Shown: in pieces, positions 1-64,000 of the stretch
How the letters are laid out: each line of letters starts with the position of its first letter
Position numbering within the stretch: the stretch's first letter is position 1
Assembly (NCBI RefSeq): GCF_017355955.1
Contig: NZ_JAFFID010000005.1
Coordinates: forward strand, 124,001-188,000
Reading direction: 5' to 3'
Source of the DNA: Sabulibacter ruber
Lineage (GTDB): Bacteria; Bacteroidota; Bacteroidia; Cytophagales; Hymenobacteraceae
Length of the DNA: 64,000 nt
Made by a program: the position numbers and the translations under genes
The notes under the pieces: model-generated
Database searches by the model: none
What the model was told of the DNA's origin: nothing
The model's input: only the letters and a program-made list of their open reading frames with translations

Positions 1-356
1 GATTTCTTTCCGGCACCCGCCATCAAAGACGGAGTGGTCCAGAGCGCATACACGTACGGGTAAGGGTTTGAGGAGGCCTTGAAGAACTCCTGAAACTGTG
101 CGAAGGCTTCTTTCTCGGGTTTATCCAGCGAAGCCAGCAAAGACAAACCTAAGTGCGCCTCGGCTTTGGAGGCGGGTTCCAAAGAGGCTTTCTGGAAAAG
201 CTCCCGTGCCTCTGCCCGTTGGTTGGCGTGGAATTTCTCCCAGGCCTGGTCCAGAGTGGAGGGGGCTGCCGCAAACGTTGGGAAAGACGGTAAAAGGTAA
301 ACAAATAAGAGCACAAGGGCCGCAAGTCGGCGGGCGAAAGGGGTAGTGGTACGCAT
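1..356 (-). CDS. TPR-like exported protein (5' part only)
   Basis: This is the first 118 codons of a minus-strand gene that continues beyond the left edge of the window. The start is the ATG at 354-356. The first 30 or so residues form a signal peptide: a positively charged RR, then a long hydrophobic run ending in FAAA. The mature part that is visible is helical and alanine-rich, with one TPR-like unit (LDQAWEKFHANQRAEARELF followed by KAEAHLGLSLLASL). The rest of the protein is not visible, so its role cannot be given. An exported TPR protein is the safest description. Confidence 0.7.
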   Translation of the reverse strand, partial: MRTTTPFARRLAALVLLFVYLLPSFPTFAAAPSTLDQAWEKFHANQRAEARELFQKASLEPASKAEAHLGLSLLASLDKPEKEAFAQFQEFFKASSNPYPYVYALWTTPSLMAGAGKK

Positions 357-654
357 AGGCGGGTAACTGACAAAATTGCCCCTGAATTTCTGTAGAATAT
401 AGTACTGAAGCAAGAAAGCCTTAGGATTTAAAGAAATGATTATCCAAGAAGGTGTTTTTAGGCTGTTTTTCAGAAACAGAACCCAAAGGAAAGGCTGCTT
501 CTGACTACCATTCAGTGCCTCTCATTAGTGTTAAAATAGACTATCTTGGTTGGTTCTCGGAGGAAAGTAGGATAGAACCGAGGTTTTGAACATATATACC
601 GAGAGTCCGGAAAAGCTCACTCTTCCCAAATACAGGCCAGGAAAGTTCTGTTTC
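357..654. other. intergenic gap before meaB
   Basis: This gap of about 300 bp lies between the 3' end of meaB and the start of the partial TPR gene, both on the minus strand. It holds one copy of the dispersed palindrome at 452-490. I see no convincing gene, tRNA or strong terminator in the rest. Confidence 0.6.
452..490. repeat. dispersed GTTTT/AAAAC palindrome
   Basis: Imperfect copy of the 40-bp intergenic palindrome: a TGTTTTTAGGCTGTTTTTC left half is followed by a GAAACAGAACCCAAAGG right half. Confidence 0.6.
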
Positions 655-1638
655 CTAAGAGAGCAACCCAAACAACTCCGCTGCGGCCGCGAAAGGAGAC
701 TTTTGGCCCTGGGTTACTTGCTGAGAGATCTGGCTCCACTGCACTTGTACGGCAGGGTTTTGGTAAAAACGTTCTTCCAGCTGCTGGCGGATGCTGTGTT
801 TAAGCCAGTGCAGGTTCTGTTCCTGCCTGCGTTTCTGGAAATAGCCATTGCCTTGCGCAAGCTGTACGTATTCCTGCACCAATTCCCAGATGGGCTGTAA
901 ACCGGTTTTCTCGTAGGCGGAACAAACGGTTACTTTGGGGCTCCACTGTGAAGGCCCCAGCGGAAAGAGATGCAACGCGCCCTGGTACTCGGCCTGGGCG
1001 CTGGTGGCGGGATGCAGGTTGGGTCCGTCGGCTTTGGTGATGGCAATGGCATCGGCCATTTCCATGATGCCTTTCTTGATGCCCTGCAGTTCATCGCCGG
1101 CCCCGGCCAGCATCAAAAGCAGGAAGAAGTCTACCATCTCATGCACCGCTGTCTCGGACTGACCAACGCCCACGGTTTCCACAAAAATAACGTCAAACCC
1201 GGCGGCTTCGCAGAGCACAATACTCTCACGGGTACTTCTGGCTACGCCGCCCAGCGTTTTCCCGGCTGGCGAAGGCCGGATGTAGGCCTTGGGGTTTGAG
1301 GCCAGTGTTTCCATGCGGGTTTTATCACCCAGAATGCTGCCACCGGTGCGCTGGCTGGTAGGATCAATGGCTAATACCGCCAGCTTTTTGCCGTGCTGCT
1401 CCAGCAGGTGATTCCCGAAAGCCTCAATAAACGTGCTTTTGCCCACGCCCGGCACCCCCGTAATACCCACCCGCACCGAGTTGCCGGTATGCGGCAGCAC
1501 CAACTCCATTACCCGGTGGGCCAGGTCCTGGTCTGAGGGGAGGGTACTTTCCACCAACGTGATGGCGCGGCTCAGCAGTACCCGGTTCCCGGACAATACT
1601 CCGGCGGCATACTCGTCTGGGGTAAATCTTTTAGGCAC
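655..1638 (-). CDS. meaB: methylmalonyl-CoA mutase-associated GTPase MeaB
   Basis: MeaB-family G3E GTPases chaperone adenosylcobalamin-dependent methylmalonyl-CoA mutase: they gate cofactor loading and protect the enzyme from inactivation. The 327-aa protein has the expected length. Residues 61-69 are the Walker A P-loop (GVPGVGKST), residues 149-160 carry the Walker B/switch region (DVIFVETVGVGQ), and TKAD at 201-204 occupies the guanine-recognition position. The gene is alone on the minus strand, about 9 kb from mutA/mutB in this window. The client enzyme is therefore encoded nearby but not in the same operon. I am confident of the family; regulation is not visible. Confidence 0.95.
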   Translation of the reverse strand: MPKRFTPDEYAAGVLSGNRVLLSRAITLVESTLPSDQDLAHRVMELVLPHTGNSVRVGITGVPGVGKSTFIEAFGNHLLEQHGKKLAVLAIDPTSQRTGGSILGDKTRMETLASNPKAYIRPSPAGKTLGGVARSTRESIVLCEAAGFDVIFVETVGVGQSETAVHEMVDFFLLLMLAGAGDELQGIKKGIMEMADAIAITKADGPNLHPATSAQAEYQGALHLFPLGPSQWSPKVTVCSAYEKTGLQPIWELVQEYVQLAQGNGYFQKRRQEQNLHWLKHSIRQQLEERFYQNPAVQVQWSQISQQVTQGQKSPFAAAAELFGLLS

Positions 1639-1639
1639 T

Positions 1640-1676
1640 CGTTTCGGGCTATTTTCTGGAAAGTACGTGAAAAATA
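1640..1676. repeat. dispersed GTTTT/AAAAC palindrome (decayed)
   Basis: Weak copy directly upstream of the meaB start: CGTTTCGGGCTATTTTCTGG is followed by a diverged right half that ends in GAAAAATA. Confidence 0.4.
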
Positions 1677-1843
1677 AGAAAAGGAGGCCTAAGAATTTCA
1701 GAACGCCATGAAGGAAGCTTAACCGGAAAGCAGCATTGTAAGGTCTATAGCCTACGAACAGGCAAGGTATACATGGAGAAACTCCCTAGAAATAGGGGTA
1801 AGCATCGGTTGCCTTATCTTATTGCAAACAGATTATACCAACT

Positions 1844-2533
1844 ATGAAAATAGCAATTATTGGAACCGGCCGCATGGGCAAAGGCCTGCTCAAAACGTTT
1901 TACCAAGCCTACGGGCAACAAGTCTTGTTTTCGGGCAGGGACGTAGCGCACGCCCAGACGGTAATAAACGAACTGGACCTTGCCCTGCAGGCGGTTCCGC
2001 TTGAAGAGGCGTTACAGGCGGATGTCATCATCCCTACCCTTTGGTTCAAAGACCTGTTGCCTTGGGCGGAGCAGCACAAAGAAATCCTGAGAGGGAAAAT
2101 AGTCATTGACATCTCCAATCCCTTTAATGAGAAATTCGATGATTTCACCACTGCTTATGACACTTCTGCGGCGGAGGAACTGCAGAAGGTAATCCCAGAC
2201 AGCCAGGTAGTGATTGCCTTTAAGAATACGTACTGGGTGGTGTTTGATGCGCCGGTGCTGCAAGGCCTGAAGAGCGACGTGTATGTAGCCTCCAACACTA
2301 ACCAAGCCCGCGAAACCGTGATGCAATTGCTGAAACCACTGCCTTTCAGAGTTCTGGATGCCGGTCTCCTGAAAAATAGCCGCATCATTGAGCGCATGAC
2401 CTTGCTGTCCTCAGAACTGGCCAGAAAAGCCGGCAATCATCCCAGAATCGCGTTTAACTTGTGGGGCCTGGAACACGAAGGCTTACCGAAAGAGCAGCAA
2501 AACGAACCTACCCACCTGGCGCAGGTTCATTAA
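1844..2533 (+). CDS. NAD(P)-binding oxidoreductase, F420-reductase/P5C-reductase-like
   Basis: This 229-aa protein opens with a Rossmann beta-alpha-beta unit whose glycine motif GTGRMG is at residues 7-12. A following arginine (SGRD) is compatible with NADP preference. The overall pattern (MKIAIIGTGRMG, later VIIPTLWFKDLLPW and IVIDISNPF) resembles the NADPH-dependent F420-reductase-like/NADP oxidoreductase superfamily common in Bacteroidota. There the substrate is usually not F420 and is unknown. It starts at an ATG with no strong Shine-Dalgarno, is monocistronic, and faces the 3' end of a minus-strand gene 32 bp away. The family is well supported; the substrate is not. Confidence 0.75.
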   Translation: MKIAIIGTGRMGKGLLKTFYQAYGQQVLFSGRDVAHAQTVINELDLALQAVPLEEALQADVIIPTLWFKDLLPWAEQHKEILRGKIVIDISNPFNEKFDDFTTAYDTSAAEELQKVIPDSQVVIAFKNTYWVVFDAPVLQGLKSDVYVASNTNQARETVMQLLKPLPFRVLDAGLLKNSRIIERMTLLSSELARKAGNHPRIAFNLWGLEHEGLPKEQQNEPTHLAQVH

Positions 2534-2565
2534 CGGAGAGCATCAGACCAAAAGCTCAAAGCCGT

Positions 2566-3732
2566 TTACTTGCTTGAATTCACAGCCGTGGTGGTCTGGG
2601 GCACGTTCTGGAAATAGAACCCGGGGAAGTTAGGCAGACCCAAGGCACTCTTCTGCTTGTCCAGGCTAATGCCGCTGTCTTTATAGTCGCAGGCCTCGCC
2701 CAGGGCATTGGGGTTCCGGATCACGCCCAGCCAATTGCTGTTGTTGCGGGCCACGTAAATGCGGCCGTCTGGGGCGAGTTGCAGGGCTCCAATCTTGCGG
2801 CTGATGCTTTTGGCTACCTGTTTCCCGGAATGGATGATGGCATCTGGCGTACCGGCGCTCAGATCGAACTGGAAGATGCGGGCCTCTCCGCCGGCAATTC
2901 CGTTTTTGCCGCCGTACAGCTTGGTACCGTCTGGCGAGAACTCCACACCGTAAGCCTCGTCAAACTTGCCTAAATCTACCGCCAAAGCCAGTTTGCCGTT
3001 TTCATTGTTGAAATCAAAGACCTCAATTTTGTTTACGGCGGCCCAGGTAGCTACGGCCAGTTTGTTTCCGGTGGGCGAGGCTTTCATGTAGCCAATGGTA
3101 GCGCCATTATCGCCGGCGTGGATGCTGCCCAGGTGGCTTTCCACGGGTTTGAACGTGATACCCTCGGGGCTGATGAGAAAAGCATAGAAAGCCGAGCTGT
3201 TCCAGCGGTGCGTAATCACCCAATAATCGCGGCCGTTGCGGTGCCTGATGGCCGTGAGCTTCTCGGTGACAGGGGCAAAAATGAGGTTGTTTTTGGAGAC
3301 CACTTCGCCCAGGCCGCCGTTCCGGCTCAGGTCAATGAGGTGGTACTGCAAGCCGTGGCTTTGGCCTTGGAAATCAGTGGTGAAGAGATAGTACAGGTGT
3401 GGCGAACCGGGTTTAGGCAAGATCAAGGCCGATTGGGTAGACGACTCATGGCCCTTCAGGGAATCGCCGTTGGCCATGATCTGCTTGTTGCGGTTCCAGA
3501 CCTGCATGCCGTTGCTGTAAAACAACAGGTTGCCCAACGCGTCTGACAATACCGCACAGCCTTCCTCGCTGAACATTTTCCCGTCTTTAAGCGGCTGCGG
3601 GTTGCTGGGATCAGCGAAAGACAAACCGGCGTTATGCCCGAAATACCAGATAGTAGCTTCTTTCTGGGCATTGGCAATGAAAGACAGCAGCCCGAAAGGA
3701 AGCAGGAGCAAAAGTTTTTTCAGTCTCTTCAT
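2566..3732 (-). CDS. exported beta-propeller-like protein
   Basis: This 388-aa exported protein starts at the second in-frame ATG (3730-3732), because that gives a normal signal peptide (MKRLKKLLLLLPFGLLSFIA, cleaved after NAQ). Starting 12 codons upstream would put unlikely sequence before it. The mature N-terminus (WYFGHNAGLSF, then SEEGCAVLSDALGNLLFYSNG and VWNRNKQIM) matches the N-terminal propeller module of large gliding/PKD-type surface proteins of Bacteroidota. Repeated short beta-strand motifs such as VEFSPDGTKLY and QLAPDGRIYVARN indicate propeller blades. It lacks the downstream PKD repeats and any recognisable C-terminal sorting domain, so it looks like a short stand-alone propeller. 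Function unknown. Confidence 0.7.
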   Translation of the reverse strand: MKRLKKLLLLLPFGLLSFIANAQKEATIWYFGHNAGLSFADPSNPQPLKDGKMFSEEGCAVLSDALGNLLFYSNGMQVWNRNKQIMANGDSLKGHESSTQSALILPKPGSPHLYYLFTTDFQGQSHGLQYHLIDLSRNGGLGEVVSKNNLIFAPVTEKLTAIRHRNGRDYWVITHRWNSSAFYAFLISPEGITFKPVESHLGSIHAGDNGATIGYMKASPTGNKLAVATWAAVNKIEVFDFNNENGKLALAVDLGKFDEAYGVEFSPDGTKLYGGKNGIAGGEARIFQFDLSAGTPDAIIHSGKQVAKSISRKIGALQLAPDGRIYVARNNSNWLGVIRNPNALGEACDYKDSGISLDKQKSALGLPNFPGFYFQNVPQTTTAVNSSK

Positions 3733-3920
3733 CAAACAGAAAACGTTGAATCTGCCGGAAGATTTCAAAGATTAGGCCAGAATATTTTTGCTTCTCTTCG
3801 GGCCGGAGCATGCTTGTGTAAGGGTGATGTTCTTCCGTTTTCGCCTTTCTTTGCTATAAATAGCCAAGAATCAGAAACTTGCCACAACTGAGCTTAGAGC
3901 CATTGCTATCCAAGTAGAAG

Positions 3921-3960
3921 ACGTTTTAAAGCTGCTTTGGCAAAATCTGCCTCAAAACAA
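3921..3960. repeat. dispersed GTTTT/AAAAC palindrome
   Basis: Copy in the gap between the propeller gene and the small lipoprotein gene: ACGTTTTAAAGCTGCTTTGG, then CAAAATCTGCCTCAAAACAA. Confidence 0.6.
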
Positions 3961-3972
3961 ATGGGAAAGGGT

Positions 3973-4149
3973 TTACTGCTTTTCTTGAGAAGAGAAGGTA
4001 AGGGAGGAGGTGCGGGCTGTATCCTTAGCCAGGCATTGGAGTTGGGACGCATGAAAAGGTAAATCAGAAGCATTGCTTCCGTCTGCCACGTGGGTTGCGC
4101 AACTTAAAAAGAGCATCCCTGTTAAGAAAATTGCAACCATCTTCTTCAT
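3973..4149 (-). CDS. small lipoprotein, 58 aa
   Basis: This is a short ORF whose product begins with a lipoprotein signal (MKKMVAIFLTGMLFLSC); the lipobox cysteine is residue 17. I chose the ATG at 4147-4149 because the 14 residues upstream in the longer frame would spoil the signal peptide. The remaining 41 residues are polar, with no motif I recognise. It would be anchored in a membrane after processing. It sits alone between longer gaps. Existence rests on the lipobox only; function unknown. Confidence 0.55.
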   Translation of the reverse strand: MKKMVAIFLTGMLFLSCATHVADGSNASDLPFHASQLQCLAKDTARTSSLTFSSQEKQ

Positions 4150-4191
4150 GCTTCCTGATACTTTCCTTTGGATGAAACTAAAATGGATCAA

Positions 4192-4421
4192 TTATCAAGC
4201 AAAAGAAAGGAATACAGTATGTAGAATTTAACTTGTACTTTGCTATATTTTGTATGATTTATTTGATGTAAGATGCCGTAGGAAGAGCTTAGCAGCAGTA
4301 AGACATTTGTAAATACTGGCCAAAAGCCATCAAGGTATCATTGGTTTGTTTCGGCTTTTCCCTTGTAAATAAAAGTAGTTGCTAGAGCTTTAGCGTTTGG
4401 AGGAAAGTTTTTGGCCTGAAA
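4192..4421. other. AT-rich gap
   Basis: AT-rich non-coding stretch upstream of the small lipoprotein gene. I see no gene or repeat in it apart from the terminator that begins at 4422. Confidence 0.5.
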
Positions 4422-4458
4422 ACAGGAAAGCCGCACCAAACTGGTGCGGCTTTCCTGT
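4422..4458 (-). terminator. rho-independent terminator of the zinc protease gene
   Basis: Perfect 17-bp stem (ACAGGAAAGCCGCACCA at 4422-4438, complement at 4442-4458) with a 3-nt loop, followed on the minus strand by TTTTC. It lies 25 bp beyond the protease stop codon. Confidence 0.85.
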
Positions 4459-4482
4459 TGTGGGTTAGATGGAACCTAAGAA

Positions 4483-7053
4483 TTAGCCTCTTGGATTCAG
4501 GGCTTCGTTGATGCGGTCAGAAAGATCCAGCAAGTGGTAGTTGCTTAAAGAATCTGACTGAGACGCCGCCGCCGATTTGATCAGGTTGTTGATGTTGCGC
4601 AGCTCGGCTTTGGCTACGGAGATCACGTCGCTGTCATTGATGTCCATGGCAGGAGCGGTGTTGCCGCCTCTGCCACCCATGGCAGCCTGAGCCGCGGTAG
4701 GTGCCGGAGCGGGTTTCACCAGGTCAATCAACTCCTGCACGTAGATCTTCTGCAGGTTACGGCGGTACACGTCAATGGCCTGCTTGTTTTTCACTTCCCT
4801 GAAGATAGAGTTGTTCATATCATTGAAGAAGTCGGTCACTTTGTAGGCTTTGGCACCGTCCAGGGCTTCACCGGCGATGAGTTTGGTCAACGTGGCGTTG
4901 CTGATGAGGCGGTTCAGTACGTTTTCCTGGCTACGGGAAACCACTACCATGGGGTTGGTACCAATGTTGTTCAGCACGTTAGGCGCCAGTAACCAGGTTG
5001 GCGTAGTGAACAATTGCTTGTCCAGGAACGCCAAGGCCTCTTTCTGGGTAGCCGCCGGAGTGCGCTCGTACACCGTTCCTTCCTGCTCCACGGTTTTAGG
5101 GTTCTCGTAGATACCGCCAATGTTCTTAGCCACGTGGCCCATGTAGCGGTTGAACTGACCGGTCAGCTGACCGTACATGTTCTCCAGGTTATCGTAGCCT
5201 TCGTTTTCCTCGCGGGTCCACTCAGGGAGTTTGGCCAGGATGCGCTGCAGGTTCTTAATGCCGTACTCAGAGGCTTTCATGGCGTTGTCGCTGAGGTCCT
5301 CGTTCTGTGAGTGCGGATCATCTGGGTTGGTTTCGGTCCCGAACCAGTTGCGGCGATTCTTCAGTTTCTCCACCGTCATTTTGTTCAGGACAGGTATCTC
5401 AGCCTGCGCACTCTTGGCGTTGGGCAGAACCCGGTAACCCCATTCAATCGCCCACAGGTCATAGTCACCAATCCTTGGGTAGATGCCTTTAGACGAGATG
5501 TTGTCTTCTGGCTGCGCTACGTAGTTGAAACGGGCGTAGTCCATGATAGACGGCGTGTGGCCGTGCTCTTCCACCCACTTCTTGTTGCGCAGGTTCTCTA
5601 CCGGCACGGTAGAGCTGGAACCGTAGTTGTGGCGCAAGCCCAAAGTGTGGCCTACCTCGTGCGATGACACAAAGCGAATCAAATCACCCATGAGTTCATC
5701 AGAGAACTCCATTTTACGGGCGCGTGGGTCAATGGCGGCTGCCTGCACAAAGTACCAGTCGCGCACCAGTTTCATTACGTTGTGGTACCAGTTGATGTGG
5801 CTTTCCATGATCTCGCCGCTGCGTGGGTCAGAGATGCTGGGACCGCTGGCGTTGGAGATCTCAGACGGCTTGTACACGATGGCCGAGTGACGGGCATCGT
5901 CCAGGCTCCAGTTTGGGTTCTCTTTGGGAGAAGGAGCCTCTTTTCCGATAATCGCGTTTTTGAAACCGGCTTTCTCAAAGGCTTTCTGCCAGTCGTTCAC
6001 CCCGGCAATGAGGTACGGCACCCACTTCTTCGGCGTGGCCGGGTCAATGTAGAACACGATGGGCTCTTTTGGCTCCACCAGCTCGCCACGCTTGTACCTG
6101 GCCATGTCTTTTTCCTTCGGCTCCAGTCTCCAGCGCTTAATCATCTGGATTTCCTTCACACCCTGTGGATTGGCGTCAAAGTCTGTATAACCCACCGTGA
6201 AGAAACCAACGCGCGGGTCAAAGTAACGCGGCTGCATAGGTTTCTTAGGTAGTACTACCATAGAAGTATTGATCTCAATGGTAGAGGAACCGTTCAGGTT
6301 AGAGTTTCCTCCGGCTCCACCGGCAGGAGCGGCCCCGAATCCAGTGGTAGGAGGGGTGAGCACGTACGTTTTCACGGTGGTCACTTCCACGTTCTGCGGA
6401 AAGCTGCGCACGTTCTGGATATAGCTGCGGTCCCCGATGAAGTTCCCCAACCGGAAACGGGTTTTGCCCGCGGCATTGCTGAAGGAGAAGATTTCGTTCT
6501 CGCCTTTGATGTAATCTGTTACATCAATAACGCTGCTCTTGTTGTTAGGTCCGTAGGCCGACACGTTGAACGCCGCCACAATGGCCTGCACGTTGGACCG
6601 CTGCACCGCCTGGTACATAGACTTGGTGCTGTCTGGGCTGTAGGTGGCGTAGGAGATCTTGCGCATGAAAATGCGGTCATCGGGACCTTTCTCAAACATG
6701 ATCACGGCGCTCCCGATTTGGTCCCCGGCGTAGCCTGAGGCAGAGCGCACCTCGGCCCCTGCCTTGGAAATACGGTTCACCACCAGAATCTCACGGCCCA
6801 GCACCGAGTCTGCCAGTTCAAAGAAGTACTTGTCTTCTACTTTGTGGGTCTTGAAAAAACCAGATTTGGACTGGGCTTTGTCGGTGATGACTTCGGCGTA
6901 AGGCTTTGGCTTGGATGATCTGGCAGCGTTGCCCTGCAAGCCGGCGGCTCCGGCTACCCGGCGCGTGGAATCGGCGGGTTGGGTACGACTCTGGGCCATG
7001 GCTACTCCGGCAAAGGTAGACACCAGCCCCAGCGTCAATAAGAACTTCTTCAT
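4483..7053 (-). CDS. zinc-dependent metalloprotease (DUF5117/DUF5118 family)
   Basis: This is a large (856 aa) exported protease with a signal peptide ending ...AGVAMAQ at residue 21. The extended metzincin-type zinc motif HEVGHTLGLRHN lies near residue 462, and a possible Met-turn (SIMDYARFNYV) about 50 residues later. The long N-terminal region with DSVLGREILVVNRISKAG and a middle with VRDWYFVQAAAIDPRAR match the Bacteroidota metalloprotease family that carries DUF5118, DUF5117 and DUF4953-like domains. It is monocistronic, has its own strong terminator, and its upstream gap is filled by REP sequences. Extracytoplasmic location is expected; substrate unknown. Confidence 0.9.
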   Translation of the reverse strand: MKKFLLTLGLVSTFAGVAMAQSRTQPADSTRRVAGAAGLQGNAARSSKPKPYAEVITDKAQSKSGFFKTHKVEDKYFFELADSVLGREILVVNRISKAGAEVRSASGYAGDQIGSAVIMFEKGPDDRIFMRKISYATYSPDSTKSMYQAVQRSNVQAIVAAFNVSAYGPNNKSSVIDVTDYIKGENEIFSFSNAAGKTRFRLGNFIGDRSYIQNVRSFPQNVEVTTVKTYVLTPPTTGFGAAPAGGAGGNSNLNGSSTIEINTSMVVLPKKPMQPRYFDPRVGFFTVGYTDFDANPQGVKEIQMIKRWRLEPKEKDMARYKRGELVEPKEPIVFYIDPATPKKWVPYLIAGVNDWQKAFEKAGFKNAIIGKEAPSPKENPNWSLDDARHSAIVYKPSEISNASGPSISDPRSGEIMESHINWYHNVMKLVRDWYFVQAAAIDPRARKMEFSDELMGDLIRFVSSHEVGHTLGLRHNYGSSSTVPVENLRNKKWVEEHGHTPSIMDYARFNYVAQPEDNISSKGIYPRIGDYDLWAIEWGYRVLPNAKSAQAEIPVLNKMTVEKLKNRRNWFGTETNPDDPHSQNEDLSDNAMKASEYGIKNLQRILAKLPEWTREENEGYDNLENMYGQLTGQFNRYMGHVAKNIGGIYENPKTVEQEGTVYERTPAATQKEALAFLDKQLFTTPTWLLAPNVLNNIGTNPMVVVSRSQENVLNRLISNATLTKLIAGEALDGAKAYKVTDFFNDMNNSIFREVKNKQAIDVYRRNLQKIYVQELIDLVKPAPAPTAAQAAMGGRGGNTAPAMDINDSDVISVAKAELRNINNLIKSAAASQSDSLSNYHLLDLSDRINEALNPRG

Positions 7054-7176
7054 TCTGATGTAAGCTTGTTAGTTGTGTAAAGGGTTGCGTGTAGTGTGTG
7101 ATTCACGCAGGCTTAGACCAACAGAAGGGAAGAAGGTTTAAAGAGGATAAGAGAAAAATAGAAAAATTTTGAGCAG

Positions 7177-7206
7177 GCGTTTTGGGCCTGTTTTTGGGAA
7201 AGAGGG
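7177..7206. repeat. dispersed GTTTT/AAAAC palindrome (partial)
   Basis: Left-half copy: GCGTTTTGGGCCTGTTTTTG, then GGAAAGAGGG; the AAAAC end is missing. Confidence 0.5.
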
Positions 7207-7230
7207 TAAGAAGTAGAGATAAACCCCTGG

Positions 7231-7298
7231 CGCGAGTCTCCAGACTCGTGACACGGGATGGGGGTAGTCTCCAGACTACCCTCGCTGCACCGCAGCGA
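7231..7298. repeat. extra REP hairpins left of the RAYT unit
   Basis: Three consecutive palindromes: CGAGTCTCCAGACTCG at 7232-7247, GGTAGTCTCCAGACTACC at 7263-7280, and TCGCTGC-ACC-GCAGCGA at 7282-7298. The first two share the AGTCTCCAGACT core of the long arms. Confidence 0.8.
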
Positions 7299-7331
7299 TA
7301 GTACGCATTGTTGTTTCCAAGCATTTCCGGT

Positions 7332-7396
7332 TCGTGGTTCCCGGCGAGTCTGGAGACTCGCATTATCCCAAGGCACGAGTCTGGAGACTCGCGCCA
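7332..7396. repeat. left 65-bp inverted REP arm
   Basis: Reverse complement of 8091-8155 with 64/65 matches. It contains two GAGTCTGGAGACTC hairpins. Confidence 0.9.
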
Positions 7397-7420
7397 GCTT
7401 TTCCTTGTGAGATTCCCTGT

Positions 7421-7461
7421 ACTGTTTTTCTGCTGTTTTTGGGAAACAGGCCTAAAACAAG
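7421..7461. repeat. dispersed GTTTT/AAAAC palindrome
   Basis: Good copy just upstream of the RAYT start: ACTGTTTTTCTGCTGTTTTT, then GGGAAACAGGCCTAAAACAA. Confidence 0.75.
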
Positions 7462-7499
7462 CATTTTCCTTCTGTTGCCAAATTTCGTATAAGTTTGCC

Positions 7500-8009
7500 A
7501 TGAGCACCAAATACAAAACCCGCAATCCAGAAGGTATTTACTTTCTAAGCATGGCCGTTGTGGAGTGGGTGGATGTATTTACCCGAAGGGAGTATTGTGA
7601 GCTACTAGTGGATAGCCTCAGGTATTGCATTCAGCAAAAGGGACTGGTGCTGCATGCCTGGGTCATAATGCCAAATCACTTGCACTTGATTGCATCCTCA
7701 ACAGAAAAGAGCTCTTTGCCCAATATTCTGAGAGACTTCAAGAAATTTACTTCCAATAAGTTGATTCAAGCTATTCAGGACAACCCGCTGGAAAGCCGGA
7801 GGCGGTGGATGCTTTGGATTTTCCAGAGCAATGGTCAACACAACTCTCAGAACACTCACCATCAATTCTGGCAGCAGAGTAATCATCCTATAGAGTTGGA
7901 TAGCGCCCATTTGATGGAGCAGAAATTGACCTATTTACACCAAAATCCGGTAGAACTGGGCTTGGTGGAAGAACCAGAACATTGGCGGTATAGCAGCGCA
8001 GTAGATTAA
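7500..8009 (+). CDS. REP-associated tyrosine transposase (RAYT, IS200-like Y1 family)
   Basis: This 169-aa protein is an HUH single-strand transposase of the TnpA-REP class. The HUH motif is His60-Leu-His62 within MPNHLHLIAS. The likely nucleophile is Tyr145 in TYLHQNPVELGLV, a context typical of RAYTs. I chose the ATG at 7500 (GCC ATG AGC) because the longer reading frame upstream runs through REP hairpins and is not protein-like. RAYTs bind and cleave REP palindromes and are thought to spread them; they are usually single-copy and not self-inserting like true IS elements. The gene is intact. The two REP arms around it support activity now or recently. Confidence 0.9.
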   Translation: MSTKYKTRNPEGIYFLSMAVVEWVDVFTRREYCELLVDSLRYCIQQKGLVLHAWVIMPNHLHLIASSTEKSSLPNILRDFKKFTSNKLIQAIQDNPLESRRRWMLWIFQSNGQHNSQNTHHQFWQQSNHPIELDSAHLMEQKLTYLHQNPVELGLVEEPEHWRYSSAVD

Positions 8010-8090
8010 GCGGGCGGCAAAGGCTTGCTTCCTCTGGTATATTTGGATTAGCTAATGTCTTGTTTCTACAACTTCTACGCTGGCCTACAC

Positions 8091-8155
8091 TGGCGCGAGT
8101 CTCCAGACTCGTGCCTTGAGATAATGCGAGTCTCCAGACTCGCCGGGAACCACGA
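8091..8155. repeat. right 65-bp inverted REP arm
   Basis: Inverted copy of 7332-7396 (one mismatch), between the RAYT stop and the end of the next minus-strand gene. Confidence 0.9.
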
Positions 8156-8172
8156 GCAGAAAAGCAGCCTCT

Positions 8173-8529
8173 TTAATCCTTCAGGCTCCTCTCCAACTGC
8201 GTTAGCAACGAGATAAACTTGCCCGATTTTTCTTCAATGGTGCTGAGGCCCTGTTGGGCCAGGTCAATCTTACCTGCTTTGTAAAGGTCAAACAGGTGGC
8301 GGGAGGTGCGTTCAATGTCTTGCTGCAGGTCATAGAGACTTACCAGGGCGGGCTGATGGCGGTACTTCTTAAGGCCGATGGTGTTGAACCACTCCGTGAC
8401 GGGGTTCGCCGAGGAAAAGAACGCAGCATCATACTCCCCGCCACTCACATAAAGCACAGAACGTACTTTAGATTTGTAGAGGATATGCTTGATCCTGAGT
8501 TGCTGTATATCAATCTCGGCGTTTGTCAT
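8173..8529 (-). CDS. small helical protein, CZB-like fold with lost ligands
   Basis: This all-helical 118-aa protein lies 18 bp downstream of the PAS gene on the same strand, so the two are probably co-transcribed. The sequence aligns by eye with the chemoreceptor zinc-binding (CZB) domain: KHILYKSKVRSVL (first helix, His15), EWFNT where CZB has a Cys-x4-Trp, then a helix ending DLYKAGKIDLAQ and a last helix ISLLTQLE. Only the first of the usual His/Cys/His/His zinc ligands seems kept: the Cys position is Asn, and the two later His positions are Gln and Glu. I infer a degenerate CZB-like partner of the PAS protein. The alignment is by eye and could be wrong. Confidence 0.5.
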   Translation of the reverse strand: MTNAEIDIQQLRIKHILYKSKVRSVLYVSGGEYDAAFFSSANPVTEWFNTIGLKKYRHQPALVSLYDLQQDIERTSRHLFDLYKAGKIDLAQQGLSTIEEKSGKFISLLTQLERSLKD

Positions 8530-8547
8530 GCAGGGTTTACGCGCGCG

Positions 8548-9831
8548 TTAAGAGGCGCTGCTCTTGCTTTGGTGTTCCAGTTCCTGTAGTTTCTGGGTGC
8601 ATTTTACTTGCTCTGTTACCTCATAACCAAACACCAGAATGCCCTCAATCTGCTGCGTCTCAGAGTAAATAGCCTGGTAGGTGAAGTTAATATAAATCTG
8701 TTCTAATTCATGGGCGTTGGTGCGGCCAATTAAAATGGGTACTTCTTTGGCCACAAAATCCTCGCCAGTCTGATACACCTTGTCCAAAATCTGCACGAAA
8801 CCCTGCTCGGCTACTTCGGGCAGGGCCTCGGCTACGGTTTTGTGGAGCAGGTCGCGGCCGGGGAACAGCTTCTGGTATTCTGGGTTGATGAGGTCGTAGC
8901 GGTGCTCGGGCCCTTTCAGGATGCAGAAGAAAGCGGGCGCTTTCATGATGAGGCGCTCCAGGGTAGACCGTTCGGCCTGGGCTTTTTGCAGGGCCAGCTG
9001 TATCTGGTCAGACAAGAGGGCCATCTGTTCGTTGCTTTCCAGCAGTTCCTGCACCATCAGCTTGGTGTCATGAATATCGGTGTTGCTGCCTACGCGCAGT
9101 TCCACACCGCCCTCCAGGTTCACCAGCGGCAGGCTTTTCACCACATGCCACCGGTAATTGCCTTCTTTGTTTTTGATGCGCACCTCGGCCTGAAACTCCT
9201 GATTGCCGGGCAAGGCATTGTTCATTTTCTTCTGCACCGCCGTCAGATCATCGGGGTGGAAGGTATCGCGCCAGCCTTTGCCCAGGAGCTGATCAGACGT
9301 GAGGCCGGTGTAATCCAGCCAGCGCTGGTTCACGTAGGTCACGTTGCCCTGCGTATCGGCGGTATGGATGAGTTGCGGAACGGCATCGGTCATGAACTTG
9401 AACTTGTTCTCAGACTCCATTTGCGCCCTCTTTGCCAATTCACGGGCAGTCACGTTGGCTGTGCGCCGGATGATGTATTTCACATTGCCTTCCTGATCCA
9501 GCACGGGCGTGTGCGAGGCCTCCCAGTAGCGTGTTTCATAGCCGCCGCCTTCGGCCTCTGGCCGGGCAATGTCATACCGAAGCACGTCAAAGTAAATGGT
9601 CTTTTTCTCCCGGAAAGTCCGGTCAATGGATTGCCGCAGCAACGATTCGTTTTTTGAATCTTCCTCGCTGGGACTGTCTGGGAACGCTTCCAGCAGGTTC
9701 CTGCCAATCAACTGCTCCCGGGTGCGCAGCACCAGGCCCAGGTACTTATCTGTAGCTTCCAGCACCGTGTAGTCTGGTGCAATGGCAACCAGTGCCTCGG
9801 GGATATGAACAAACAGTTCGTGTAAATCCAT
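8548..9831 (-). CDS. multi-PAS sensory protein without output domain
   Basis: This 427-aa cytoplasmic protein has three PAS modules at roughly residues 1-130, 140-258 and 295-415. The second is the clearest (FMTDAVPQLIHTADTQGNVT, YVNQRWLDYTG, FHPDD). PAC-like segments (GNVKYIIRRTANVT) follow the modules. A coiled-coil linker (LLESNEQMALLSDQIQLALQ) joins PAS2 to PAS3. The chain ends just after PAS3 in a short coiled coil (CTQKLQELEHQ). There is no HisKA/HATPase, GGDEF or HTH domain, although such PAS sets usually precede a histidine kinase in this group. It probably signals through a partner; the small gene 18 bp downstream is the obvious candidate. Confidence 0.85.
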   Translation of the reverse strand: MDLHELFVHIPEALVAIAPDYTVLEATDKYLGLVLRTREQLIGRNLLEAFPDSPSEEDSKNESLLRQSIDRTFREKKTIYFDVLRYDIARPEAEGGGYETRYWEASHTPVLDQEGNVKYIIRRTANVTARELAKRAQMESENKFKFMTDAVPQLIHTADTQGNVTYVNQRWLDYTGLTSDQLLGKGWRDTFHPDDLTAVQKKMNNALPGNQEFQAEVRIKNKEGNYRWHVVKSLPLVNLEGGVELRVGSNTDIHDTKLMVQELLESNEQMALLSDQIQLALQKAQAERSTLERLIMKAPAFFCILKGPEHRYDLINPEYQKLFPGRDLLHKTVAEALPEVAEQGFVQILDKVYQTGEDFVAKEVPILIGRTNAHELEQIYINFTYQAIYSETQQIEGILVFGYEVTEQVKCTQKLQELEHQSKSSAS

Positions 9832-9892
9832 GCGTCTTCTAAGGTTGAGCCAATGTTACGTGTACTCTGAATGAAAGTATTATAAACAAGAG

Positions 9893-10810
9893 TTATTCTT
9901 CTTCAAAGAAGTCTAAATCAAGTTTCTTTATCTCATATGATTTAGCCACGGAAACACCTAAGTTGTAGTCAATCATGTACTGGGCTAACTGTTGACCATC
10001 AATTAAAACAATCTTGGTTTCATTTCTTGGGGTATAGGCTTTAGCATCTGCAGAAAACCGGGAAGTAGTAATAAAGACTCCTTTCTTGGCTCCTTGCTCT
10101 GCCAATGCGCCTACGAAGCTTTGTATGTCAGGCCTGCCAACTGGGTTGTTGTCCCATCGTTTTGCCTGAATGTAAATGACATCCAATCCAAGAATATCTT
10201 CTTTGATTATACCATCAATACCGCCGTCACCAGATTTACCAAGTGCTTTTCCGGCCTCCCTGAAAGAACCACCATATCCCATCTTAACTAGCAGTTGGAC
10301 TACTAGTTTCTCAAAGAAAGCCGGAGACAAGGCTTTTATTTTGCTAAGTATTTCCTCCACCAACTCTTGTTTGATTCCTTGGTAGGCGTTCTCCAGTATT
10401 TCTTCTGGAGTTGCAGTTGATTCAGTAATAGATGATTGTTGTGCTGAGCCAGATCCGTTTGAATTTGTAGCTAATTTAAATTCTATGAATTCAGGAAATT
10501 GATTTAAGAACTTGACATTGATTGCAGACGGATTTTGAGCTAAAACTTTCCTGCCTCTTTCAGTGATGTTGAAGAAAGATTTCTTTGAAGATTCTAATAA
10601 TCCAGCCTTCTTAAGGTAAGTAGTTGCCCAGCCTACTCTGTTTGAGAAAGTAGGCTGGGTACCACTTGGTAAAAGTTCTGTTAAATCCTCTTGAGATAAG
10701 TTGAAATAAGTAGCAAGTGCCTCTACAGCTTCTCTTGTTTTATGTTCTTTGCTATCTGAAGTCAACTTCAGAAGTGGGAGCATGATTGACTGGTAATCAG
10801 GAATAGCCAT
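9893..10810 (-). CDS. mrr: Mrr-type restriction endonuclease
   Basis: This 305-aa protein has two parts. A winged-helix N-domain (about 1-95) matches Mrr_N. The C-domain (about 160-290) has PD-(D/E)xK nuclease motifs: GDGGIDGII and VIYIQAKRW (the Q-x-K form typical of Mrr). Mrr enzymes are solitary type IV restriction nucleases that cut methylated DNA. No methylase or specificity gene is adjacent. The gene is clearly AT-richer than mutB next to it and sits 36 bp downstream of mutB on the same strand. That fits horizontal acquisition behind an established promoter. Family confidence is high; the methyl target is unknown. Confidence 0.9.
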   Translation of the reverse strand: MAIPDYQSIMLPLLKLTSDSKEHKTREAVEALATYFNLSQEDLTELLPSGTQPTFSNRVGWATTYLKKAGLLESSKKSFFNITERGRKVLAQNPSAINVKFLNQFPEFIEFKLATNSNGSGSAQQSSITESTATPEEILENAYQGIKQELVEEILSKIKALSPAFFEKLVVQLLVKMGYGGSFREAGKALGKSGDGGIDGIIKEDILGLDVIYIQAKRWDNNPVGRPDIQSFVGALAEQGAKKGVFITTSRFSADAKAYTPRNETKIVLIDGQQLAQYMIDYNLGVSVAKSYEIKKLDLDFFEEE

Positions 10811-10846
10811 TGTTCTTCTTTAGAACCTCAATATAGCTTTATTCCA

Positions 10847-12979
<2,133 letters not shown>

Positions 12980-13061
12980 TTTGTTCTATATCATGTAGCA
13001 GGTATCAGGTGTTTAGATTCCTGCATGAATTATCATTGATTAAGCAACTGCCCCGTGCTTC

Positions 13062-13231
13062 CCATTGTCATCCTTAAAGGATCTTGTGGGCAAGCTGTTA
13101 TTCCGTTTGGTATGTGCAAATTGCGCATTTCAGGTTTCGTGTTGGGTAGCCCTTCTGTTTGAAAGCGAATTGCTCTTTCATCGTCTCAGTTAATCTAGTT
13201 CTGCCACAAGATCCTTTCAGGAGGACAATTG
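13062..13231. repeat. 170-bp MITE-like element with 30-bp inverted ends
   Basis: The left end (13062-13092) and right end (13202-13231) are near-perfect inverted repeats that share the core AAAGGATCTTGTGG and flanking ATTGTC/TCCT bases. The 109 bp between them has no coding potential. It fills the gap between mutB and the NTF2-like gene. Confidence 0.75.
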
Positions 13232-13254
13232 GGTGACTCAAGACTCAGAACTCC

Positions 13255-13638
13255 TCAAGAAGCATGCTCAGACGTAACCACCCAATGTCCTTCTATTTTC
13301 TTCCAGATCTGGGAGGAAACCCCGCCCATCAGGCGTTTGCCCACTAACTCAATCTTCCAGCGGATCACGTAGAGTACCACCTCCTCAGAAAGCTGTTCCA
13401 GGTGCAAGGCCTCGTAGGTGTACACGCCCATGGTGCTGCGGTCCTGGAAGTCTTTCTGGAACATCTCCAGCACGGGTGTGTAGCCTTTCTCTACCCCGTG
13501 CTTGTTGATCCAGAGCAGTTCGGGCGAGTTCCAGTAGAAAGCCATGGCCTGTTCCAGGTCTCCGGCGTTCCAGGCATTTACCTGGCCATCCAGCCCGTTC
13601 TTTACAGCATCAAGTGGGTTTTCAGCGTGGTTTTCCAA
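13255..13638 (-). CDS. NTF2-like/DUF4440 small protein
   Basis: This gene encodes about 127 aa of an NTF2-like (SnoaL/DUF4440) fold: the first helix has VNAWNAGDLEQAMAFYW, followed by a strand-rich half (VVLYVIRWKIEL, GHWVVTSEHAS). The start is uncertain. The reading frame stays open upstream into the end of mutA without an ATG close to the domain, so I placed the start at a TTG (13636-13638) just before the conserved core. It lies between mutA and mutB on the same strand. DUF4440 proteins are often small steroid-isomerase-like enzymes or binding proteins. A link to the mutase is only suggested by position. Confidence 0.7.
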   Translation of the reverse strand: MENHAENPLDAVKNGLDGQVNAWNAGDLEQAMAFYWNSPELLWINKHGVEKGYTPVLEMFQKDFQDRSTMGVYTYEALHLEQLSEEVVLYVIRWKIELVGKRLMGGVSSQIWKKIEGHWVVTSEHAS

Positions 13639-13696
13639 ATGGGTGCGATTTCTGTTTTGCGTTAAAAGTAGTACTGGAAGGCTGGTGCGCGAAGGC

Positions 13697-15532
13697 TTAC
13701 ACGCCCAACCGTTCCTGAATGCGGGTGATGATTTCCTTGGTGTCACAGCCCCTGAACAGGAACTCGTCAAAGCCGTTGGCCTGCAGTTCTTCTTTCAGTT
13801 GCATGGGGTCATCGGCCAGAATCAGGGACGGACCCTGGCGGTGCTGGGCACGCATTCCCCTGGCAAAGGCTTCGGCAAAATCATGGAACTGTTTCTCGGG
13901 GGCCGCCATGACAATCACCTGCACATCCAGGCTTTTCACGCCGTTGAGCGCCTCAGGGACCGAGTTGAATTTCACCACCTGGGTAGTGAAACCGGAGCAA
14001 GTGAAGAACTCCCGGGCAAACGAGGCGTGGATGTGTTCCTGCAGGGCATTGCCCATGTGCACCACCAAAGCGTGCGGCCGGCGTTTCTTTTTCCGGAAAT
14101 GCAGCTCGGTGGCCAGGCGCATCACCTCGTAGGAGTAAGCCCCGCGGGTATTGTCAAACTGCCGACTCTGGATGAGCTGCTCGGGGTCATAGTCCAGCTG
14201 CTCGTTGGGGTTGGGGAACTTGTTGGTGCCCACCAGTACTTCTTTGCCGCTGGCAATGTCTTTGAACTTCTGGTTGCTGGTGTCTTTGAGGATGTCCTGG
14301 ATGTAACCCGCGTTGGAAGCCGGAATAAATCCACCTCTGGATTCAATGTCCTGGAACAGCGCCCAGGCTTTGAGGGCAATCTGCCGGGTAAGGTATTCCA
14401 GGTAATAGGAACCTGCGGCGGGGTCAATGGCTTGCTCCAGGTAGGCTTCTTCCTTCAGGATAATAGGAATGTTACGGGCGATGCGCTCGCTGAATTCATT
14501 GGCCTGCCGGAAGGTGCTGTCAAAAGGTTCTACTTCTACAGAGTTCACGCCGCCAATGATGGCGCTCATCATCTCGGTGGTATGGCGCAACAGGTTGGTG
14601 TGCGGGTCTAAGGTAGTCTGGTGCCAACGCGACGTAGAGGCGTGGATCCGCAGCGCCGAGGCCACCTCAACGGGTACCTCGTACGCTTCTACCACCTTGG
14701 CCCAGAGCAAGCGCGCCGCCCTGAACTTGGCAATCTCAAAAAAGTAATTGGTGCCTGCCGTGAGGTGGAACTGCATGTTCCGGAAAATGCTCTCGGGGGG
14801 CAAACCCTGCTCAGTGAGGCTGTTGGTATAGCATACCGCAATGGCCAGGGTGAATGCCAGTTCCTGCACCAGCGTAGCGCCTTTGTTGCTGAAGTGCGAG
14901 CCGTTGATGGTAAGCGCGTAGAAGTTGGGCGCCTCAAGGGTTTGCTCCAGCAAATGGAAAGCGTGCTCCATGTCTAACTGCTTGTAGCTCTCAGAAGACA
15001 GGATAGGCGAGCACTTCAGGAAACCGTTTAAGGCGGCAAACGACAATCGCTTGCGGTACAGCCCCGTAGTGAGGTGATGGAGGAAATTAGCGGCCTCCGT
15101 GGAAACGGTGTAAGACACCGGAACCTTGGTCAGGTCTATCTGCTGAATCAGGTAATCGGCGTCAAAGTCATGGCCGTTCTCCATGATGAAATGGATGCCA
15201 TCGGCTCCGCGGGTGAGCGACTGTACCGCTTTGTTTACGGCCTCGTGGCCCTTCCCCGAGGAGAAGATAGGCTGCAGGTTAACCCAATTGTTCTTGTCTT
15301 TTTTAGCGGTACGCAGGTAAGGGAATTGCCCAGGAGTAGTATTGATGGTCTTACTCTGGGGCACCTGGTCTTTGGTATAGAAGGGGGCAACGGTGATTTC
15401 CTCATAGCTCTGCCAGTGCAGATCCGCTAGGTCGCCGCCTTTCAGGTCTTGTTTTATTTTGGCAAGCCATTGCTCAGCCGTTACCGGCCCGAACTCCGGG
15501 AATAATGCCTCTGATGAGGTAAAGTCAGTCAT
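13697..15532 (-). CDS. mutA: methylmalonyl-CoA mutase small (beta) subunit
   Basis: This is the 611-aa partner subunit of the heterodimeric mutase. The barrel part resembles MutB (IHASTSRWHQTTLDPHTNLL, IDPAAGSYYLEYLTRQ). The C-terminal B12-like domain lacks the D-x-H-x2-G motif: the position reads VVHMGNALQEHI. This is the known state of the non-catalytic small subunit. It heads the minus-strand set mutA / NTF2-like / mutB. Unlike many bacteria, mutA and mutB are not directly adjacent here. No cobalamin riboswitch was recognised upstream. Confidence 0.95.
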   Translation of the reverse strand: MTDFTSSEALFPEFGPVTAEQWLAKIKQDLKGGDLADLHWQSYEEITVAPFYTKDQVPQSKTINTTPGQFPYLRTAKKDKNNWVNLQPIFSSGKGHEAVNKAVQSLTRGADGIHFIMENGHDFDADYLIQQIDLTKVPVSYTVSTEAANFLHHLTTGLYRKRLSFAALNGFLKCSPILSSESYKQLDMEHAFHLLEQTLEAPNFYALTINGSHFSNKGATLVQELAFTLAIAVCYTNSLTEQGLPPESIFRNMQFHLTAGTNYFFEIAKFRAARLLWAKVVEAYEVPVEVASALRIHASTSRWHQTTLDPHTNLLRHTTEMMSAIIGGVNSVEVEPFDSTFRQANEFSERIARNIPIILKEEAYLEQAIDPAAGSYYLEYLTRQIALKAWALFQDIESRGGFIPASNAGYIQDILKDTSNQKFKDIASGKEVLVGTNKFPNPNEQLDYDPEQLIQSRQFDNTRGAYSYEVMRLATELHFRKKKRRPHALVVHMGNALQEHIHASFAREFFTCSGFTTQVVKFNSVPEALNGVKSLDVQVIVMAAPEKQFHDFAEAFARGMRAQHRQGPSLILADDPMQLKEELQANGFDEFLFRGCDTKEIITRIQERLGV

Positions 15533-15610
15533 ACAATCGCAGGCGGATGTTTGGGTAAAGATACTCTTTTGCAGAAACTGTTCTACGGCTATTCCCGGAA
15601 TTACGCCACC

Positions 15611-15649
15611 AGTTTCAGGCCTGTTTTCAGGAAAACCCCTTAGAAACAG
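15611..15649. repeat. dispersed GTTTT/AAAAC palindrome
   Basis: Copy upstream of mutA: AGTTTCAGGCCTGTTTTCAG, then GAAAACCCCTTAGAAACAG. Confidence 0.65.
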
Positions 15650-15742
15650 CTTCCATTTGCCAGGTCCTGCAGTAAAATGGATGAAAAGGCTCCTTTCGGT
15701 GGATTTCTGAGGCTCTCGCCTCAGGGCAGTTGCAAACTGCCA

Positions 15743-15774
15743 TCATGGTAGGTCCAAGTCACAGACTTGAACCA
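15743..15774 (-). repeat. 32-bp repeat, copy 1 (inverted relative to 23731)
   Basis: Its reverse complement equals 23731-23762 with one mismatch. The core is a GGTCCAAGTC...GACTTGAACC hairpin. Confidence 0.85.
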
Positions 15775-15793
15775 TGGAGGAAAATGCGTGCAG

Positions 15794-15816
15794 GAGACAA
15801 GGCAGTGCCTTGTCTC
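15794..15816. repeat. perfect 11-bp-arm palindrome
   Basis: GAGACAAGGCA, one G, then TGCCTTGTCTC. Arms are perfect with a 1-nt loop, so this is a REP-type hairpin. Confidence 0.75.
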
Positions 15817-16098
15817 TACGGTTCCACCATCACCGTCACTGCTACTGCCTCTTTCTTTGATTCCAGTCTTTCGAGCGAGCGCCTTAGCAGGTTCCGGTGC
15901 CGCAGGCATTGCGACCGTCAGGGAGCAAGGGAAGCTGGTACAGCGCGAGCGCGGAAGACGGGGCCCCGCGGCCGTGAGCGCATATCGCTACCTATGCAAA
16001 GAGTCGTTCATAAATCCATAGACAAGCAGAAGCTACGCCAGCGAAAGCAAAGAATCCTACCAGAAAACCTCCGGCGCTTTTCTGCGTCTCTATGCACC

Positions 16099-16848
16099 AT
16101 GAACATTCCCCAAAACCATCTGTACATCGGGACCTCGGGCTGGAGCTACGCCTGGCGCGGCATCTTTTACCCGGAAGACATTAAATCGGCGGAAATGCTG
16201 CCGTTCTATGCCCAGCACTTCAACTGCACCGAAGTCAACAGCAGTTTCTACCACTTCACCATGGAGAAAACCATTCTCAAGTGGCTGGAGCAAACCCCTG
16301 CGCATTTCAAGTTCGCGCCCAAGCTGCACCGCAGCATCACCCACGAGAACCGGTTGCAGAACATTGAAGACCCGTTGCGCAAGTGGATGGACCGTTTCCT
16401 GCTCATGGGCGACCGACTAGGGCCGGTGCTGGTGCAGTTGCCCGGTTCCTTCCACTTCAACGAACTCATCGCGAAGCACTTTTTCACCCTCCTCCGGAAA
16501 TTGTACCCAGAAACGGTCTTTGCGCTGGAAGTTCGGCACGCCTCCTGGCATACCGAGGAAGTGCTGGAACTGCTGGAGGAATTCCACATCTCCTTGGTAG
16601 TGATCAGTGCCGGGAAAAAGTGGCCTGCGCTGGCAACGGCTACCACAGACACCGTTTACATGCGCCTGCACGGCCATGAACAACTTTACCGCGGTTCTTA
16701 CCCCGAGGAAGAAATTGAACGGTTTGCCTACATGGCGCAGGATTGGCTGCAGGACGAGAAAAAAGTCTGGTGCTTTTTCAACAACACCATTGGCGGGAAT
16801 GCCACGGCAGACGCGGCAAGGCTACAACAAGCACTGCTGAACCTTTAA
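16099..16848 (+). CDS. DUF72 family protein
   Basis: This 249-aa protein has the DUF72 signature at its start (YIGTSGWSYAWRG, with FYPEDIK and NSSFYHF) and the typical barrel-like strand pattern later (FALEVRHASW, TVYMRLHG). DUF72 proteins adopt a TIM-barrel fold; their activity is not established. I used the ATG at 16099 because the domain begins within 10 residues of it, while the longer open frame upstream crosses repeats. Its stop codon overlaps the stop of the convergent DUF1232 gene by two bases. Confidence 0.9.
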   Translation: MNIPQNHLYIGTSGWSYAWRGIFYPEDIKSAEMLPFYAQHFNCTEVNSSFYHFTMEKTILKWLEQTPAHFKFAPKLHRSITHENRLQNIEDPLRKWMDRFLLMGDRLGPVLVQLPGSFHFNELIAKHFFTLLRKLYPETVFALEVRHASWHTEEVLELLEEFHISLVVISAGKKWPALATATTDTVYMRLHGHEQLYRGSYPEEEIERFAYMAQDWLQDEKKVWCFFNNTIGGNATADAARLQQALLNL

Positions 16849-17189
16849 CTTTTCACAAACCGAATCCAAAACCAACGGCTCAGCACCCACACCAATAAAA
16901 GCCATATCAGGAGGATGATGCCTGCTGCCCATAGATTATGCTTCAGGCTGGGTCTGCCTTCGGTTGCTATTCTGTGGCGGTACTCCTGCATGAGCCCGGT
17001 AGGCAGCATTTTGATGGTGAGCCAGACGCCCAGGGGAATCAATAAGAGATCATCCAGGTAACCCAGCACCGGTATGAAATCCGGGATAAGGTCGATGGGG
17101 CTTAAGGCGTAGGCTACAGTCACCGCGCCCATGATTCTGGCCGCCCAAGGGGTTCTCGCATCTCTGATCGCCAAGGCCAGAGCCCACAT
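16845..17189 (-). CDS. DUF1232 (YkvA-like) membrane protein, probably frameshifted at the 5' end
   Basis: The product is 114 aa with the DUF1232 core PIDLIPDFIPVLGYLDD followed by two hydrophobic segments (LILIPLGVW-like, and GIILLIWLLLVWVL). DUF1232 proteins are small membrane proteins of unknown function. The usual N-terminus is not in this frame. A second frame from the ATG at 17232 encodes MYQKLKTWAKQLKIDV, the expected family N-terminus, and would join this frame if two bases (TG) were restored near 17184-17188. So this is either a real 2-base deletion, with the protein restarting at 17189, or a sequence error. Confidence 0.7.
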   Translation of the reverse strand: MWALALAIRDARTPWAARIMGAVTVAYALSPIDLIPDFIPVLGYLDDLLLIPLGVWLTIKMLPTGLMQEYRHRIATEGRPSLKHNLWAAGIILLIWLLLVWVLSRWFWIRFVKS

Positions 17190-17301
17190 CGATCTTGAGC
17201 TGTTTCGCCCACGTTTTCAGTTTCTGATACATGAGCCTTTCTTTAAAAGAACAGTTTTAGAGTCTAAGGCTGGAATACTATTGGATAAAATTAGGAGCCA
17301 T

Positions 17302-17559
17302 TCATTTTTTAAATGAAATCCTGACACCTAAATAAAGTAGCTTTAACAGTGTATACGCGCCGATGATGACAATCGCTACGGTAGGAGCAATTAAGGAATA
17401 AACAAAGAATGGTGGAAAAATTGGTGTATGCCAGCCTGGTATAATACTGTAAGAAAAGCCTCCGGGCAGAACTTGAAAAGTTAAAAACAATTGAGGCAAA
17501 ATGGAAAGTAGAAGAAGAGCTAGCGCCGCATTTTTCTCCTTGTTTGTTATTAGCTGCAT
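17302..17559 (-). CDS. small membrane protein, 85 aa
   Basis: This is a short AT-rich ORF encoding two clear hydrophobic helices (ALALLLLSILPQLFLTF and FFVYSLIAPTVAIVIIGAYT) and a basic C-terminus (RISFKK). I recognise no family. It lies on the minus strand upstream of the DUF1232 gene, separated by about 70 bp from its possible original start. Membrane topology is the only support for it being real. Confidence 0.45.
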   Translation of the reverse strand: MQLITNKEKNAALALLLLSILPQLFLTFQVLPGGFSYSIIPGWHTPIFPPFFVYSLIAPTVAIVIIGAYTLLKLLYLGVRISFKK

Positions 17560-17620
17560 GGGGGATTGGCTAGAATGTTTTTGACATGCAGGTCAGTTCA
17601 TAAATACCCAACCAAAAAGA

Positions 17621-17660
17621 CTGCTTTTCGCTTATTTTCTGGAAAGCAGGCCAAAAACGG
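17621..17660. repeat. dispersed GTTTT/AAAAC palindrome
   Basis: Copy downstream of ctlX: CTGCTTTTCGCTTATTTTCT, then GGAAAGCAGGCCAAAAACGG. Confidence 0.75.
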
Positions 17661-17681
17661 TTTTCTTTTTAATGTCAATCG

Positions 17682-17753
17682 TAGGGGCAATCCCTTGTGG
17701 TTGCCCTTCTGCGGTGACAAACCTTTAAGGGCAGCCACAAGGGATTGCCCCTA
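17682..17753. repeat. 27-bp inverted repeat pair
   Basis: The left arm (17682-17708) begins TAGGGGCAATCCCTTGTGG. The right arm (17727-17753) is its reverse complement with one mismatch. The spacer is 18 bp. It lies just beyond the ctlX stop and could act as its terminator. Confidence 0.8.
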
Positions 17754-17777
17754 GGTATTTATTTTACAAATCAGCCA

Positions 17778-18731
17778 TTACACAAAGATTTCGGCCAGCA
17801 TGCAGCGGGCGCTTCCGCCGCCGTGGGCTTCAATGGTGCGTAGATCGGCGCGCACCATTTTGGTGAGGCGGTTGAGTTCCTCAAACTGGTCTTTGCGCAG
17901 GGCTTTGTAGGCTTTCTCAGACATGACCAGTACCGGTTCCCCAACCTTATTGCGCACTTGCAGCATGTTGCCGGCCATTTTCTTCACCTGGGCTAAACTC
18001 AGGTCAATGATGTCTTTGCCGGTGTCTACCAGCGCTTCCAGCAGAAGGCCTTGCTCTTCCTCGTCTTGGATGGCTTCCAGGCACACCAGCGCGAAATCTG
18101 CGCCAATGCTTAAGATGACGTTGGTGTGGTAGATGGGCAGTCCTTTCTCATCGGTGGCGTGGAACACAACGGGCCGGAAGCCCAGTTTGTCGCAGAACTC
18201 CTGCAAGGGCTCTGGGTGGGTGCGCTCAGACAGGCAGGCGTACGCAATCTTGTGCTGGCGGTCCAGCACCAAGCTGCCGGTGCCTTCCAGGAACTTGCCT
18301 TCGTTCTCAAAGTGGGTAAGGTCAATCACCTCGGTGAAGGGTAGGCCATGCTCCTGCTGCAGTTGGGCAAGTAAGTCTGGGTGGCGCTCCAGGCGGCGGG
18401 TAGGGGAGAGCATGGGGTACAACACCACCTTGCCTCCTTTATGGAAAGAGATCCAGTTGTTGGGGAAAACGGCGTCTGGGGTGATGGGGTCCTCCACGTC
18501 GTCTAAAACAACGGCTTCAATGCGGGCGGCCCATAATTTCAACAGAAACTGATTGAACTCGTCCAGCGCTTTCTGTTGCACCTTGGCCTCGGTGCCGGCC
18601 GGAACTTCCTGCTGGAAGGCGTTGGTGGCAGCAGTCTCGGGGTTTGAGCCGAAGCGGGCGGGGCGCACCAGCAATACCTGCGTAGCGAGCGGAGCGTTGG
18701 GGTGCGTGGGGAGTTTGTTTTCAGTTTCCAT
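17778..18731 (-). CDS. ctlX: citrulline/arginine deiminase-related hydrolase CtlX
   Basis: This 317-aa protein is a member of the guanidino-group-modifying (amidinotransferase/arginine deiminase) superfamily of the CtlX subtype common in Bacteroidota. Visible hallmarks are VLLVRPARFGSNPETAATNAF at the start, the acidic DAVFPNNWIS loop, the His region YHTNVILSIG, and the C-terminal nucleophile cysteine in GGGSARCMLAEIF. CtlX enzymes are annotated as citrulline-utilisation hydrolases; the precise substrate here is inference. The gene is monocistronic on the minus strand. Confidence 0.9.
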   Translation of the reverse strand: METENKLPTHPNAPLATQVLLVRPARFGSNPETAATNAFQQEVPAGTEAKVQQKALDEFNQFLLKLWAARIEAVVLDDVEDPITPDAVFPNNWISFHKGGKVVLYPMLSPTRRLERHPDLLAQLQQEHGLPFTEVIDLTHFENEGKFLEGTGSLVLDRQHKIAYACLSERTHPEPLQEFCDKLGFRPVVFHATDEKGLPIYHTNVILSIGADFALVCLEAIQDEEEQGLLLEALVDTGKDIIDLSLAQVKKMAGNMLQVRNKVGEPVLVMSEKAYKALRKDQFEELNRLTKMVRADLRTIEAHGGGSARCMLAEIFV

Positions 18732-18810
18732 AAGCCAGACGTTTGTTTGGGCGTTGCAAGATACTTTAAAACAGGAAAGCGCACACCCTTTGTGGTTAAG
18801 AACCGCGCCC

Positions 18811-18850
18811 CCGTTTTATGGCCGATTTTCTGAAAACTGCCTGAAAACAA
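18811..18850. repeat. dispersed GTTTT/AAAAC palindrome
   Basis: Copy upstream of ctlX: CCGTTTTATGGCCGATTTTC, then TGAAAACTGCCTGAAAACAA. Confidence 0.7.
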
Positions 18851-18883
18851 ACTCCCCGTTCCTGGTTTACAAGAACGGGGAGT
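18851..18883 (-). terminator. rho-independent terminator of the 74-aa gene
   Basis: Perfect 11-bp stem ACTCCCCGTTC (18851-18861) with its complement at 18873-18883. On the minus strand it is followed by TTGTTTTC. It directly abuts a dispersed palindrome copy. Confidence 0.75.
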
Positions 18884-18937
18884 GAGCTGTTAAACTTATT
18901 TTACTGGTTTTACCTGAGAAAAACTGCTGCTGAAAAA

Positions 18938-19162
18938 TCAAGCAGAGGGTGCGGTTCTGTTCCGCCAGAAGTACCGGAAGCACCGTCCCATGATGCCCCT
19001 GAACCTTTTAGGAAACGTGGCCCGGCACCAGCGCTTCAGTTCCCTTATCTCATGGATGAGAAGCAGACGCAGGCATTTCCGGAATTCTTTTTCAAACAAC
19101 ACTACATCAAAACTAACTTTTAACAGAATGAATTTACTGTACTGCAAATAGGATGTGGTCAT
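18938..19162 (-). CDS. small conserved protein, 74 aa
   Basis: This is a short basic protein opening with MTTSYLQYSKFILLKVSFDV, then LFEKEFRKCLRLLLIHEIRELKRWC. This layout is familiar from small uncharacterised proteins of Cytophagales, which share the 'KVSFD..LFEKE.RK...LL..E...L..WC' spacing. The family memory is from general knowledge and was not checked. The ORF has its own strong terminator 55 bp downstream, which supports expression. It is predicted cytoplasmic and helical. Function unknown. Confidence 0.65.
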   Translation of the reverse strand: MTTSYLQYSKFILLKVSFDVVLFEKEFRKCLRLLLIHEIRELKRWCRATFPKRFRGIMGRCFRYFWRNRTAPSA

Positions 19163-19777
19163 AGTAATGATGATTTAGGATAAGTGTTTGCGTATAACTG
19201 GTTGAAACTAAAATACCCCTTCGGGGGGAGGAGGGATAAGTGAACAATTGGTAAACGCACCTGCTGTGCCAGCTAGGTTAACATTCGCCGGAGATGCAGG
19301 TACAGCAAGGTTAGCTCGGTACGGGAAAGAGGCAGGACAGTTCCGCTGGCTGCCCTTGCCGTAACCTGCGGCGAGAAGAGAGGGAGCAACGTACCAGAAA
19401 CAGATATCTGAGTAGAAGACAAATGCCTGGATCTGTTGGTCGTTCCGCCCCAGCATGATAGCGCAGCTTGTGGAAGTTGAGCCCCGGAAAGATGCAGCCA
19501 CGGGTTTGCCGGCCTCAATAGGCATACGCGGCAGAGCAACCAAGCGGTTTGTGACAAGACATCTATTCCCATGAACTAACTTCAACTGGCTGTGGAGCTG
19601 AAGTGTAACAATTTTATTTAAAAACCTATTAAAAGTCAAGGGGTTAAACAAAGGATTTAAAGCTCCAATAGGCGGTTTTTATAACATTTCCGGTGCCATT
19701 ATGGGCCCGGGGCCTTTAAACCGTGGTTGGTTTTTTAAGCCTACCCCTCGTATCTTTGATAAAATCAGTATTTACAC
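19163..19777. other. 615-bp gap without a recognised gene
   Basis: This holds a CCCCTTCGGGGGG palindrome near 19218 and a region around 19254-19330 with two diverged tandem copies of a 25-bp unit (GCTAACCTTGCTGTACCTGC and GTTAACCTAGCTGGCACAGC on the minus strand). An open minus-strand frame (19208-19651) crosses it but resembles no protein I know. The right end carries the promoter of the next gene. Confidence 0.5.
19727..19758 (+). promoter_or_regulatory. Bacteroidota-type promoter for the 5'-nucleotidase pair
   Basis: TTG at 19727-19729, a 21-bp spacer, then TATCTTTG at 19751-19758. This matches the TTTG / TAnnTTTG pattern of the Bacteroidota primary sigma factor, about 20 bp before the ATG. 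Confidence 0.6.
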
Positions 19778-20548
19778 ATGTCTTTATTTTCTTACCTCCG
19801 TACCCGCAGCGTTGCCCTGAGTGTAGGAGTAACCCTGGCGCTGGTTGGGTGCCAGAAAGAATTAGTCCCTTCGGTTAGCCTTACCGCCCCTACTGATATT
19901 CCGGTCACTACCCAGATTACGCCAGACCCTACCGCTGAGAGCACCATTACGCCTTACCGTACCCGCGTGGACCAAACCATGAACCAGGTGATTGGGCAGG
20001 CGCCGGTGGCTCTGGAGAAAGGCGGACCAGAATCTATCCTGGGAAATTTTGTGGCCGATCTCACCCGCACCCAAACCATGGCCGCGTACGGCAAGCCCAT
20101 TGACATGGGCGGCATGACCGAAGGCGGCCTGCGCAACCCCATTGACCAGGGCCCGGTGACCGTGGGCGATGTGTTTGAGTTGATGCCCTTTGAAAACGAG
20201 ATGCTGGTGCTTACCCTCTCCGGGGCCACCGTGCAGGAGATGTTTGATTTTGCCGCCCGCACCAAGATTCTGACGGTAGCCAACACCACCTACACCATCC
20301 GGGACAACAAGCCCGAGAACATCACCATCGGCGGCAAACCCTTTGATCCTTCCAAAACCTACACGCTGGCCATCTCAGATTACCTGGCCAACGGCGGCGA
20401 TAACATGGGTTTCCTGAAAAACGCCCTGAAAACCGAAAAAGTAGGTCTGCTGGCCCGCGATGCCATCATGAACGAGATAAAGCAGCTGACCGCCCAAGGC
20501 AAACCGGTGACCGCCCAACGAGACGGGCGGGTGAAAGTGATAAAGTAG
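19778..20548 (+). CDS. 5'-nucleotidase C-terminal domain lipoprotein
   Basis: This 256-aa lipoprotein has its lipobox cysteine at residue 25 (LALVGC). It consists only of the substrate-specificity domain of 5'-nucleotidases/2',3'-cyclic phosphodiesterases: ESILGNFVADLTR, then GGLRNPIDQGPVTVGDVFEL, MPFENEMLVLTLSG and SDYLANGGDNM. In most bacteria this domain follows the metallophosphatase domain in one chain. Here it is a separate gene placed before the catalytic gene (gap 91 bp). The two probably assemble outside the cytoplasm to hydrolyse nucleotides. The pair likely shares the promoter at 19727. Confidence 0.9.
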   Translation: MSLFSYLRTRSVALSVGVTLALVGCQKELVPSVSLTAPTDIPVTTQITPDPTAESTITPYRTRVDQTMNQVIGQAPVALEKGGPESILGNFVADLTRTQTMAAYGKPIDMGGMTEGGLRNPIDQGPVTVGDVFELMPFENEMLVLTLSGATVQEMFDFAARTKILTVANTTYTIRDNKPENITIGGKPFDPSKTYTLAISDYLANGGDNMGFLKNALKTEKVGLLARDAIMNEIKQLTAQGKPVTAQRDGRVKVIK

Positions 20549-20554
20549 TAGCTC

Positions 20555-20636
20555 GTATTGCGTATCACGCAACGCGAAATTTTTTAAAAACCTTCAGTAT
20601 CGTGCTACATGCTACGCGATACTTGATACCGAATAG
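20555..20636. repeat. imperfect palindromes in the 5'-nucleotidase gap
   Basis: Two adjacent imperfect hairpins: GCGTATCACGC at about 20560-20570, and AGTATCG...CGATACT at about 20597-20623. They fill the gap between the two domain genes. Confidence 0.45.
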
Positions 20637-20639
20637 AAA

Positions 20640-21575
20640 ATGAACCGCAGGGATTTCATCAAAAATACATTGGCCGGAACGGCAGGTTTGGCGGTGTTGG
20701 GCTTGCCCAGCCTGGGAACGGCCGCCTCGGGACCCATTAAGTTAACCATTCTGCACACCAATGACATGCACTCCCGCATTGATCCGTTCCCCAATGATGG
20801 GCGCAAGAACGGTGGCATGGGCGGCATGGCCCGTAGAGCAACGTTGGTGAAGCAGATCAGGGCGCAGGAACCCAACGTGCTCTTGCTGGATGCCGGCGAC
20901 ATCTGGCAGGGAACGCCGTATTTCAACTTCTTCGGGGGTGAGCTAGAGTACAAACTCATGACCCAGATGGGCTATGACGCCGCCACGCTGGGAAACCATG
21001 ACTTTGACAACGGCCTGGAAGGACTGCAGAAACAGTTGCCGCACGCCGGTTTCCCGTTCCTCATCGCCAACTATGATTTCTCAGACACCATTCTCAAAGG
21101 CCGCTTCAATCCTTACAAAGTGTTTGTAAAAGAAGGCGTGCGCGTGGGCGTGTTTGGGTTAGGCATTCAGCTGGCCGGCCTGGTAGCCGATAACAACTTC
21201 AAAGGCACCAAGTACCTGGATCCGGTGGCTACGGCCCAAAACATGGTAAAAACGCTGAAGGAGCAGGAAAACGTGGATCTGGTTATCTGCCTCTCGCACC
21301 TGGGCTACTCCTATGAGTACGACAAGATCAGCGACCGCAAGCTGGCCCAGCAGGTGAGCGGCATTGACCTCATCATTGGCGGCCACACCCACACGTTCCT
21401 GGATGAGCCCGAGAAAATCACCCACGCAGACGGCCACGTGACCCTGGTGAATCAGGTGGGCTGGTCGGGCATTAACCTGGGCCGGATAGATTTTACTTTC
21501 AACAGAAAAACCAAGTCAAAAACGGCTACAACGGCCTCTGTGCTGCCTTTGAATGACCGTGTCATAAATTCGTAA
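20640..21575 (+). CDS. 5'-nucleotidase metallophosphatase subunit, Tat-exported
   Basis: This 311-aa protein has a twin-arginine leader (RRDFIK at residues 3-8, then a hydrophobic GTAGLAVLGL). The calcineurin-like phosphoesterase motifs follow in order: HTNDMHS (D-x-H), LDAGDIWQG (GD), TLGNHDFD (GNHD) and GGHTHTF (GHTH). These are the ligands of a two-metal centre. The C-terminal specificity domain found in E. coli UshA is missing and is encoded by the preceding gene. The cofactor loading implied by Tat export contrasts with the lipoprotein route of its partner. Confidence 0.93.
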   Translation: MNRRDFIKNTLAGTAGLAVLGLPSLGTAASGPIKLTILHTNDMHSRIDPFPNDGRKNGGMGGMARRATLVKQIRAQEPNVLLLDAGDIWQGTPYFNFFGGELEYKLMTQMGYDAATLGNHDFDNGLEGLQKQLPHAGFPFLIANYDFSDTILKGRFNPYKVFVKEGVRVGVFGLGIQLAGLVADNNFKGTKYLDPVATAQNMVKTLKEQENVDLVICLSHLGYSYEYDKISDRKLAQQVSGIDLIIGGHTHTFLDEPEKITHADGHVTLVNQVGWSGINLGRIDFTFNRKTKSKTATTASVLPLNDRVINS

Positions 21576-21665
21576 TCTTCAAGTTTTTTTCTCTGTAGTT
21601 TTTTTTCATTTTTGTAACCCCCTGAAAAATTCTACACTCAAAAAAACGCGGGATTGGAAGAAGCG

Positions 21666-23096
21666 ATGTTAATGGTAAAAGACTGTACAACCGTCTGGAA
21701 TAACTGTTTACAGGTTATCAAAGACAACATTGGCGAGCAGAGCTACAAGACGTGGTTCGAGCCCATCGTGCCGTTGTCTTTGGCTAATAACGTTCTCACC
21801 ATACAGGTGCCCAGCCAATTCTTCTATGAGTGGCTGGAAGAGCATTATGTGGGCCTTCTCAAGAAGGTGGTGTTCCAGGAACTGGGCAGCGAAGGCCGCC
21901 TGGAGTATTCCATCATTGTAGACCAGGGCAACGACCACAGCAAGCCCCAGACGGTCAATATTCCCACCAAGAAGGTGCCGGCCGCGGTAGCCAACTCCTA
22001 CCGACCGGAGCAGAGTTTCCTGAAGAACCCGTTTGAGTCAAAAGCCATTGACCGGCACTTCTTCAACTCGCAGCTGAACCAGAGCTACACCTTTGAAAAC
22101 TACATTGAGGGTGACTGTAACCGTTTGGCGCGCTCAGCGGGGTACGCCGTGGCCAACAAGCCGGGTACCACGTCTTTCAACCCTTTGATGGTGTACGGCG
22201 GCGTAGGTTTGGGCAAGACCCACCTGGTACAGGCTATTGGGAACCACATCAAGGGCAACAACCCAGATAAATTCGTGCTGTACGTTTCCTCAGAGAAGTT
22301 CGTGAACCAGTTCATTGAGTCTTTGAAGACCAACAGCGTGCAGGACTTCGCCAATTTCTACCTGCTGGTAGACATCCTCATCATTGACGACGTGCAGTTC
22401 CTGAGCGGCAAGGAGAAAACCCAGGAGATGTTCTTCCACATCTTCAACCACCTGCACCAGAGCGGCAAACAGATTGTGATGACCTCAGACTGCCCGCCGC
22501 GCGACCTGAAAGGCCTGGAAGAGCGATTGTTGTCCCGCTTTAAGTGGGGTTTGACCGCCGATCTGCAGAGCCCGGATTTTGAGACCCGGATGGCTATCAT
22601 CCAGAAGAAGATGCAGAGTGACGGCATCCATATTCCGGATAACGTGATTGAATACCTGGCCTACAGCGTGGATACCAACGTGCGGGAACTGGAAGGGGTA
22701 CTTATTTCGTTGATAGCACAGTCCTCCTTGAACCGCAAAGAGATTGACCTGGAATTAGCGAAAGCTGCGCTCAAACACATCATTGAAGATGTGGAGACGG
22801 AGGTGAACCTGGATTTTATCCAGAAAACCGTAGCCGAGTACTTCCAGGTAAGTTTGGATTCTCTCAAAGCCAAGACCCGCAAGAAAGAGATTGTGACGGC
22901 GCGCCAGGTGGCCATGTATTTCGCAAAAGAGTACACCAGCCACTCGCTTAAGTCCATCGGGTACCATTTTGGCGGCAGAGACCATTCAACGGTGATTCAC
23001 TCTGTGCAGACCGTATCTGATCTGATTGATACCGATAAAAAATTCAAGGCTTCTATTCAGGAGCTGCAGAAGAAGTTCAAGGTGAAGGCGGTTTAA
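21666..23096 (+). CDS. dnaA: chromosomal replication initiator DnaA
   Basis: This 476-aa AAA+ initiator has all four domains: domain I (VWNNCLQVIKDNIGEQSYKT), a short linker, the AAA+ core with Walker A GGVGLGKTH and Walker B IIDDVQFL, and the domain IV DNA-binding signature GGRDHSTVIHS near the end. I chose the ATG at 21666 (GGAAG lies a few bases upstream); a TTG 12 bases earlier is possible. The Rrf2 gene follows after 26 bp. I saw no cluster of DnaA boxes (TTATCCACA-like) next to the gene, so the origin is probably elsewhere. Confidence 0.97.
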   Translation: MLMVKDCTTVWNNCLQVIKDNIGEQSYKTWFEPIVPLSLANNVLTIQVPSQFFYEWLEEHYVGLLKKVVFQELGSEGRLEYSIIVDQGNDHSKPQTVNIPTKKVPAAVANSYRPEQSFLKNPFESKAIDRHFFNSQLNQSYTFENYIEGDCNRLARSAGYAVANKPGTTSFNPLMVYGGVGLGKTHLVQAIGNHIKGNNPDKFVLYVSSEKFVNQFIESLKTNSVQDFANFYLLVDILIIDDVQFLSGKEKTQEMFFHIFNHLHQSGKQIVMTSDCPPRDLKGLEERLLSRFKWGLTADLQSPDFETRMAIIQKKMQSDGIHIPDNVIEYLAYSVDTNVRELEGVLISLIAQSSLNRKEIDLELAKAALKHIIEDVETEVNLDFIQKTVAEYFQVSLDSLKAKTRKKEIVTARQVAMYFAKEYTSHSLKSIGYHFGGRDHSTVIHSVQTVSDLIDTDKKFKASIQELQKKFKVKAV

Positions 23097-23122
23097 ATAA
23101 CGCGTTTTCTCTTACAGACCAT

Positions 23123-23572
23123 ATGATTTCAAAAAAGGCCAAGTACGCCCTAAAAGCACTTCTTTATTTGGCAAAGCAGCATGACCGCGGTCTGGTGCTT
23201 ATCTCTGAGATTGCCACCGCAGAACGGATTCCGCGCAAGTTCCTGGAAGCCATTCTGGTAGATTTGAAAGTACAGCAGATTGTGCAGAGTACCCGCGGCA
23301 AAAACGGCGGCTACACGCTGGTGAAAGACCCGGCGCAGCTTTCGGTGGGCAACATCATCCGGATGGTAGACGGCCCCTTGGCTCCGGTGCACTGCGTAAG
23401 TCACCTGTATTACCGCAAATGCGAAGAGTGCGTGGATGAGGCCACCTGCGAGATCCGCCTGCTCATGAAACGCGTTCGTGACGCCACCTGTGACATTCTG
23501 GATACCACTTTCCTGGCAGATTTCACTAAAGTGTCGGCGTTGGTAGTGGAGGAAGAAGCCAACCAGATTTAA
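23123..23572 (+). CDS. Rrf2-family transcriptional regulator with cysteine cluster
   Basis: This 149-aa winged-helix regulator opens with the Rrf2 signature (MISKKAKYALKALLYLAKQ, then IPRKFLEAILVDLK and STRGKNGGYTL). Cysteines at 91, 100, 103 and 109 lie in the segment where IscR/NsrR hold an iron-sulphur cluster, and a fifth lies at 123. The exact spacing differs from IscR. It probably senses redox or iron-sulphur status. It starts 26 bp after dnaA and ends in a strong terminator, so it may be co-transcribed with dnaA. Its targets are unknown. Confidence 0.9.
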   Translation: MISKKAKYALKALLYLAKQHDRGLVLISEIATAERIPRKFLEAILVDLKVQQIVQSTRGKNGGYTLVKDPAQLSVGNIIRMVDGPLAPVHCVSHLYYRKCEECVDEATCEIRLLMKRVRDATCDILDTTFLADFTKVSALVVEEEANQI

Positions 23573-23593
23573 CTTTCCTTAAGATAGTTGTTG

Positions 23594-23639
23594 CTGCCGT
23601 TTGGGGGCTGTTTTCTGTAAAACAGCCCCCAAACGGCAG
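23594..23639 (+). terminator. rho-independent terminator made by a perfect dispersed palindrome
   Basis: Stem of 21 bp: CTGCCGTTTGGGGGCTGTTTT (23594-23614), loop CTGT, complement 23619-23639, then TTTCTTTTT. It has the layout of the dispersed 40-bp palindrome but with perfect pairing, and it follows the Rrf2 stop by 21 bp. Confidence 0.85.
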
Positions 23640-23730
23640 TTTCTTTTTCCGGTAGTAGGTTCCTTGTTTCAATACGAGTTGAAATCACTTGAGCGTTGAT
23701 TCTCCTGATCTCTATTTTCCTGGATTTTTC

Positions 23731-23762
23731 TGGTTCAAGTCTGAGACTTGGACCTACCATGA
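23731..23762 (+). repeat. 32-bp repeat, copy 2
   Basis: Matches the reverse complement of 15743-15774 with one mismatch. A second hairpin (ACTGAAATTTGCAAATCAGT) follows at 23763, paralleling the neighbour of copy 1. Confidence 0.85.
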
Positions 23763-23914
23763 ACTGAAATTTGCAAATCAGTGGTCGTTAGCCCCCTTCT
23801 ATGGCCTTCTATGGCGCGGAAGTTACTTCCGTGCCTTTCTTTTTTAATTGCTACTTCGCCACCAGCTATTGTCAGGGGCCTCACCAATGACTCAGCCACC
23901 ATCTCCCGCCCGCC

Positions 23915-23938
23915 GTTGTTGGTGTTCTCACCAACAAC
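23915..23938. repeat. perfect 10-bp hairpin
   Basis: GTTGTTGGTG, loop TTCT, CACCAACAAC: a REP-like palindrome. Confidence 0.75.
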
Positions 23939-24429
23939 CCAATCTGCCTCTCAAGCCGCTACTTTCTATTTCCAGACTCAGAACTCGCTCTGCGGACGTT
24001 TGTCACTTTTCTCCTTGATGTTCAACCTAACCAAAAGAATCAAGAAGAAAAGAAACTCGCTGACGTCTAGACAATCTTTTCTTCACTGTTTTTGACTCCT
24101 GGTAAAAGCTAGCTGCTGTGTAGGGAGCGTGAGCCGCTGCCACTAGGTGAGCCACTGATTGTCCCGCGCCAGGGCAAGAGACTTCTAAGTGCTTCAATTC
24201 TGGTGTTTAGAAGGATCTTGAGAAGCCGTTTAACTATAAGGCTGAATTAGTTAGTAAGTTGTCAACTTTCTCCTTAGTTAGTTGGATTTCTAGCAATTGA
24301 GTTCTTTATTTGTCTACTTCATCTATAGAGTTTACCTATGCTGTAGAGTATTTGGCGTTGTTTTGGGTGCTCCTAAAGAGAAGAAGACAGATAACCAGTA
24401 ACAAACTTTCAAAATATAAAGACAAGATC

Positions 24430-25068
24430 ATGGCATTAAGATTAGGCGATATTGCTCCGGACTTTACTGCAGAAACCTCACAAGGTACCATCAATTTCCA
24501 CGAGTGGATTGGCGACGGGTGGGCGGTGCTTTTCTCGCACCCGCGTGATTATACCCCTGTTTGTACCACTGAACTGGGCGCGGTAGCCCGCATCAAGGAG
24601 GAGTTTGACCGCAGAGGGGTAAAAGTGGCGGCGCTGAGCGTAGACCCGCTTGATTCTCATCACGGCTGGATCGCAGACATCAACGAGACGCAGAACACCA
24701 CCGTGAACTTCCCCATCATTGCCGATGCGGACCGTAAAGTGTCTGACCTGTATGACATGATCCACCCTAATGCCAGCGATACTTTCACCGTGCGCTCAGT
24801 GTTCATTATCGGGCCAGACAAGAAAGTGAAACTGATCTTCACGTACCCGGCTTCTACCGGTCGTAATTTCGCCGAGATCCTGCGCGTGATTGATTCCCTG
24901 CAACTGACTGCTAACCACAGCGTGGCTACGCCGGCTAACTGGGAAAACGGCCAGGACTGCGTGATTCTGCCTTCTGTGAAGCAGGAAGAAGTGGAGTCTA
25001 AATTCCCGAAAGGCCACGTGGTCATCAAGCCTTACCTGCGCTTAACGCCTCAGCCAAATTTAGACTAG
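24430..25068 (+). CDS. 1-Cys peroxiredoxin (Prx6 type)
   Basis: This 212-aa thiol peroxidase reduces hydrogen peroxide and organic peroxides. The peroxidatic cysteine is Cys45 in YTPVCTTE, preceded by the conserved FSHPRD. The long C-terminal arm (NWENGQDCVILPS, then KPYLRLTPQPN) is diagnostic of the Prx6 subfamily. I start at the ATG at 24430; the frame is open 40 codons further upstream, but that part is not conserved-looking. It ends in a very strong terminator shared with the convergent gene. Confidence 0.95.
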   Translation: MALRLGDIAPDFTAETSQGTINFHEWIGDGWAVLFSHPRDYTPVCTTELGAVARIKEEFDRRGVKVAALSVDPLDSHHGWIADINETQNTTVNFPIIADADRKVSDLYDMIHPNASDTFTVRSVFIIGPDKKVKLIFTYPASTGRNFAEILRVIDSLQLTANHSVATPANWENGQDCVILPSVKQEEVESKFPKGHVVIKPYLRLTPQPNLD

Positions 25069-25100
25069 TCCTTTGAAAAGCATTCTGCTCTTAGGTGAGC

Positions 25101-25168
25101 AGAAACACCATAAAAACAGAAGCGGCCATTCTGCAAAGAATGGCCGCTTCTGTTTTTATGGTGTTTCT
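25101..25168. terminator. bidirectional terminator, 32-bp perfect stem
   Basis: The left arm 25101-25132 and right arm 25137-25168 are perfectly complementary with a GCAA loop; TTTTT/AAAAA tracts lie within the stem. It sits between the convergent prx gene and the 164-aa membrane protein gene. Confidence 0.9.
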
Positions 25169-25192
25169 GGAAAGATAGCCCTAAAACGGTGC

Positions 25193-25687
25193 CTATCTGC
25201 GGTTACTGGTGGTTTCGGTTACCGGAATCGCGTGCTTATCGGCTACTTCCAGAAGTTTCTCCCTTGCTATCTTCTGTCCTTTGCGGGTACTGATCAGCCT
25301 AAGGTTCACGTGGCATTTGCTGCCGTCGCGCATGGCAAAACGGGCCTGGGCTGGGCCAAGGGTAATGCCCATCACATCCTGCAGGTGAATCGCGGTTTTC
25401 TGTTTGAAGTGCCCGCGTTTCTCTACCACGTAAGCCGGCGTAATTTCCAGGTAAGACTGGCGGCCAAACAAAGAGGTATTCTGGGCCAGAATGAACAGCA
25501 AATAGCCAAATGCCAGAATCAGGAACACATAATGGATAAAGTGGCGGTCGTTAGTGGAATCAACCGGTTCGGTCAAAATCAGAAACAAGCCGTACGCCAG
25601 CCACAACAATACCAGTGCCAACTGCACCCCGAAGGAAATTTTGTGGTCACGTGACGGCCGTAACCCAACCCTAGCCAATGATTTCAT
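25193..25687 (-). CDS. membrane protein with PH-like cytosolic domain
   Basis: The protein is 164 aa. Two transmembrane helices (ISFGVQLALVLLWLAYGLFLIL and HFIHYVFLILAFGYLLFILA) are followed by a soluble beta-rich domain (YLEITPAYVVEKRGHFKQKT, IHLQDVMGITLGPAQARFAM). This two-helix plus PH-like layout is widespread in Bacteroidota; I do not recognise a specific family. It is convergent with prx. Function unknown. Confidence 0.7.
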   Translation of the reverse strand: MKSLARVGLRPSRDHKISFGVQLALVLLWLAYGLFLILTEPVDSTNDRHFIHYVFLILAFGYLLFILAQNTSLFGRQSYLEITPAYVVEKRGHFKQKTAIHLQDVMGITLGPAQARFAMRDGSKCHVNLRLISTRKGQKIAREKLLEVADKHAIPVTETTSNRR

Positions 25688-25753
25688 GCAATAAAATTAT
25701 TGGGCAAAGATAGCGAAATTTTGATATCCGCCGGAAAGTCCCGTGGGTAGAGC

Positions 25754-26188
25754 TTAGGCGCTTTTCAACGTGGCTTTCAAGGTCATCTCTGGCACAGAAG
25801 CCAGGGCTCTGGAGATTGGGCAACCTTCTTTCGCTTTCTGGGCCAGTTGCTGCAGTTCGTCATCAGACAGACCGGGCGCCTCCACTTCAGTGGTAAGGTC
25901 AATCTTACGGATGTACGGACCATTTTCCTGCCCTAAAAACACTTTCGCCTCGGTTCTCACCGAGGTGGCTGTTTTGCCGGCGCCTTCCAACAGGCTGCTC
26001 AGGAACATGGAGAAACAGCCCGCGTGGGCCGCGCCAATCAGTTCTTCTGGGTTTGTGCCGCTAACACCTTCCTCAAAGCGTGATCCAAAAGAGTAGCGCG
26101 CATCTAAGGTGCCGCTTTGGGTAGATACGGTTCCTTTGCCATCTTTCAGGCCGCCTTCCCAGACGCCTGTACCAGTGTTTGTTGCCAT
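25754..26188 (-). CDS. osmC: OsmC/Ohr-family peroxidase
   Basis: This 144-aa thiol-dependent organic hydroperoxide reductase of the OsmC branch has its two catalytic cysteines in AAHAGCFSMFL and KEGCPISRAL. The start MATNTGTGVWEGGLKDGKG is at the ATG 26186-26188; the frame upstream is open for 69 more codons but lacks conservation. It lies on the strand opposite the GH3-type gene, with a 307-bp divergent gap. Together with prx and bshA it suggests a well-equipped peroxide defence. Confidence 0.92.
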   Translation of the reverse strand: MATNTGTGVWEGGLKDGKGTVSTQSGTLDARYSFGSRFEEGVSGTNPEELIGAAHAGCFSMFLSSLLEGAGKTATSVRTEAKVFLGQENGPYIRKIDLTTEVEAPGLSDDELQQLAQKAKEGCPISRALASVPEMTLKATLKSA

Positions 26189-26495
26189 AGTTTTATCTTT
26201 TTGGTTTGGTTTCTTCAAAGTACTAAAAAAACCGGATATGGTTTTATACGGATGGTGTAAGGGAGTAAACCCATAACCTGTTTCTGGCAACCTACTGTGC
26301 GGAATAGGGCAGAGCCAACGGGTGCTCTGGTAGACGCCAGTCTGTTTTAAAGCCATTCTTCTAAAATCTGCCCAAAAACGGCTGCGCCGCCACATGAAGA
26401 GAACTAACGTAAGATTGCTATCTTTACCGCCATCAGGTACTGACCTATTCTGCGTTGTAAGCGTAGGAGGTGCCTATTTCTTTGAATGTCATTGC
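26189..26495. other. divergent gap between osmC and the GH3-type gene
   Basis: 307 bp carrying a copy of the dispersed palindrome at 26341-26382 and an AGAGC...GCTCT hairpin near 26313. A near-match to a -7 box (TATCTTTA) at about 26420 could serve the plus-strand gene. I see nothing else. Confidence 0.5.
26341..26382. repeat. dispersed GTTTT/AAAAC palindrome
   Basis: Copy: TCTGTTTTAAAGCCATTCTT, then CTAAAATCTGCCCAAAAACG. Confidence 0.7.
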
Positions 26496-27992
26496 ATGGG
26501 AATTAAAGCGTTCTTGAGTAAACCTTTGGCCGCCTGGACAGTTGCCCAGCAGAAAAGCTGGATGGAACAACCCGGCCAGGCACAACAACGGGTTTTTGAG
26601 TCGATTATCCGGAAAGGGGCTAACACCGCTTTCGGCAGAGATCACCATTTCAAGGACATTCAGACACCCAAGGATTTTGCCCAGGCCGTACCCGTGCGGG
26701 ACTACGAGGCCCTGAAACCCTACTTTGACCGACTCAAGAAAGGCGAACGCGACGTGCTCTGGCCCGGTTTGCCCTTGTACTTCGCCAAAACCTCGGGCAC
26801 TACCTCCGGTACCAAGTACATTCCCATCACCCAGGATTCCATCCCGAATCATATCAACGGGGCTAAAAACGCGCTGCTGAACTACATCCATGAAACCGGC
26901 CGAGCGCAGTTTCTGGACGGGAAACTGATTTTCCTGAGCGGTAGCCCGGTGTTGGAGCAAGTGGCAGGCATCAATACCGGTCGGCTCTCTGGCATTGTGA
27001 ACCACCACGTGCCGGGGTATCTGCGCACAAACCAACTGCCCAGCTATGAAACCAACTGCATTGAGGACTGGGAAACCAAGCTGGACGCCATTGTGCAGGA
27101 GACCATAAACGAGCGGATGACCTTGATCTCGGGTATTCCTCCGTGGGTGCAGATGTACTTTGACAAACTCATGGCCCGCACCGGCAAGCAGATCAAAGAC
27201 GTGTTTCCAGATTTCAACCTGTTTGTGTACGGTGGTGTGAACTTTGCCCCGTACCGGGCCAAATTGTTTGAGAGCATCGGGCGGAAGGTAGATTCCATTG
27301 AGACATTCCCCGCCTCCGAGGGCTTCTTCGCGTTCCAGAACCAGCAGGACGACCCCGGTTTGCTGTTGCTGGCCAACAGCGGCATCTTCTATGAGTTCAT
27401 CCCCGCTGAGGATTTCCATCTGCCCAGTCCGCGTCGCCTTACCCTGGCCGAGGTGCAGGTAGGAGTGAACTACGCGCTCATTGTGAACAGCAACGCCGGG
27501 CTGTGGGGCTACTCCATCGGCGATACCGTAAAATTTATCTCGCTGTTTCCGCACAAGCTGGTGGTGAGCGGCCGCTTGAAGCATTTTATTTCGGCTTTTG
27601 GGGAGCATGTGATTGGCGAGGAGGTGGAAAGTGCCCTGCAAGCCACCATGGCCGAGTTCCCCGAGGTAGCCGTGACGGAATTCACCGTGGCCCCGTACGT
27701 GAGCCAGGGCGAAGGTGCCTCTTACCATGAGTGGCTCATCGCCTTTGACACGCCGCCGCACGAGCCCGAGCGCTTCGCTAAGGCGCTGGACCAGCACCTG
27801 CGCAGGCGCAACACCTACTATGACGACCTTATCTCGGGCAACATCCTGTCCACCCTCAAGGTGACGCCGCTACCCCCCGATGCTTTCCAGCAGTACATGA
27901 AGCGCCAGGGCAAGTTGGGCGGCCAGAACAAAGTGCCCCGCCTGAGCAACGACCGTACCCTGGCCGAGGGCTTGCTGGAACTGGTACGGTAG
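26496..27992 (+). CDS. GH3-family acyl-adenylating enzyme
   Basis: This 498-aa member of the GH3 branch of the ANL superfamily (named after plant auxin-responsive GH3) should activate a carboxylic acid with ATP and may conjugate it to an amine. The ATP-binding loop is KTSGTTSGTKYIPIT near residue 98. Other conserved GH3 segments are FVYGGVNFAPY, SEGFFAFQN and GDTVKF. I chose the ATG at 26496, where family similarity begins; upstream codons read into the gap. Bacterial members have unknown substrates. It is monocistronic. Confidence 0.88.
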   Translation: MGIKAFLSKPLAAWTVAQQKSWMEQPGQAQQRVFESIIRKGANTAFGRDHHFKDIQTPKDFAQAVPVRDYEALKPYFDRLKKGERDVLWPGLPLYFAKTSGTTSGTKYIPITQDSIPNHINGAKNALLNYIHETGRAQFLDGKLIFLSGSPVLEQVAGINTGRLSGIVNHHVPGYLRTNQLPSYETNCIEDWETKLDAIVQETINERMTLISGIPPWVQMYFDKLMARTGKQIKDVFPDFNLFVYGGVNFAPYRAKLFESIGRKVDSIETFPASEGFFAFQNQQDDPGLLLLANSGIFYEFIPAEDFHLPSPRRLTLAEVQVGVNYALIVNSNAGLWGYSIGDTVKFISLFPHKLVVSGRLKHFISAFGEHVIGEEVESALQATMAEFPEVAVTEFTVAPYVSQGEGASYHEWLIAFDTPPHEPERFAKALDQHLRRRNTYYDDLISGNILSTLKVTPLPPDAFQQYMKRQGKLGGQNKVPRLSNDRTLAEGLLELVR

Positions 27993-28031
27993 TCTGTTTT
28001 AAGGCTGGTTTTGGTAAACCAAGGTGAAAAC
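27993..28031. repeat. dispersed GTTTT/AAAAC palindrome
   Basis: Copy right after the GH3 stop: TCTGTTTTAAGGCTGGTTTT, then GGTAAACCAAGGTGAAAAC. Confidence 0.7.
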
Positions 28032-28117
28032 GGCAGGTTGAAAAAGAATTTGTACTGGCTACTTGAGGGTGTACGGCCTGAATCAGGTCTTCTAAGCGAT
28101 TAATCCTAAGTCAATCC

Positions 28118-29404
28118 ATGCGAAACCGCTACCCGCAAGCCGCCAGAAAACTCCTACTACTGGTATTCTTCCTGCTGTTCGTGCTCCCGTTCACGTTCGG
28201 GCAGAGCAAAACCTTCACCAGAGACCAGTACCAGGAGGATTTCCTGTTTTTCTGGAAAACCATTGGCGAAGACTACGCTTACTTTGACAAAAAGCAAACC
28301 GATTGGAATAAGGTAAAAGACCTGTACCTGCGCCAACTGGACACTGTCTCCACCAACCGGCAGTTTGTCTCTTTGCTGGAACGCGCCTTCCATGAAATCT
28401 ATGACCATCATGCCTCGCTGAACACCAACACCAACTTTTCTCCACGTCTGGTGCCCTCCGGAACCGATCTCTGGGCCGAGTTTGTGAACGGCAAACCCAT
28501 AGTGCTGGAGGTGAGAAGAGGCTTGGGGGCCGAGAAAGTAGGAATGCAAGCCGGAATGGAAGTAGTTTCCGTCAACGATGTGCCGGTACAAGCCGCTTTG
28601 AGTCCATTTTTAGGAAAATCACTTAAAACCGTGGATGTGGAGGCGAAGAACTATGCCCTGCGCACTTTGCTGGCCGGTAACCACGTGCAGCCCCGGAAAA
28701 TCACCGTCCAGGAGAACGGAAAGCTGCGCACCTTTTACCCCGATGCACCCCAGATGCTGCTGGAGGACATTCAGTACCCTTCCAAAGTGGAAGCCCGCGA
28801 ACTCAACGGCATCGGGTACATCAAGATCAACAATTGCCTGTTTGACAATAGCCTCATTCCCGCCTTTGACAGTGTGCTGAACACTCTGACCAATACCAAA
28901 GCCCTGGTGCTGGACCTAAGGGAGACACCCAGCGGCGGAAACACCACGGTGGCCCGGGCCATTCTGGGTAGGTTCATCACCAAAGACGAGTACTACCAAA
29001 AGCATGAACTCACCGCCGAGGAGCGCCAGTACGGCGTGAAACGGAGTTGGGTAGAGATTGCCTCGCCGCGGGGGAATGTCTATCGCAAACCCTTGGCGGT
29101 GCTGGTCGGTCATTGGACCGGGAGCGTGGGAGAGGGTATCACCATCGCGTTTGACGGCATGAAGCGGGGTACTATCATTGGGAGCAGACTTGCCGGCCTG
29201 AGTGGCGCCATTTACTCGTATCAATTGCCCAATACCCGCCTCGGTTTCTCTTTCCCCGTGGAAAAACTGTTCCATGTGAACGGCTCACCGCGGGAAAACT
29301 ATTCACCGGCCATGTTGGTTGATCTTACAAAGGAAAGTGCTGGCCCTGAAAAGGATGTGGTGCTGGAAAAAGCAATCACTTTCCTGAACGGGAAGAAAAA
29401 GTGA
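28118..29404 (+). CDS. S41-family (tail-specific) serine peptidase
   Basis: This 428-aa protein is exported, with a signal peptide ending PFTFGQ. A helical N-terminal region is followed by a PDZ-like segment (EKVGMQAGMEVVSVNDVPVQ, about 145-165). The S41 catalytic domain then has the substrate strand LNGIGYIKINN, the ALVLDLRETPSGG core and the nucleophile serine in TGSVGEGITIAFDG near residue 337. Such periplasmic proteases are CtpA/Tsp or tricorn-core relatives; this one has the layout of the Bacteroidota secreted type. The gene is monocistronic, with dispersed palindromes on both sides. Confidence 0.9.
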   Translation: MRNRYPQAARKLLLLVFFLLFVLPFTFGQSKTFTRDQYQEDFLFFWKTIGEDYAYFDKKQTDWNKVKDLYLRQLDTVSTNRQFVSLLERAFHEIYDHHASLNTNTNFSPRLVPSGTDLWAEFVNGKPIVLEVRRGLGAEKVGMQAGMEVVSVNDVPVQAALSPFLGKSLKTVDVEAKNYALRTLLAGNHVQPRKITVQENGKLRTFYPDAPQMLLEDIQYPSKVEARELNGIGYIKINNCLFDNSLIPAFDSVLNTLTNTKALVLDLRETPSGGNTTVARAILGRFITKDEYYQKHELTAEERQYGVKRSWVEIASPRGNVYRKPLAVLVGHWTGSVGEGITIAFDGMKRGTIIGSRLAGLSGAIYSYQLPNTRLGFSFPVEKLFHVNGSPRENYSPAMLVDLTKESAGPEKDVVLEKAITFLNGKKK

Positions 29405-29446
29405 ACTGGTTTCACCCTGTTTTCCGAGAAGTAGGCCTATAACGGG
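29405..29446. repeat. dispersed GTTTT/AAAAC palindrome
   Basis: Copy after the S41 stop: ACTGGTTTCACCCTGTTTTC, then CGAGAAGTAGGCCTATAACG. Confidence 0.65.
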
Positions 29447-29482
29447 ATTTGGTTCAGAATTAAAGCCTTAGGATCTTATAAG

Positions 29483-29905
29483 ATGAAGTCTGCTTTCCCT
29501 TTCTTATTAGGCATCATTCTAATTATTGTGAGTAATATTATTGGTCACTATAAACCGTCATTTTCTCTTATGGCAACGGCTGTTTTGCCTTTTATTATTG
29601 TAGGCACCTTAAATATCAGGCTTTATAAAACAAAATTCCTTTTAACTGTGATGTATGGTTATGGAATCATACTTTTCAATGATTGGCTAGTCAGAGTATA
29701 TGCTTGGGGAATTCATGATCAGTTAAAAAAAGATGTAATCTTACTGCTTTCAATAATTGCCTTTATTCTTTGTAGCGGGTGTATGTTAATTTATTCTTTT
29801 ACAAGAACTGCAGCTGTAGAAAAGAAGACGGCAAACAGACTGAAAAATTCAGGTAGTGTGGTTGTGTGTGGAGCATTTGCCCAGCCTTTTACTTCGTATT
29901 TCTAA
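29483..29905 (+). CDS. AT-rich membrane protein, 140 aa
   Basis: The protein has four hydrophobic helices (FLLGIILIIVSNIIG, LMATAVLPFIIVGTLNI, FLLTVMYGYGIILFN, ILLLSIIAFILCSGCMLIY) with a basic loop. I recognise no family. The DNA is strikingly AT-rich compared with dxr and the S41 gene on either side, and the gene sits between two dispersed palindromes. That suggests recent acquisition or a fast-evolving orphan. The last 20 residues (SGSVVVCGAFAQPFTSYF) look unlike the rest; a late frameshift is possible. Confidence 0.6.
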   Translation: MKSAFPFLLGIILIIVSNIIGHYKPSFSLMATAVLPFIIVGTLNIRLYKTKFLLTVMYGYGIILFNDWLVRVYAWGIHDQLKKDVILLLSIIAFILCSGCMLIYSFTRTAAVEKKTANRLKNSGSVVVCGAFAQPFTSYF

Positions 29906-29972
29906 TCGACCTATAAAATTACAGGCTTCCAGCAATCTATCTGAACCGAATTGCAGAGGAAAAGAAAGAAAC

Positions 29973-30015
29973 TCCTGTTTTTAACCTAATTTCGCAGAAA
30001 CAGACCGAAAATCGG
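29973..30015. repeat. dispersed GTTTT/AAAAC palindrome
   Basis: Copy just upstream of dxr: TCCTGTTTTTAACCTAATTT, then CGCAGAAACAGACCGAAAAT; it may overlap the dxr promoter. Confidence 0.6.
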
Positions 30016-30031
30016 TATTTAAGAAGAGTAC

Positions 30032-31186
30032 ATGAAGAAACGAGTAGCCATTCTTGGCTCAACGGGCTCTATAGGCACACAGGCGCTGGAAGTGATTCAG
30101 GCGCAGCCGCAGGCGTTTGAGGTGGAGGTGCTCACGGCCCATTCCAACGCAGATTTACTTATCGCGCAGGCCATCGCCTTCCAGCCCAACGTGGTGGTCA
30201 TCACCAAAGACGAGCTGTACGACCAGGTGCGCGATGCGCTGGAATCCTATCCTATCAAAGTGTACGCCGGCATGAACGCCGTGAACGGCGTGGTGCAGAT
30301 GGACACCGTGGACATTGTGCTCACCGCCATGGTAGGCTACGCGGGACTCCAACCCACCATCAAAGCCATTGAGGCGGGCAAAACCATCGCCCTGGCAAAC
30401 AAAGAGACGCTGGTAGTGGCCGGGCAGCTGATTACCGATCTGGCCCGCGAGAAAGGCGTGAACATTTACCCGGTAGATTCTGAGCACAGCGCCATTTTCC
30501 AGTGCCTGGCCGGGGAGTTCCACAACCCCATTGAGAAAATCATCCTGACCGCCTCAGGCGGACCGTTCCGGGGTCGGGATAGAGCGTATCTCCAAACGGT
30601 GACCAAGGCACAGGCGTTGAAGCACCCCAACTGGGACATGGGTGCCAAAATCACCATAGATTCGGCCTCGCTCATGAACAAAGGGCTGGAGGTGATTGAA
30701 GCCAAATGGCTCTTCGGGTTGCGCAACGACCAGATAGAAGTAGTGGTGCACCCACAATCTATTGTGCATTCGCTCGTTCAGTTTGAAGACGGCTCTTTGA
30801 AGGCGCAGATGGGCTTGCCCGATATGAAGCTGCCCATCCAGTACGCCCTGAATTACCCTAATCGCTTGAAAGCAGATTTCCCCCGGTTCAACTTCCTCAA
30901 CTATCCGCAACTCACCTTTGAGCAACCAGATCTGGAGACGTTCCAGAACCTGGGACTGGCGTTTGCGGCCATGGAAAAAGGCGGCAATGCCCCGTGTGTG
31001 CTGAACGCGGCCAACGAAGTGGCGGTGGCGGCTTTTCTGCGCGAGGAGATTGGCTTTTTGGAGATGTCTGATCTCATCTCTGACTGTCTCGCTAAAGTTG
31101 CGTATATTGCCAAACCTTCTTTGGAGGATTTCGTGCAAACCGATCAGGAAACGCGGCAAATGGCGTTGAGCCTGATGCAGGCGTAA
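30032..31186 (+). CDS. dxr: 1-deoxy-D-xylulose 5-phosphate reductoisomerase
   Basis: This is the second enzyme of the non-mevalonate (MEP) isoprenoid pathway; it converts DXP to MEP with NADPH and a divalent metal. At 384 aa it has standard length. The NADPH loop GSTGSIGTQ is at residues 9-17, ANKETLVVAG about 120, and the metal/substrate motifs DSEHSAIFQ and SLMNKGLEVIEA follow. It lies 87 bp upstream of rseP on the same strand, a neighbourhood also seen in other bacteria, so the two are probably one transcript. Confidence 0.98.
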   Translation: MKKRVAILGSTGSIGTQALEVIQAQPQAFEVEVLTAHSNADLLIAQAIAFQPNVVVITKDELYDQVRDALESYPIKVYAGMNAVNGVVQMDTVDIVLTAMVGYAGLQPTIKAIEAGKTIALANKETLVVAGQLITDLAREKGVNIYPVDSEHSAIFQCLAGEFHNPIEKIILTASGGPFRGRDRAYLQTVTKAQALKHPNWDMGAKITIDSASLMNKGLEVIEAKWLFGLRNDQIEVVVHPQSIVHSLVQFEDGSLKAQMGLPDMKLPIQYALNYPNRLKADFPRFNFLNYPQLTFEQPDLETFQNLGLAFAAMEKGGNAPCVLNAANEVAVAAFLREEIGFLEMSDLISDCLAKVAYIAKPSLEDFVQTDQETRQMALSLMQA

Positions 31187-31273
31187 TTCTTTTCCAAAAC
31201 AGACGACTAAAATAAACACAAACCGTTGAGGTACAGAACTGATACCTGAACGAATACCTCATAACTTCTTTCA

Positions 31274-32587
31274 ATGGATGCATTAGTAATGGCCGGCCAG
31301 TTGATTCTGGGCCTGACCATCTTAGTAGGAATACATGAACTGGGCCACATGCTCACGGCCAAATGGTTTGGGATGCGCGTGGAGAAATACGCCATCGGGT
31401 TCCCGCCCAAACTGGTGAGCAAACAAGTTGGCGAGACGGAGTACATGATTGGCATGATTCCGCTGGGCGGATTCGTGAAGATCTCCGGCATGGTAGACGA
31501 GTCTTTGGACACGGCCATGCTGTCGCAGGAGCCGCAACCTTGGGAGTTCCGAGCCAAACCAGCCTGGCAGCGCCTTATTGTGATGATGGGCGGCATCATT
31601 TTCAACGTAATCACCGGTATCATCATCTTCGCGGCTTTGACTTACATGTACGGTGAGAGCTATTTGCTGGCCAAAGACGTGCAGTACGGCATTGAAACCA
31701 ACGAGATTGGCGAGCAGATTGGCCTGCGCGACGGCGACAAGATTGTGGCCATCAACGGCAAACCCCTGGTAGAGTTCCAGGATGTGTATAGCCCCGATGT
31801 GCTGTTAGGGCAAAACGCCTCTTATACCGTAGAGCGCAACGGCCAGCAGGTTCAGGTGCCAGTTCCCGGTAACCTGATTGACAAACTAGCCGACGGTGAC
31901 AAAGCGGGCTTCATCATGCCCCGTGAGCCGTTTGCCGTAGAAAACGTGAAGGCCAAGAGCCCGGCCTCGGCGGCGGGTCTGCAACCCGGTGACCGCATCA
32001 CCAAAGTAGGCAACCAACCGGTGCAGTTCTTCCATGAATTCCAGCAGGCGCTGCAGGCAAACAAAGGCAAGAAAATAGCCCTGCAGGTTGAGCGCAACGG
32101 CCAGCCCGTTACCTTGAACACCACGGTAGACGAAGACGGTACCATTGGGTTCTATCCTAGAATGCTGTTGCCGCGTGCTACCCGTGAGTACGGTCTGTTG
32201 GCCTCCATTCCGGTGGGCGCAGAGAAAGCCTTTGGGGTGATCACCACCAACATCAAAGGGTTCGCGAAGATTTTCCGGGCGGAGGTTTCTCCGTCTAAGG
32301 CGTTGAGCGGCCCAATTGGCATTGCGCAGATTTTCGGGGGTAATTTCTCCTGGATCAACTTCTGGGCCATCACCGCCATGTTGTCTATGGTGCTGGCGTT
32401 CATGAACTTCCTGCCTATTCCGGCGTTGGACGGCGGACACGTGATGTTCCTGACCTACGAGATGATCTCGGGCCGCAAGCCTTCTGACAAGTTCCTGGAG
32501 AACGCCCAGAAAGTAGGCATGGTCTTGTTGCTGGGGCTTATGGGCTTTGCCATCTTCAATGACTTCTTTAAGCTGTTGTTCAGATAA
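31274..32587 (+). CDS. rseP: site-2 intramembrane zinc protease RseP
   Basis: This 437-aa inner-membrane protease has the zinc motif HELGH at residues 21-25 in the first transmembrane helix and the partner motif PIPALDGGHVMF near residue 380. Two PDZ domains lie between (EIGEQIGLRDGDKIVAINGK and SPASAAGLQPGDRITKVGN). RseP cleaves anti-sigma factors and leftover signal peptides within the membrane. It follows dxr. A weak hairpin (32631-32653) lies behind it. Confidence 0.97.
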   Translation: MDALVMAGQLILGLTILVGIHELGHMLTAKWFGMRVEKYAIGFPPKLVSKQVGETEYMIGMIPLGGFVKISGMVDESLDTAMLSQEPQPWEFRAKPAWQRLIVMMGGIIFNVITGIIIFAALTYMYGESYLLAKDVQYGIETNEIGEQIGLRDGDKIVAINGKPLVEFQDVYSPDVLLGQNASYTVERNGQQVQVPVPGNLIDKLADGDKAGFIMPREPFAVENVKAKSPASAAGLQPGDRITKVGNQPVQFFHEFQQALQANKGKKIALQVERNGQPVTLNTTVDEDGTIGFYPRMLLPRATREYGLLASIPVGAEKAFGVITTNIKGFAKIFRAEVSPSKALSGPIGIAQIFGGNFSWINFWAITAMLSMVLAFMNFLPIPALDGGHVMFLTYEMISGRKPSDKFLENAQKVGMVLLLGLMGFAIFNDFFKLLFR

Positions 32588-32630
32588 GTAGTACCAAAAC
32601 AGGCATTCTGTTGATAAATAATTGCCAGGG

Positions 32631-32653
32631 AAGACGCACGATGAGGGCGTCTT
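32631..32653 (+). terminator. possible terminator after rseP
   Basis: 7-bp stem AAGACGC...GCGTCTT with a 9-nt loop, followed by TCTCTGTTT. Weak. Confidence 0.4.
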
Positions 32654-32675
32654 TCTCTGTTTATAGGGGAAGAGT

Positions 32676-33197
32676 ATGAGTAAGATGAAGATGTTGGCAG
32701 TTACGCCTAAGTTCTGGCTGAGCCTGTTGGCGGCACTGTGGTTGCCGGTGGCGGCTTGGGCCCACGATTTCCACACGAGCATTACCGATGCCCGCTACAA
32801 CCCCAAGAATCAAACCTATGAGCTTTCGGTGAGGGTGTTCGCCGATGACCTGGAGGAAGCCCTGAGCCGCCGGCACAAAACCACCGTTCGCCTGGACCGG
32901 TCTGAGCGGGTGAACAAGCTAATGGCCGAGTACCTGCAAACCCATCTGGCTATTTCCACGGTGAAAGGCACCCGGGCGGCGCAGAAGTTTGTAGGGGCCC
33001 AGGAAGAAGCCGATGCCATTTGGCTGTACGTGGAGATTCCGGCCGGTAAAATGCCCAGCGGACAGGTTTGGGTGCAGAATGCGCTGCTCACCGAGGTGTT
33101 TGATGACCAGACCAACATCCTGAACCTGGAGGTGGCAGGCAAGAAGCGGTCGGTGTTGTGCCGCACCGGAGAAACGCAGCAAGTGGTTTCTTTGTGA
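32676..33197 (+). CDS. DUF6702 family periplasmic protein
   Basis: This 173-aa exported protein has a signal peptide ending VAAWA, then HDFHTSITDARYNPKNQTYE, the hallmark start of DUF6702 proteins (a conserved HxFHxS..E-type opening). The rest is a two-layer beta-rich domain (IWLYVEIPAGKMPSGQVWVQN, LTEVFDDQTNILNLEV). The function of the family is unknown; it is often near metalloproteases or transporters. It is encoded 88 bp after rseP and may share its transcript. Confidence 0.85.
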   Translation: MSKMKMLAVTPKFWLSLLAALWLPVAAWAHDFHTSITDARYNPKNQTYELSVRVFADDLEEALSRRHKTTVRLDRSERVNKLMAEYLQTHLAISTVKGTRAAQKFVGAQEEADAIWLYVEIPAGKMPSGQVWVQNALLTEVFDDQTNILNLEVAGKKRSVLCRTGETQQVVSL

Positions 33198-33503
33198 GTC
33201 TTGGAGCCCCTAGTTCCTGAAGGCAGGGTAGCAAAATAGGGCTCTTTTGTTCCGCCAAAACAATGTAAAGCTTGCGGTTTTACTTCCAATTGTGGCGGCT
33301 ATTCTTTAGTTTTAGATAGGAAAAGTAGATTGAAATCAGGTAAGCCGGTGTGATTCCATCTGGCCGAGAAAGGTGCAAGAGAAACCTTGTATGTTGCATT
33401 TTCGGTCAACGTGAATTTCGTTAATGATGCTGTTTTTGTCTCAGGAGAGGAGAGGGGTAAGCGAGCGGGGAGGCATGGTTAATGTTCGTTTTAAAATTAT
33501 TTT
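33198..33503. other. 306-bp gap with weak terminator
   Basis: A GAGCCCCTA...TAGGGCTC hairpin (33204-33244) followed by TTTTGTT may end the DUF6702 transcript. The rest is leader DNA of the next gene; I see no gene or repeat. Confidence 0.45.
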
Positions 33504-34319
33504 ATGAGAAAAAGCTTCCTTCAGGTAGCTGGATTATTACTGGGGTTGGGTGTGAGTAGCTGTTCTTCTGTGTACATGCCCAACGTACCAAACACCCCAA
33601 TGCTAACGGCCAAAGGCGAATTGAGCACCGGCGGCCATATCACCCTCAAAGGCAATGCGAGTTTCAACTCGGCGTACGCGGTCACAGACCATATTGGTGT
33701 GCTGGTAGGCGGGGCCATGATGAACAGCAACAAAGACAAAAAGGATTTCCGGCACAACCTGCTGGAGGCGGGCGGAGGGTACTTCACCACCTTTGGACCG
33801 AACAAAAACCGTATTCTTGAAATTTACGCAGGTTTGGGCCGGGGCAGCAGTGACCGTACCTACAAAGACAGAACCCCCGAGGGGCTTGTCACCTATGACC
33901 GGCAGGAAACTACTTTCAACAAGTATTTCATGCAGGTGAACTACTCTTCCAAGAAAAAACGATTGTTAAGATTATTCGGGTCTGAGCACACGCTCAACTA
34001 CGGTACTGCCCTGCGATTGAGCTACCTGACCATGAATGAATTCTACCGCAACGATATTGCCCAACCCAAAGAAGACAACATTTTCTTTGAGCCCATCTTC
34101 TACACGCGCATGTCTTTGACGCCGGCCATTCAGTTGCAGTACACCAGCGGCAGTAACTTCGGGCTCAAGAACCGTGAGTTTATGACGGCCGGCAACTCAG
34201 TGTTCAGCATTGGGTTCATTGTGAACGTGGGAGGCTTGAAACTGAAGAAAGACCCGCCAAGACCAGAAGACAGAACCCCTGCCTTGCCGCAAATCAGGAA
34301 AGGAACAATCAAGCTATAG
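33504..34319 (+). CDS. outer-membrane beta-barrel-like lipoprotein
   Basis: This 271-aa lipoprotein has its lipobox cysteine at about residue 20 (LGVSSC). The mature chain is made of alternating short amphipathic strands and tight turns (HITLKGNASFNSAYAVTDH, ILEIYAGLGRGSSDRTYKD, SVFSIGFIVNVGGLKLKK), as in small outer-membrane barrels. It is not assignable to a named family. Monocistronic with its own terminator. Function unknown. Confidence 0.7.
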   Translation: MRKSFLQVAGLLLGLGVSSCSSVYMPNVPNTPMLTAKGELSTGGHITLKGNASFNSAYAVTDHIGVLVGGAMMNSNKDKKDFRHNLLEAGGGYFTTFGPNKNRILEIYAGLGRGSSDRTYKDRTPEGLVTYDRQETTFNKYFMQVNYSSKKKRLLRLFGSEHTLNYGTALRLSYLTMNEFYRNDIAQPKEDNIFFEPIFYTRMSLTPAIQLQYTSGSNFGLKNREFMTAGNSVFSIGFIVNVGGLKLKKDPPRPEDRTPALPQIRKGTIKL

Positions 34320-34360
34320 TAGGTCAACCTGTTGCATAGCAGCTAAGTAATCAATGCCAT

Positions 34361-34396
34361 AATGCTACTCTCCATGTTCTAAAGGAGAGTAGCATT
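34361..34396 (+). terminator. rho-independent terminator
   Basis: 13-bp perfect stem AATGCTACTCTCC (34361-34373) with complement 34384-34396, followed by TTTTGTTTT; it ends the barrel lipoprotein gene. Confidence 0.85.
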
Positions 34397-34442
34397 TTTG
34401 TTTTCAGGTACTTAAGCGAAAAATAAGGAAAAAATAAATCGT

Positions 34443-34484
34443 CCTGTTTTAAGGTTATTTTCTGGGAGACAGGTCAGAAATAGG
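34443..34484. repeat. dispersed GTTTT/AAAAC palindrome
   Basis: Copy: CCTGTTTTAAGGTTATTTTC, then TGGGAGACAGGTCAGAAATA. Confidence 0.65.
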
Positions 34485-34592
34485 ATTATTTAGAATAAGA
34501 AGGTTTGGGAGCTAGGGCGGATTTCCCTGGTTGTTAAAACTTCATGTAAGTTGTTGCAACTCTGGTTGGATAGATGTTGGCAGAAACTAAAA

Positions 34593-34636
34593 AAGCGATT
34601 CGGGGGTGTTTTCGCTAAAACACCCCCGAATCGCTT
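34593..34636 (-). terminator. rho-independent terminator of the OmpA gene, palindrome-like
   Basis: 20-bp perfect stem AAGCGATTCGGGGGTGTTTT with loop CGCT. The GGGGGTGTTTT / AAAACACCCCC core resembles the perfect copies of the dispersed palindrome. Confidence 0.85.
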
Positions 34637-34660
34637 CACTGTTTAAAGCTTAATTGAGTA

Positions 34661-36652
34661 TTACCAATCTCCGCCGCCAGTGGGAGCTTCCTTCGGTTTA
34701 ATGAGCTTGAATTCCACCCTTCGGTTCACGGCACGGTCTTCAATGGTAAGCTCGGGCTTGATGGGTTCTGAGCTTCCTTTCCCAATCGCATCAATCCGGC
34801 CGGGAGCCAGGTTTCCTTTGTTTTCCAGGTACTTCTGAATAGCGAATGCGCGCCATTGCGATAACTCTATGTTGGCATTGGGATCGCCGCTGCTATCGGT
34901 GTGGCCTTCAATGCTGAGGCGTACCTGCGGGTGGTCTACCAGGAAGAGCACAATGCGATCTAGGGTAGGTTTCATGGCATCTTTAATCTCGGCCTTGCCT
35001 TCGTCAAATTCCAGGTTCTTGAAAATCAATGGGATGCTATAGTCAATAAGCGTGGTCATGATCTTCAGCACGGTGTCCTGTTTCAGGTCAATCTCCTTTT
35101 CAATGGAGAAGAAATCAGGGCTCTGGATCATCATCATGTAGCGGCTGTTGTCAATGAGGTCAAAGTCAAAAGAGCCGTCTTCGCGCAGATATTTAGAGGC
35201 CACCTCAATGCCGTTGTCCAGGTCAATGATGGAGATAATGCCGTTCAGGGGTTTGTTGGTCACAGAATCGGTTAGTACTCCGGTCAGTTTGGTCACTGCC
35301 AGGGGGTGCGCCTCCATGGGCAGCGGGAAGGAGAACAAATCCAGGTTCTTCAGGTCTGATGGCTCTGAGCGGGCGTAGTACAGATTGGTGGAGTTGGCGT
35401 TGATAGTGAAGTAGTACTCGCTGCCTTTGCCGTTCACCAGCGGCCCAATGTTGCGCGGTTCCTGCCAGCGGCCGTTCACGCGGTACGATTTATAGATGTC
35501 AAAGTCCCCGAAATTGAGCAACTGGCCCCGGGAACTGAAATACAGCACCTGGTACAACGGGTGGAAATACGGGCTCACCTCACTCTCGCGGGTGTTGATG
35601 ATAGGGCCCATGTTCTGCGCTGGTGACCACTGTCCGTTTTTCTGTTTGTAGGTGAAATAGATGTCAGACATGCCAAAACCACCCAGGCGGTCAGAGGCAA
35701 AATACAGGGTGTCTTCCAGCGGCGAGAGGGTGGGTTGCGAGTCCCAGGACTTGCTGTTCACGTTGGCGCCCAGGTTCTTGATCTGGCCCCACGAGCCGTC
35801 GCCTAACCGGGTGGCGCTGTACAAATCACAGTTGCCCAAACCGTCTGGGCTTTCGCAGCGGGCGAAATACAGGGTTTTACCATCGCGGCTGAGGCAGGCT
35901 GAGCCTTCGTTGTAGACGCTGTTAATGGGCTTCCCGAACGATTGGCCCTCTTGCCAAAAACCGCCCTCAAAACGCGAGAAATACAGGTCTTCATCGGTGC
36001 CTTTGCCCTTTACGCCTTTGCGGCGGGAGGTATAAATGAACAGTTCCTCGTCTGAGTGCACGGCCGGGCCGTAATCCTCGGCTTTGGAGTTGATGGCATC
36101 GCCCATGTTGGTGTAAATGCCGCGCGGAGGCTTGAACGTAGCCACCGATTTGCGGTACTCCACCAGTTCATAGTAGTACTGCAGCGGCACGTACAACTCT
36201 TTGTTTTTCGCCTCCAAGGAGTCATAGTACTGCTGCACTTGCCTGATATCGGTGCGGTGGTGTTTCAGGACCAGCCGGTAATAGGCAATGGCTTTCTCCT
36301 TTTGGCCTAAACGCTCATATAATTGGCCTAAACGCCAGAGAAGTTTTGTATCTTTATAGAAATTTTCAATCCCGAAATTGCCCACGTACTCCGCCAGCAG
36401 AGGCAAAACCTTATCCCAGGCTTTTTTCTTCTCCAGCTTCAGGATGGTTTCGTACTTTGACTTCTGGTGATAGTAGGGCAGGCGGTTTATGTTGGGGAAG
36501 TCCAGGACTATACCAGCATCAGGGGCTCGCTTCTTAAGAGAGTCATTGACAGGCTTGAGCTTCAGACGCAAGGGCGCTTTGGTTTGTCCCTCGGCGGAGA
36601 ATCCAAAGCCACAGAAGAGCAGAAAAAATAGAATATAACCAGTACGCGACAT
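34661..36652 (-). CDS. PorE-like OmpA-family protein (TPR, propeller, CRD, OmpA)
   Basis: This 663-aa exported protein has a signal peptide ending FGFSAEGQ. In order it has a TPR-like helical part (about 50-140, LYERLGQKEKAIAYYRLVLK), a PD40/WD40-type propeller (about 185-440, with repeats such as SCLSRDGKTLYFAR and DTLYFASDRLGGFGMSDIYF), a carboxypeptidase-regulatory-like domain (about 445-520, LTGVLTDSVTNKPLNGIISI) and a C-terminal OmpA peptidoglycan-binding domain (IEGHTDSSGDPNANIELSQW). This order is that of PorE, a type IX secretion protein of Porphyromonas. Paralogs with other roles exist, so I call it PorE-like only. Monocistronic. Confidence 0.8.
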   Translation of the reverse strand: MSRTGYILFFLLFCGFGFSAEGQTKAPLRLKLKPVNDSLKKRAPDAGIVLDFPNINRLPYYHQKSKYETILKLEKKKAWDKVLPLLAEYVGNFGIENFYKDTKLLWRLGQLYERLGQKEKAIAYYRLVLKHHRTDIRQVQQYYDSLEAKNKELYVPLQYYYELVEYRKSVATFKPPRGIYTNMGDAINSKAEDYGPAVHSDEELFIYTSRRKGVKGKGTDEDLYFSRFEGGFWQEGQSFGKPINSVYNEGSACLSRDGKTLYFARCESPDGLGNCDLYSATRLGDGSWGQIKNLGANVNSKSWDSQPTLSPLEDTLYFASDRLGGFGMSDIYFTYKQKNGQWSPAQNMGPIINTRESEVSPYFHPLYQVLYFSSRGQLLNFGDFDIYKSYRVNGRWQEPRNIGPLVNGKGSEYYFTINANSTNLYYARSEPSDLKNLDLFSFPLPMEAHPLAVTKLTGVLTDSVTNKPLNGIISIIDLDNGIEVASKYLREDGSFDFDLIDNSRYMMMIQSPDFFSIEKEIDLKQDTVLKIMTTLIDYSIPLIFKNLEFDEGKAEIKDAMKPTLDRIVLFLVDHPQVRLSIEGHTDSSGDPNANIELSQWRAFAIQKYLENKGNLAPGRIDAIGKGSSEPIKPELTIEDRAVNRRVEFKLIKPKEAPTGGGDW

Positions 36653-36694
36653 AAACGGAATGGCCCGAGAAAATCATTTTTCTCAATGCAGTAC

Positions 36695-36725
36695 CAAATG
36701 TAGTTCTTTCTTAGGTGAAATTTAA
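36695..36725 (-). promoter_or_regulatory. candidate promoter of the PorE-like gene
   Basis: On the minus strand TACATTTG (36702-36695) matches TAnnTTTG, with TTA about 20 bp upstream; it lies 43 bp before the ATG. Confidence 0.45.
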
Positions 36726-36847
36726 CCCTCAGCCGGCAGATTTCACGGTTATATTGGCACAGCTCTTGACTAGTATAGGTAGAAAAGACAAACAACAGAA
36801 CCGACGGGAGGATTGCTGCCAATTTGGCATCCTCAGAGACACGACGT

Positions 36848-39346
36848 ATGAATTATACCCAAGAAAACTTACTGCAGCAACTCATGTTGTCCGATTTGTC
36901 TGACGATGGGAATGGCGATATCATCTCCATTATCACCTCAGAACTGGACGACGCCGAGGGCGCTGAAAAAAATAAACCCGATACCTTACCGCTATTGCCC
37001 ATCAGAAACACCGTGTTGTTTCCGGGCGTGGTGATTCCCATTACGGTAAGCCGGAAAAAATCGGTGCGGTTGGTGCGCAAAGCCTACCGTGGCGACAAAA
37101 CCGTGGGCGTAGTGGCCCAGAAAAACATGTCGGCCGAGGAGCCTACCCCAGAAGATCTGTTTCAGGTAGGTACCATGGCCAAAATCCTGAAAATGCTGGT
37201 GCTGCCAGACGGCAATACCACCATCATTATCCAGGGCCAGAGCCGTTTCAAGATTGAAGAGGTAACCCAGGAAGAGCCGTTCATGACGGCCAAGGTTTCC
37301 TATTGCCCTGAGACGTTCCCGAACCAGAAAAGCAAGGAAGTGAAAGCCCTGGTGGAGTCTCTGCAGGAGGCGGCTGCCAAAATCCTTAAGCTGAACCCTG
37401 AGATTCCGCAGGAGGCGCAGGTGGCGCTGGATAACATTGACAGCCCTTCGTTTCTGACCCATTTCCTGTCTTCCAACATCAATGTGGAAGTGGCCCAGAA
37501 ACAAAAACTGCTGGAGATAAACGACGGCGTGGAGCGCGGCACCACCTTGCTGCAGCTCATGATGCGCGAGATCCAGATGCTGGAGATCAAGCAGGAAATC
37601 CATACCAAGGTGCACTCAGACATTGACGAGCAGCAGCGCGACTATTTCCTGCGCCAGCAGATCAAAGTCTTGCAGGATGAACTGGGCATGGACGGCCCGG
37701 AGCAGGAAGTGGAGAAAATGCGCGCCGCCGCGGCCAAGAAAAAGTGGCCCGAAACGGTGGCCAAACACTTTAGTAAGGAGCTGGACAAGTTGAGTCGCCT
37801 CAATCCGCAGGCCGCTGAGTACCCTATTTCTCTGAACTACTGCGAATTCCTGCTGGACTTGCCCTGGAGCGAGTTCACCAAAGATAACTTCAACCTGAAG
37901 CGCACCAAAAAGATCCTGGACACCGACCATTACGGTCTGGAAAAGGTGAAGGAGCGCATTCTGGAGTACTTGGCCGTTCTTAAACTGAAGAACGACATGA
38001 AGGCGCCAATCCTTTGCCTCTACGGACCTCCGGGCGTGGGAAAAACCTCGCTGGGCCGTTCGGTAGCCAAGGCTTTGGGCCGTAAATACGTGCGCATTGC
38101 CTTAGGCGGCGTGCGCGACGAGGCTGAGATCAGAGGTCACCGCAAAACCTACGTGGGGGCTATGCCGGGCCGTATCATCAGCCAGATCAAGAAAGTGAGC
38201 TCTTCCAACCCGGTGATGATTCTGGACGAGGTAGACAAGCTGACTTCTGATTTCAGAGGCGATCCGTCTAGTGCGTTGCTGGAGGTGCTGGACCCTGAGC
38301 AGAACCATACCTTCGTGGACAATTACCTGGAGGTGGAGTATGACTTGTCCAAGGTCCTGTTCATTGCTACGGCTAACTCCCTGGACACCATTCACCCGGC
38401 CCTGCGCGACCGCATGGAAATCATTGAGGTGACCGGTTACACCATTGAGGAGAAAACCGAGATTGCCAAGCGCCACCTCATTCCTAAACTAAAGGAAGAC
38501 CACGGGCTGACTGCCAAAGATGTGGCCTTGTCCAACGCGGCTATCCAGAAGGTGATTGAAGATTATACCCGCGAGTCGGGGGTGCGGAACCTGGAGCGTA
38601 AGTTGGGTGCCGTGATCCGGAACGTGGCCAAATCCAAAGCCATGGAAGAGGAGTGGCCCGCCAAACTGGAGCCGAAAGACGTGGCCCGCATTCTGGGTCC
38701 GGAAATTTTTGACAAAGAGATCTACCAGGACAACGAAACCGCCGGCGTGGTAACGGGCTTGGCCTGGACCTCGGTGGGCGGCGACATTCTGTTTGTGGAA
38801 TCCTTGCTGAGCCGCGGCAAAGGCAAACTGACCTTGTCCGGTCAACTGGGTGATGTGATGAAGGAATCAGCCATCACGGCGGTTTCTTACCTGCGCGCCC
38901 ACGCCGATGAACTGGACATTGACTACCGCCTCTTTGACCAATACGATCTGCACATTCACTTCCCCGAAGGGGCCGTGCCGAAAGACGGACCAAGCGCCGG
39001 AATTGCTATCTTTACTTCCATCGCGTCGGTGTTCACGCAGCGCAAGGTGCGGTCGCATCTGGCTATGACCGGTGAGATCACGCTGCGCGGGAAAGTGCTG
39101 CCGGTGGGCGGCATCAAGGAGAAAATTCTGGCGGCCAAGCGTGCGGGCATCAAAGACGTAATCTTGTGCTACAAGAACCGCAAAGATGTGGAAGAGATCT
39201 CGGCCCACTACATTGAGGGCCTGAACATCCACTACGTGGACCGCGTGGACGAGGTGCTGGAAATCGCTTTGCTGGAGGAGAAAGTGGCCAAGCCGCTGGA
39301 CCTGCGCGTGCGCGAAGAAGCGGTGCCGGTAAAAGCAGAAAGTTGA
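36848..39346 (+). CDS. lon: ATP-dependent protease Lon
   Basis: This 832-aa cytoplasmic AAA+ protease degrades misfolded and regulatory proteins. The N-domain starts at [19 protein letters not shown]. Walker [10 protein letters not shown] lies near residue 393 and Walker [11 protein letters not shown] follows. The serine of the Ser-Lys dyad is in [13 protein letters not shown] near residue 714, and the lysine in [15 protein letters not shown] about 40 residues later. I chose the ATG at 36848; a TTG 24 bp upstream would add eight residues of non-conserved sequence. porQ follows after 24 bp, probably in the same transcript. Confidence 0.97.
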
Positions 39347-39370
39347 TTTAAAGCTATTTTTCGAGAAACA

Positions 39371-40417
39371 ATGCAGAAACGCCTTTTCCTTCTGGGACTC
39401 CTGTTAGCGGCCTTGGTGCCGCTGGCTTCGGCCCAGGTGGGAGGGCGTTATGTGTTTCGGTTCCTGGACATACCTACCCACGCCCGCGTGGCGGCCTTGG
39501 GCGGCGTGAACATTTCCTCGGGGCTGGAAGACGTGAACGCGGTGACGGCTAATCCGGCGCTGATGCACGGCAAAACCGATAACCACTTGGGGCTCACGTA
39601 CCTCAACTACCTGGCCGATGTCAGCCAGAATAACCTCAACTACACGTTTGAGAGCAGCCGTTGGGGCCGCAACGCCATTGGCGTGCAGTACCTGGACTAC
39701 GGCTCGTTCACCCAAACCAACGATGCCGGACTGGAGGAAGGCAGCTTTAAGGTGCGGGATTACGCGCTTACCCTTTCGCACGCGGCCACCATTGAGCATT
39801 TCACGCTGGGCGCTACGGCTAAACTGGCTATTTCCAGCATTGCCGGGGACCAAGCCGTGGCTACGCTGGTGGATTTGGGCGGCACGTTCAAGCATCCGCA
39901 GAAAGATTTTGTGGTGGGTTTGCTCATCAAGAACCTGGGCGTGATGGTGAACCCCTATGACAACGGCGAACGTGAAGAAATGCCGCTGGATATCCAGTTG
40001 GGCGCCAGTTTCAAACCCGAGCACGCGCCGTTCCGCTTATCGGTGACCGCGCATAGCCTTCATCGCTTCGACATTGTCTACCTGGACCCGAACAAGAAAG
40101 GCACCCTCAACGAGAACAACGAGGAAGTGAAGGAAGAAAAGACCTTCGGCGATAAACTGGCCCGGCACTTTGTGGTGGGCGGTGAGTTTATTCTGGGGCC
40201 GGGTTTTCAGTTGCGGGCGGGCTACAACCACCTGAGAAGAAAAGAGCTGGTGGTGGAGAACGTGGGCGGCATGGCGGGTTTTTCCTTCGGGACGTCCATT
40301 AAAGTGCACGCGTTCCGGTTTGAGTACACGTACGCCAAATTTCACGTAGCCGGGGCCAGCAATTACCTCACCCTGAACACCGACCTGAACCGTTTCCTGA
40401 AAAAGAAGCTGGATTAG
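39371..40417 (+). CDS. porQ: type IX secretion system protein PorQ
   Basis: This 348-aa outer-membrane protein has a signal peptide ending PLASAQ, then the PorQ opening GGRYVFRFLDIPTHARVAALGG and a beta-strand-rich barrel (YALTLSHAATIEHFTLGATA, FQLRAGYNHLRRKELVV). PorQ with PorU, PorV and PorZ forms the attachment complex that anchors cargo proteins to A-LPS in type IX secretion. It is encoded 24 bp downstream of lon; such a placement is not functionally required. Other T9SS core genes are not in the window. Confidence 0.9.
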   Translation: MQKRLFLLGLLLAALVPLASAQVGGRYVFRFLDIPTHARVAALGGVNISSGLEDVNAVTANPALMHGKTDNHLGLTYLNYLADVSQNNLNYTFESSRWGRNAIGVQYLDYGSFTQTNDAGLEEGSFKVRDYALTLSHAATIEHFTLGATAKLAISSIAGDQAVATLVDLGGTFKHPQKDFVVGLLIKNLGVMVNPYDNGEREEMPLDIQLGASFKPEHAPFRLSVTAHSLHRFDIVYLDPNKKGTLNENNEEVKEEKTFGDKLARHFVVGGEFILGPGFQLRAGYNHLRRKELVVENVGGMAGFSFGTSIKVHAFRFEYTYAKFHVAGASNYLTLNTDLNRFLKKKLD

Positions 40418-40460
40418 GACTGTTTTGGAGCCGAATTCCTGAAAACGGGTGTAAAACAGA
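40418..40460. repeat. dispersed GTTTT/AAAAC palindrome
   Basis: Copy right after porQ: GACTGTTTTGGAGCCGAATT, then CCTGAAAACGGGTGTAAAAC. Confidence 0.65.
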
Positions 40461-40603
40461 CAGAATGCTTTCCTGTTATAGGAGATAGGCCAACAAGTTC
40501 TTTCCCTCAGTCGTTTAGGTCAGGAAGAACATTTGATTTAAAGAAAACGGAGTGGCAAGAGGCTGCTTCAGACCAGATAAATTTCATGAAATGAATGCGT
40601 GGT

Positions 40604-40645
40604 AAATCTCATTCACTCCACCACCCATTCACTCAATCACTCATT
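40604..40645. repeat. short degenerate tandem repeat in the hslU leader
   Basis: CATTCACT-type units repeated about four times (CATTCACTCC, CCATTCACTC, AATCACTCATT) directly before the hslU start. Confidence 0.5.
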
Positions 40646-40649
40646 TAAC

Positions 40650-42056
40650 ATGTTAGATTCAAGCAAGTATTTAACCCCCAGCCAGATTGTAGCCGAGTTA
40701 GATAAATATATCATTGGGCAGCACGAAGCGAAACGGAACGTGGCCATTGCGCTACGCAACCGCTGGCGCCGGATGCACGCTGATCCTGAGATGCAGAAGG
40801 AGATTGTGCCTAATAACATTCTTATGATTGGTGCCACCGGGGTAGGGAAAACCGAGATTGCGCGCCGTTTGGCCAGCATCGCCGATGCGCCTTTCACCAA
40901 AGTAGAAGCCTCTAAATTCACGGAAGTGGGCTACGTGGGCCGCGACGTGGAAAGCATGGTGCGTGACCTGGTAGAGCAGGCCGTGAACATGGTCAAGACC
41001 AAGAAAAAAGAAGAAGTAAAGCAACAGGCCGCCCTGCAGGTAGAGGAAGTAATTCTGGATGCGCTGATCCCGCCTATCAACCAGCCGGGTAACCGCGATA
41101 TGGTGGGCTTTGGCGGCAACAATCATTCTTCCACTGATATGCCCGACAGCGACCTGGAACTGAACGAGCGCACCCGCGAGCGCTTCCGGCAGAAGATCCG
41201 CAACGGTGAGCTGGAAGACCGTAAGATCGATATCAAGGTGTCGCAGCATCCGTCTTCTGGCGTGGGTGTAGTAGGCCCGGGCATGGATGAAATGTCTATG
41301 ATGAACATCCAGGAGATGATCGGGAACATGATGCCTAAGAAAACCAAGAAGCGGAAAGTGACCATCGCCGAGGCCCGTAAACTGCTTCTGGAAGAGGAAG
41401 CCGCCAAGCTCATTGACATGGACGAGGTGAAGGAAGAAGCCATCTCCAAAGCAGAGAACGCCGGGATTATCTTCATTGATGAGATTGACAAGGTCGCCAG
41501 CTCCAGCAACAAAGGCGGTGGCGGTCCGGACGTGAGCCGCGAAGGCGTGCAGCGTGATTTGCTCCCCATTGTGGAAGGCAGCACCGTGAACACCAAGTAC
41601 GGCGTCATCAAAACCGATCATATCCTGTTCATCGCGGCCGGGGCGTTTCACGTGGCTAAACCCTCTGATCTGATTCCTGAGTTGCAGGGCCGTTTCCCCA
41701 TCAGAGTGGAACTGCAGAGCCTGAGCACCGACGATTTCTACCAGATCCTGAAGTACCCTAAAAACGCCTTGACCAAGCAGTACGAAGAGCTGCTCCGCGC
41801 CGAGGGTGTGGAACTCAGCTTCACAGATGAGTCTTTGCATAAACTCGCCGAAATCTCCTTCCAGGTGAACGCCGAAGTGGAGAACATCGGGGCCCGGAGG
41901 CTGCAGACCGTCATGAGCCGCCTGCTCAACGACATCCTGTTTGACGTGCCCGACACCATCCCCGCCAACGCCCGCCTCATGATCACCCCAGAATTGGTGG
42001 AAGAGCGCCTTCGCGACATGGTGAAAAACCGCGACCTGAGCCAATACATTTTGTAA
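40650..42056 (+). CDS. hslU: HslU (ClpY) ATPase of the HslUV protease
   Basis: This 468-aa AAA+ unfoldase feeds the HslV peptidase. Visible parts are the N-terminal YLTPSQIVAELDKYIIGQH, Walker A GATGVGKTE near residue 62, the VGYVGRDVESMVRDLV segment, the inserted I-domain (about 110-250) rich in charged residues, and Walker B IIFIDEIDKV. The ATG at 40650 gives the conserved N-terminus; the frame is open for 17 codons upstream. hslV is usually adjacent, but I do not find it in this window. Confidence 0.97.
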   Translation: MLDSSKYLTPSQIVAELDKYIIGQHEAKRNVAIALRNRWRRMHADPEMQKEIVPNNILMIGATGVGKTEIARRLASIADAPFTKVEASKFTEVGYVGRDVESMVRDLVEQAVNMVKTKKKEEVKQQAALQVEEVILDALIPPINQPGNRDMVGFGGNNHSSTDMPDSDLELNERTRERFRQKIRNGELEDRKIDIKVSQHPSSGVGVVGPGMDEMSMMNIQEMIGNMMPKKTKKRKVTIAEARKLLLEEEAAKLIDMDEVKEEAISKAENAGIIFIDEIDKVASSSNKGGGGPDVSREGVQRDLLPIVEGSTVNTKYGVIKTDHILFIAAGAFHVAKPSDLIPELQGRFPIRVELQSLSTDDFYQILKYPKNALTKQYEELLRAEGVELSFTDESLHKLAEISFQVNAEVENIGARRLQTVMSRLLNDILFDVPDTIPANARLMITPELVEERLRDMVKNRDLSQYIL

Positions 42057-42087
42057 TTAGGAATTGAGAATTAGGAATTAAGAATTG

Positions 42088-42119
42088 AAAGAGCCGCTGC
42101 CGTAAGGTGGTGGCTCTTT
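42088..42119 (+). terminator. rho-independent terminator of hslU
   Basis: 14-bp stem AAAGAGCCGCTGCC with three G-T wobbles, loop GTAA, followed by TTGTTTTT. Confidence 0.75.
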
Positions 42120-42165
42120 TGTTTTTGGGCTCTTTTATGGAAAGCGCGGAGGAAACAGAGTTTGC

Positions 42166-42208
42166 GGAGACACTCGTAGGAGCTTCGCATACTACGAGGT
42201 CTTTTGAG
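42166..42208. repeat. inner inverted repeat, left arm
   Basis: Starts GGAGACACTCGTAGGAGCTT; reverse-complements 42365-42408 with two mismatches and one indel. Confidence 0.85.
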
Positions 42209-42364
42209 CAGCGGCTTTTAGTCTATGGAAGGTAATATTCTTGAGCAGTTCTTGAAGGATTGCAACAGCAAAGTAAGCTATGAGAAGCTATAGAAAAGAA
42301 CAAATCAACTCTACTCTCAACAATCTTTGCTTCTAGAGGATTCGCTTAAGCAGTAATAACGCTT

Positions 42365-42408
42365 CTCAAAAAGACCTCGTAGTGTGCGCAGCTCCTACGA
42401 GTGTCTCC
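42365..42408. repeat. inner inverted repeat, right arm
   Basis: Starts CTCAAAAAGACCTCGTAGTG; partner of 42166-42208. Confidence 0.85.
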
Positions 42409-42515
42409 ACCTACGGCTTCAACCCAACTTTCCCTTCCAACTTTTGCGTATGCAGAAGAAATAGCGTTCTTACCACCCATTCCTAATTCTTAATTCTAAA
42501 TTCCTAATTAGAAAT

Positions 42516-43244
42516 ATGCGCTACTACATCATCACCGGTGCCAGCCGCGGGCTGGGGAAAGCGATGGCCGAGGCCTTGCTGCAAGACGAGCAGAACTGTG
42601 TGTTGGGCGTGTCCCGCAACAGCACCATCACGCATCCCCGCTATCGGCACCAACCGCTGGATTTCTCAGACATAGCCGGGGTGGAGCATAACCTGCACAA
42701 GGTGTTTGCCCAGCTTCCCGATGCCCAGAAGATTGTGCTGGTGAACAACGCCGGAGTGATAGGGGAGATTGGCTACATTGGACAGAGCCAGAACGAGCAC
42801 TTTGAGTACGTGTTTGACGTGAACGTGATTGTGCCCGCCATGTTCATGAACATGTTTTTGCAGAGTTACCAGCACCGGCAGGACTGCGACCGGATGATTG
42901 TGAACATCAGCTCAGGGGCGGGCCAGAAAGCGAAGGACGGATGGGCGGCCTATTGCGCCTCCAAAGCGGCGCTGGACATGCTCTCCCAAACCGCTCAGCT
43001 GGAGCAGGAACAATTGGGCACGGGAGTAAAGGTGTTCTCGGTGGCGCCCGGCATCATTGACACAGACATGCAGGAGCAGATACGCGAGGCCGATGTGGAG
43101 CAGTTCCGTAGCGTGCAACAGTTCCGTGACTACAAAACCCAGGGCGCGTTGGCCTCGCCGGAAGAAGCGGCCCAGAAGATTATCCGCTTAATCAACGAGC
43201 CGCAGATCGCCCGGGGCGTGGTGTGCTCAGTGCGCGACTTCTAA
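42516..43244 (+). CDS. short-chain dehydrogenase/reductase
   Basis: This 242-aa classical SDR has the NADP(H) motif GASRGLG at residues 8-14, the structural NNAGV, and the catalytic YxxxK in YCASK with a preceding Ser in NISSGAG. The GASRGLG and SRN positions favour NADPH. The family resembles sepiapterin reductase/benzil-reductase-type SDRs; substrate unknown. Monocistronic, preceded directly by the AT-rich arm of the inverted-repeat block. Confidence 0.88.
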   Translation: MRYYIITGASRGLGKAMAEALLQDEQNCVLGVSRNSTITHPRYRHQPLDFSDIAGVEHNLHKVFAQLPDAQKIVLVNNAGVIGEIGYIGQSQNEHFEYVFDVNVIVPAMFMNMFLQSYQHRQDCDRMIVNISSGAGQKAKDGWAAYCASKAALDMLSQTAQLEQEQLGTGVKVFSVAPGIIDTDMQEQIREADVEQFRSVQQFRDYKTQGALASPEEAAQKIIRLINEPQIARGVVCSVRDF

Positions 43245-43246
43245 AA

Positions 43247-43285
43247 GCGTTTTCGTGCTCATTTCTGAAAAAGAAGCCAGAAACC
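43247..43285. repeat. dispersed GTTTT/AAAAC palindrome
   Basis: Copy after the SDR stop: GCGTTTTCGTGCTCATTTCT, then GAAAAAGAAGCCAGAAACC. Confidence 0.6.
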
Positions 43286-43293
43286 GAAAAGGG

Positions 43294-43327
43294 TTGTGGA
43301 GCGGCTGCCTTTTTTAGGCTAATTTTG
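43294..43327 (+). promoter_or_regulatory. Bacteroidota-type promoter of the S1/P1 nuclease gene
   Basis: TTG at 43294, a 23-bp spacer, then TAATTTTG at 43320-43327 (TAnnTTTG), 31 bp before the ATG. Confidence 0.55.
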
Positions 43328-43358
43328 CAGCCATTCTTTTCAACCTTCAAAAACAGCC

Positions 43359-44150
43359 ATGAGCGTTTTAAAAAAACTAGTAGTTATCTGCTTTTTCGTG
43401 TACCTGCCGTTGCAATCCATGGCGTGGGGCATGTTGGGTCACCGCATTGTGGGCGAGATCGCCGATCGGAATATCTCTGCCAAGACCAGAAAAAACATCA
43501 AGAAAATATTAGGCAATGAGTCTATTGCCATGGCCAGCAACTGGGCCGATTTCATCAAGTCTGACCCGTCTTACAACTACCTGAACAACTGGCACTACAT
43601 TAACCTGAAGCAAGGCTTAACCCAGGCTGAGGTGGAGAACCACCTGAAGCAGGACACCACCACCAACGCTTACACGCGCATCAACTTCCTCATTGGCGAG
43701 CTGAAGAAAAAAGAGACACCGCAGGATAAGAAAGTGATGTACCTGCGTCTGCTCATCCACTTTGTGGGCGATGTGCACCAACCCATGCACGTAGGCCGTC
43801 CGGAAGATCTGGGCGGAAACCGCATCCGTTTGGAGTGGTTCAACCAGCCTTCCAACCTGCACCGCCTGTGGGACGAGCAGCTGATTGAGCACCAGGAACT
43901 GAGCTACACTGAGTACGCCACCGCCATCAACTTCGCCACCAAAGACCAGGTGAAAACCTGGCAAAGCCAACTGGCGCCGCAGTGGTTCTTTGAGTCATAC
44001 CAGATCGCGAATCAGCTGTACAAAGGCATCACCAAGCCAGACGAGAAACTGAGCTACCGCTACAACTTTGATCACCTGCAAACCCTGAACGAGCAGCTGT
44101 TGAAAGGCGGCATCCGATTGGCCGGCGTGTTAACGGATATCTTCGGGTAA
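43359..44150 (+). CDS. S1/P1-family nuclease
   Basis: This 263-aa exported zinc nuclease is expected to cut single-stranded DNA/RNA and act as a 3'-nucleotidase. The signal peptide is predicted to end at MA-22, so that Trp23 becomes the mature N-terminus, as required in S1/P1 where the terminal Trp binds zinc. Further motifs are GHRIVGEIAD, NWADFIKSD, HFVGDVHQPMH near residue 134, and NLHRLWDEQLI. It likely serves nucleotide scavenging together with the split 5'-nucleotidase. It has its own promoter and terminator. Confidence 0.95.
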   Translation: MSVLKKLVVICFFVYLPLQSMAWGMLGHRIVGEIADRNISAKTRKNIKKILGNESIAMASNWADFIKSDPSYNYLNNWHYINLKQGLTQAEVENHLKQDTTTNAYTRINFLIGELKKKETPQDKKVMYLRLLIHFVGDVHQPMHVGRPEDLGGNRIRLEWFNQPSNLHRLWDEQLIEHQELSYTEYATAINFATKDQVKTWQSQLAPQWFFESYQIANQLYKGITKPDEKLSYRYNFDHLQTLNEQLLKGGIRLAGVLTDIFG

Positions 44151-44163
44151 AAAGCGATTACTT

Positions 44164-44201
44164 CCGTTTTCTGGGCATTTTCCAGAAAGGCAGCAAAAAG
44201 G
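44164..44201. repeat. dispersed GTTTT/AAAAC palindrome
   Basis: Copy behind the nuclease gene: CCGTTTTCTGGGCATTTTCC, then AGAAAGGCAGCAAAAAGG. Confidence 0.65.
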
Positions 44202-44233
44202 GCGGGCACTGTAGAAGTGTCCGCCCTTTTTGC
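44193..44233 (+). terminator. rho-independent terminator of the S1/P1 nuclease gene
   Basis: 18-bp stem GCAAAAAGGGCGGGCACT with one mismatch/wobble, loop GTAGA; the right arm contains TTTTT. It overlaps the end of a dispersed palindrome copy. Confidence 0.8.
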
Positions 44234-44242
44234 CTTATGATC

Positions 44243-44392
44243 ATTCCCTCGCTCGCCTCTGGCGAGTGTGAGAAATGGTGAGGCCTCTGGCCGCAATGGG
44301 AAGCTTTGAGGTATGAAGATTCCGTTCCAAGTTCCTGCAACGCGGCGGGACGCCGCCCTGTTTCACACACTCGCCAGAGGCGAGCGAGGAAT
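44243..44392. repeat. 150-bp inverted-repeat pair (REP/BIME-like)
   Basis: The left arm 44243-44274 and right arm 44361-44392 are reverse complements except for small differences; each has the hairpin CTCGCCTCTGGCGAG. Between them lies GGCGG-GAC-GCCGCC-like hairpin DNA at about 44344-44357. Confidence 0.8.
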
Positions 44393-44424
44393 TTGAAAGC
44401 AGTTTGCCTAAAAAGGAGCATTGC

Positions 44425-45546
44425 TTACTGTTTTACTTTCAGCGCCCGCAGCTCATCGTCAATCTTTTTGTTCCAGCGTTCCTGCGCTCCGTGGTTCATG
44501 CCGTGGCCGGTTTCGCCATCGTATTGTTTCTGCAGGCGGTCCATTTCCCATAGTGCCTCCAGGTACTGGTATTTGATAATGCTCTCGTAATCTTCCAGGG
44601 TGAGTTTCTCGGGCCGGATGCGCTGTTTGTAGTGCTCAGACACCAGTTTCACGATGTCAAAGTGGCGTTGCTCATGGTTAAGGGCGTACTCATTCCTGGC
44701 GTTTGGTAGTACTTTGGACAGGTTGCGCAAAATGTAGGGTTTGGTGGAAACCCGCACATGAATGACGCCGTCTTTCACCGTGGCGTGGATGTCGTTGGAC
44801 AACCCTGGAAACACTGAGGCGGCGTAAGAACCCGAGATGCGGGAACCGCCCTGAAAATCGTTCCAGGTGAGGGGGCGCTTGGGGTCGTAGAACACGGTGT
44901 CATCGTCTTGGTTGCGTACATAATCCTCAAAATACACTTTGATTTCGCGAGCCAGTTTCTCGTTGTAGGGAGCTTCCTTGTCCACCCAGGTGGTCAGATA
45001 ACGCAGCGACTCAGACAGCATTTTACGTAGTGTAGGCTCCACAACCGATTGGCTGCCGATGGTGCGGGCATAACGGGCGCCGCTTCGGTAATCGAACAGG
45101 TGAATCCGTTTGCCTTCGCGCTGCACTTCAAACCCCGCTGAGATCTGCATCTGGCCTTCCACGCGCGAGCCGGAGGTTTGTTTCTCGGTGACCTGGTACT
45201 CTTTCAGCCGCATGACAATGGGCCGAAGCTTAGGATTGTGCGAGAAGCTTTCCTTGATGTATTTCTTAATGGCGGGCACGCTGCCGCCCTGGAAGTCTAC
45301 CGTCTGCGGTGTTGAACTCCCGGTGGAAGGGGTAGGCACCAGCAACCCCACGCCTTTGGCATTGGGGCGCTCGTCAATGACATCGCTGATGTAGAACTCC
45401 CTGGTCTGGAACGGAAGCTGCTCAGATTTGAGCACCAACGGGTCCATTTTAGCCGCCGGTTGCCCCGCGCCACGCATCGCTAGCAGGGAGAGTACCAGCA
45501 GGGGCGCGGCCAGGAAGAAAAGCCCGCGCCGGAAATATGTTTTCAT
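44425..45546 (-). CDS. secreted protein with HEQRH motif, DUF922-like
   Basis: The product is 373 aa from the ATG at 45544-45546, which gives a signal peptide (RRGLFFLAAPLLVLSLLAM). A first domain (about 30-190) has DVIDERPNAKGVGLL and a beta-strand pattern. A second domain has RPLTWNDFQGG followed about 75 residues later by NHEQRHFDIV near residue 290. The 'TWxDF ... HExxHfdi' arrangement is that of DUF922, a family predicted to be secreted zinc-dependent proteases. The third zinc ligand and catalytic activity are not certain. The gene is monocistronic. Confidence 0.65.
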   Translation of the reverse strand: MKTYFRRGLFFLAAPLLVLSLLAMRGAGQPAAKMDPLVLKSEQLPFQTREFYISDVIDERPNAKGVGLLVPTPSTGSSTPQTVDFQGGSVPAIKKYIKESFSHNPKLRPIVMRLKEYQVTEKQTSGSRVEGQMQISAGFEVQREGKRIHLFDYRSGARYARTIGSQSVVEPTLRKMLSESLRYLTTWVDKEAPYNEKLAREIKVYFEDYVRNQDDDTVFYDPKRPLTWNDFQGGSRISGSYAASVFPGLSNDIHATVKDGVIHVRVSTKPYILRNLSKVLPNARNEYALNHEQRHFDIVKLVSEHYKQRIRPEKLTLEDYESIIKYQYLEALWEMDRLQKQYDGETGHGMNHGAQERWNKKIDDELRALKVKQ

Positions 45547-45898
45547 TTCGCCTCCGTATAAAATAGAAGCAAACACAGAAGCCATGTTCGTAAAATATGG
45601 TTTTGGAGCGCGCTGCCGTTAAGAAGAAAGGCAGCCTTTGCAGGAAGAACATGCAGTACCGGGCATCGGTTCAAAAGACCGGTGCCGATGTGAACAGATT
45701 AACAGAATGGCGGCGGAAGGCAGTGATTTTAAGGCTGTTTTCAGGAAATAAGGCCTAAAACAGAGTTAGTCTATCGTTTGTTGCGATTCTCTCCTGTTTA
45801 CTGTAGCTTTCCTGAAGCGACGGAGATTGAAAAGTGTTCCTGGAGCCGTGAAGCCGCCCTACTACTTGCTTTGATTCTAACAGATGTACCTCAATAAT
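45547..45898. other. divergent gap with repeat
   Basis: 352 bp. It has a CATCGG...CCGATG hairpin near 45664-45690 and a good dispersed palindrome (45724-45763). I see no gene. Confidence 0.55.
45724..45763. repeat. dispersed GTTTT/AAAAC palindrome
   Basis: Copy close to consensus: TGATTTTAAGGCTGTTTTCA, then GGAAATAAGGCCTAAAACAG. Confidence 0.75.
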
Positions 45899-46279
45899 AT
45901 GGAAAAGAAGATCTTACTGGGTGGTGTGCTGCTTCTGGTGGCGAACATGGCCATAGCCCAGACACCTTATGACAGTCTCCAGACGAAGCGAACTCCATCC
46001 CAAGCCCCGAAATTGAAGTTTGAGCCTTTCAAAAAGGATCATTCCTTTCAGAAGTCTCCCCTGAAACTGTACGCGGAGGTTCTCCCAAATGCCAGTGCAT
46101 CTGCCCGGGAGGAAACCATCCTCTACAGTGACATGCCGCAGGCCAAATTCGGGCAGAACCAAGACGATTTACCCGTGGCTAAACCCGACAGCAAAGTGCA
46201 TTACCATCTCCTGAAGAAGAAATACAAAGTACTGCCGGTTCCTAAGAACTCAGGCGTTGAATCTGAGGGATTGGAGTAG
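45899..46279 (+). CDS. small exported protein, 126 aa
   Basis: The protein starts at MEKKILLGGVLLLVANMAIA (ATG at 45899) with a clear signal peptide ending IAQ. The mature part is short, polar and proline/lysine-rich (SQAPKLKFEPFKKDHSFQKS, KVHYHLLKKKYKVLPVPKN) without a recognisable domain. A 24-bp perfect terminator lies behind it. Function unknown. Confidence 0.65.
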   Translation: MEKKILLGGVLLLVANMAIAQTPYDSLQTKRTPSQAPKLKFEPFKKDHSFQKSPLKLYAEVLPNASASAREETILYSDMPQAKFGQNQDDLPVAKPDSKVHYHLLKKKYKVLPVPKNSGVESEGLE

Positions 46280-46313
46280 CGTTTCTACGTTTTATGGTCC
46301 TTTCCCAACTATC

Positions 46314-46364
46314 TATCAAAAACAAGGCCTTTCTGAGCAACTCAGAAAGGCCTTGTTTTTGATA
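46314..46364. terminator. bidirectional terminator, 24-bp perfect stem
   Basis: Arms 46314-46337 and 46341-46364 pair perfectly; AAAAA and TTTTT flank the GC core AAGGCCTTTCTGAG. It serves both the 126-aa gene and prfB. Confidence 0.9.
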
Positions 46365-46377
46365 GACGTACCAGCGG

Positions 46378-47455
46378 TTAGGCTTGCATCAGGTATGCTT
46401 TGATGTATTCATCCAGGTCGCCGTCCAGCACGTTCTGCACGTCTGAGCGTTCCACGCCGGTTCTGATGTCTTTCACCAGTTTGTACGGGTGCAGTACGTA
46501 GTTACGGATCTGCGAACCGAAATCAATGCGTTTCTTGGTGCTTTCCAGCTTGTCGCGCTCCTCGTTGCGCTTGTTGATCTCAATCTGGTAGAGCTGCGAT
46601 TTCAGCATCCGGATGGCGTGCTCTTTGTTCATGAGCTGCGAGCGCTCAATCTGGCAGGCAATCACAATCCCAGATGGTTTGTGCTTCAGACGCACGGCAG
46701 TTTCTACCTTGTTCACGTTCTGACCACCCGCACCGCCGGAGCGGAAGGTATCCCACTCAATATCGGCGGGGTTCACGTTGATCTCAATGGTATCGTCCAC
46801 GATGGGGTAGGCGAACACGGAGGCAAACGACGTGTGGCGGCGTCCGCCGGAATCGAAGGGGGAAATGCGTACCAGGCGGTGCACACCAATCTCGGCCTTC
46901 AGATAGCCATAGGCAAAATCGCCCTCAAACTGCAGCGTAGCCGATTTAATCCCGGCACCTTCACCCGGCTGGAAGTCGATCTGCTTCACGGAGTAGCCTT
47001 TGCGCTCGCCCCACATGAGGTACATGCGGTAGAGCATCTCGGCCCAATCCTGGCTTTCGGTTCCGCCCGCGCCGGAGTTCACCTCCAGGATGGCGCCCAG
47101 TTGGTCTTCCTCGTTGCTGAGCATCCGCTTGAACTCCAGGTTCTCCACGGTTTCCTCGGCGGCTTTGAACTCGGCGTTCATGTCTTCTTCAGACACCTCG
47201 CCTTCTTTGTAGAAATCAAAAAGCACTTCCACGTCGTCCACAGCCTTGGAAGTGGCCTCAAAGTCATCGGTCCAGGTCTTCAGGCTCTTGGCCTCTTTCA
47301 GCACCGATTCGGCTTTCTTGGGATCGTCCCAGAAATCTGGGGCAGTGGATTGCGCCTCAATGGCTGTTACTTGTTCTTTCTTGGCATCGTAGTCAAAGAT
47401 ACCTCCTCAACGCCTCTACACGGCCTTTCAATTCTTTTATCTGGTCTTGGGTCAT
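46378..47455 (-). CDS. prfB: peptide chain release factor 2, with programmed +1 frameshift
   Basis: RF2 recognises UGA and UAA stop codons. The gene starts at the ATG 47453-47455 ([20 protein letters not shown]) and meets an in-frame TGA after codon 20 (47395-47393). Directly before it stands AGGAGG TAT CTT TGA C, the classic prfB autoregulatory site: an internal Shine-Dalgarno-like AGGAGG plus the slippery CTT. A +1 shift gives [21 protein letters not shown] and the remaining protein, about 358 aa in total. The SPF anticodon-like tripeptide (RISPFDS) and the GGQ motif ([10 protein letters not shown]) are present. Confidence 0.97.
47390..47407 (-). promoter_or_regulatory. prfB programmed frameshift site
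   Basis: Minus-strand AGGAGGTATCTTTGAC (ending in the zero-frame TGA at 47395-47393). RF2 shortage promotes the +1 shift at CTT, a conserved autoregulation. Confidence 0.95.
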
Positions 47456-47477
47456 AGGTTCAAAATAGCAGTAGTCG

Positions 47478-47510
47478 CAAAGATAGTAGTTATAAGGGAA
47501 GATAGGCGAA
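47478..47510 (-). promoter_or_regulatory. candidate prfB promoter
   Basis: Minus-strand TATCTTTG (47485-47478) matches TAnnTTTG with a TTCG about 21 bp upstream; it lies 23 bp before the prfB ATG. Confidence 0.5.
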
Positions 47511-47541
47511 AAGGTTATGGGGGATGATGTTGGACGTTTCA

Positions 47542-47582
47542 CCCGTTTTGCAGCCATTTTCGGGAAATAAGCCTTAAAACAG
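47542..47582. repeat. dispersed GTTTT/AAAAC palindrome
   Basis: Copy: CCCGTTTTGCAGCCATTTTC, then GGGAAATAAGCCTTAAAACA. Confidence 0.75.
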
Positions 47583-47807
47583 TTGGGCGCTGACTATTAA
47601 GTAGTTAATGATTAAATCACTCATTATGCTGCCGATTGTTCATGGTGGAAGGTAAGTTTTAAGATTCAAATGAGGTGAACTCTAGCCTGAGTAAAGGTTT
47701 CCACTCATAGAGGAGCTGTAATATTGCGGTGGGGTTGACTACTAATAGTGCAACATCAATAGATGACCCAGTTGATGAACCCAGTTGCTACTAAACCCCA
47801 AAAGAAT

Positions 47808-48560
47808 ATGAGAAAACTCTACCCATCTGGTATCACCTCAACATTCAAACGCAATGTCTGGAAAGGCGCCGTTCTGGCGGCGGTGGCGTTTCAGTCGTGT
47901 AACTACGCCAAATCAAATCAGCAGGTGGTCACCTCAGATGACTGCGGCATGAATTGGAAGAAAATCAAAGCCGGAGACGCCGTGCCCAAGGGAATGGGGA
48001 ACCCGTGTTTCATGAAAGTGGTGATTCCTAATTTCCCCATGCAGGGCGATAGCCGGTTTATCTCCAACTTGAAAGACCGGGTAAGGGCCTCCATCCATAT
48101 TGACTACGATTATTCCATCACTGAGCCTTTGGCCTTCATCAAGCAAGCCAAGTTTTTGGGCAAAGCCAACGCGAATGCTGATAGTGAGGAGGCGTTGGAG
48201 CCCACGGCTTTTGAAGGCGCCGAGAATATGGTCATTGACAAAAGAATCAGGGATGTGAGCAAAGCCCTGTTTCTGGAAGAAGATATTGTGGAGTTAGACC
48301 AGGCCGAGTTGGAGAGCCAGTTACTGGTAGAGTCCAACAAGGTTCTGGAGCCTCTGGGTGTGCACCTGAACTTCATTACCTTAACCTTTGACCTGGACGA
48401 GCAGACCCGCCAGGCCATTGACATCTCTACGGCCATGAAAATCTACGAGAGCAAAGGCCTGACCGATGTAGGCAAACAGGTAATCGTTTCTAGGGCCGGT
48501 GCTACTAAACTAACCGTGGAAAACAAGCTGGCCCCACAACCTGAGCCGCAGGAAGATTAA
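47808..48560 (+). CDS. SPFH/Band 7-type lipoprotein
   Basis: This 250-aa protein starts at the ATG 47808, where a lipoprotein leader (WKGAVLAAVAFQSC, Cys31) follows; ATGs at 47763 and 47775 would extend it. The mature chain resembles the SPFH (stomatin/prohibitin) domain: LKDRVRASIHIDYDYSITEP, an acidic middle, then ELESQLLVESNKVLEPLGVH and ITLTFDLDEQTRQAIDISTA. SPFH proteins normally use an N-terminal transmembrane helix; lipid anchoring would place this one on the periplasmic side. It is short and lacks the long coiled coil. Role unknown; identification from pattern only. Confidence 0.65.
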   Translation: MRKLYPSGITSTFKRNVWKGAVLAAVAFQSCNYAKSNQQVVTSDDCGMNWKKIKAGDAVPKGMGNPCFMKVVIPNFPMQGDSRFISNLKDRVRASIHIDYDYSITEPLAFIKQAKFLGKANANADSEEALEPTAFEGAENMVIDKRIRDVSKALFLEEDIVELDQAELESQLLVESNKVLEPLGVHLNFITLTFDLDEQTRQAIDISTAMKIYESKGLTDVGKQVIVSRAGATKLTVENKLAPQPEPQED

Positions 48561-48634
48561 GGAACATAGGAACAGCAGAAAGTAAAATCCGAGAAGTATC
48601 AGTCACTCTCCGCATAGAACCTGAAATAAACAGA

Positions 48635-48682
48635 GAAGCCGTTTCGGGGCTGTTTTACTCAAAACAGCCCCGAAACGGCTTC
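48635..48682. terminator. bidirectional terminator formed by a perfect dispersed palindrome
   Basis: 22-bp perfect stem GAAGCCGTTTCGGGGCTGTTTT, loop ACTC, complement 48661-48682. Same plan as the terminator at 23594; it separates the SPFH gene from ilvE. Confidence 0.85.
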
Positions 48683-48702
48683 TTCCTTTATAACAAACTA
48701 GC

Positions 48703-49773
48703 TTATTGCACCGGCACTACCCAACCGTGCGGGTCTGGTGCCAGGCCGTAGCGGATGTTATCCAGTTCAACCGCGATTTTGTTAGATAGTTCACGCTCTT
48801 CCACCGGAGGTAAGGTCATTTCCTCGCCTCTGAAGGTAATGGATTTGATGTGCGCGATGGTAGCGGCCGTACCGGTCCCGAAGGCGTCTTGCAGTTTACC
48901 GGCTTTATAGGCATCCACAATTTCCTGGATTTTGATTCTGCGCTCTTCCACCGGCATGCCCCAGTCGCGGGCTAGTTGCAGCACGCTGTCTCGGGTAACC
49001 CCGGCGAGGATGGAGGTGCTGAGGGCTGGCGTCACCAGCGTACCGTCAATCACGAACATCACGTTCATGGTACCAGATTCCTCAATGTAGTTGTGCTCGC
49101 GGCCATCGGTCCAGATGATTTGGTGATAGCCTTCTTCGTGGGCCAGTTTGGCGGGCAGCAAAGAACCACCGTAGTTACCGGCTGCCTTGGCGTAGCCAAA
49201 ACCACCTTCCACAGCGCGGGTGTAGTGCTCTTCAATTTTCACGCGCACGGGCTCGGCGTAGTAGCTACTGGCGGGGCTGCAGAAAATGATGAACTTATAT
49301 TCGGTGGCCGGGCGAACGCCCAACAATCCTTCGGAGCCGAACATCACCGGACGGATGTACAAGGAATAACCCGGGCGCTGCGGTACCCAGTCGGCATCCA
49401 GGGCTACCAGTTGTTTCAGGCCTTCCATGAACAGGTCCTCCGGGATCTCTGGCATGCACAGACGCTTAGCCGACTCGTTCAGGCGGGCCCAGTTGGCCTG
49501 CGGACGGAACAGCACCACTTCGCCTTCCTGGTTCTTGTACGCTTTCATTCCCTCAAACAAGGCCTGGCCATAGTGCAGCGCCGCCGTAGCCGGACTCAGC
49601 TCAATGGGCCCGAAGGGAAGGATATGGGGTTCCTGCCAGGCGCCGTCCTTGTAATCAATCACCAGCATGTGGTCAGCGAAGACTTTTCCAAATTGCAGGT
49701 TCTCTAAATCAAGGTTGGCTAACTGGCTGGCCGTGGTCACGGTCGTATGGATAGGCATGGATTCAGTTTGCAT
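48703..49773 (-). CDS. ilvE: branched-chain amino acid aminotransferase
   Basis: This 356-aa PLP enzyme of fold type IV catalyses the last step of valine, leucine and isoleucine synthesis. Conserved parts are LHYGQALFEGMKAY, IRPVMFGSEGLLGVRPA, the PLP-lysine region GYAKAAGNYGGSLL, and EESGTMNVMFV. The length fits the BCAT subgroup. It is monocistronic on the minus strand, with a strong terminator behind. No leucine-type leader peptide is obvious upstream. Confidence 0.95.
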   Translation of the reverse strand: MQTESMPIHTTVTTASQLANLDLENLQFGKVFADHMLVIDYKDGAWQEPHILPFGPIELSPATAALHYGQALFEGMKAYKNQEGEVVLFRPQANWARLNESAKRLCMPEIPEDLFMEGLKQLVALDADWVPQRPGYSLYIRPVMFGSEGLLGVRPATEYKFIIFCSPASSYYAEPVRVKIEEHYTRAVEGGFGYAKAAGNYGGSLLPAKLAHEEGYHQIIWTDGREHNYIEESGTMNVMFVIDGTLVTPALSTSILAGVTRDSVLQLARDWGMPVEERRIKIQEIVDAYKAGKLQDAFGTGTAATIAHIKSITFRGEEMTLPPVEERELSNKIAVELDNIRYGLAPDPHGWVVPVQ

Positions 49774-49823
49774 ATGTTCAGTGTTATGGGTAAGTAGTAT
49801 ACGAAAATCCGGAGATTCTGAAT

Positions 49824-49848
49824 AAAAAAAGCCTCAGATCCGAGGCTT
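49824..49848 (-). terminator. terminator overlapping the pduO stop codon
   Basis: Minus-strand hairpin AAGCCTC-GGATCT-GAGGCTT (49848-49829) followed by TTTTTT. The left arm lies inside the last codons (W K P R) of pduO and the loop contains the start of its TGA stop. Confidence 0.85.
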
Positions 49849-50385
49849 CCAAGTTATTTCTTTTACTCCTAATTCAAAACTGTTGGCGCGGCTCAAAACG
49901 AAGAGAAAATCTGAGAGTCGGTTTAAGTACTTCACCACCAGGTCATCTACGTGCGACTCTTCCTGCAGCGCAATGGCCAATCTTTCGGCCCGGCGGCACA
50001 CGGTACGGGCCACATGGCAGAATGAAACCGAGGGATGCCCGCCCGGCAAGATGAAATTGCGCAAAGGGGGCAGCTTTTCATCCAGTAAATCCATCTGTTC
50101 TTCCAGCAGTTTAATGTCTGAGTCGTGCAGGTCCGGGGTTTTTACTTTTCCTTCTTTGTCCGGGTCAGTGGCCAGGGTAGAGCCGATGGTAAACAAACGG
50201 TCCTGGATCTCGGAGAAAATCTGCTGGCGGTTTTGGTTTACTTCCTGGTCGCGCACCACGCCAATAAAAGAGTTCAACTCGTCTACGGTGCCGTAGGCTT
50301 CTATGCGCAGGTGCGATTTTTTCACGCGGGTGCCGCCAATCAAGGACGTTTCGCCTTTATCGCCGGTTTTGGTGTAGATCTTCAT
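49834..50385 (-). CDS. pduO: PduO-type cob(I)alamin adenosyltransferase
   Basis: This 183-aa enzyme transfers adenosine from ATP to cob(I)alamin to make adenosylcobalamin, the cofactor of MutA/MutB. The N-terminal ATP motif is [17 protein letters not shown], then [11 protein letters not shown] and [11 protein letters not shown], and [13 protein letters not shown] near the end. It is the last gene of a minus-strand operon: its ATG overlaps the stop of the ABC ATPase gene by 4 bp (ATGA), a sign of coupled translation. Its own 3' end forms part of the terminator. Confidence 0.95.
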
Positions 50386-51116
50386 TCAGGGGAGTTCAAA
50401 GTGGCGGCCTGCAGGGCCGGAACCGTGATGTTGTGGTTGATTTCGTCAGACTCAATCAGGCCGTCGCGCAGGCGCACAATGCGATGGGCGTAATGGGCGA
50501 TGTCGTCTTCGTGGGTTACCATAATGATGGTGTTGCCTTTGGAATGCAGGTTCTCAAACAAGCCCATGATCTCATAGGAGGTCTTGGTATCCAGGTTACC
50601 CGTAGGCTCATCGGCCAGGATAATGCTGGGATCGTTCACCAGGGCCCGGGCAATGGCCACGCGCTGGCGCTGACCACCCGAGAGTTCATTTGGTTTGTGT
50701 TTGGCTCTGGAACCCAGGCCCACGCTGTTCAATGCTTCCATCGCGCGTTCTTCGCGCTGAGCTTTACCATAACCGGCGTAAATGAGCGGCAAGGCTACGT
50801 TCTCCAGGGAAGAGGAGCGGGGCAACAGGTTAAAGGTCTGGAACACGAAGCCAATCTCCTTGTTACGCACCGTGGCCAGCTCGTTGTCTGCCATGTTGCT
50901 CACATCATTGCCGTTGAGAATGTACGTGCCTGCGGTAGGCGTATCCAGGCAGCCCACAATGTTCATGAGCGTGGATTTACCGGAGCCCGACGGACCCATG
51001 AACGCCACGTACTCGCCTTTCTTGATTTCGATGGAAATAGACCGCAGGGCGTGGATGGTTTCTGTCCCCATCTGGTAAATCTTGGAGATATTCTCGGTTT
51101 TGATGATGGTGCTCAT
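50382..51116 (-). CDS. ABC transporter ATPase, MacB/LolD type
   Basis: This 244-aa ATPase has Walker [10 protein letters not shown], the Q-loop [11 protein letters not shown], the signature [15 protein letters not shown] and Walker [13 protein letters not shown]. These features match the LolD/MacB/FtsE subclass, which works with permeases of the FtsX/MacB family. No such permease is adjacent. The only membrane partner in the operon is the 1016-aa TPR protein 10 bp upstream. The start at 51116 ([20 protein letters not shown]) fits the family; the longer frame would add 13 non-conserved residues. Confidence 0.9.
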
Positions 51117-51126
51117 ACGGCTTCGG

Positions 51127-54100
51127 TTATTCCCAGCCCTGCAACCGTGTCTCACTGGCTTGCAGTTGGGTCTCTATTTCACTTCTAAAAGTAAGGTATT
51201 CCTGAGGACTTACCAAGGGCTCCAACTGCTCCAGGCCTTGCAGTGCGTAATCACGTAAGCCTTGGTTGAGGGCTACCTTTATGTAGGTTTTCCGCAGCAC
51301 CACCGAGGTTGGATTGTAGCTGATTCCTTCCAATAGCAAATCATAGGCCCGCATGGGCTGCTTCTGGTTCACGAAGAAGGTAGCCGCCGCCAATTGGCCT
51401 TTCTCAAACCACGGCGCCCGCTGCAGCAGTTGGTTGAAAAGATTAGTCGCGGCTTTGGGGTTTTTATTACGCTCGGCCAGCAGGGCCTGGTAATAAAGCT
51501 TGGAGCCGGCATCCTGCGGCGTGAAATAGAGTTTTGGCAGTTGGGCGCTTAGTTCCTGGAACTGCTCCGTTTGCCACCACAGTTCGGCCTGCAGCACGTT
51601 GGCCTGCGATTTCAGGCTGTTTTTCGGGAAACTGGCCGGAAAATGGATGCGCAACAGGTTAGAAGCCGTGGTGATGTTCCCTTCCTTGATATAGCGTTCT
51701 ACCAAAGGCAAGGCGGCCACCGGGGCCAGCGCAGGCGTGGTGATGGTATTGGCTACGCTCTCCATCTGGGCAACGGGCAACGTGGCCGCCTTTAATTGCA
51801 GGAATTGCACTTTCAGCGAATCTGGGGCCGTGACCGCCTGCTCCGGTGACATCTGCATGGCAAATGCCAGTTGCGTAGCGGCCTTTTTCTGCCAAGGCTC
51901 AGGGTAGTTCGTCTCGCCTAAGGCAATCTGGGTAGCCTGCTGGAAGTTTCCGGCCAAAGCCGAGGCTATTACCGCATGAAGGTGCGCATCGCGGTACCCC
52001 GCCTGACGGGCCTTCTGGAAGTAATCGGCTGCCAAGGGATAAAGCCTCGCCTGAAGCATCCACTGGCCCAGAATGTCAAAGTAATACCCGCCGGTTCCCT
52101 CGCTGCTGTTGGCCAGGAACTCCAGGGTGCTCTTCGCCAGAACCGGATTGGGAGAGGTGGTAGCAGATCCCTGGTGGAGCAGAAGCGCCTTGATCAGGTT
52201 CAGGTCATCCAGATACGGCTGGTTTACTTCCTGCCGGAGCAGCACGTTCAGGCGGTTGAAAATGGTCGTGTCTTTTCTGTCTGACGGGAACAGTTGGCGG
52301 TTGTAGAAATCAGCGAAGGCTTGGGTACTCAAAGTACTGTCCTGCGGCAGAGCCGCTAAGTTCTGTGGCTTTGGTGCTCCCAAAGCCAGGGAAATTGCCA
52401 TGCGGTTTGCTAGCAAGGAGTTGTAGGTACCCGCGGCGTATTTCTGGGAAAACTCCTTGGCTTGCTGCGGGAAGTTGTGACTGGCCAGAAACGCCAATTG
52501 GTTTGCCTGGATCACTTCCTTTTCCTGGCTCTGCTCCAGGGCAGCGTCCAGGTAGAAGGCCGCGGAGTCATTGAAAGCGGTGGTACCGTACAGCAAACCC
52601 AGGTTGTTCAGGAGCGCGGCGTTGGTAGGGTACTTTTTCACGCCTTCCTGCAGCACTTTCAGGTGGTCAAACAGGTCAGACGAAGCGGTGAACAGGCTTT
52701 CCAGGCGCAGGTACGCTTCGGGCGAGGGCTTTCGTTCCAGTGCCTCCTCCAAACGGATCATCTCCAGCGTTCGGCTGCCGCCCTGGCGGTACATATCGGC
52801 TAAAGAAAGGCTGGAGCGTTGGTTGTTGCGGGTTTGCAGGCTGGCCTCGTTGTAGAACTGCTCGGCCAGAAGCGGGCTGTCTTCGGTTTGACGATACAAA
52901 TCGCCTAAGTAGTTGTAGAAACCGGCCTGCTGCTGCATATAAGGCGCATAATTGCTGCGGAACAGCAAAATCACGGCCAGCGTGGTACCCATGAGATACA
53001 CGGTGAAAAAGGCCAGTTTGCGCGGATCATAGACCACTTTGAACACCCGCAGTTTCTGTTTGATCAGCGGCCCGAAGTTGACCAGCACATACAGCAGAAA
53101 CGCCGTGCCATAAGAAAGGTGCGTTAAGATAATGGAGCTGCGGTACGCCTGCACCATAGGGTCATTGGCCATCAGGAAGGCATAACTCAGGTTCAGAAAC
53201 GTCAGAAACGCAAACAGCAGGTACATGGGAACTGCTTCGGTCTCAAACTGGAAGTAACGGGTATAGTGTACCTGCCGCTGTTTCAAGCCCCATAAGCCCA
53301 CCAACGCAGAACAGAGAAAGACCAAAAGCGCATCCAACCCCGCAAAATCGGTCTGGATGGTGCCAATCTGACGCAGGTACAGCAGCAGCAGATTTCCTAA
53401 ATAAAGGACACTGATGAGCACGAACTGGGGCAACCCAAACCTGCGCTGCGGCTGCTGCGCCTGTGTGTTGAACCACAGCAACCCGTGGATGTTCTCATAG
53501 CCTACCACCACCATGAACAGAACCGCTGCCACAAAGCTGGCAAGGGTACTGTGATTGACCACGTGCAAAGCGGTAAGCGGCGCCGGTAGCGGAGAAAAGT
53601 GGAACAAAGCCCAACTCAGCAACCCTACAAGTAAGCCGAAAATCAGAAAACGAGCCAAAAACGACAGTCTGGTCCAGAACGCCTGCAGCAGGAAACTCAC
53701 GCCGCCCAGCACGCCCAGAGAGATACCCAGTAAAACGCGGCTGGTAGGAGAGAAAATGCCCAGCAGATCTAGGTTGAAGGTGGCCAGCCAGAGCATGCCC
53801 AAAGACACCGCCACGTAATACGGAATCCGTTTGAGGGTACTGGCCAGGGTCCAGAAAAAGGCCATGGCTACGGCCAGTCCGGCAAAGTAGGTCCAGGTGG
53901 CCCACAGTGGCAACTGCATGTCCCCAATGGTGTACCGTTCAGATACCAGGTAGGTGTTTACTTCCACCCGCATTGGGGTGAGCAGGGGAGAGGAAGGACT
54001 TAAATGCGCTTCGGCGGGGAAAAGCTCGGCTTGTCTCTCCAGCGGGAACACCAGTTGTTGCCCGTTGGAGAAGCCGTAAAAGCCTAATGCCATAGCGCCA

Positions 54101-54177
54101 ATCACCAGCGCCGTTAAGAGTAGATAGAGAAATTTGCGGCCAGGGTTTACCGATGGCCAGAACGGGAAAAGCTTCAT
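51127..54177 (-). CDS. large polytopic membrane protein with TPR half (1016 aa)
   Basis: The N-terminal 415 residues hold about eleven hydrophobic helices (for example [53 protein letters not shown]). The remaining 600 residues are soluble and built from TPR-like helix pairs ([56 protein letters not shown]). I recognise no named family. It lies 6 bp downstream of gatC and 10 bp upstream of the ABC ATPase. That tight spacing points to a shared transcript and perhaps a shared complex. A periplasmic or cytosolic side for the TPR half is not clear. Confidence 0.8.
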
Positions 54178-54183
54178 TCCCGC

Positions 54184-54471
54184 TTACTCCAGAACTTTAG
54201 GTACCCGGAAATAGTCTGAGTCTTTGCACGGAGCCAGACGCAGGGCATCCTCGTGCCGAACGGTGTTCTGGGCCACGTCTTCGCGCATTACGTTCAGTTC
54301 CTCAGAGATATGGATGAGAGGCTCCACGTTCTGGGTATCCAGCTGGCGCAGTTGGTCTACCCAATCCAGAATGTTGTTCAGGTCTTTGAGCATCTCCTGC
54401 TCTTTGGTCTCGTCAAACTCAAGCCGGGCTAAGTGCGCCAGCTGCCGTAAGGTTTCTATGTTGGTGCTCAT
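54184..54471 (-). CDS. gatC: Asp-tRNA(Asn)/Glu-tRNA(Gln) amidotransferase subunit C
   Basis: This 95-aa GatC stabilises the GatA-GatB complex that amidates mischarged Asp-tRNA(Asn) or Glu-tRNA(Gln). The typical LRQLAHLARLEFDETKEQEM, DLNNILDWVDQLRQLDT and C-terminal RHEDALRLAPCKDSDYFRVP are present. The start overlaps the end of plsC by 53 bp in another frame. GatA and GatB are not in the window, so GatC is encoded apart from its partners. Confidence 0.95.
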   Translation of the reverse strand: MSTNIETLRQLAHLARLEFDETKEQEMLKDLNNILDWVDQLRQLDTQNVEPLIHISEELNVMREDVAQNTVRHEDALRLAPCKDSDYFRVPKVLE

Positions 54472-55222
54472 GGTTCTTCTGTTGTAAAGTCTCGTTAATA
54501 ATGTGGAAGGTCTGTTGCTTCAACGTCTCCAGATCCTTCAGGGTCATCCCCGCCGTAGGGATGGGTTGGTGGATGATCATTTCCAGAGGATGGTACCGGA
54601 TAATAAGCTTGCCTTTCACATCGGGCAGGAACAGGTGGTTGTACGGCATGGTAATGGGAACCAGCGGCACCTGTTTCTCAATGGCCAGTTTAAACGGCCC
54701 GTCTTTGAACGGCAGCAAGGTGCGCCCCGAGTCTGGCGAGATCTTCCCTTCGGGGAAAATCACCACGCTGCGGCCCGCATCCAGGCTTTGTTTGCTGGCA
54801 ATGTACGCTTTGGCGCTGCTGATGGGGCTGTCGCGGTCCACCGAGATGTACAGCGCATCATAGATCTTGCCCCACAGCGGCACTTTGGTCAATGACTTTT
54901 TGCCCACAAAGTTCAGGAAGCCCGGCACGGCCGCCAGAATCATGGGAATGTCAATGTACGAGCTGTGGTTGGGCGCAAACACGTAGCGCTGGTTTGGGTC
55001 AATCTGCTCTACCCCCTTCACGGTCACCGGCATCAGGTACATGCGTAGCTGAAACTTAGACCACAAACGGTTCAGCGTATGCGCGTGCTTCAGTCGGGTA
55101 GGTTTGGCAATCAATACCCTGAAAAGCGGGTAAGAAGTTAGAAAAGGTAGCACAAACATGGTGGTGCACCATACCGAGTAAACCTTTTTGCCGATTCCAT
55201 TTAGCCTGATCATCTTTCCCAA
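54419..55222 (-). CDS. plsC: 1-acyl-sn-glycerol-3-phosphate acyltransferase
   Basis: This 267-aa membrane-bound PlsC-type enzyme makes phosphatidic acid. The catalytic NHSSYID (H-x4-D) lies at about residue 88, FPEGKISPDSG near 162, and VPITMPYN follows. A hydrophobic stretch near the start (VYSVWCTTMFVLPFLTSY) anchors it. The last 17 residues (HEHQHRNLTAAGALSPA) are encoded by the beginning of gatC in a shifted frame. First gene of the five-gene minus-strand set. Confidence 0.93.
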   Translation of the reverse strand: MGKMIRLNGIGKKVYSVWCTTMFVLPFLTSYPLFRVLIAKPTRLKHAHTLNRLWSKFQLRMYLMPVTVKGVEQIDPNQRYVFAPNHSSYIDIPMILAAVPGFLNFVGKKSLTKVPLWGKIYDALYISVDRDSPISSAKAYIASKQSLDAGRSVVIFPEGKISPDSGRTLLPFKDGPFKLAIEKQVPLVPITMPYNHLFLPDVKGKLIIRYHPLEMIIHQPIPTAGMTLKDLETLKQQTFHIINETLQQKNHEHQHRNLTAAGALSPA

Positions 55223-55266
55223 AATTACTAATTAATAAGAAAAGCGCCACACCAACGCGTGGGTAA

Positions 55267-55308
55267 GCCGTTTTTGTCCTGTTTTACCAGAAACTAACTT
55301 AACACGGC
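55267..55308. repeat. dispersed GTTTT/AAAAC palindrome
   Basis: Diverged copy upstream of plsC: GCCGTTTTTGTCCTGTTTTA, then CCAGAAACTAACTTAACACG. Confidence 0.5.
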
Positions 55309-55363
55309 AAACGCGCTTCTCCCTGACTTAGTGCCAGAAACGTTGTTTATTTAGGACGATGGG

Positions 55364-55936
55364 TTAAAAACGGGTTAAAAGAATCTTCTCGGCTTTGAGC
55401 AGACCGGCCACGCTGATGGCATCGGTGATCTCGCTGTCCATGGCCATGCGCACAGCCTCGTGCAAAGGCAGTTTCCAGATTTTCAGGTCCTCGGTTTCCT
55501 CAAACTCGGTCTCGCCGGCGGTCAGGTCCTCGGCCAGGAAAATGAAGCCTTCCTCATCGGTCACGGAGTTGGAGGTATGGATGCGCCCGATGTTGGTCCA
55601 CTGCTCGGCGGTGAAACCGGTTTCCTCCTTCAGCTCGCGCTTGGCAGACTCCAGCGGATCAATCCCGATGGGGCCGCCGCCCATGGGAATCTCCCAGGAA
55701 TATTCATTTACGGTGTAGCGGTACTGGCCCACCAGCCAGGTGTTGCCTTCCTCATCAATGGGAATGATCCCGATGGCTAAGTTCTTCATGGAAACCACGC
55801 CGTAGATGCCCCGGCCCCCGCCCGGATTGATCACCTGCTCCTCGCGCACGCTGATCCAGGGGTTGTCATAAATAGGCTTTGAATCTAAGGTTTTCCAGGG
55901 GTTTTCTTCTGAGTGCTGTGGTTTATCAAATGGCAT
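55364..55936 (-). CDS. NUDIX hydrolase, ADP-ribose pyrophosphatase-like
   Basis: This 190-aa NUDIX enzyme should hydrolyse nucleoside diphosphate derivatives such as ADP-ribose. The box core is ESAKRELKEETGF; the first glutamate of the classic G-x5-E-x7-REUxEE box is replaced by a hydrophobic residue in GPIGIDPLE, and the GGGP loop precedes it. The N-terminal part (YDNPWISVREEQVINPGGG) is of the ADPRase subgroup type. Monocistronic. Confidence 0.9.
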   Translation of the reverse strand: MPFDKPQHSEENPWKTLDSKPIYDNPWISVREEQVINPGGGRGIYGVVSMKNLAIGIIPIDEEGNTWLVGQYRYTVNEYSWEIPMGGGPIGIDPLESAKRELKEETGFTAEQWTNIGRIHTSNSVTDEEGFIFLAEDLTAGETEFEETEDLKIWKLPLHEAVRMAMDSEITDAISVAGLLKAEKILLTRF

Positions 55937-55975
55937 GGGCTGTGGCGTTTTGCTACGGTAGTTGATGTTATAAAA

Positions 55976-56015
55976 TGTTTTATGGTTGTTTTCTTAAAAG
56001 TAGCCTCAAATCAGG
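55976..56015. repeat. dispersed GTTTT/AAAAC palindrome
   Basis: Copy between the NUDIX and doc genes: TGTTTTATGGTTGTTTTCTT, then AAAAGTAGCCTCAAATCAGG. Confidence 0.6.
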
Positions 56016-56048
56016 ATGTAAATACTTATTTCTAAATTTGATTATAGA

Positions 56049-56432
56049 CTAAGGAGAAACGCGTTTTGTTTTTTCTTCTAGCCACTGCCTGATTTCATCA
56101 AAGGAAACTTGTCCGGTGGCAATGGAAATCACAAAAGCATACTTCTCATCCTGAGAGGCTACAATGTCCAACCCGGCCTGTAACAGAATAAGCCGCATGA
56201 GCACGTAACCGGTACGTTTGTTCCCGTCTATGAAAGGGTGGTTCACCAGGATGCTTTCCATGATGGCCGAGGCTTTCTCAACAGGGGAGGAGTAAAGCTC
56301 CTGCTGGTCAAACGTAGCGAAAGGGCGGTTCAAAGCTGCATCCAGTGCCCCATAGTCTCTAATCCCTTTAGCGCCCCCGAACTGCTCAATGAGCAAGTTA
56401 TGGATTTGCTCCACCTTGTTTAATGGAATCAT
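56049..56432 (-). CDS. doc: Doc-type (Fic-fold) toxin
   Basis: This 127-aa protein is of the death-on-curing family. The Fic-fold motif is HPFIDGNKRTG with His65, matching the Doc-type H-x-F-x-[ND]-[AG]-N-K-R. Doc toxins phosphorylate elongation factor Tu and stop translation; some chromosomal homologues are diverged. The ATG overlaps the stop of the upstream antitoxin gene by 4 bp (ATGA), the usual arrangement of a type II toxin-antitoxin module. Confidence 0.92.
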   Translation of the reverse strand: MIPLNKVEQIHNLLIEQFGGAKGIRDYGALDAALNRPFATFDQQELYSSPVEKASAIMESILVNHPFIDGNKRTGYVLMRLILLQAGLDIVASQDEKYAFVISIATGQVSFDEIRQWLEEKTKRVSP

Positions 56433-56617
56433 TGTGCCAGCTTCTTCAGGAGCTCTTTATCCTCGGAGAGAATCTTTTCCAGATGCTCTGAATTCCCGAA
56501 CTCTGGCTGACTTTTTCTCTGTACTTCACGCACGTAAGCCAACACGTCTTCCAGGCGGTCTTCCGGAACCGTATCCAGTGCCTTCTGGATCTCGTCTTTC
56601 AATTCTTTCGCCGTCAT
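56429..56617 (-). CDS. antitoxin of the Doc module
   Basis: This is a 62-aa helical protein: MTAKELKDEIQKALDTVPED, a middle helix RLEDVLAYVREVQRK, and an acidic, likely disordered end SEHLEKILSEDKELLKKLAQ that could wrap around the toxin. The start at 56617 fits the core; the frame is open 21 codons further up. It is not a clear Phd, but small helical antitoxins of this look often precede Doc genes in Bacteroidota. It would also repress its own promoter. Confidence 0.8.
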   Translation of the reverse strand: MTAKELKDEIQKALDTVPEDRLEDVLAYVREVQRKSQPEFGNSEHLEKILSEDKELLKKLAQ

Positions 56618-56649
56618 AGGGCAATTCCTTTTGTTTCTGGGTTTATAGC

Positions 56650-56678
56650 GCGTTTTCGCCAAAATAGGCTTAAAACGC
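56650..56678. repeat. dispersed GTTTT/AAAAC palindrome (short form)
   Basis: 29-bp copy upstream of the antitoxin: GCGTTTTCGCC, AAAATA, GGCTTAAAACGC. Confidence 0.6.
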
Positions 56679-56703
56679 ATATGAAGAAGTAAGCTCCGCC
56701 AGA

Positions 56704-57840
56704 TTACACATGCGACCGAACGGCCTCAGCGGCTTGCTGGTACACCTGCTCGTACAGAGGCACAATCTTGCTGATCTCAAACTCCTGGGCGCGGGCCAGC
56801 GCGTTTTCTTTGAATTTGGGTAGTTGGTCGTCTTGCAGGAGGAAGAGCGTGTTCTTCACCATGTCTTTCACATCGCCCACTTTGCTCACGAAACCGGTGA
56901 CGCCGTGCACGTTCAGTTCGGGCAGACCACCGGCATCTGAGGAAATGACCGGCACCTCGCAGGCCATGGCTTCCAGCGCCGCCAACCCGAAACTCTCTTT
57001 CTCAGAGGGCATCAGAAAGACATCGGCTACGGAGAGCAGTTCTTCCACGGCTTCCAGCTTGCCCAGGAAACGCACGTCCTGGCAGATGCCCAGCTTGCGG
57101 CACAGGTTCTCCATTTTGGGCCGCTCAGGGCCATCGCCTACCAGCAGCAGCTTGGACGGAACTTTCTCCCGCACCTTGGAAAAGATCTTGATCACGTCAC
57201 CAATGCGTTTCACGCCCCTGAAGTTGGAGGTGTGCACCAGCAGTTTCTCGCCAAACGGCGCGATGGCCGATTTGAAGTGTTCTTTCCGCTGTTTCTTGAA
57301 CCGCTCCAGGTTGATGAAGTTAGGAATGACCACAATCTCCTTCTCAATGGGGAAATACTCGTAGGTTTCGCGCTTCAGGTCCTCAGACACCGAGGTCACC
57401 GCATCTGACTGGTTAATGCTGAAGGTCACCACCGGCTCATAGGAGGCGTCTTTGCCTACCAGGGTGATATCTGTGCCGTGCAGCGTGGTAATTACCGGGA
57501 TGTGGATGCCTTTGGTAGCCAGAATCTGCTTGGCCATGAACGCCGCCGATGCGTGGGGGATGGCGTAGTGCACGTGCAGCACATCCAGGTGCTCAAACTG
57601 TACAATGTCTACCATCTTGCTGGCCAATGCCAACTCATAGGGCGGATACTGGAACAGCGGGTAATTAGGGATATTTACTTCGTGGTAAAACAGGTTCTCA
57701 TTGAAGTGGTCCAGACGGGCGGGTTGGCTGTAGGTGATAAAATGCACCTTATGTCCTTTTTGCGCCAGGGCTTTGCCCAGTTCTGTGGCCACCACACCAC
57801 TACCGCCAAATGTAGGGTAGCATACAATTCCAATCTTCAT
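56704..57840 (-). CDS. bshA: N-acetyl-alpha-D-glucosaminyl L-malate synthase BshA
   Basis: This 378-aa glycosyltransferase of family GT4 makes GlcNAc-malate, the first step of bacillithiol synthesis. The BshA start KIGIVCYPTFGGSGVVATEL is diagnostic, with HVHYAIPHASAAFMAKQI and the GT4 motif PSEKESFGLAALEAMACEVP. BshB and BshC are not in the window. Bacillithiol is the low-molecular-weight thiol of many Bacteroidota and may support the peroxidase enzymes elsewhere in the window. Confidence 0.95.
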   Translation of the reverse strand: MKIGIVCYPTFGGSGVVATELGKALAQKGHKVHFITYSQPARLDHFNENLFYHEVNIPNYPLFQYPPYELALASKMVDIVQFEHLDVLHVHYAIPHASAAFMAKQILATKGIHIPVITTLHGTDITLVGKDASYEPVVTFSINQSDAVTSVSEDLKRETYEYFPIEKEIVVIPNFINLERFKKQRKEHFKSAIAPFGEKLLVHTSNFRGVKRIGDVIKIFSKVREKVPSKLLLVGDGPERPKMENLCRKLGICQDVRFLGKLEAVEELLSVADVFLMPSEKESFGLAALEAMACEVPVISSDAGGLPELNVHGVTGFVSKVGDVKDMVKNTLFLLQDDQLPKFKENALARAQEFEISKIVPLYEQVYQQAAEAVRSHV

Positions 57841-57863
57841 GCGCGTAATTGTTTGCCGCGAAG

Positions 57864-60818
57864 TTACGGTTTCGGCTCTAACGATTGATATACTACGTCA
57901 TGAATCCGGGTGCGGATGTTGTATTTGAGTAGCTTATCGTTCTCAGAGGTAGGGTAAACGCGGTTAGACAGGAAAATATAGATCAGGTTGTTCTCTGGGT
58001 CTATCCAGGCACCGGTGCCGGTAAAGCCGGTGTGGCCAAAGGTGTTCAACGGAGCTAAGTCTGAGGTTGGGCCGTTTCCGGCAGGATCTGGCTTGTCCCA
58101 GCCCAGCCCGCGGCGGCTGTTTTGGGCCCCGTTTTGGGAAAACTCCGTTACAATGGGAGATTTGAAGAACTGCTGCCCGCCGTAGTTCCCGTTCTGGAGA
58201 TCCATTTGCATGAGAATGGCCAGGTCATTGGCGTTGGAAAACAAACCGGCATGCCCGGCTTTGCCGCCCAGCATGGCGGCGTTGGCGTCATGCACGGTGC
58301 CTTGCACCGGAGTGCCGGCCTTGAAGTCAGAACCGGGGGCAGTAGGGGCAATCTGCTCTTTCAGGAATTTGTTTAGCGGGTTGAACGTGAGGGTGGAGGT
58401 GCCCAGCGGTGCGTAGAAGTTCTGTTCCAGGAAATCGGGGAGAGATTGGTTCAGCAGCCGCTCAGTAATGCGTTTCATGATGTGCAAACCCAGATCTGAG
58501 TAGCGGTACTCAAACTTACCGGCAGAATTGCGTTTGCCTACCAGATCAGACTTTACTACCCATTTCCAGACCAGGTCTTCCAGCTTCTTGTTGGCATATA
58601 CCCCCGGCACTACCAGGTTGGGGTAGGTGTCAGAAGGCAAACTGTCATAATACATGTGGTCTGGCTTGCCTTCAACAAAGGTCTGTTTCCAGAACGGGAT
58701 GTAAGAGGCCAAACCGGCCTGGTGCAGCAGCACATCGCGCACCAGCAGATTGGCTTTGTTGGAGCCCTTTAACTCTGGTAAGTAGGTGACCAATTTCTCG
58801 TCCAGTTTCAGCCGGCCCTGGTCTTTCAGGAACATCACCGCCTGCAGGGTAGCGGCCACTTTGGTGATGGAAGCCAGGTCATAGATGGTTTTCTCGGTGA
58901 CCGGCTGGGTACGTTCATAGGTGTAATAGCCGTAAGCCTTCTCCATCACCACAGTGCCGTCTTTCACCACCAACACCTGGCAACCGGGAGTGGCGGCGTA
59001 GGCAATGGCTTCGGTGGCGATGTTGTCAATCTGCTTCAGAATGTGGGAGTTCATGCCTACGCTCTCTGGTACCGAGTATTTCAGGCGGTTGAGGGACGGC
59101 GTGGAGACTCCGGTTCCGGCTTTGAACTTGGGCGAGGCGGTCACGGGCAATCGGCCGTTGGCCGGCAGCGCCCCAAACAGCACCTGCGGGATTACCTTAC
59201 GCGAGGTCTCATTGTCTTCGTAGCCGCACACCAACCAGTCACTGGCCTCAAAGTTCTTGAGGCTGTATGCGTTGCCCATTACCACCACCACTACTTTCTT
59301 GGTAGGATCGCGCTGGATGTCCCGGATAAACTCCAGAGCGGTGCCAGATAAGTTGTAGTTGCTGTTGGGGTTGTTGTTGAGTTTATGCAGGGAGATTACC
59401 ACTACATCGGCTCCCGCCAGGTCACGCTTAATGGCCGCATACACCGTATCTGCCGCAAACCGGCTGGTCACGGCAAACTTCTTGAAAGGAGCGTATTTCT
59501 CTAAAGTCTGGGTAAAAGCGTTGTTCAAGTCAGCGCCTACAGAAACGGACGCAAACTGGACCGTATCCAACGCTCTGAAGGGCAGCAAGTCGTTTTTATT
59601 GGCTACTACCGTGGCCGCTTGTTCATACAACTGCTGCTGTAAAACGTGGCTAACGGGTCGGCTCAAATCCTCTGACAGGTTTTCCAGCTCAATGGGTTTG
59701 TAGTTGCTCAAACCCGCCCAGTACTTGGCGTGAAGCATCTTACGCACGCGCAGTTCCACTTCCTGCTGGCTGATGGTGCTATCTGCGATGGCCTGTTTGA
59801 TGTTGGCGATAGCTTTGGGCACGTCTTCAGAGAACAGCAACACATCGTTCCCAGCCTTCAGGGCCAACGCATCTACCTCACCGGGCTTGTGGTAGCGGGT
59901 TACGCCCTTCATGTTCAAGGCATCGGTGAACACCAGACCATCGTACTGCATCTGGCCTTTGAGCAGGTCACGCACCAGGTAGGGCGATAAGGTAGCCGCG
60001 CGGTTCGCGATGGAATCCAGCTTGGGTACGTGCAGGTGCGCTACCATCACGCCCATTACGCCGGCATCAAAAGAGCGTTTGAAGGGATACAACTCCACCT
60101 CGGTAAGGCGGGCCATGTCATGCGAAAGAACCGGTAAGGAGAGGTGTGAATCGGCATCGGTGTCGCCGTGGCCGGGGAAATGTTTGGCTACCGCAATGAT
60201 GCCGTGATCCTGCAAGCCTTTGATGTAGGCAATGCTGCGCGCAGTCACCTGCTCTTTGCTCTCCCCGAAAGAACGGTTCCCGATAACCGGATTGTTGGGG
60301 TTGCTGTTGACGTCTACTACCGGGGAGAAATTCACGTGAATGCCCAAACGCTTCAGCTTCAAGGCAATCTCGCGGCCCATGAGGTACACGTAGCGGTCAT
60401 CGGGCAGGGCTCCCAAAGTCATCTGCTTGGCAAAGTGCATGCTGCTGTCCAGGCGCATATCCAGGCCCCACTCGGCGTCAATGGCCACCAGCAAGGGCAC
60501 TTTGGCGAGGCTCTGGTACCGGTTGGTGAGCTTGGCCTGGCGCACGGGCCCGCCCTGCATGAACATCACTCCCCCAATACCGTACTGGGTGATCAGGTTT
60601 TCTACTTCCCTGATGTGGCTCTGCGGTTTGTTGGAGTAGGCGGCCACCATGAACAGCTGCCCGAGGCGCTGATCTGGGGTAAGAGACTGATAAACACTGT
60701 CTACCCAGCGCTGCTCCTGAACGGAAATGTTGCCCCGGCCCTTGGGCCCAAAGCCCGATAAGAACCACCAGGTGCCCATTACTACCGTCAGCAGCCCCAG
60801 GCTATATCGCTTTAGCAT
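57864..60818 (-). CDS. fusion of GH3 glycosidase and beta-lactamase-like serine hydrolase
   Basis: The product is 984 aa. After an N-terminal membrane anchor/signal (SLGLLTVVMGTWWFLSGF), residues 40-380 form a GH3 domain of the NagZ type (KHFPGHGDTDADSH, VFTDALNMKGVT). Residues 390-590 match the GH3 C-terminal domain, with NPNSNYNLSGTALEF and VVVVMGNAYSLKNF. The last 390 residues form a penicillin-binding/beta-lactamase-like (class C) domain with S-x-x-K in SITKVAATLQ, Y-S-D in YRYSDLGLH and HTGFTGTGAW. Such fusions are known in Bacteroidota; a role in cell-wall muropeptide recycling is likely but inferred. The gene starts 23 bp upstream of bshA's end region on the same strand, so it may precede bshA in one transcript. 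Confidence 0.92.
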   Translation of the reverse strand: MLKRYSLGLLTVVMGTWWFLSGFGPKGRGNISVQEQRWVDSVYQSLTPDQRLGQLFMVAAYSNKPQSHIREVENLITQYGIGGVMFMQGGPVRQAKLTNRYQSLAKVPLLVAIDAEWGLDMRLDSSMHFAKQMTLGALPDDRYVYLMGREIALKLKRLGIHVNFSPVVDVNSNPNNPVIGNRSFGESKEQVTARSIAYIKGLQDHGIIAVAKHFPGHGDTDADSHLSLPVLSHDMARLTEVELYPFKRSFDAGVMGVMVAHLHVPKLDSIANRAATLSPYLVRDLLKGQMQYDGLVFTDALNMKGVTRYHKPGEVDALALKAGNDVLLFSEDVPKAIANIKQAIADSTISQQEVELRVRKMLHAKYWAGLSNYKPIELENLSEDLSRPVSHVLQQQLYEQAATVVANKNDLLPFRALDTVQFASVSVGADLNNAFTQTLEKYAPFKKFAVTSRFAADTVYAAIKRDLAGADVVVISLHKLNNNPNSNYNLSGTALEFIRDIQRDPTKKVVVVVMGNAYSLKNFEASDWLVCGYEDNETSRKVIPQVLFGALPANGRLPVTASPKFKAGTGVSTPSLNRLKYSVPESVGMNSHILKQIDNIATEAIAYAATPGCQVLVVKDGTVVMEKAYGYYTYERTQPVTEKTIYDLASITKVAATLQAVMFLKDQGRLKLDEKLVTYLPELKGSNKANLLVRDVLLHQAGLASYIPFWKQTFVEGKPDHMYYDSLPSDTYPNLVVPGVYANKKLEDLVWKWVVKSDLVGKRNSAGKFEYRYSDLGLHIMKRITERLLNQSLPDFLEQNFYAPLGTSTLTFNPLNKFLKEQIAPTAPGSDFKAGTPVQGTVHDANAAMLGGKAGHAGLFSNANDLAILMQMDLQNGNYGGQQFFKSPIVTEFSQNGAQNSRRGLGWDKPDPAGNGPTSDLAPLNTFGHTGFTGTGAWIDPENNLIYIFLSNRVYPTSENDKLLKYNIRTRIHDVVYQSLEPKP

Positions 60819-61194
60819 TTCGCAACGCGTAATTTAATTTGAATAACTGTTTCATAGGGCTAATTTCGCAGAGCAAAACTAGCCGGCGGCTGAAGAAGCT
60901 TTGAACTGTTTTAAGCGCGTTTTTTGCAAACGGCTTAAAAACCAGAATTGTTCAACGCTACTCCCCCAGATTCTTGTCTTCTAGCCTGTTTGTGCATTTT
61001 AGGGCGAATAGCGCCCCAAAGCAGCCAGGATAAATGAGACAATAAACAGAAGACGAGGGAGGTAAGCCCGCTGTTTAAGCTGGTAATATTACTGAAAAAA
61101 ATGCTTTTGCGCCGTAAAAATAGGTGAGACCGGGTGGTTTCTCCGTTGAACACAAAAGGGCAGAAGCTAAATTATACTACGCAGGGAAGTTTGT
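60819..61194. other. divergent gap between the GH3 fusion and mutL
   Basis: 376 bp with a dispersed palindrome (60905-60945) and a -7-like CAAAACTA (60874-60881; TAGTTTTG on the minus strand) for the GH3 fusion. A short minus-strand ORF here is not convincing. Confidence 0.5.
60905..60945. repeat. dispersed GTTTT/AAAAC palindrome
   Basis: Copy: ACTGTTTTAAGCGCGTTTTT, then TGCAAACGGCTTAAAAACCA. Confidence 0.65.
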
Positions 61195-63057
61195 ATGGCA
61201 GATATTATCCGTTTGTTACCCGAGCACTTGGCCAACCAGATCGCCGCGGGCGAGGTGGTGCAGCGCCCGGCCTCGGTGGTAAAGGAGTTGTTGGAAAATA
61301 GCGTAGACGCGCGCAGCACCAGTATTCAGTTGATCATCAAAGATGCTGGCAAACAGTTGATTCAGGTGGTGGATGACGGCGTGGGCATGACAGAGACCGA
61401 TGCCCGCATGTGCTTTGAGCGCCACGCCACCTCCAAGATCAAAACCACCGAAGATCTGTTCCGCATCCGGACCATGGGGTTCCGCGGCGAGGCCATGGCC
61501 TCTATTGCGGCCGTGGCTCAGGTAGAGCTGAAAACCCGCGCCCATGGTCAGGAACTGGGCACCTGCCTCACCATTGAAGGCAACGAGGTGATCAAACAGG
61601 AACCCGTGGCTATGGCCGAGGGAACGGTGGTAAGCGTGAAGAACCTTTTCTTTAACGTGCCTGCCCGCCGCAATTTCCTCAAGACCAACCCGGTAGAGAT
61701 GCGCCACGTTCTGGATGAGTTTCAGCGAGTGGCCCTGGCTAACCCCGAGATTTCTTTTGCCCTGTACCAGAATGAGGTGGAGGTGCTCAACCTGCCTGCC
61801 GGCAAGCTGAGCCAGCGCATCGTGAGCATGTTCGGGCGGGACTACAAGGAACAACTCGCTTCCTGTGAGGAAACCACCCCCTTCCTGACCGTGCGCGGCT
61901 ACATCGGCAAACCTGAGTTCGCGAAGAAAACCCGCGGCGAGCAGTTCTTCTTTGTGAACAACCGCTACATCAAAAGCCAGTACCTGAACCACGCGGTGCT
62001 CACGGCCTATGAAGGCTTGCTGCCCAAAGACTGCTTCCCGTTTTATGTCTTGTTTCTGGAAATCGCGCCGGAAACGATAGACATCAACGTGCACCCCACC
62101 AAGACCGAGATCAAGTTTGAGGACGAGAAAACCGTGTATGCCATTGTGCGGGCGGCCGTGAAACAGAGCCTGGGTTTGCACAACATCGCGCCGTCTTTAG
62201 ATTTTGGGGCCGATGTGAACTACATTCCGCTGCAACCCATGAAACTTCCGGCGTCCATGGACTTTGAAGCGGCTCCGGCGCAGGCACCCAGAACACCGAC
62301 TAAAGAACCCCACACCACTACCTTCCCCAGCCGGGCCTCAGGCTCGGAGCGGAGCGGTCGGTACGCCGAGGTCTTCAAAGAGCACCGGGGTTATTTCCCG
62401 GTAACGGAAGAAACCAACGATCCTTCCACGGAAAGCAGTCTTTTCCCAGAGGAGGAATCCATTGCCGCCGCGGCCACCAGCGCCACTGGTGGTTCCAAAG
62501 CGTTGCAGGTGCACCAGAAATACCTGATGGTACAGGTGAAATCTGGGTTGATGGTGGTAGATCAGCAAGCAGCCCAGGAAAGGATTCTGTACGAGAAATA
62601 CAGCCAGGCTTTGGGAAAACGCACCGGGGCCTCGCAGCAGTTGCTCTTCCCGCAGGCCCTGCAGCTTTCGCCCGCCGATTTCTCGTTGGTGATGGAGCTG
62701 GCCGAAGAGTTCAGCGCGCTGGGCTTTGTGTTCAATGATTTCGGGAACAACACCTTGGTAGTGAACGGGATTCCCGCGGAGATTCCGCTGCGCGATGAAC
62801 GGGAACTGATAGAGGGGCTGCTGGAGCAATATAAAAACAACCTCTCGTCGTTAAAGGTAGACCGGCAGGAGAACCTGGCCCGCGCCATGGCCAGGCGGGT
62901 GGCCTCGCGCCTCACCGGCCGCCTGAGCGACCAGGAGATGAATGCCCTGGTAGACCGGTTATTTGCCTGCCAGGTGCCAAATTATACGCCCGGCGGACAG
63001 AAAACCCTGGTGATTCTGCAAACCGAGCAATTACAGGATCTGTTTCTGAGAAATTAA
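61195..63057 (+). CDS. mutL: DNA mismatch repair protein MutL
   Basis: This 620-aa mismatch repair mediator has the GHKL ATPase motifs ELLENSVDARS, VDDGVGMTETD and MGFRGEAMASIAA in the first 110 residues. A low-complexity linker spans about 365-430. The C-terminal dimerisation domain carries DQQAAQERILYE at 456-467, where nicking MutLs have DQHA-x2-E-x4-E, and the last motif reads ACQVPNYTPGGQ instead of a CPHGRP-type box. The start at 61195 follows directly on a conserved MADIIRLLPEHLANQIAAGE. Monocistronic or followed by the rhomboid gene. Confidence 0.96.
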   Translation: MADIIRLLPEHLANQIAAGEVVQRPASVVKELLENSVDARSTSIQLIIKDAGKQLIQVVDDGVGMTETDARMCFERHATSKIKTTEDLFRIRTMGFRGEAMASIAAVAQVELKTRAHGQELGTCLTIEGNEVIKQEPVAMAEGTVVSVKNLFFNVPARRNFLKTNPVEMRHVLDEFQRVALANPEISFALYQNEVEVLNLPAGKLSQRIVSMFGRDYKEQLASCEETTPFLTVRGYIGKPEFAKKTRGEQFFFVNNRYIKSQYLNHAVLTAYEGLLPKDCFPFYVLFLEIAPETIDINVHPTKTEIKFEDEKTVYAIVRAAVKQSLGLHNIAPSLDFGADVNYIPLQPMKLPASMDFEAAPAQAPRTPTKEPHTTTFPSRASGSERSGRYAEVFKEHRGYFPVTEETNDPSTESSLFPEEESIAAAATSATGGSKALQVHQKYLMVQVKSGLMVVDQQAAQERILYEKYSQALGKRTGASQQLLFPQALQLSPADFSLVMELAEEFSALGFVFNDFGNNTLVVNGIPAEIPLRDERELIEGLLEQYKNNLSSLKVDRQENLARAMARRVASRLTGRLSDQEMNALVDRLFACQVPNYTPGGQKTLVILQTEQLQDLFLRN

Positions 63058-63260
63058 GGAGGTTGGCTTAAGAAAAGCGCTGGAAAACTACGGTAGACAG
63101 GCAAATTAATGGGAGAAGGGTACCAATTGTAGGCTTTCCTCCGTACAGTTTGGAGCAGAACCTTTACATTCACGGCCTGTTTGGGAGAGGAAGCGATTGG
63201 GTGCGTCAGCAACGCCCGGTTGCTTTGGTCTCTTAACTCGTATATACATAACGCTATTCT

Positions 63261-64000
63261 ATGCCACCCATCACGCCCATGGTGCGGAACCTGATTATCC
63301 TCAACGTAGTCATGTACTTCTTGAGCGATAGGCTGTTCCCCACTGAGCTTTTTGCCCTGCATGATGTCCGGTCAGACCTGTTTCGGCCGCATCAGTTTGT
63401 CACCCACATGTTTATGCACGGGAGCGTTATGCACCTGTTCAGTAACATGTTCAGTTTGTTTATCTTTGGTCCGCTGCTGGAGCGGTACTGGGGAGAGAAG
63501 CGCTTCCTCATTTTTTACCTGATCACCGGCTTTGGCGCCAGTTTGCTGTATCTGGGGGTACGCTCTTATGAGATTACCCAGATGCAGGAGTTGGTGGCTG
63601 CCTATATGCAGAACCCAGATCCGTTTGTGTTCAGGGATATTCTGGAGGTGCACGGCTCCGCAGCCAACAATACGGCGTTTCTGCGGCAGTTTCAGTTGAA
63701 CCCAGACAATCCGGCCATTATTGCCGAGACCAAGGCGTATGCCCAGGAGTTGAACCAACGGGTACTCAACGGGGCTATGTTGGGGGCCTCCGGCGCAGTG
63801 TTCGGGATTCTGATGGCGTTTGGGATGCTTTTCCCTAACACCGAGCTTATGCTGCTGTTTTTCCCAATCCCCATCAAGGCCAAGTACTTTGTATTTATGT
63901 ACGGCGCGTTTGAATTGTACTCAGGACTGAACCGGGCGCCGGGAGACAACGTAGCCCATTTTGCGCATTTGGGCGGGATGCTTTTTGCGTATATCTTGCT
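63261..64000 (+). CDS. rhomboid intramembrane serine protease (3' end outside the window)
   Basis: 246 codons are visible and the gene runs off the right edge. Start ATG at 63261 (MPPITPMVRNLIILNVVMYF). The catalytic serine lies in MLGASGAVFGILMAFG and the partner histidine in NVAHFAHLGGMLFAY near the right edge. Conserved YLITGFGASLLYLG and WGEKRFLIFYL are present, with an extra soluble loop (about 110-165) between helices. It cleaves membrane proteins within the bilayer. It lies 203 bp behind mutL on the same strand. Confidence 0.93.
   Translation, partial: MPPITPMVRNLIILNVVMYFLSDRLFPTELFALHDVRSDLFRPHQFVTHMFMHGSVMHLFSNMFSLFIFGPLLERYWGEKRFLIFYLITGFGASLLYLGVRSYEITQMQELVAAYMQNPDPFVFRDILEVHGSAANNTAFLRQFQLNPDNPAIIAETKAYAQELNQRVLNGAMLGASGAVFGILMAFGMLFPNTELMLLFFPIPIKAKYFVFMYGAFELYSGLNRAPGDNVAHFAHLGGMLFAYIL

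Follow-up and report, generated by a model that had tools for sequence, protein, structure and literature searches.

The closest described systems to the locus considered here are the REPtrons of Bacteroidetes placed in subclass 2.6, the equivalent of Bertels group 5. Their RAYTs are about 179 aa long, occur in low copy number in Bacteroidota and carry the motifs NH[LIV]H, WQ and YIH[QN]NP with an SS motif in the tail, whilst the repeats that flank them and are dispersed elsewhere are described only as atypical secondary structures without the GT[AG]G foot (Quentin 2018, PMC6006769). The group 2 enzyme of E. coli, TnpAREP, is represented bound to a REP hairpin by the PDB entry 4er8. The E. coli REPs have a 5' GTAG and an AA-GC bulge in the middle of the stem and form inverted pairs (BIMEs or REPINs), and the gene is fixed in place; the enzyme cuts at CT and there is no evidence of tnpAREP mobility (PMC8266576). 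In Pseudomonas the dispersed unit is the REPIN, consisting of two inverted REPs (PMC3116915). In the TIRtrons the RAYT, then termed a TIRYT, is flanked by long terminal inverted repeats (TIRs), which have a GGGGWSAS motif and may be double palindromes (PMC3733652). The Y1 HUH catalytic fold is also that of the IS200/IS605 elements, in which a mobile, multi-copy tnpA has hairpins near its ends.

The stretch of DNA analysed, referred to as the window, is 64,000 nucleotides long and belongs to a draft genome of 6.16 Mb in 222 contigs (G000). A search of the window for the palindrome GAGTCTNNAGACTC with at most 2 mismatches gave 8 matches against 1.7 expected, and each of the 5 perfect matches is at a single locus, where a truncated RAYT gene (7500-8009, + strand) lies between two inverted arms. 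The arms span 74 nt with 95% complementarity (7324-7397 and 8090-8163) and have a core, 7332-7397 against 8090-8155 inverted, that matches at 65 of 66 positions; the first-pass annotation had given 64 of 65 for 7332-7396 and 8091-8155, with two hairpins in each, which is confirmed. The hairpins are of the form GAGTCT(GG/CC)AGACTC (GAGTCTGGAGACTC), two per arm at a spacing of 31 nt, and are foldable as single strands.

The inverted pair around the gene is made up of the right arm of an upstream unit and one downstream arm. The upstream unit (7227-7397, without strand) is a complete REP unit of the dispersed type, REPIN-like, with two inverted two-hairpin arms, outer ends CTGGCGC and GCGCCAG, and the arrangement of - arm, spacer and + arm that is found in most dispersed copies in the genome. 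Its left arm has as its outer hairpin a tagged REP, CTGGCGC-GAGTCTCCAGACTC-GTGAC (7227-7252, +), followed by the inner hairpins GGGTAGTCTCCAGACTACCC and TCGCTGCACCGCAGCGA (7262-7298), which recur in other units; the hairpins at 7231-7298 had been taken for past additions on one side, and are instead this left arm of a complete four-hairpin unit. The right arm (7332-7397, -) has its inner hairpin at 7344-7361 and its outer tagged REP at 7372-7397, reading CTGGCGC-GAGTCTCCAGACTC-GTGCC on the - strand. The downstream arm, the inverted copy (8090-8155, +), has a tagged REP at 8090-8115 and an inner hairpin at 8126-8143. A terminator-like hairpin of the type GGCCTGTTTT..GAAAACAGGCC is found at 7423-7465, and hairpins of this type adjoin many of the dispersed units.

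The RAYT product scores 106 bits against the NCBIfam equivalog REP_Tyr_transpos (NF047646, cut-off 80) and weakly, at 24.9 bits, against transpos_IS200, for which the cut-off is 55. It is a Y1 HUH protein with one catalytic tyrosine, the motifs being HLH at 60-62 (NHLH), FWQQ, Tyr145 within YLHQNP, and YSSA; the HLH and Tyr145 had been recognised in the first reading of the sequence and are present. The structure predicted by AF2 for the full-length protein of a sister species, from an alignment of 23 locus-derived sequences, has a pLDDT of 90 and its best PDB match is 4er8 (TM 0.68/0.75). Because motifs, length and phylum fit the published description (PMC6006769), the RAYT belongs to Bertels group 5 or subclass 2.6; the sister protein is of 183 aa with NHLH, FWQQ, YLHQNP and YSSA, and GTAG is absent from the foot of the hairpins. 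The gene is present as a single copy, with three further RAYTs in the genome and the nearest paralogs 48-51% identical. Whilst it shares the Y1 HUH fold and nearby hairpins with IS200/IS605, it differs from these elements in being single-copy, syntenic, below the IS200 cut-off and without any sign of gene mobility. The locus is best explained as a REPtron, a reading to which a probability of roughly 85% is given, in which a single-copy, vertically inherited and domesticated HUH/Y1 RAYT sits at a fixed place in Rufibacter, framed by the REP family that it probably recognises, and in which the mobile or once-mobile thing is the REP unit and not the gene.

A count of the arm across the genome had been proposed at the outset, and BLAST gave 64 matches in about 35 dispersed units, mostly inverted pairs about 60-300 bp apart. 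Perfect palindromes of GAGTCTNNAGACTC also number 64 genome-wide, against 0 for a reversed control pattern, and the RAYT is flanked by inverted REPs that are abundant elsewhere. The first-pass annotation was right that RAYT and REPs form a pair here and that the two-hairpin arms are of unusual length, and copies of the arm family are scattered through the genome. A unit opens with CTGGCGC and closes with GCGCCAG; the hairpin next to either end is separated by about 14 nt from an inner hairpin, and a spacer lies between the two inner hairpins. Copies become alike abruptly at CTGGCGC, the likeness falling away beyond CGGGAACCA, and a block of GGGTAGTCTCC(A/T)GACTACCC with TCGCTGC..GCAGCGA recurs in at least 7 other units. 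The best dispersed arm is 92% like the arm that flanks the RAYT. As in the REPINs of Pseudomonas the dispersed unit is an inverted pair (PMC3116915), but here the unit, of about 170 bp, has four hairpins, an outer tagged one and an inner one in each arm. The likeness to TIRtrons is in the long inverted repeats with double palindromes around a RAYT (PMC3733652), whereas the arms here are REP units, many copies of which have no gene with them, and their foot is common to other RAYT families.

The units were compared with those of the sister species, Rufibacter psychrotolerans SYSU D00308 (G002), which with R. ruber CCM 8646 (G001) is among the closest relatives. Ten of the 14 dispersed units fetched from G002 are co-located with a fetched G000 unit, and three more are shared on a syntenic contig, the RAYT locus included. 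Looking for empty sites, as had been suggested, succeeded in part: the site of the G002 element C22 is empty in G000, its flanks rejoined within a few bases, and is the sole nearly base-precise presence/absence site. C22 was nevertheless rejected as a base-precise empty REP site, the insert being a larger composite of 364 bp in which a different repeat forms the outer inverted arms, and C27 was rejected because its site had been replaced by unrelated DNA. Since G000 and G002 have most units in common, and the site of one or more G002 elements is empty in G000, the REP family is old, although some turnover has taken place. Beside some of the four-hairpin units (L009, L010, L022, L178, L223) there is a second repeat, GGAGACACTCGTAGGAGCTGCGCACACTACGAGGTC; at L223 it forms outer inverted arms around a four-hairpin unit, and G002 has this composite of about 360 bp whereas G000 lacks it at the same site.

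The transposase had been described as intact, which it is not. Codon 170 is TAA where the sister species has TAT (Tyr), so the open reading frame stops at codon 169; Tyr170 is invariant in the alignment of 23 RAYT proteins (members 42-75% identical to the first), and relative to the 183 aa of the G002 protein 14 conserved C-terminal residues are lost. Beyond the TAA the frame is still open (8010-8051, +), with 13 codons, 171-183, that read AGGKGLLPLVYLD without any amino-acid change and then the old stop, TAG, and the nonsense mutation is judged to be recent. The conserved tail of group 5 is incomplete in the G000 copy only, the syntenic orthologs having kept it, which sets this copy apart from subclass 2.6 REPtrons; the gene is a member of group 5 by descent, and its activity is in doubt. 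In E. coli TnpAREP the loss of 21 or 34 C-terminal residues abolishes binding and cleavage, whereas loss of the last 13 raises activity (PMC8266576). The defective proteins end 29 and 16 residues past the catalytic Y115 and the hyperactive one 37 (PMC8266576), and the G000 protein ends 24 past its catalytic Tyr, which by this analogy would put it nearer to the damaging cuts. Because 14 conserved residues are gone, present-day activity of the enzyme is doubtful or altered, and if the E. coli protein is a guide its loss or change is likely.

The REPtron reading could be refined further, with the G000 RAYT being a pseudogene or an altered, possibly deregulated enzyme, the REP family a relic, and the identity of the arms residual or the result of gene conversion between inverted arms. 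The chances of this are about even. The removal of 14 of 183 residues by a TAA at an invariant Tyr170 speaks for it, as do a protein end that falls between the two defective E. coli truncations (PMC8266576), a best dispersed arm of only 92% likeness and the fact that most units checked are common to the sister species. However, all catalytic motifs remain, a frameshift is absent, the E. coli enzyme without its last 13 residues is more active (PMC8266576), and the stop is possibly an assembly or base-call error in a draft of 222 contigs. The G000 gene is a natural tail-truncation allele.

Whilst the RAYT locus itself is an ordinary REPtron, it is the foot of the group-5 REPs that merits further attention. 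Two further RAYTs of the genome have other palindromes near them, GAGCCTCCGGCTC and GGAAGTTACTTCC, inside a common frame of TGGCGC...GTGYC, and three of the four RAYTs have a tagged stem family of their own; for the fourth, none was found by palindrome and tag search. A solo tagged REP of another family occurs in the window at 23811-23835 (+), reading ATGGCGC-GGAAGTTACTTCC-GTGCC, and the same stem is also found beside another RAYT of the genome (G000:C111:1719014). An unbiased search in which any two 5-mers could flank any palindrome, covering 73 group-5 RAYT loci from many Bacteroidota to within 450 bp and requiring a perfect stem, returned GGCGC/GTGCC as the top pair at 24 of 73 loci, or 31 of 73 when GTGTC and GTGAC are included, and none in three Markov shuffles; within the same 450 bp and with a perfect stem the tag was not found at 42 of the 73. 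The tagged loci are spread throughout the RAYT tree, including Saprospiraceae, Pedobacter, Fulvivirga and Bacteroidales, and the consensus foot, (C/A)TGGCGC-[palindrome]-GTGHC, is constant around many different stems. This consensus was not printed in the literature searched, a scope that stopped short of the supplementary REP table of PMC6006769 and of Bertels 2017.

Among 236 distinct copies a T precedes the foot in 98% and a C is fifth after the stem in 99%, and the foot starts with CT in 79% and AT in 18%, exactly where the similarity of copies ends. The fourth base pair of the foot, although left free in the search, is G.T 217 times over 55 different stems and a perfect pair 17 times, with A.C found 106 times, mostly at the same sites read on the other strand; as these copies include orthologs and duplicates and are not independent, the figures measure conservation and not separate events, and the same is true of the 217 copies that keep G.T against 4 with a restored G-C. 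The two strands of the G.T hairpin fold differently (-10.1 vs -7.9 kcal/mol). When the tag was sought with a centre of 11-14 nt and no palindrome required, G000 had 131 matches against 4 for the control, G001 172 against 5 and G002 178 against 4, and counts were above control in most of the family; on contig C178 the centre is palindromic in 16 of 21 tag matches. The type of stem varies with RAYT clade, and RAYT loci are enriched in the foot.

In place of the 5' GT[AG]G these hairpins have TGGCGC / GTGHC at the foot, and this foot is a good candidate for a signal of recognition and strand discrimination that replaces GTAG in Bacteroidota. It is tempting to go further, and we lean somewhat towards a bipartite code in the group-5 RAYTs of this phylum, in which the constant foot (C/A)TGGCGC / GTGHC with its obligatory off-centre G.T (A.C) would set the strand and cleavage site instead of GTAG, and the free stem would specify the pairing of RAYT and REP family. 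There is much in common with E. coli, namely the fold (4er8), the HUH motif and catalytic Tyr, the inverted REP pairs, a mismatch in the stem and a gene fixed in place. The difference is that E. coli has the 5' GTAG and the mid-stem AA-GC bulge, whereas here bases are conserved on both sides of the hairpin foot and a single G.T lies four bases in. This asymmetric G.T in an otherwise palindromic hairpin could take the part of the E. coli bulge. Compared with subclass 2.6, whose repeats have been described simply as 'atypical' (PMC6006769), the constant foot and constant off-centre G.T are additional.

By analogy with E. coli TnpAREP, the outer palindrome would fold once in single-stranded form, as on the template of the lagging strand. 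Choice of strand and site may then depend on the enzyme reading the constant foot together with the off-centre G.T, which is A.C in the opposite strand, whilst the stem may tell it which REP family is its own. Cleavage would take place adjacent to the foot through Tyr145, the CT at the start of the foot being a candidate cleavage site because the E. coli enzyme cuts at CT (PMC8266576), and joining of the cut strand elsewhere would allow units to be spread or converted. Group-5 REPs have so far been described as atypical and found by eye, and with a defined foot they become open to a simple pattern search in any Bacteroidota genome. The foot also separates a constant signal, a candidate mark of cleavage and strand, from a variable stem, a candidate for family specificity, and this turns the coevolution of REP and RAYT into a lock-and-key question that is directly testable.

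A quite different explanation would make the hairpins RNA elements, such as transcription terminators, that simply build up next to genes and have nothing to do with the RAYT. Many dispersed units are indeed just downstream of coding regions and an action at the RNA level has been proposed for REPs of other systems (PMC3733652), yet the hairpins have no run of T after them, separate terminator-like hairpins often adjoin the units, and neither the tracking of RAYT clade by stem type nor the enrichment of the foot at RAYT loci fits with independence from the RAYT. It is thus considered improbable.

The REPtron reading is also that which agrees with the history of the locus. Five species (G000, G002, G001, G013 and G006) have the RAYT next to the same mutase and/or zincin genes, with amino-acid identities to the G000 copy of 96% in G002, 77% in G001, 74% in G013 and 73% in G006; the gene is single-copy and vertically inherited and does not move with its REPs. 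The dN/dS between G000 and G002 is 0.12, which indicates purifying selection. The arms vary: in R. ruber both are present on both sides of the gene, in G006 they are single and in the reverse orientation, in G013 there is just the upstream unit, and the downstream arm of G002 has decayed. Still less probable than terminators, and rejected on the synteny of the RAYT across species, is a young, IS-like or TIRtron-type mobile unit with the arms as its terminal inverted repeats, recently inserted and perhaps still moving, as although the arms are 64/65 identical, a Y1 transposase gene lies between inverted repeats and TIR-flanked RAYTs (TIRYTs) have been described (PMC3733652), the same locus is in four other species at 73-96% RAYT identity, the genome has no second copy of the gene (nearest paralogs 48-51%), about 35 dispersed units consist of the arms with no gene, and in G002 the gene stays whilst its downstream arm has decayed. 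The first-pass annotation had called the unit young or under selection, and youth is contradicted by a RAYT syntenic in five Rufibacter species and by dispersed units mostly shared with the sister; its suggestion of continued activity finds no support, given the nonsense codon, the synteny and the lack of mobility evidence for tnpAREP (PMC8266576).

The identity of the two arms is better explained by their homogenisation or constraint than by recent insertion. G000 and G002 do not differ over some 116 bp of the left arm and its flank, and this was considered as a sign of selection and rejected, a recombination tract being an adequate cause: positions 6600-8085 of the window are mostly 93-99% identical to G002 inside flanks of 77-90%, and the dS of the RAYT is 0.215 against 0.41-0.66 in the flanking genes. 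The 93-99% stretch ends at the downstream arm, in what looks like the edge of a recombination tract. In G001 both arms have a common variant, CCTTTGGCACGAGACT, that is missing in G000 and G002, with 89.6% identity within against 82-85% between, which is no more than suggestive of concerted evolution of the RAYT-flanking arms; the flanking REPs of orthologous rayt genes have been reported to change together (Nunvar 2010, PMC2817692).

Five other Rufibacter genomes (G005, G010, G011, G012 and G015) hold 13-126 GAGTCTNNAGACTC palindromes without a close ortholog of the cognate RAYT, so that REP copies either persist without one or are served by another enzyme, and REPs are reported to persist in E. 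coli strains that have lost their REPtron (PMC3733652). These genomes count against the REPtron reading, as do the single nearly base-precise presence/absence site, with its composite insert, and the 42 RAYT loci at which the tag was not found. No RAYT remnant was found within 1.5 kb of the mutase in genomes lacking the RAYT, a distance to be read against the 2.8 kb that separates the gene itself from the mutase in G000 and G002. Relatives with many REPs and no cognate RAYT allow the persistence of REPs in the absence of their transposase to be tested.

Two smaller features of the orthologous loci may be added. In G013 and G006 a palindrome of 52-58 nt lies between the REP unit and the start of the RAYT. 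In R. ruber the arms have a variant hairpin, GAGACTAAAGTCTC (L092 of G001, 5943-5972 and 6642-6671), which is flipped to its reverse complement between the aligned arms, as if hairpins invert in place.
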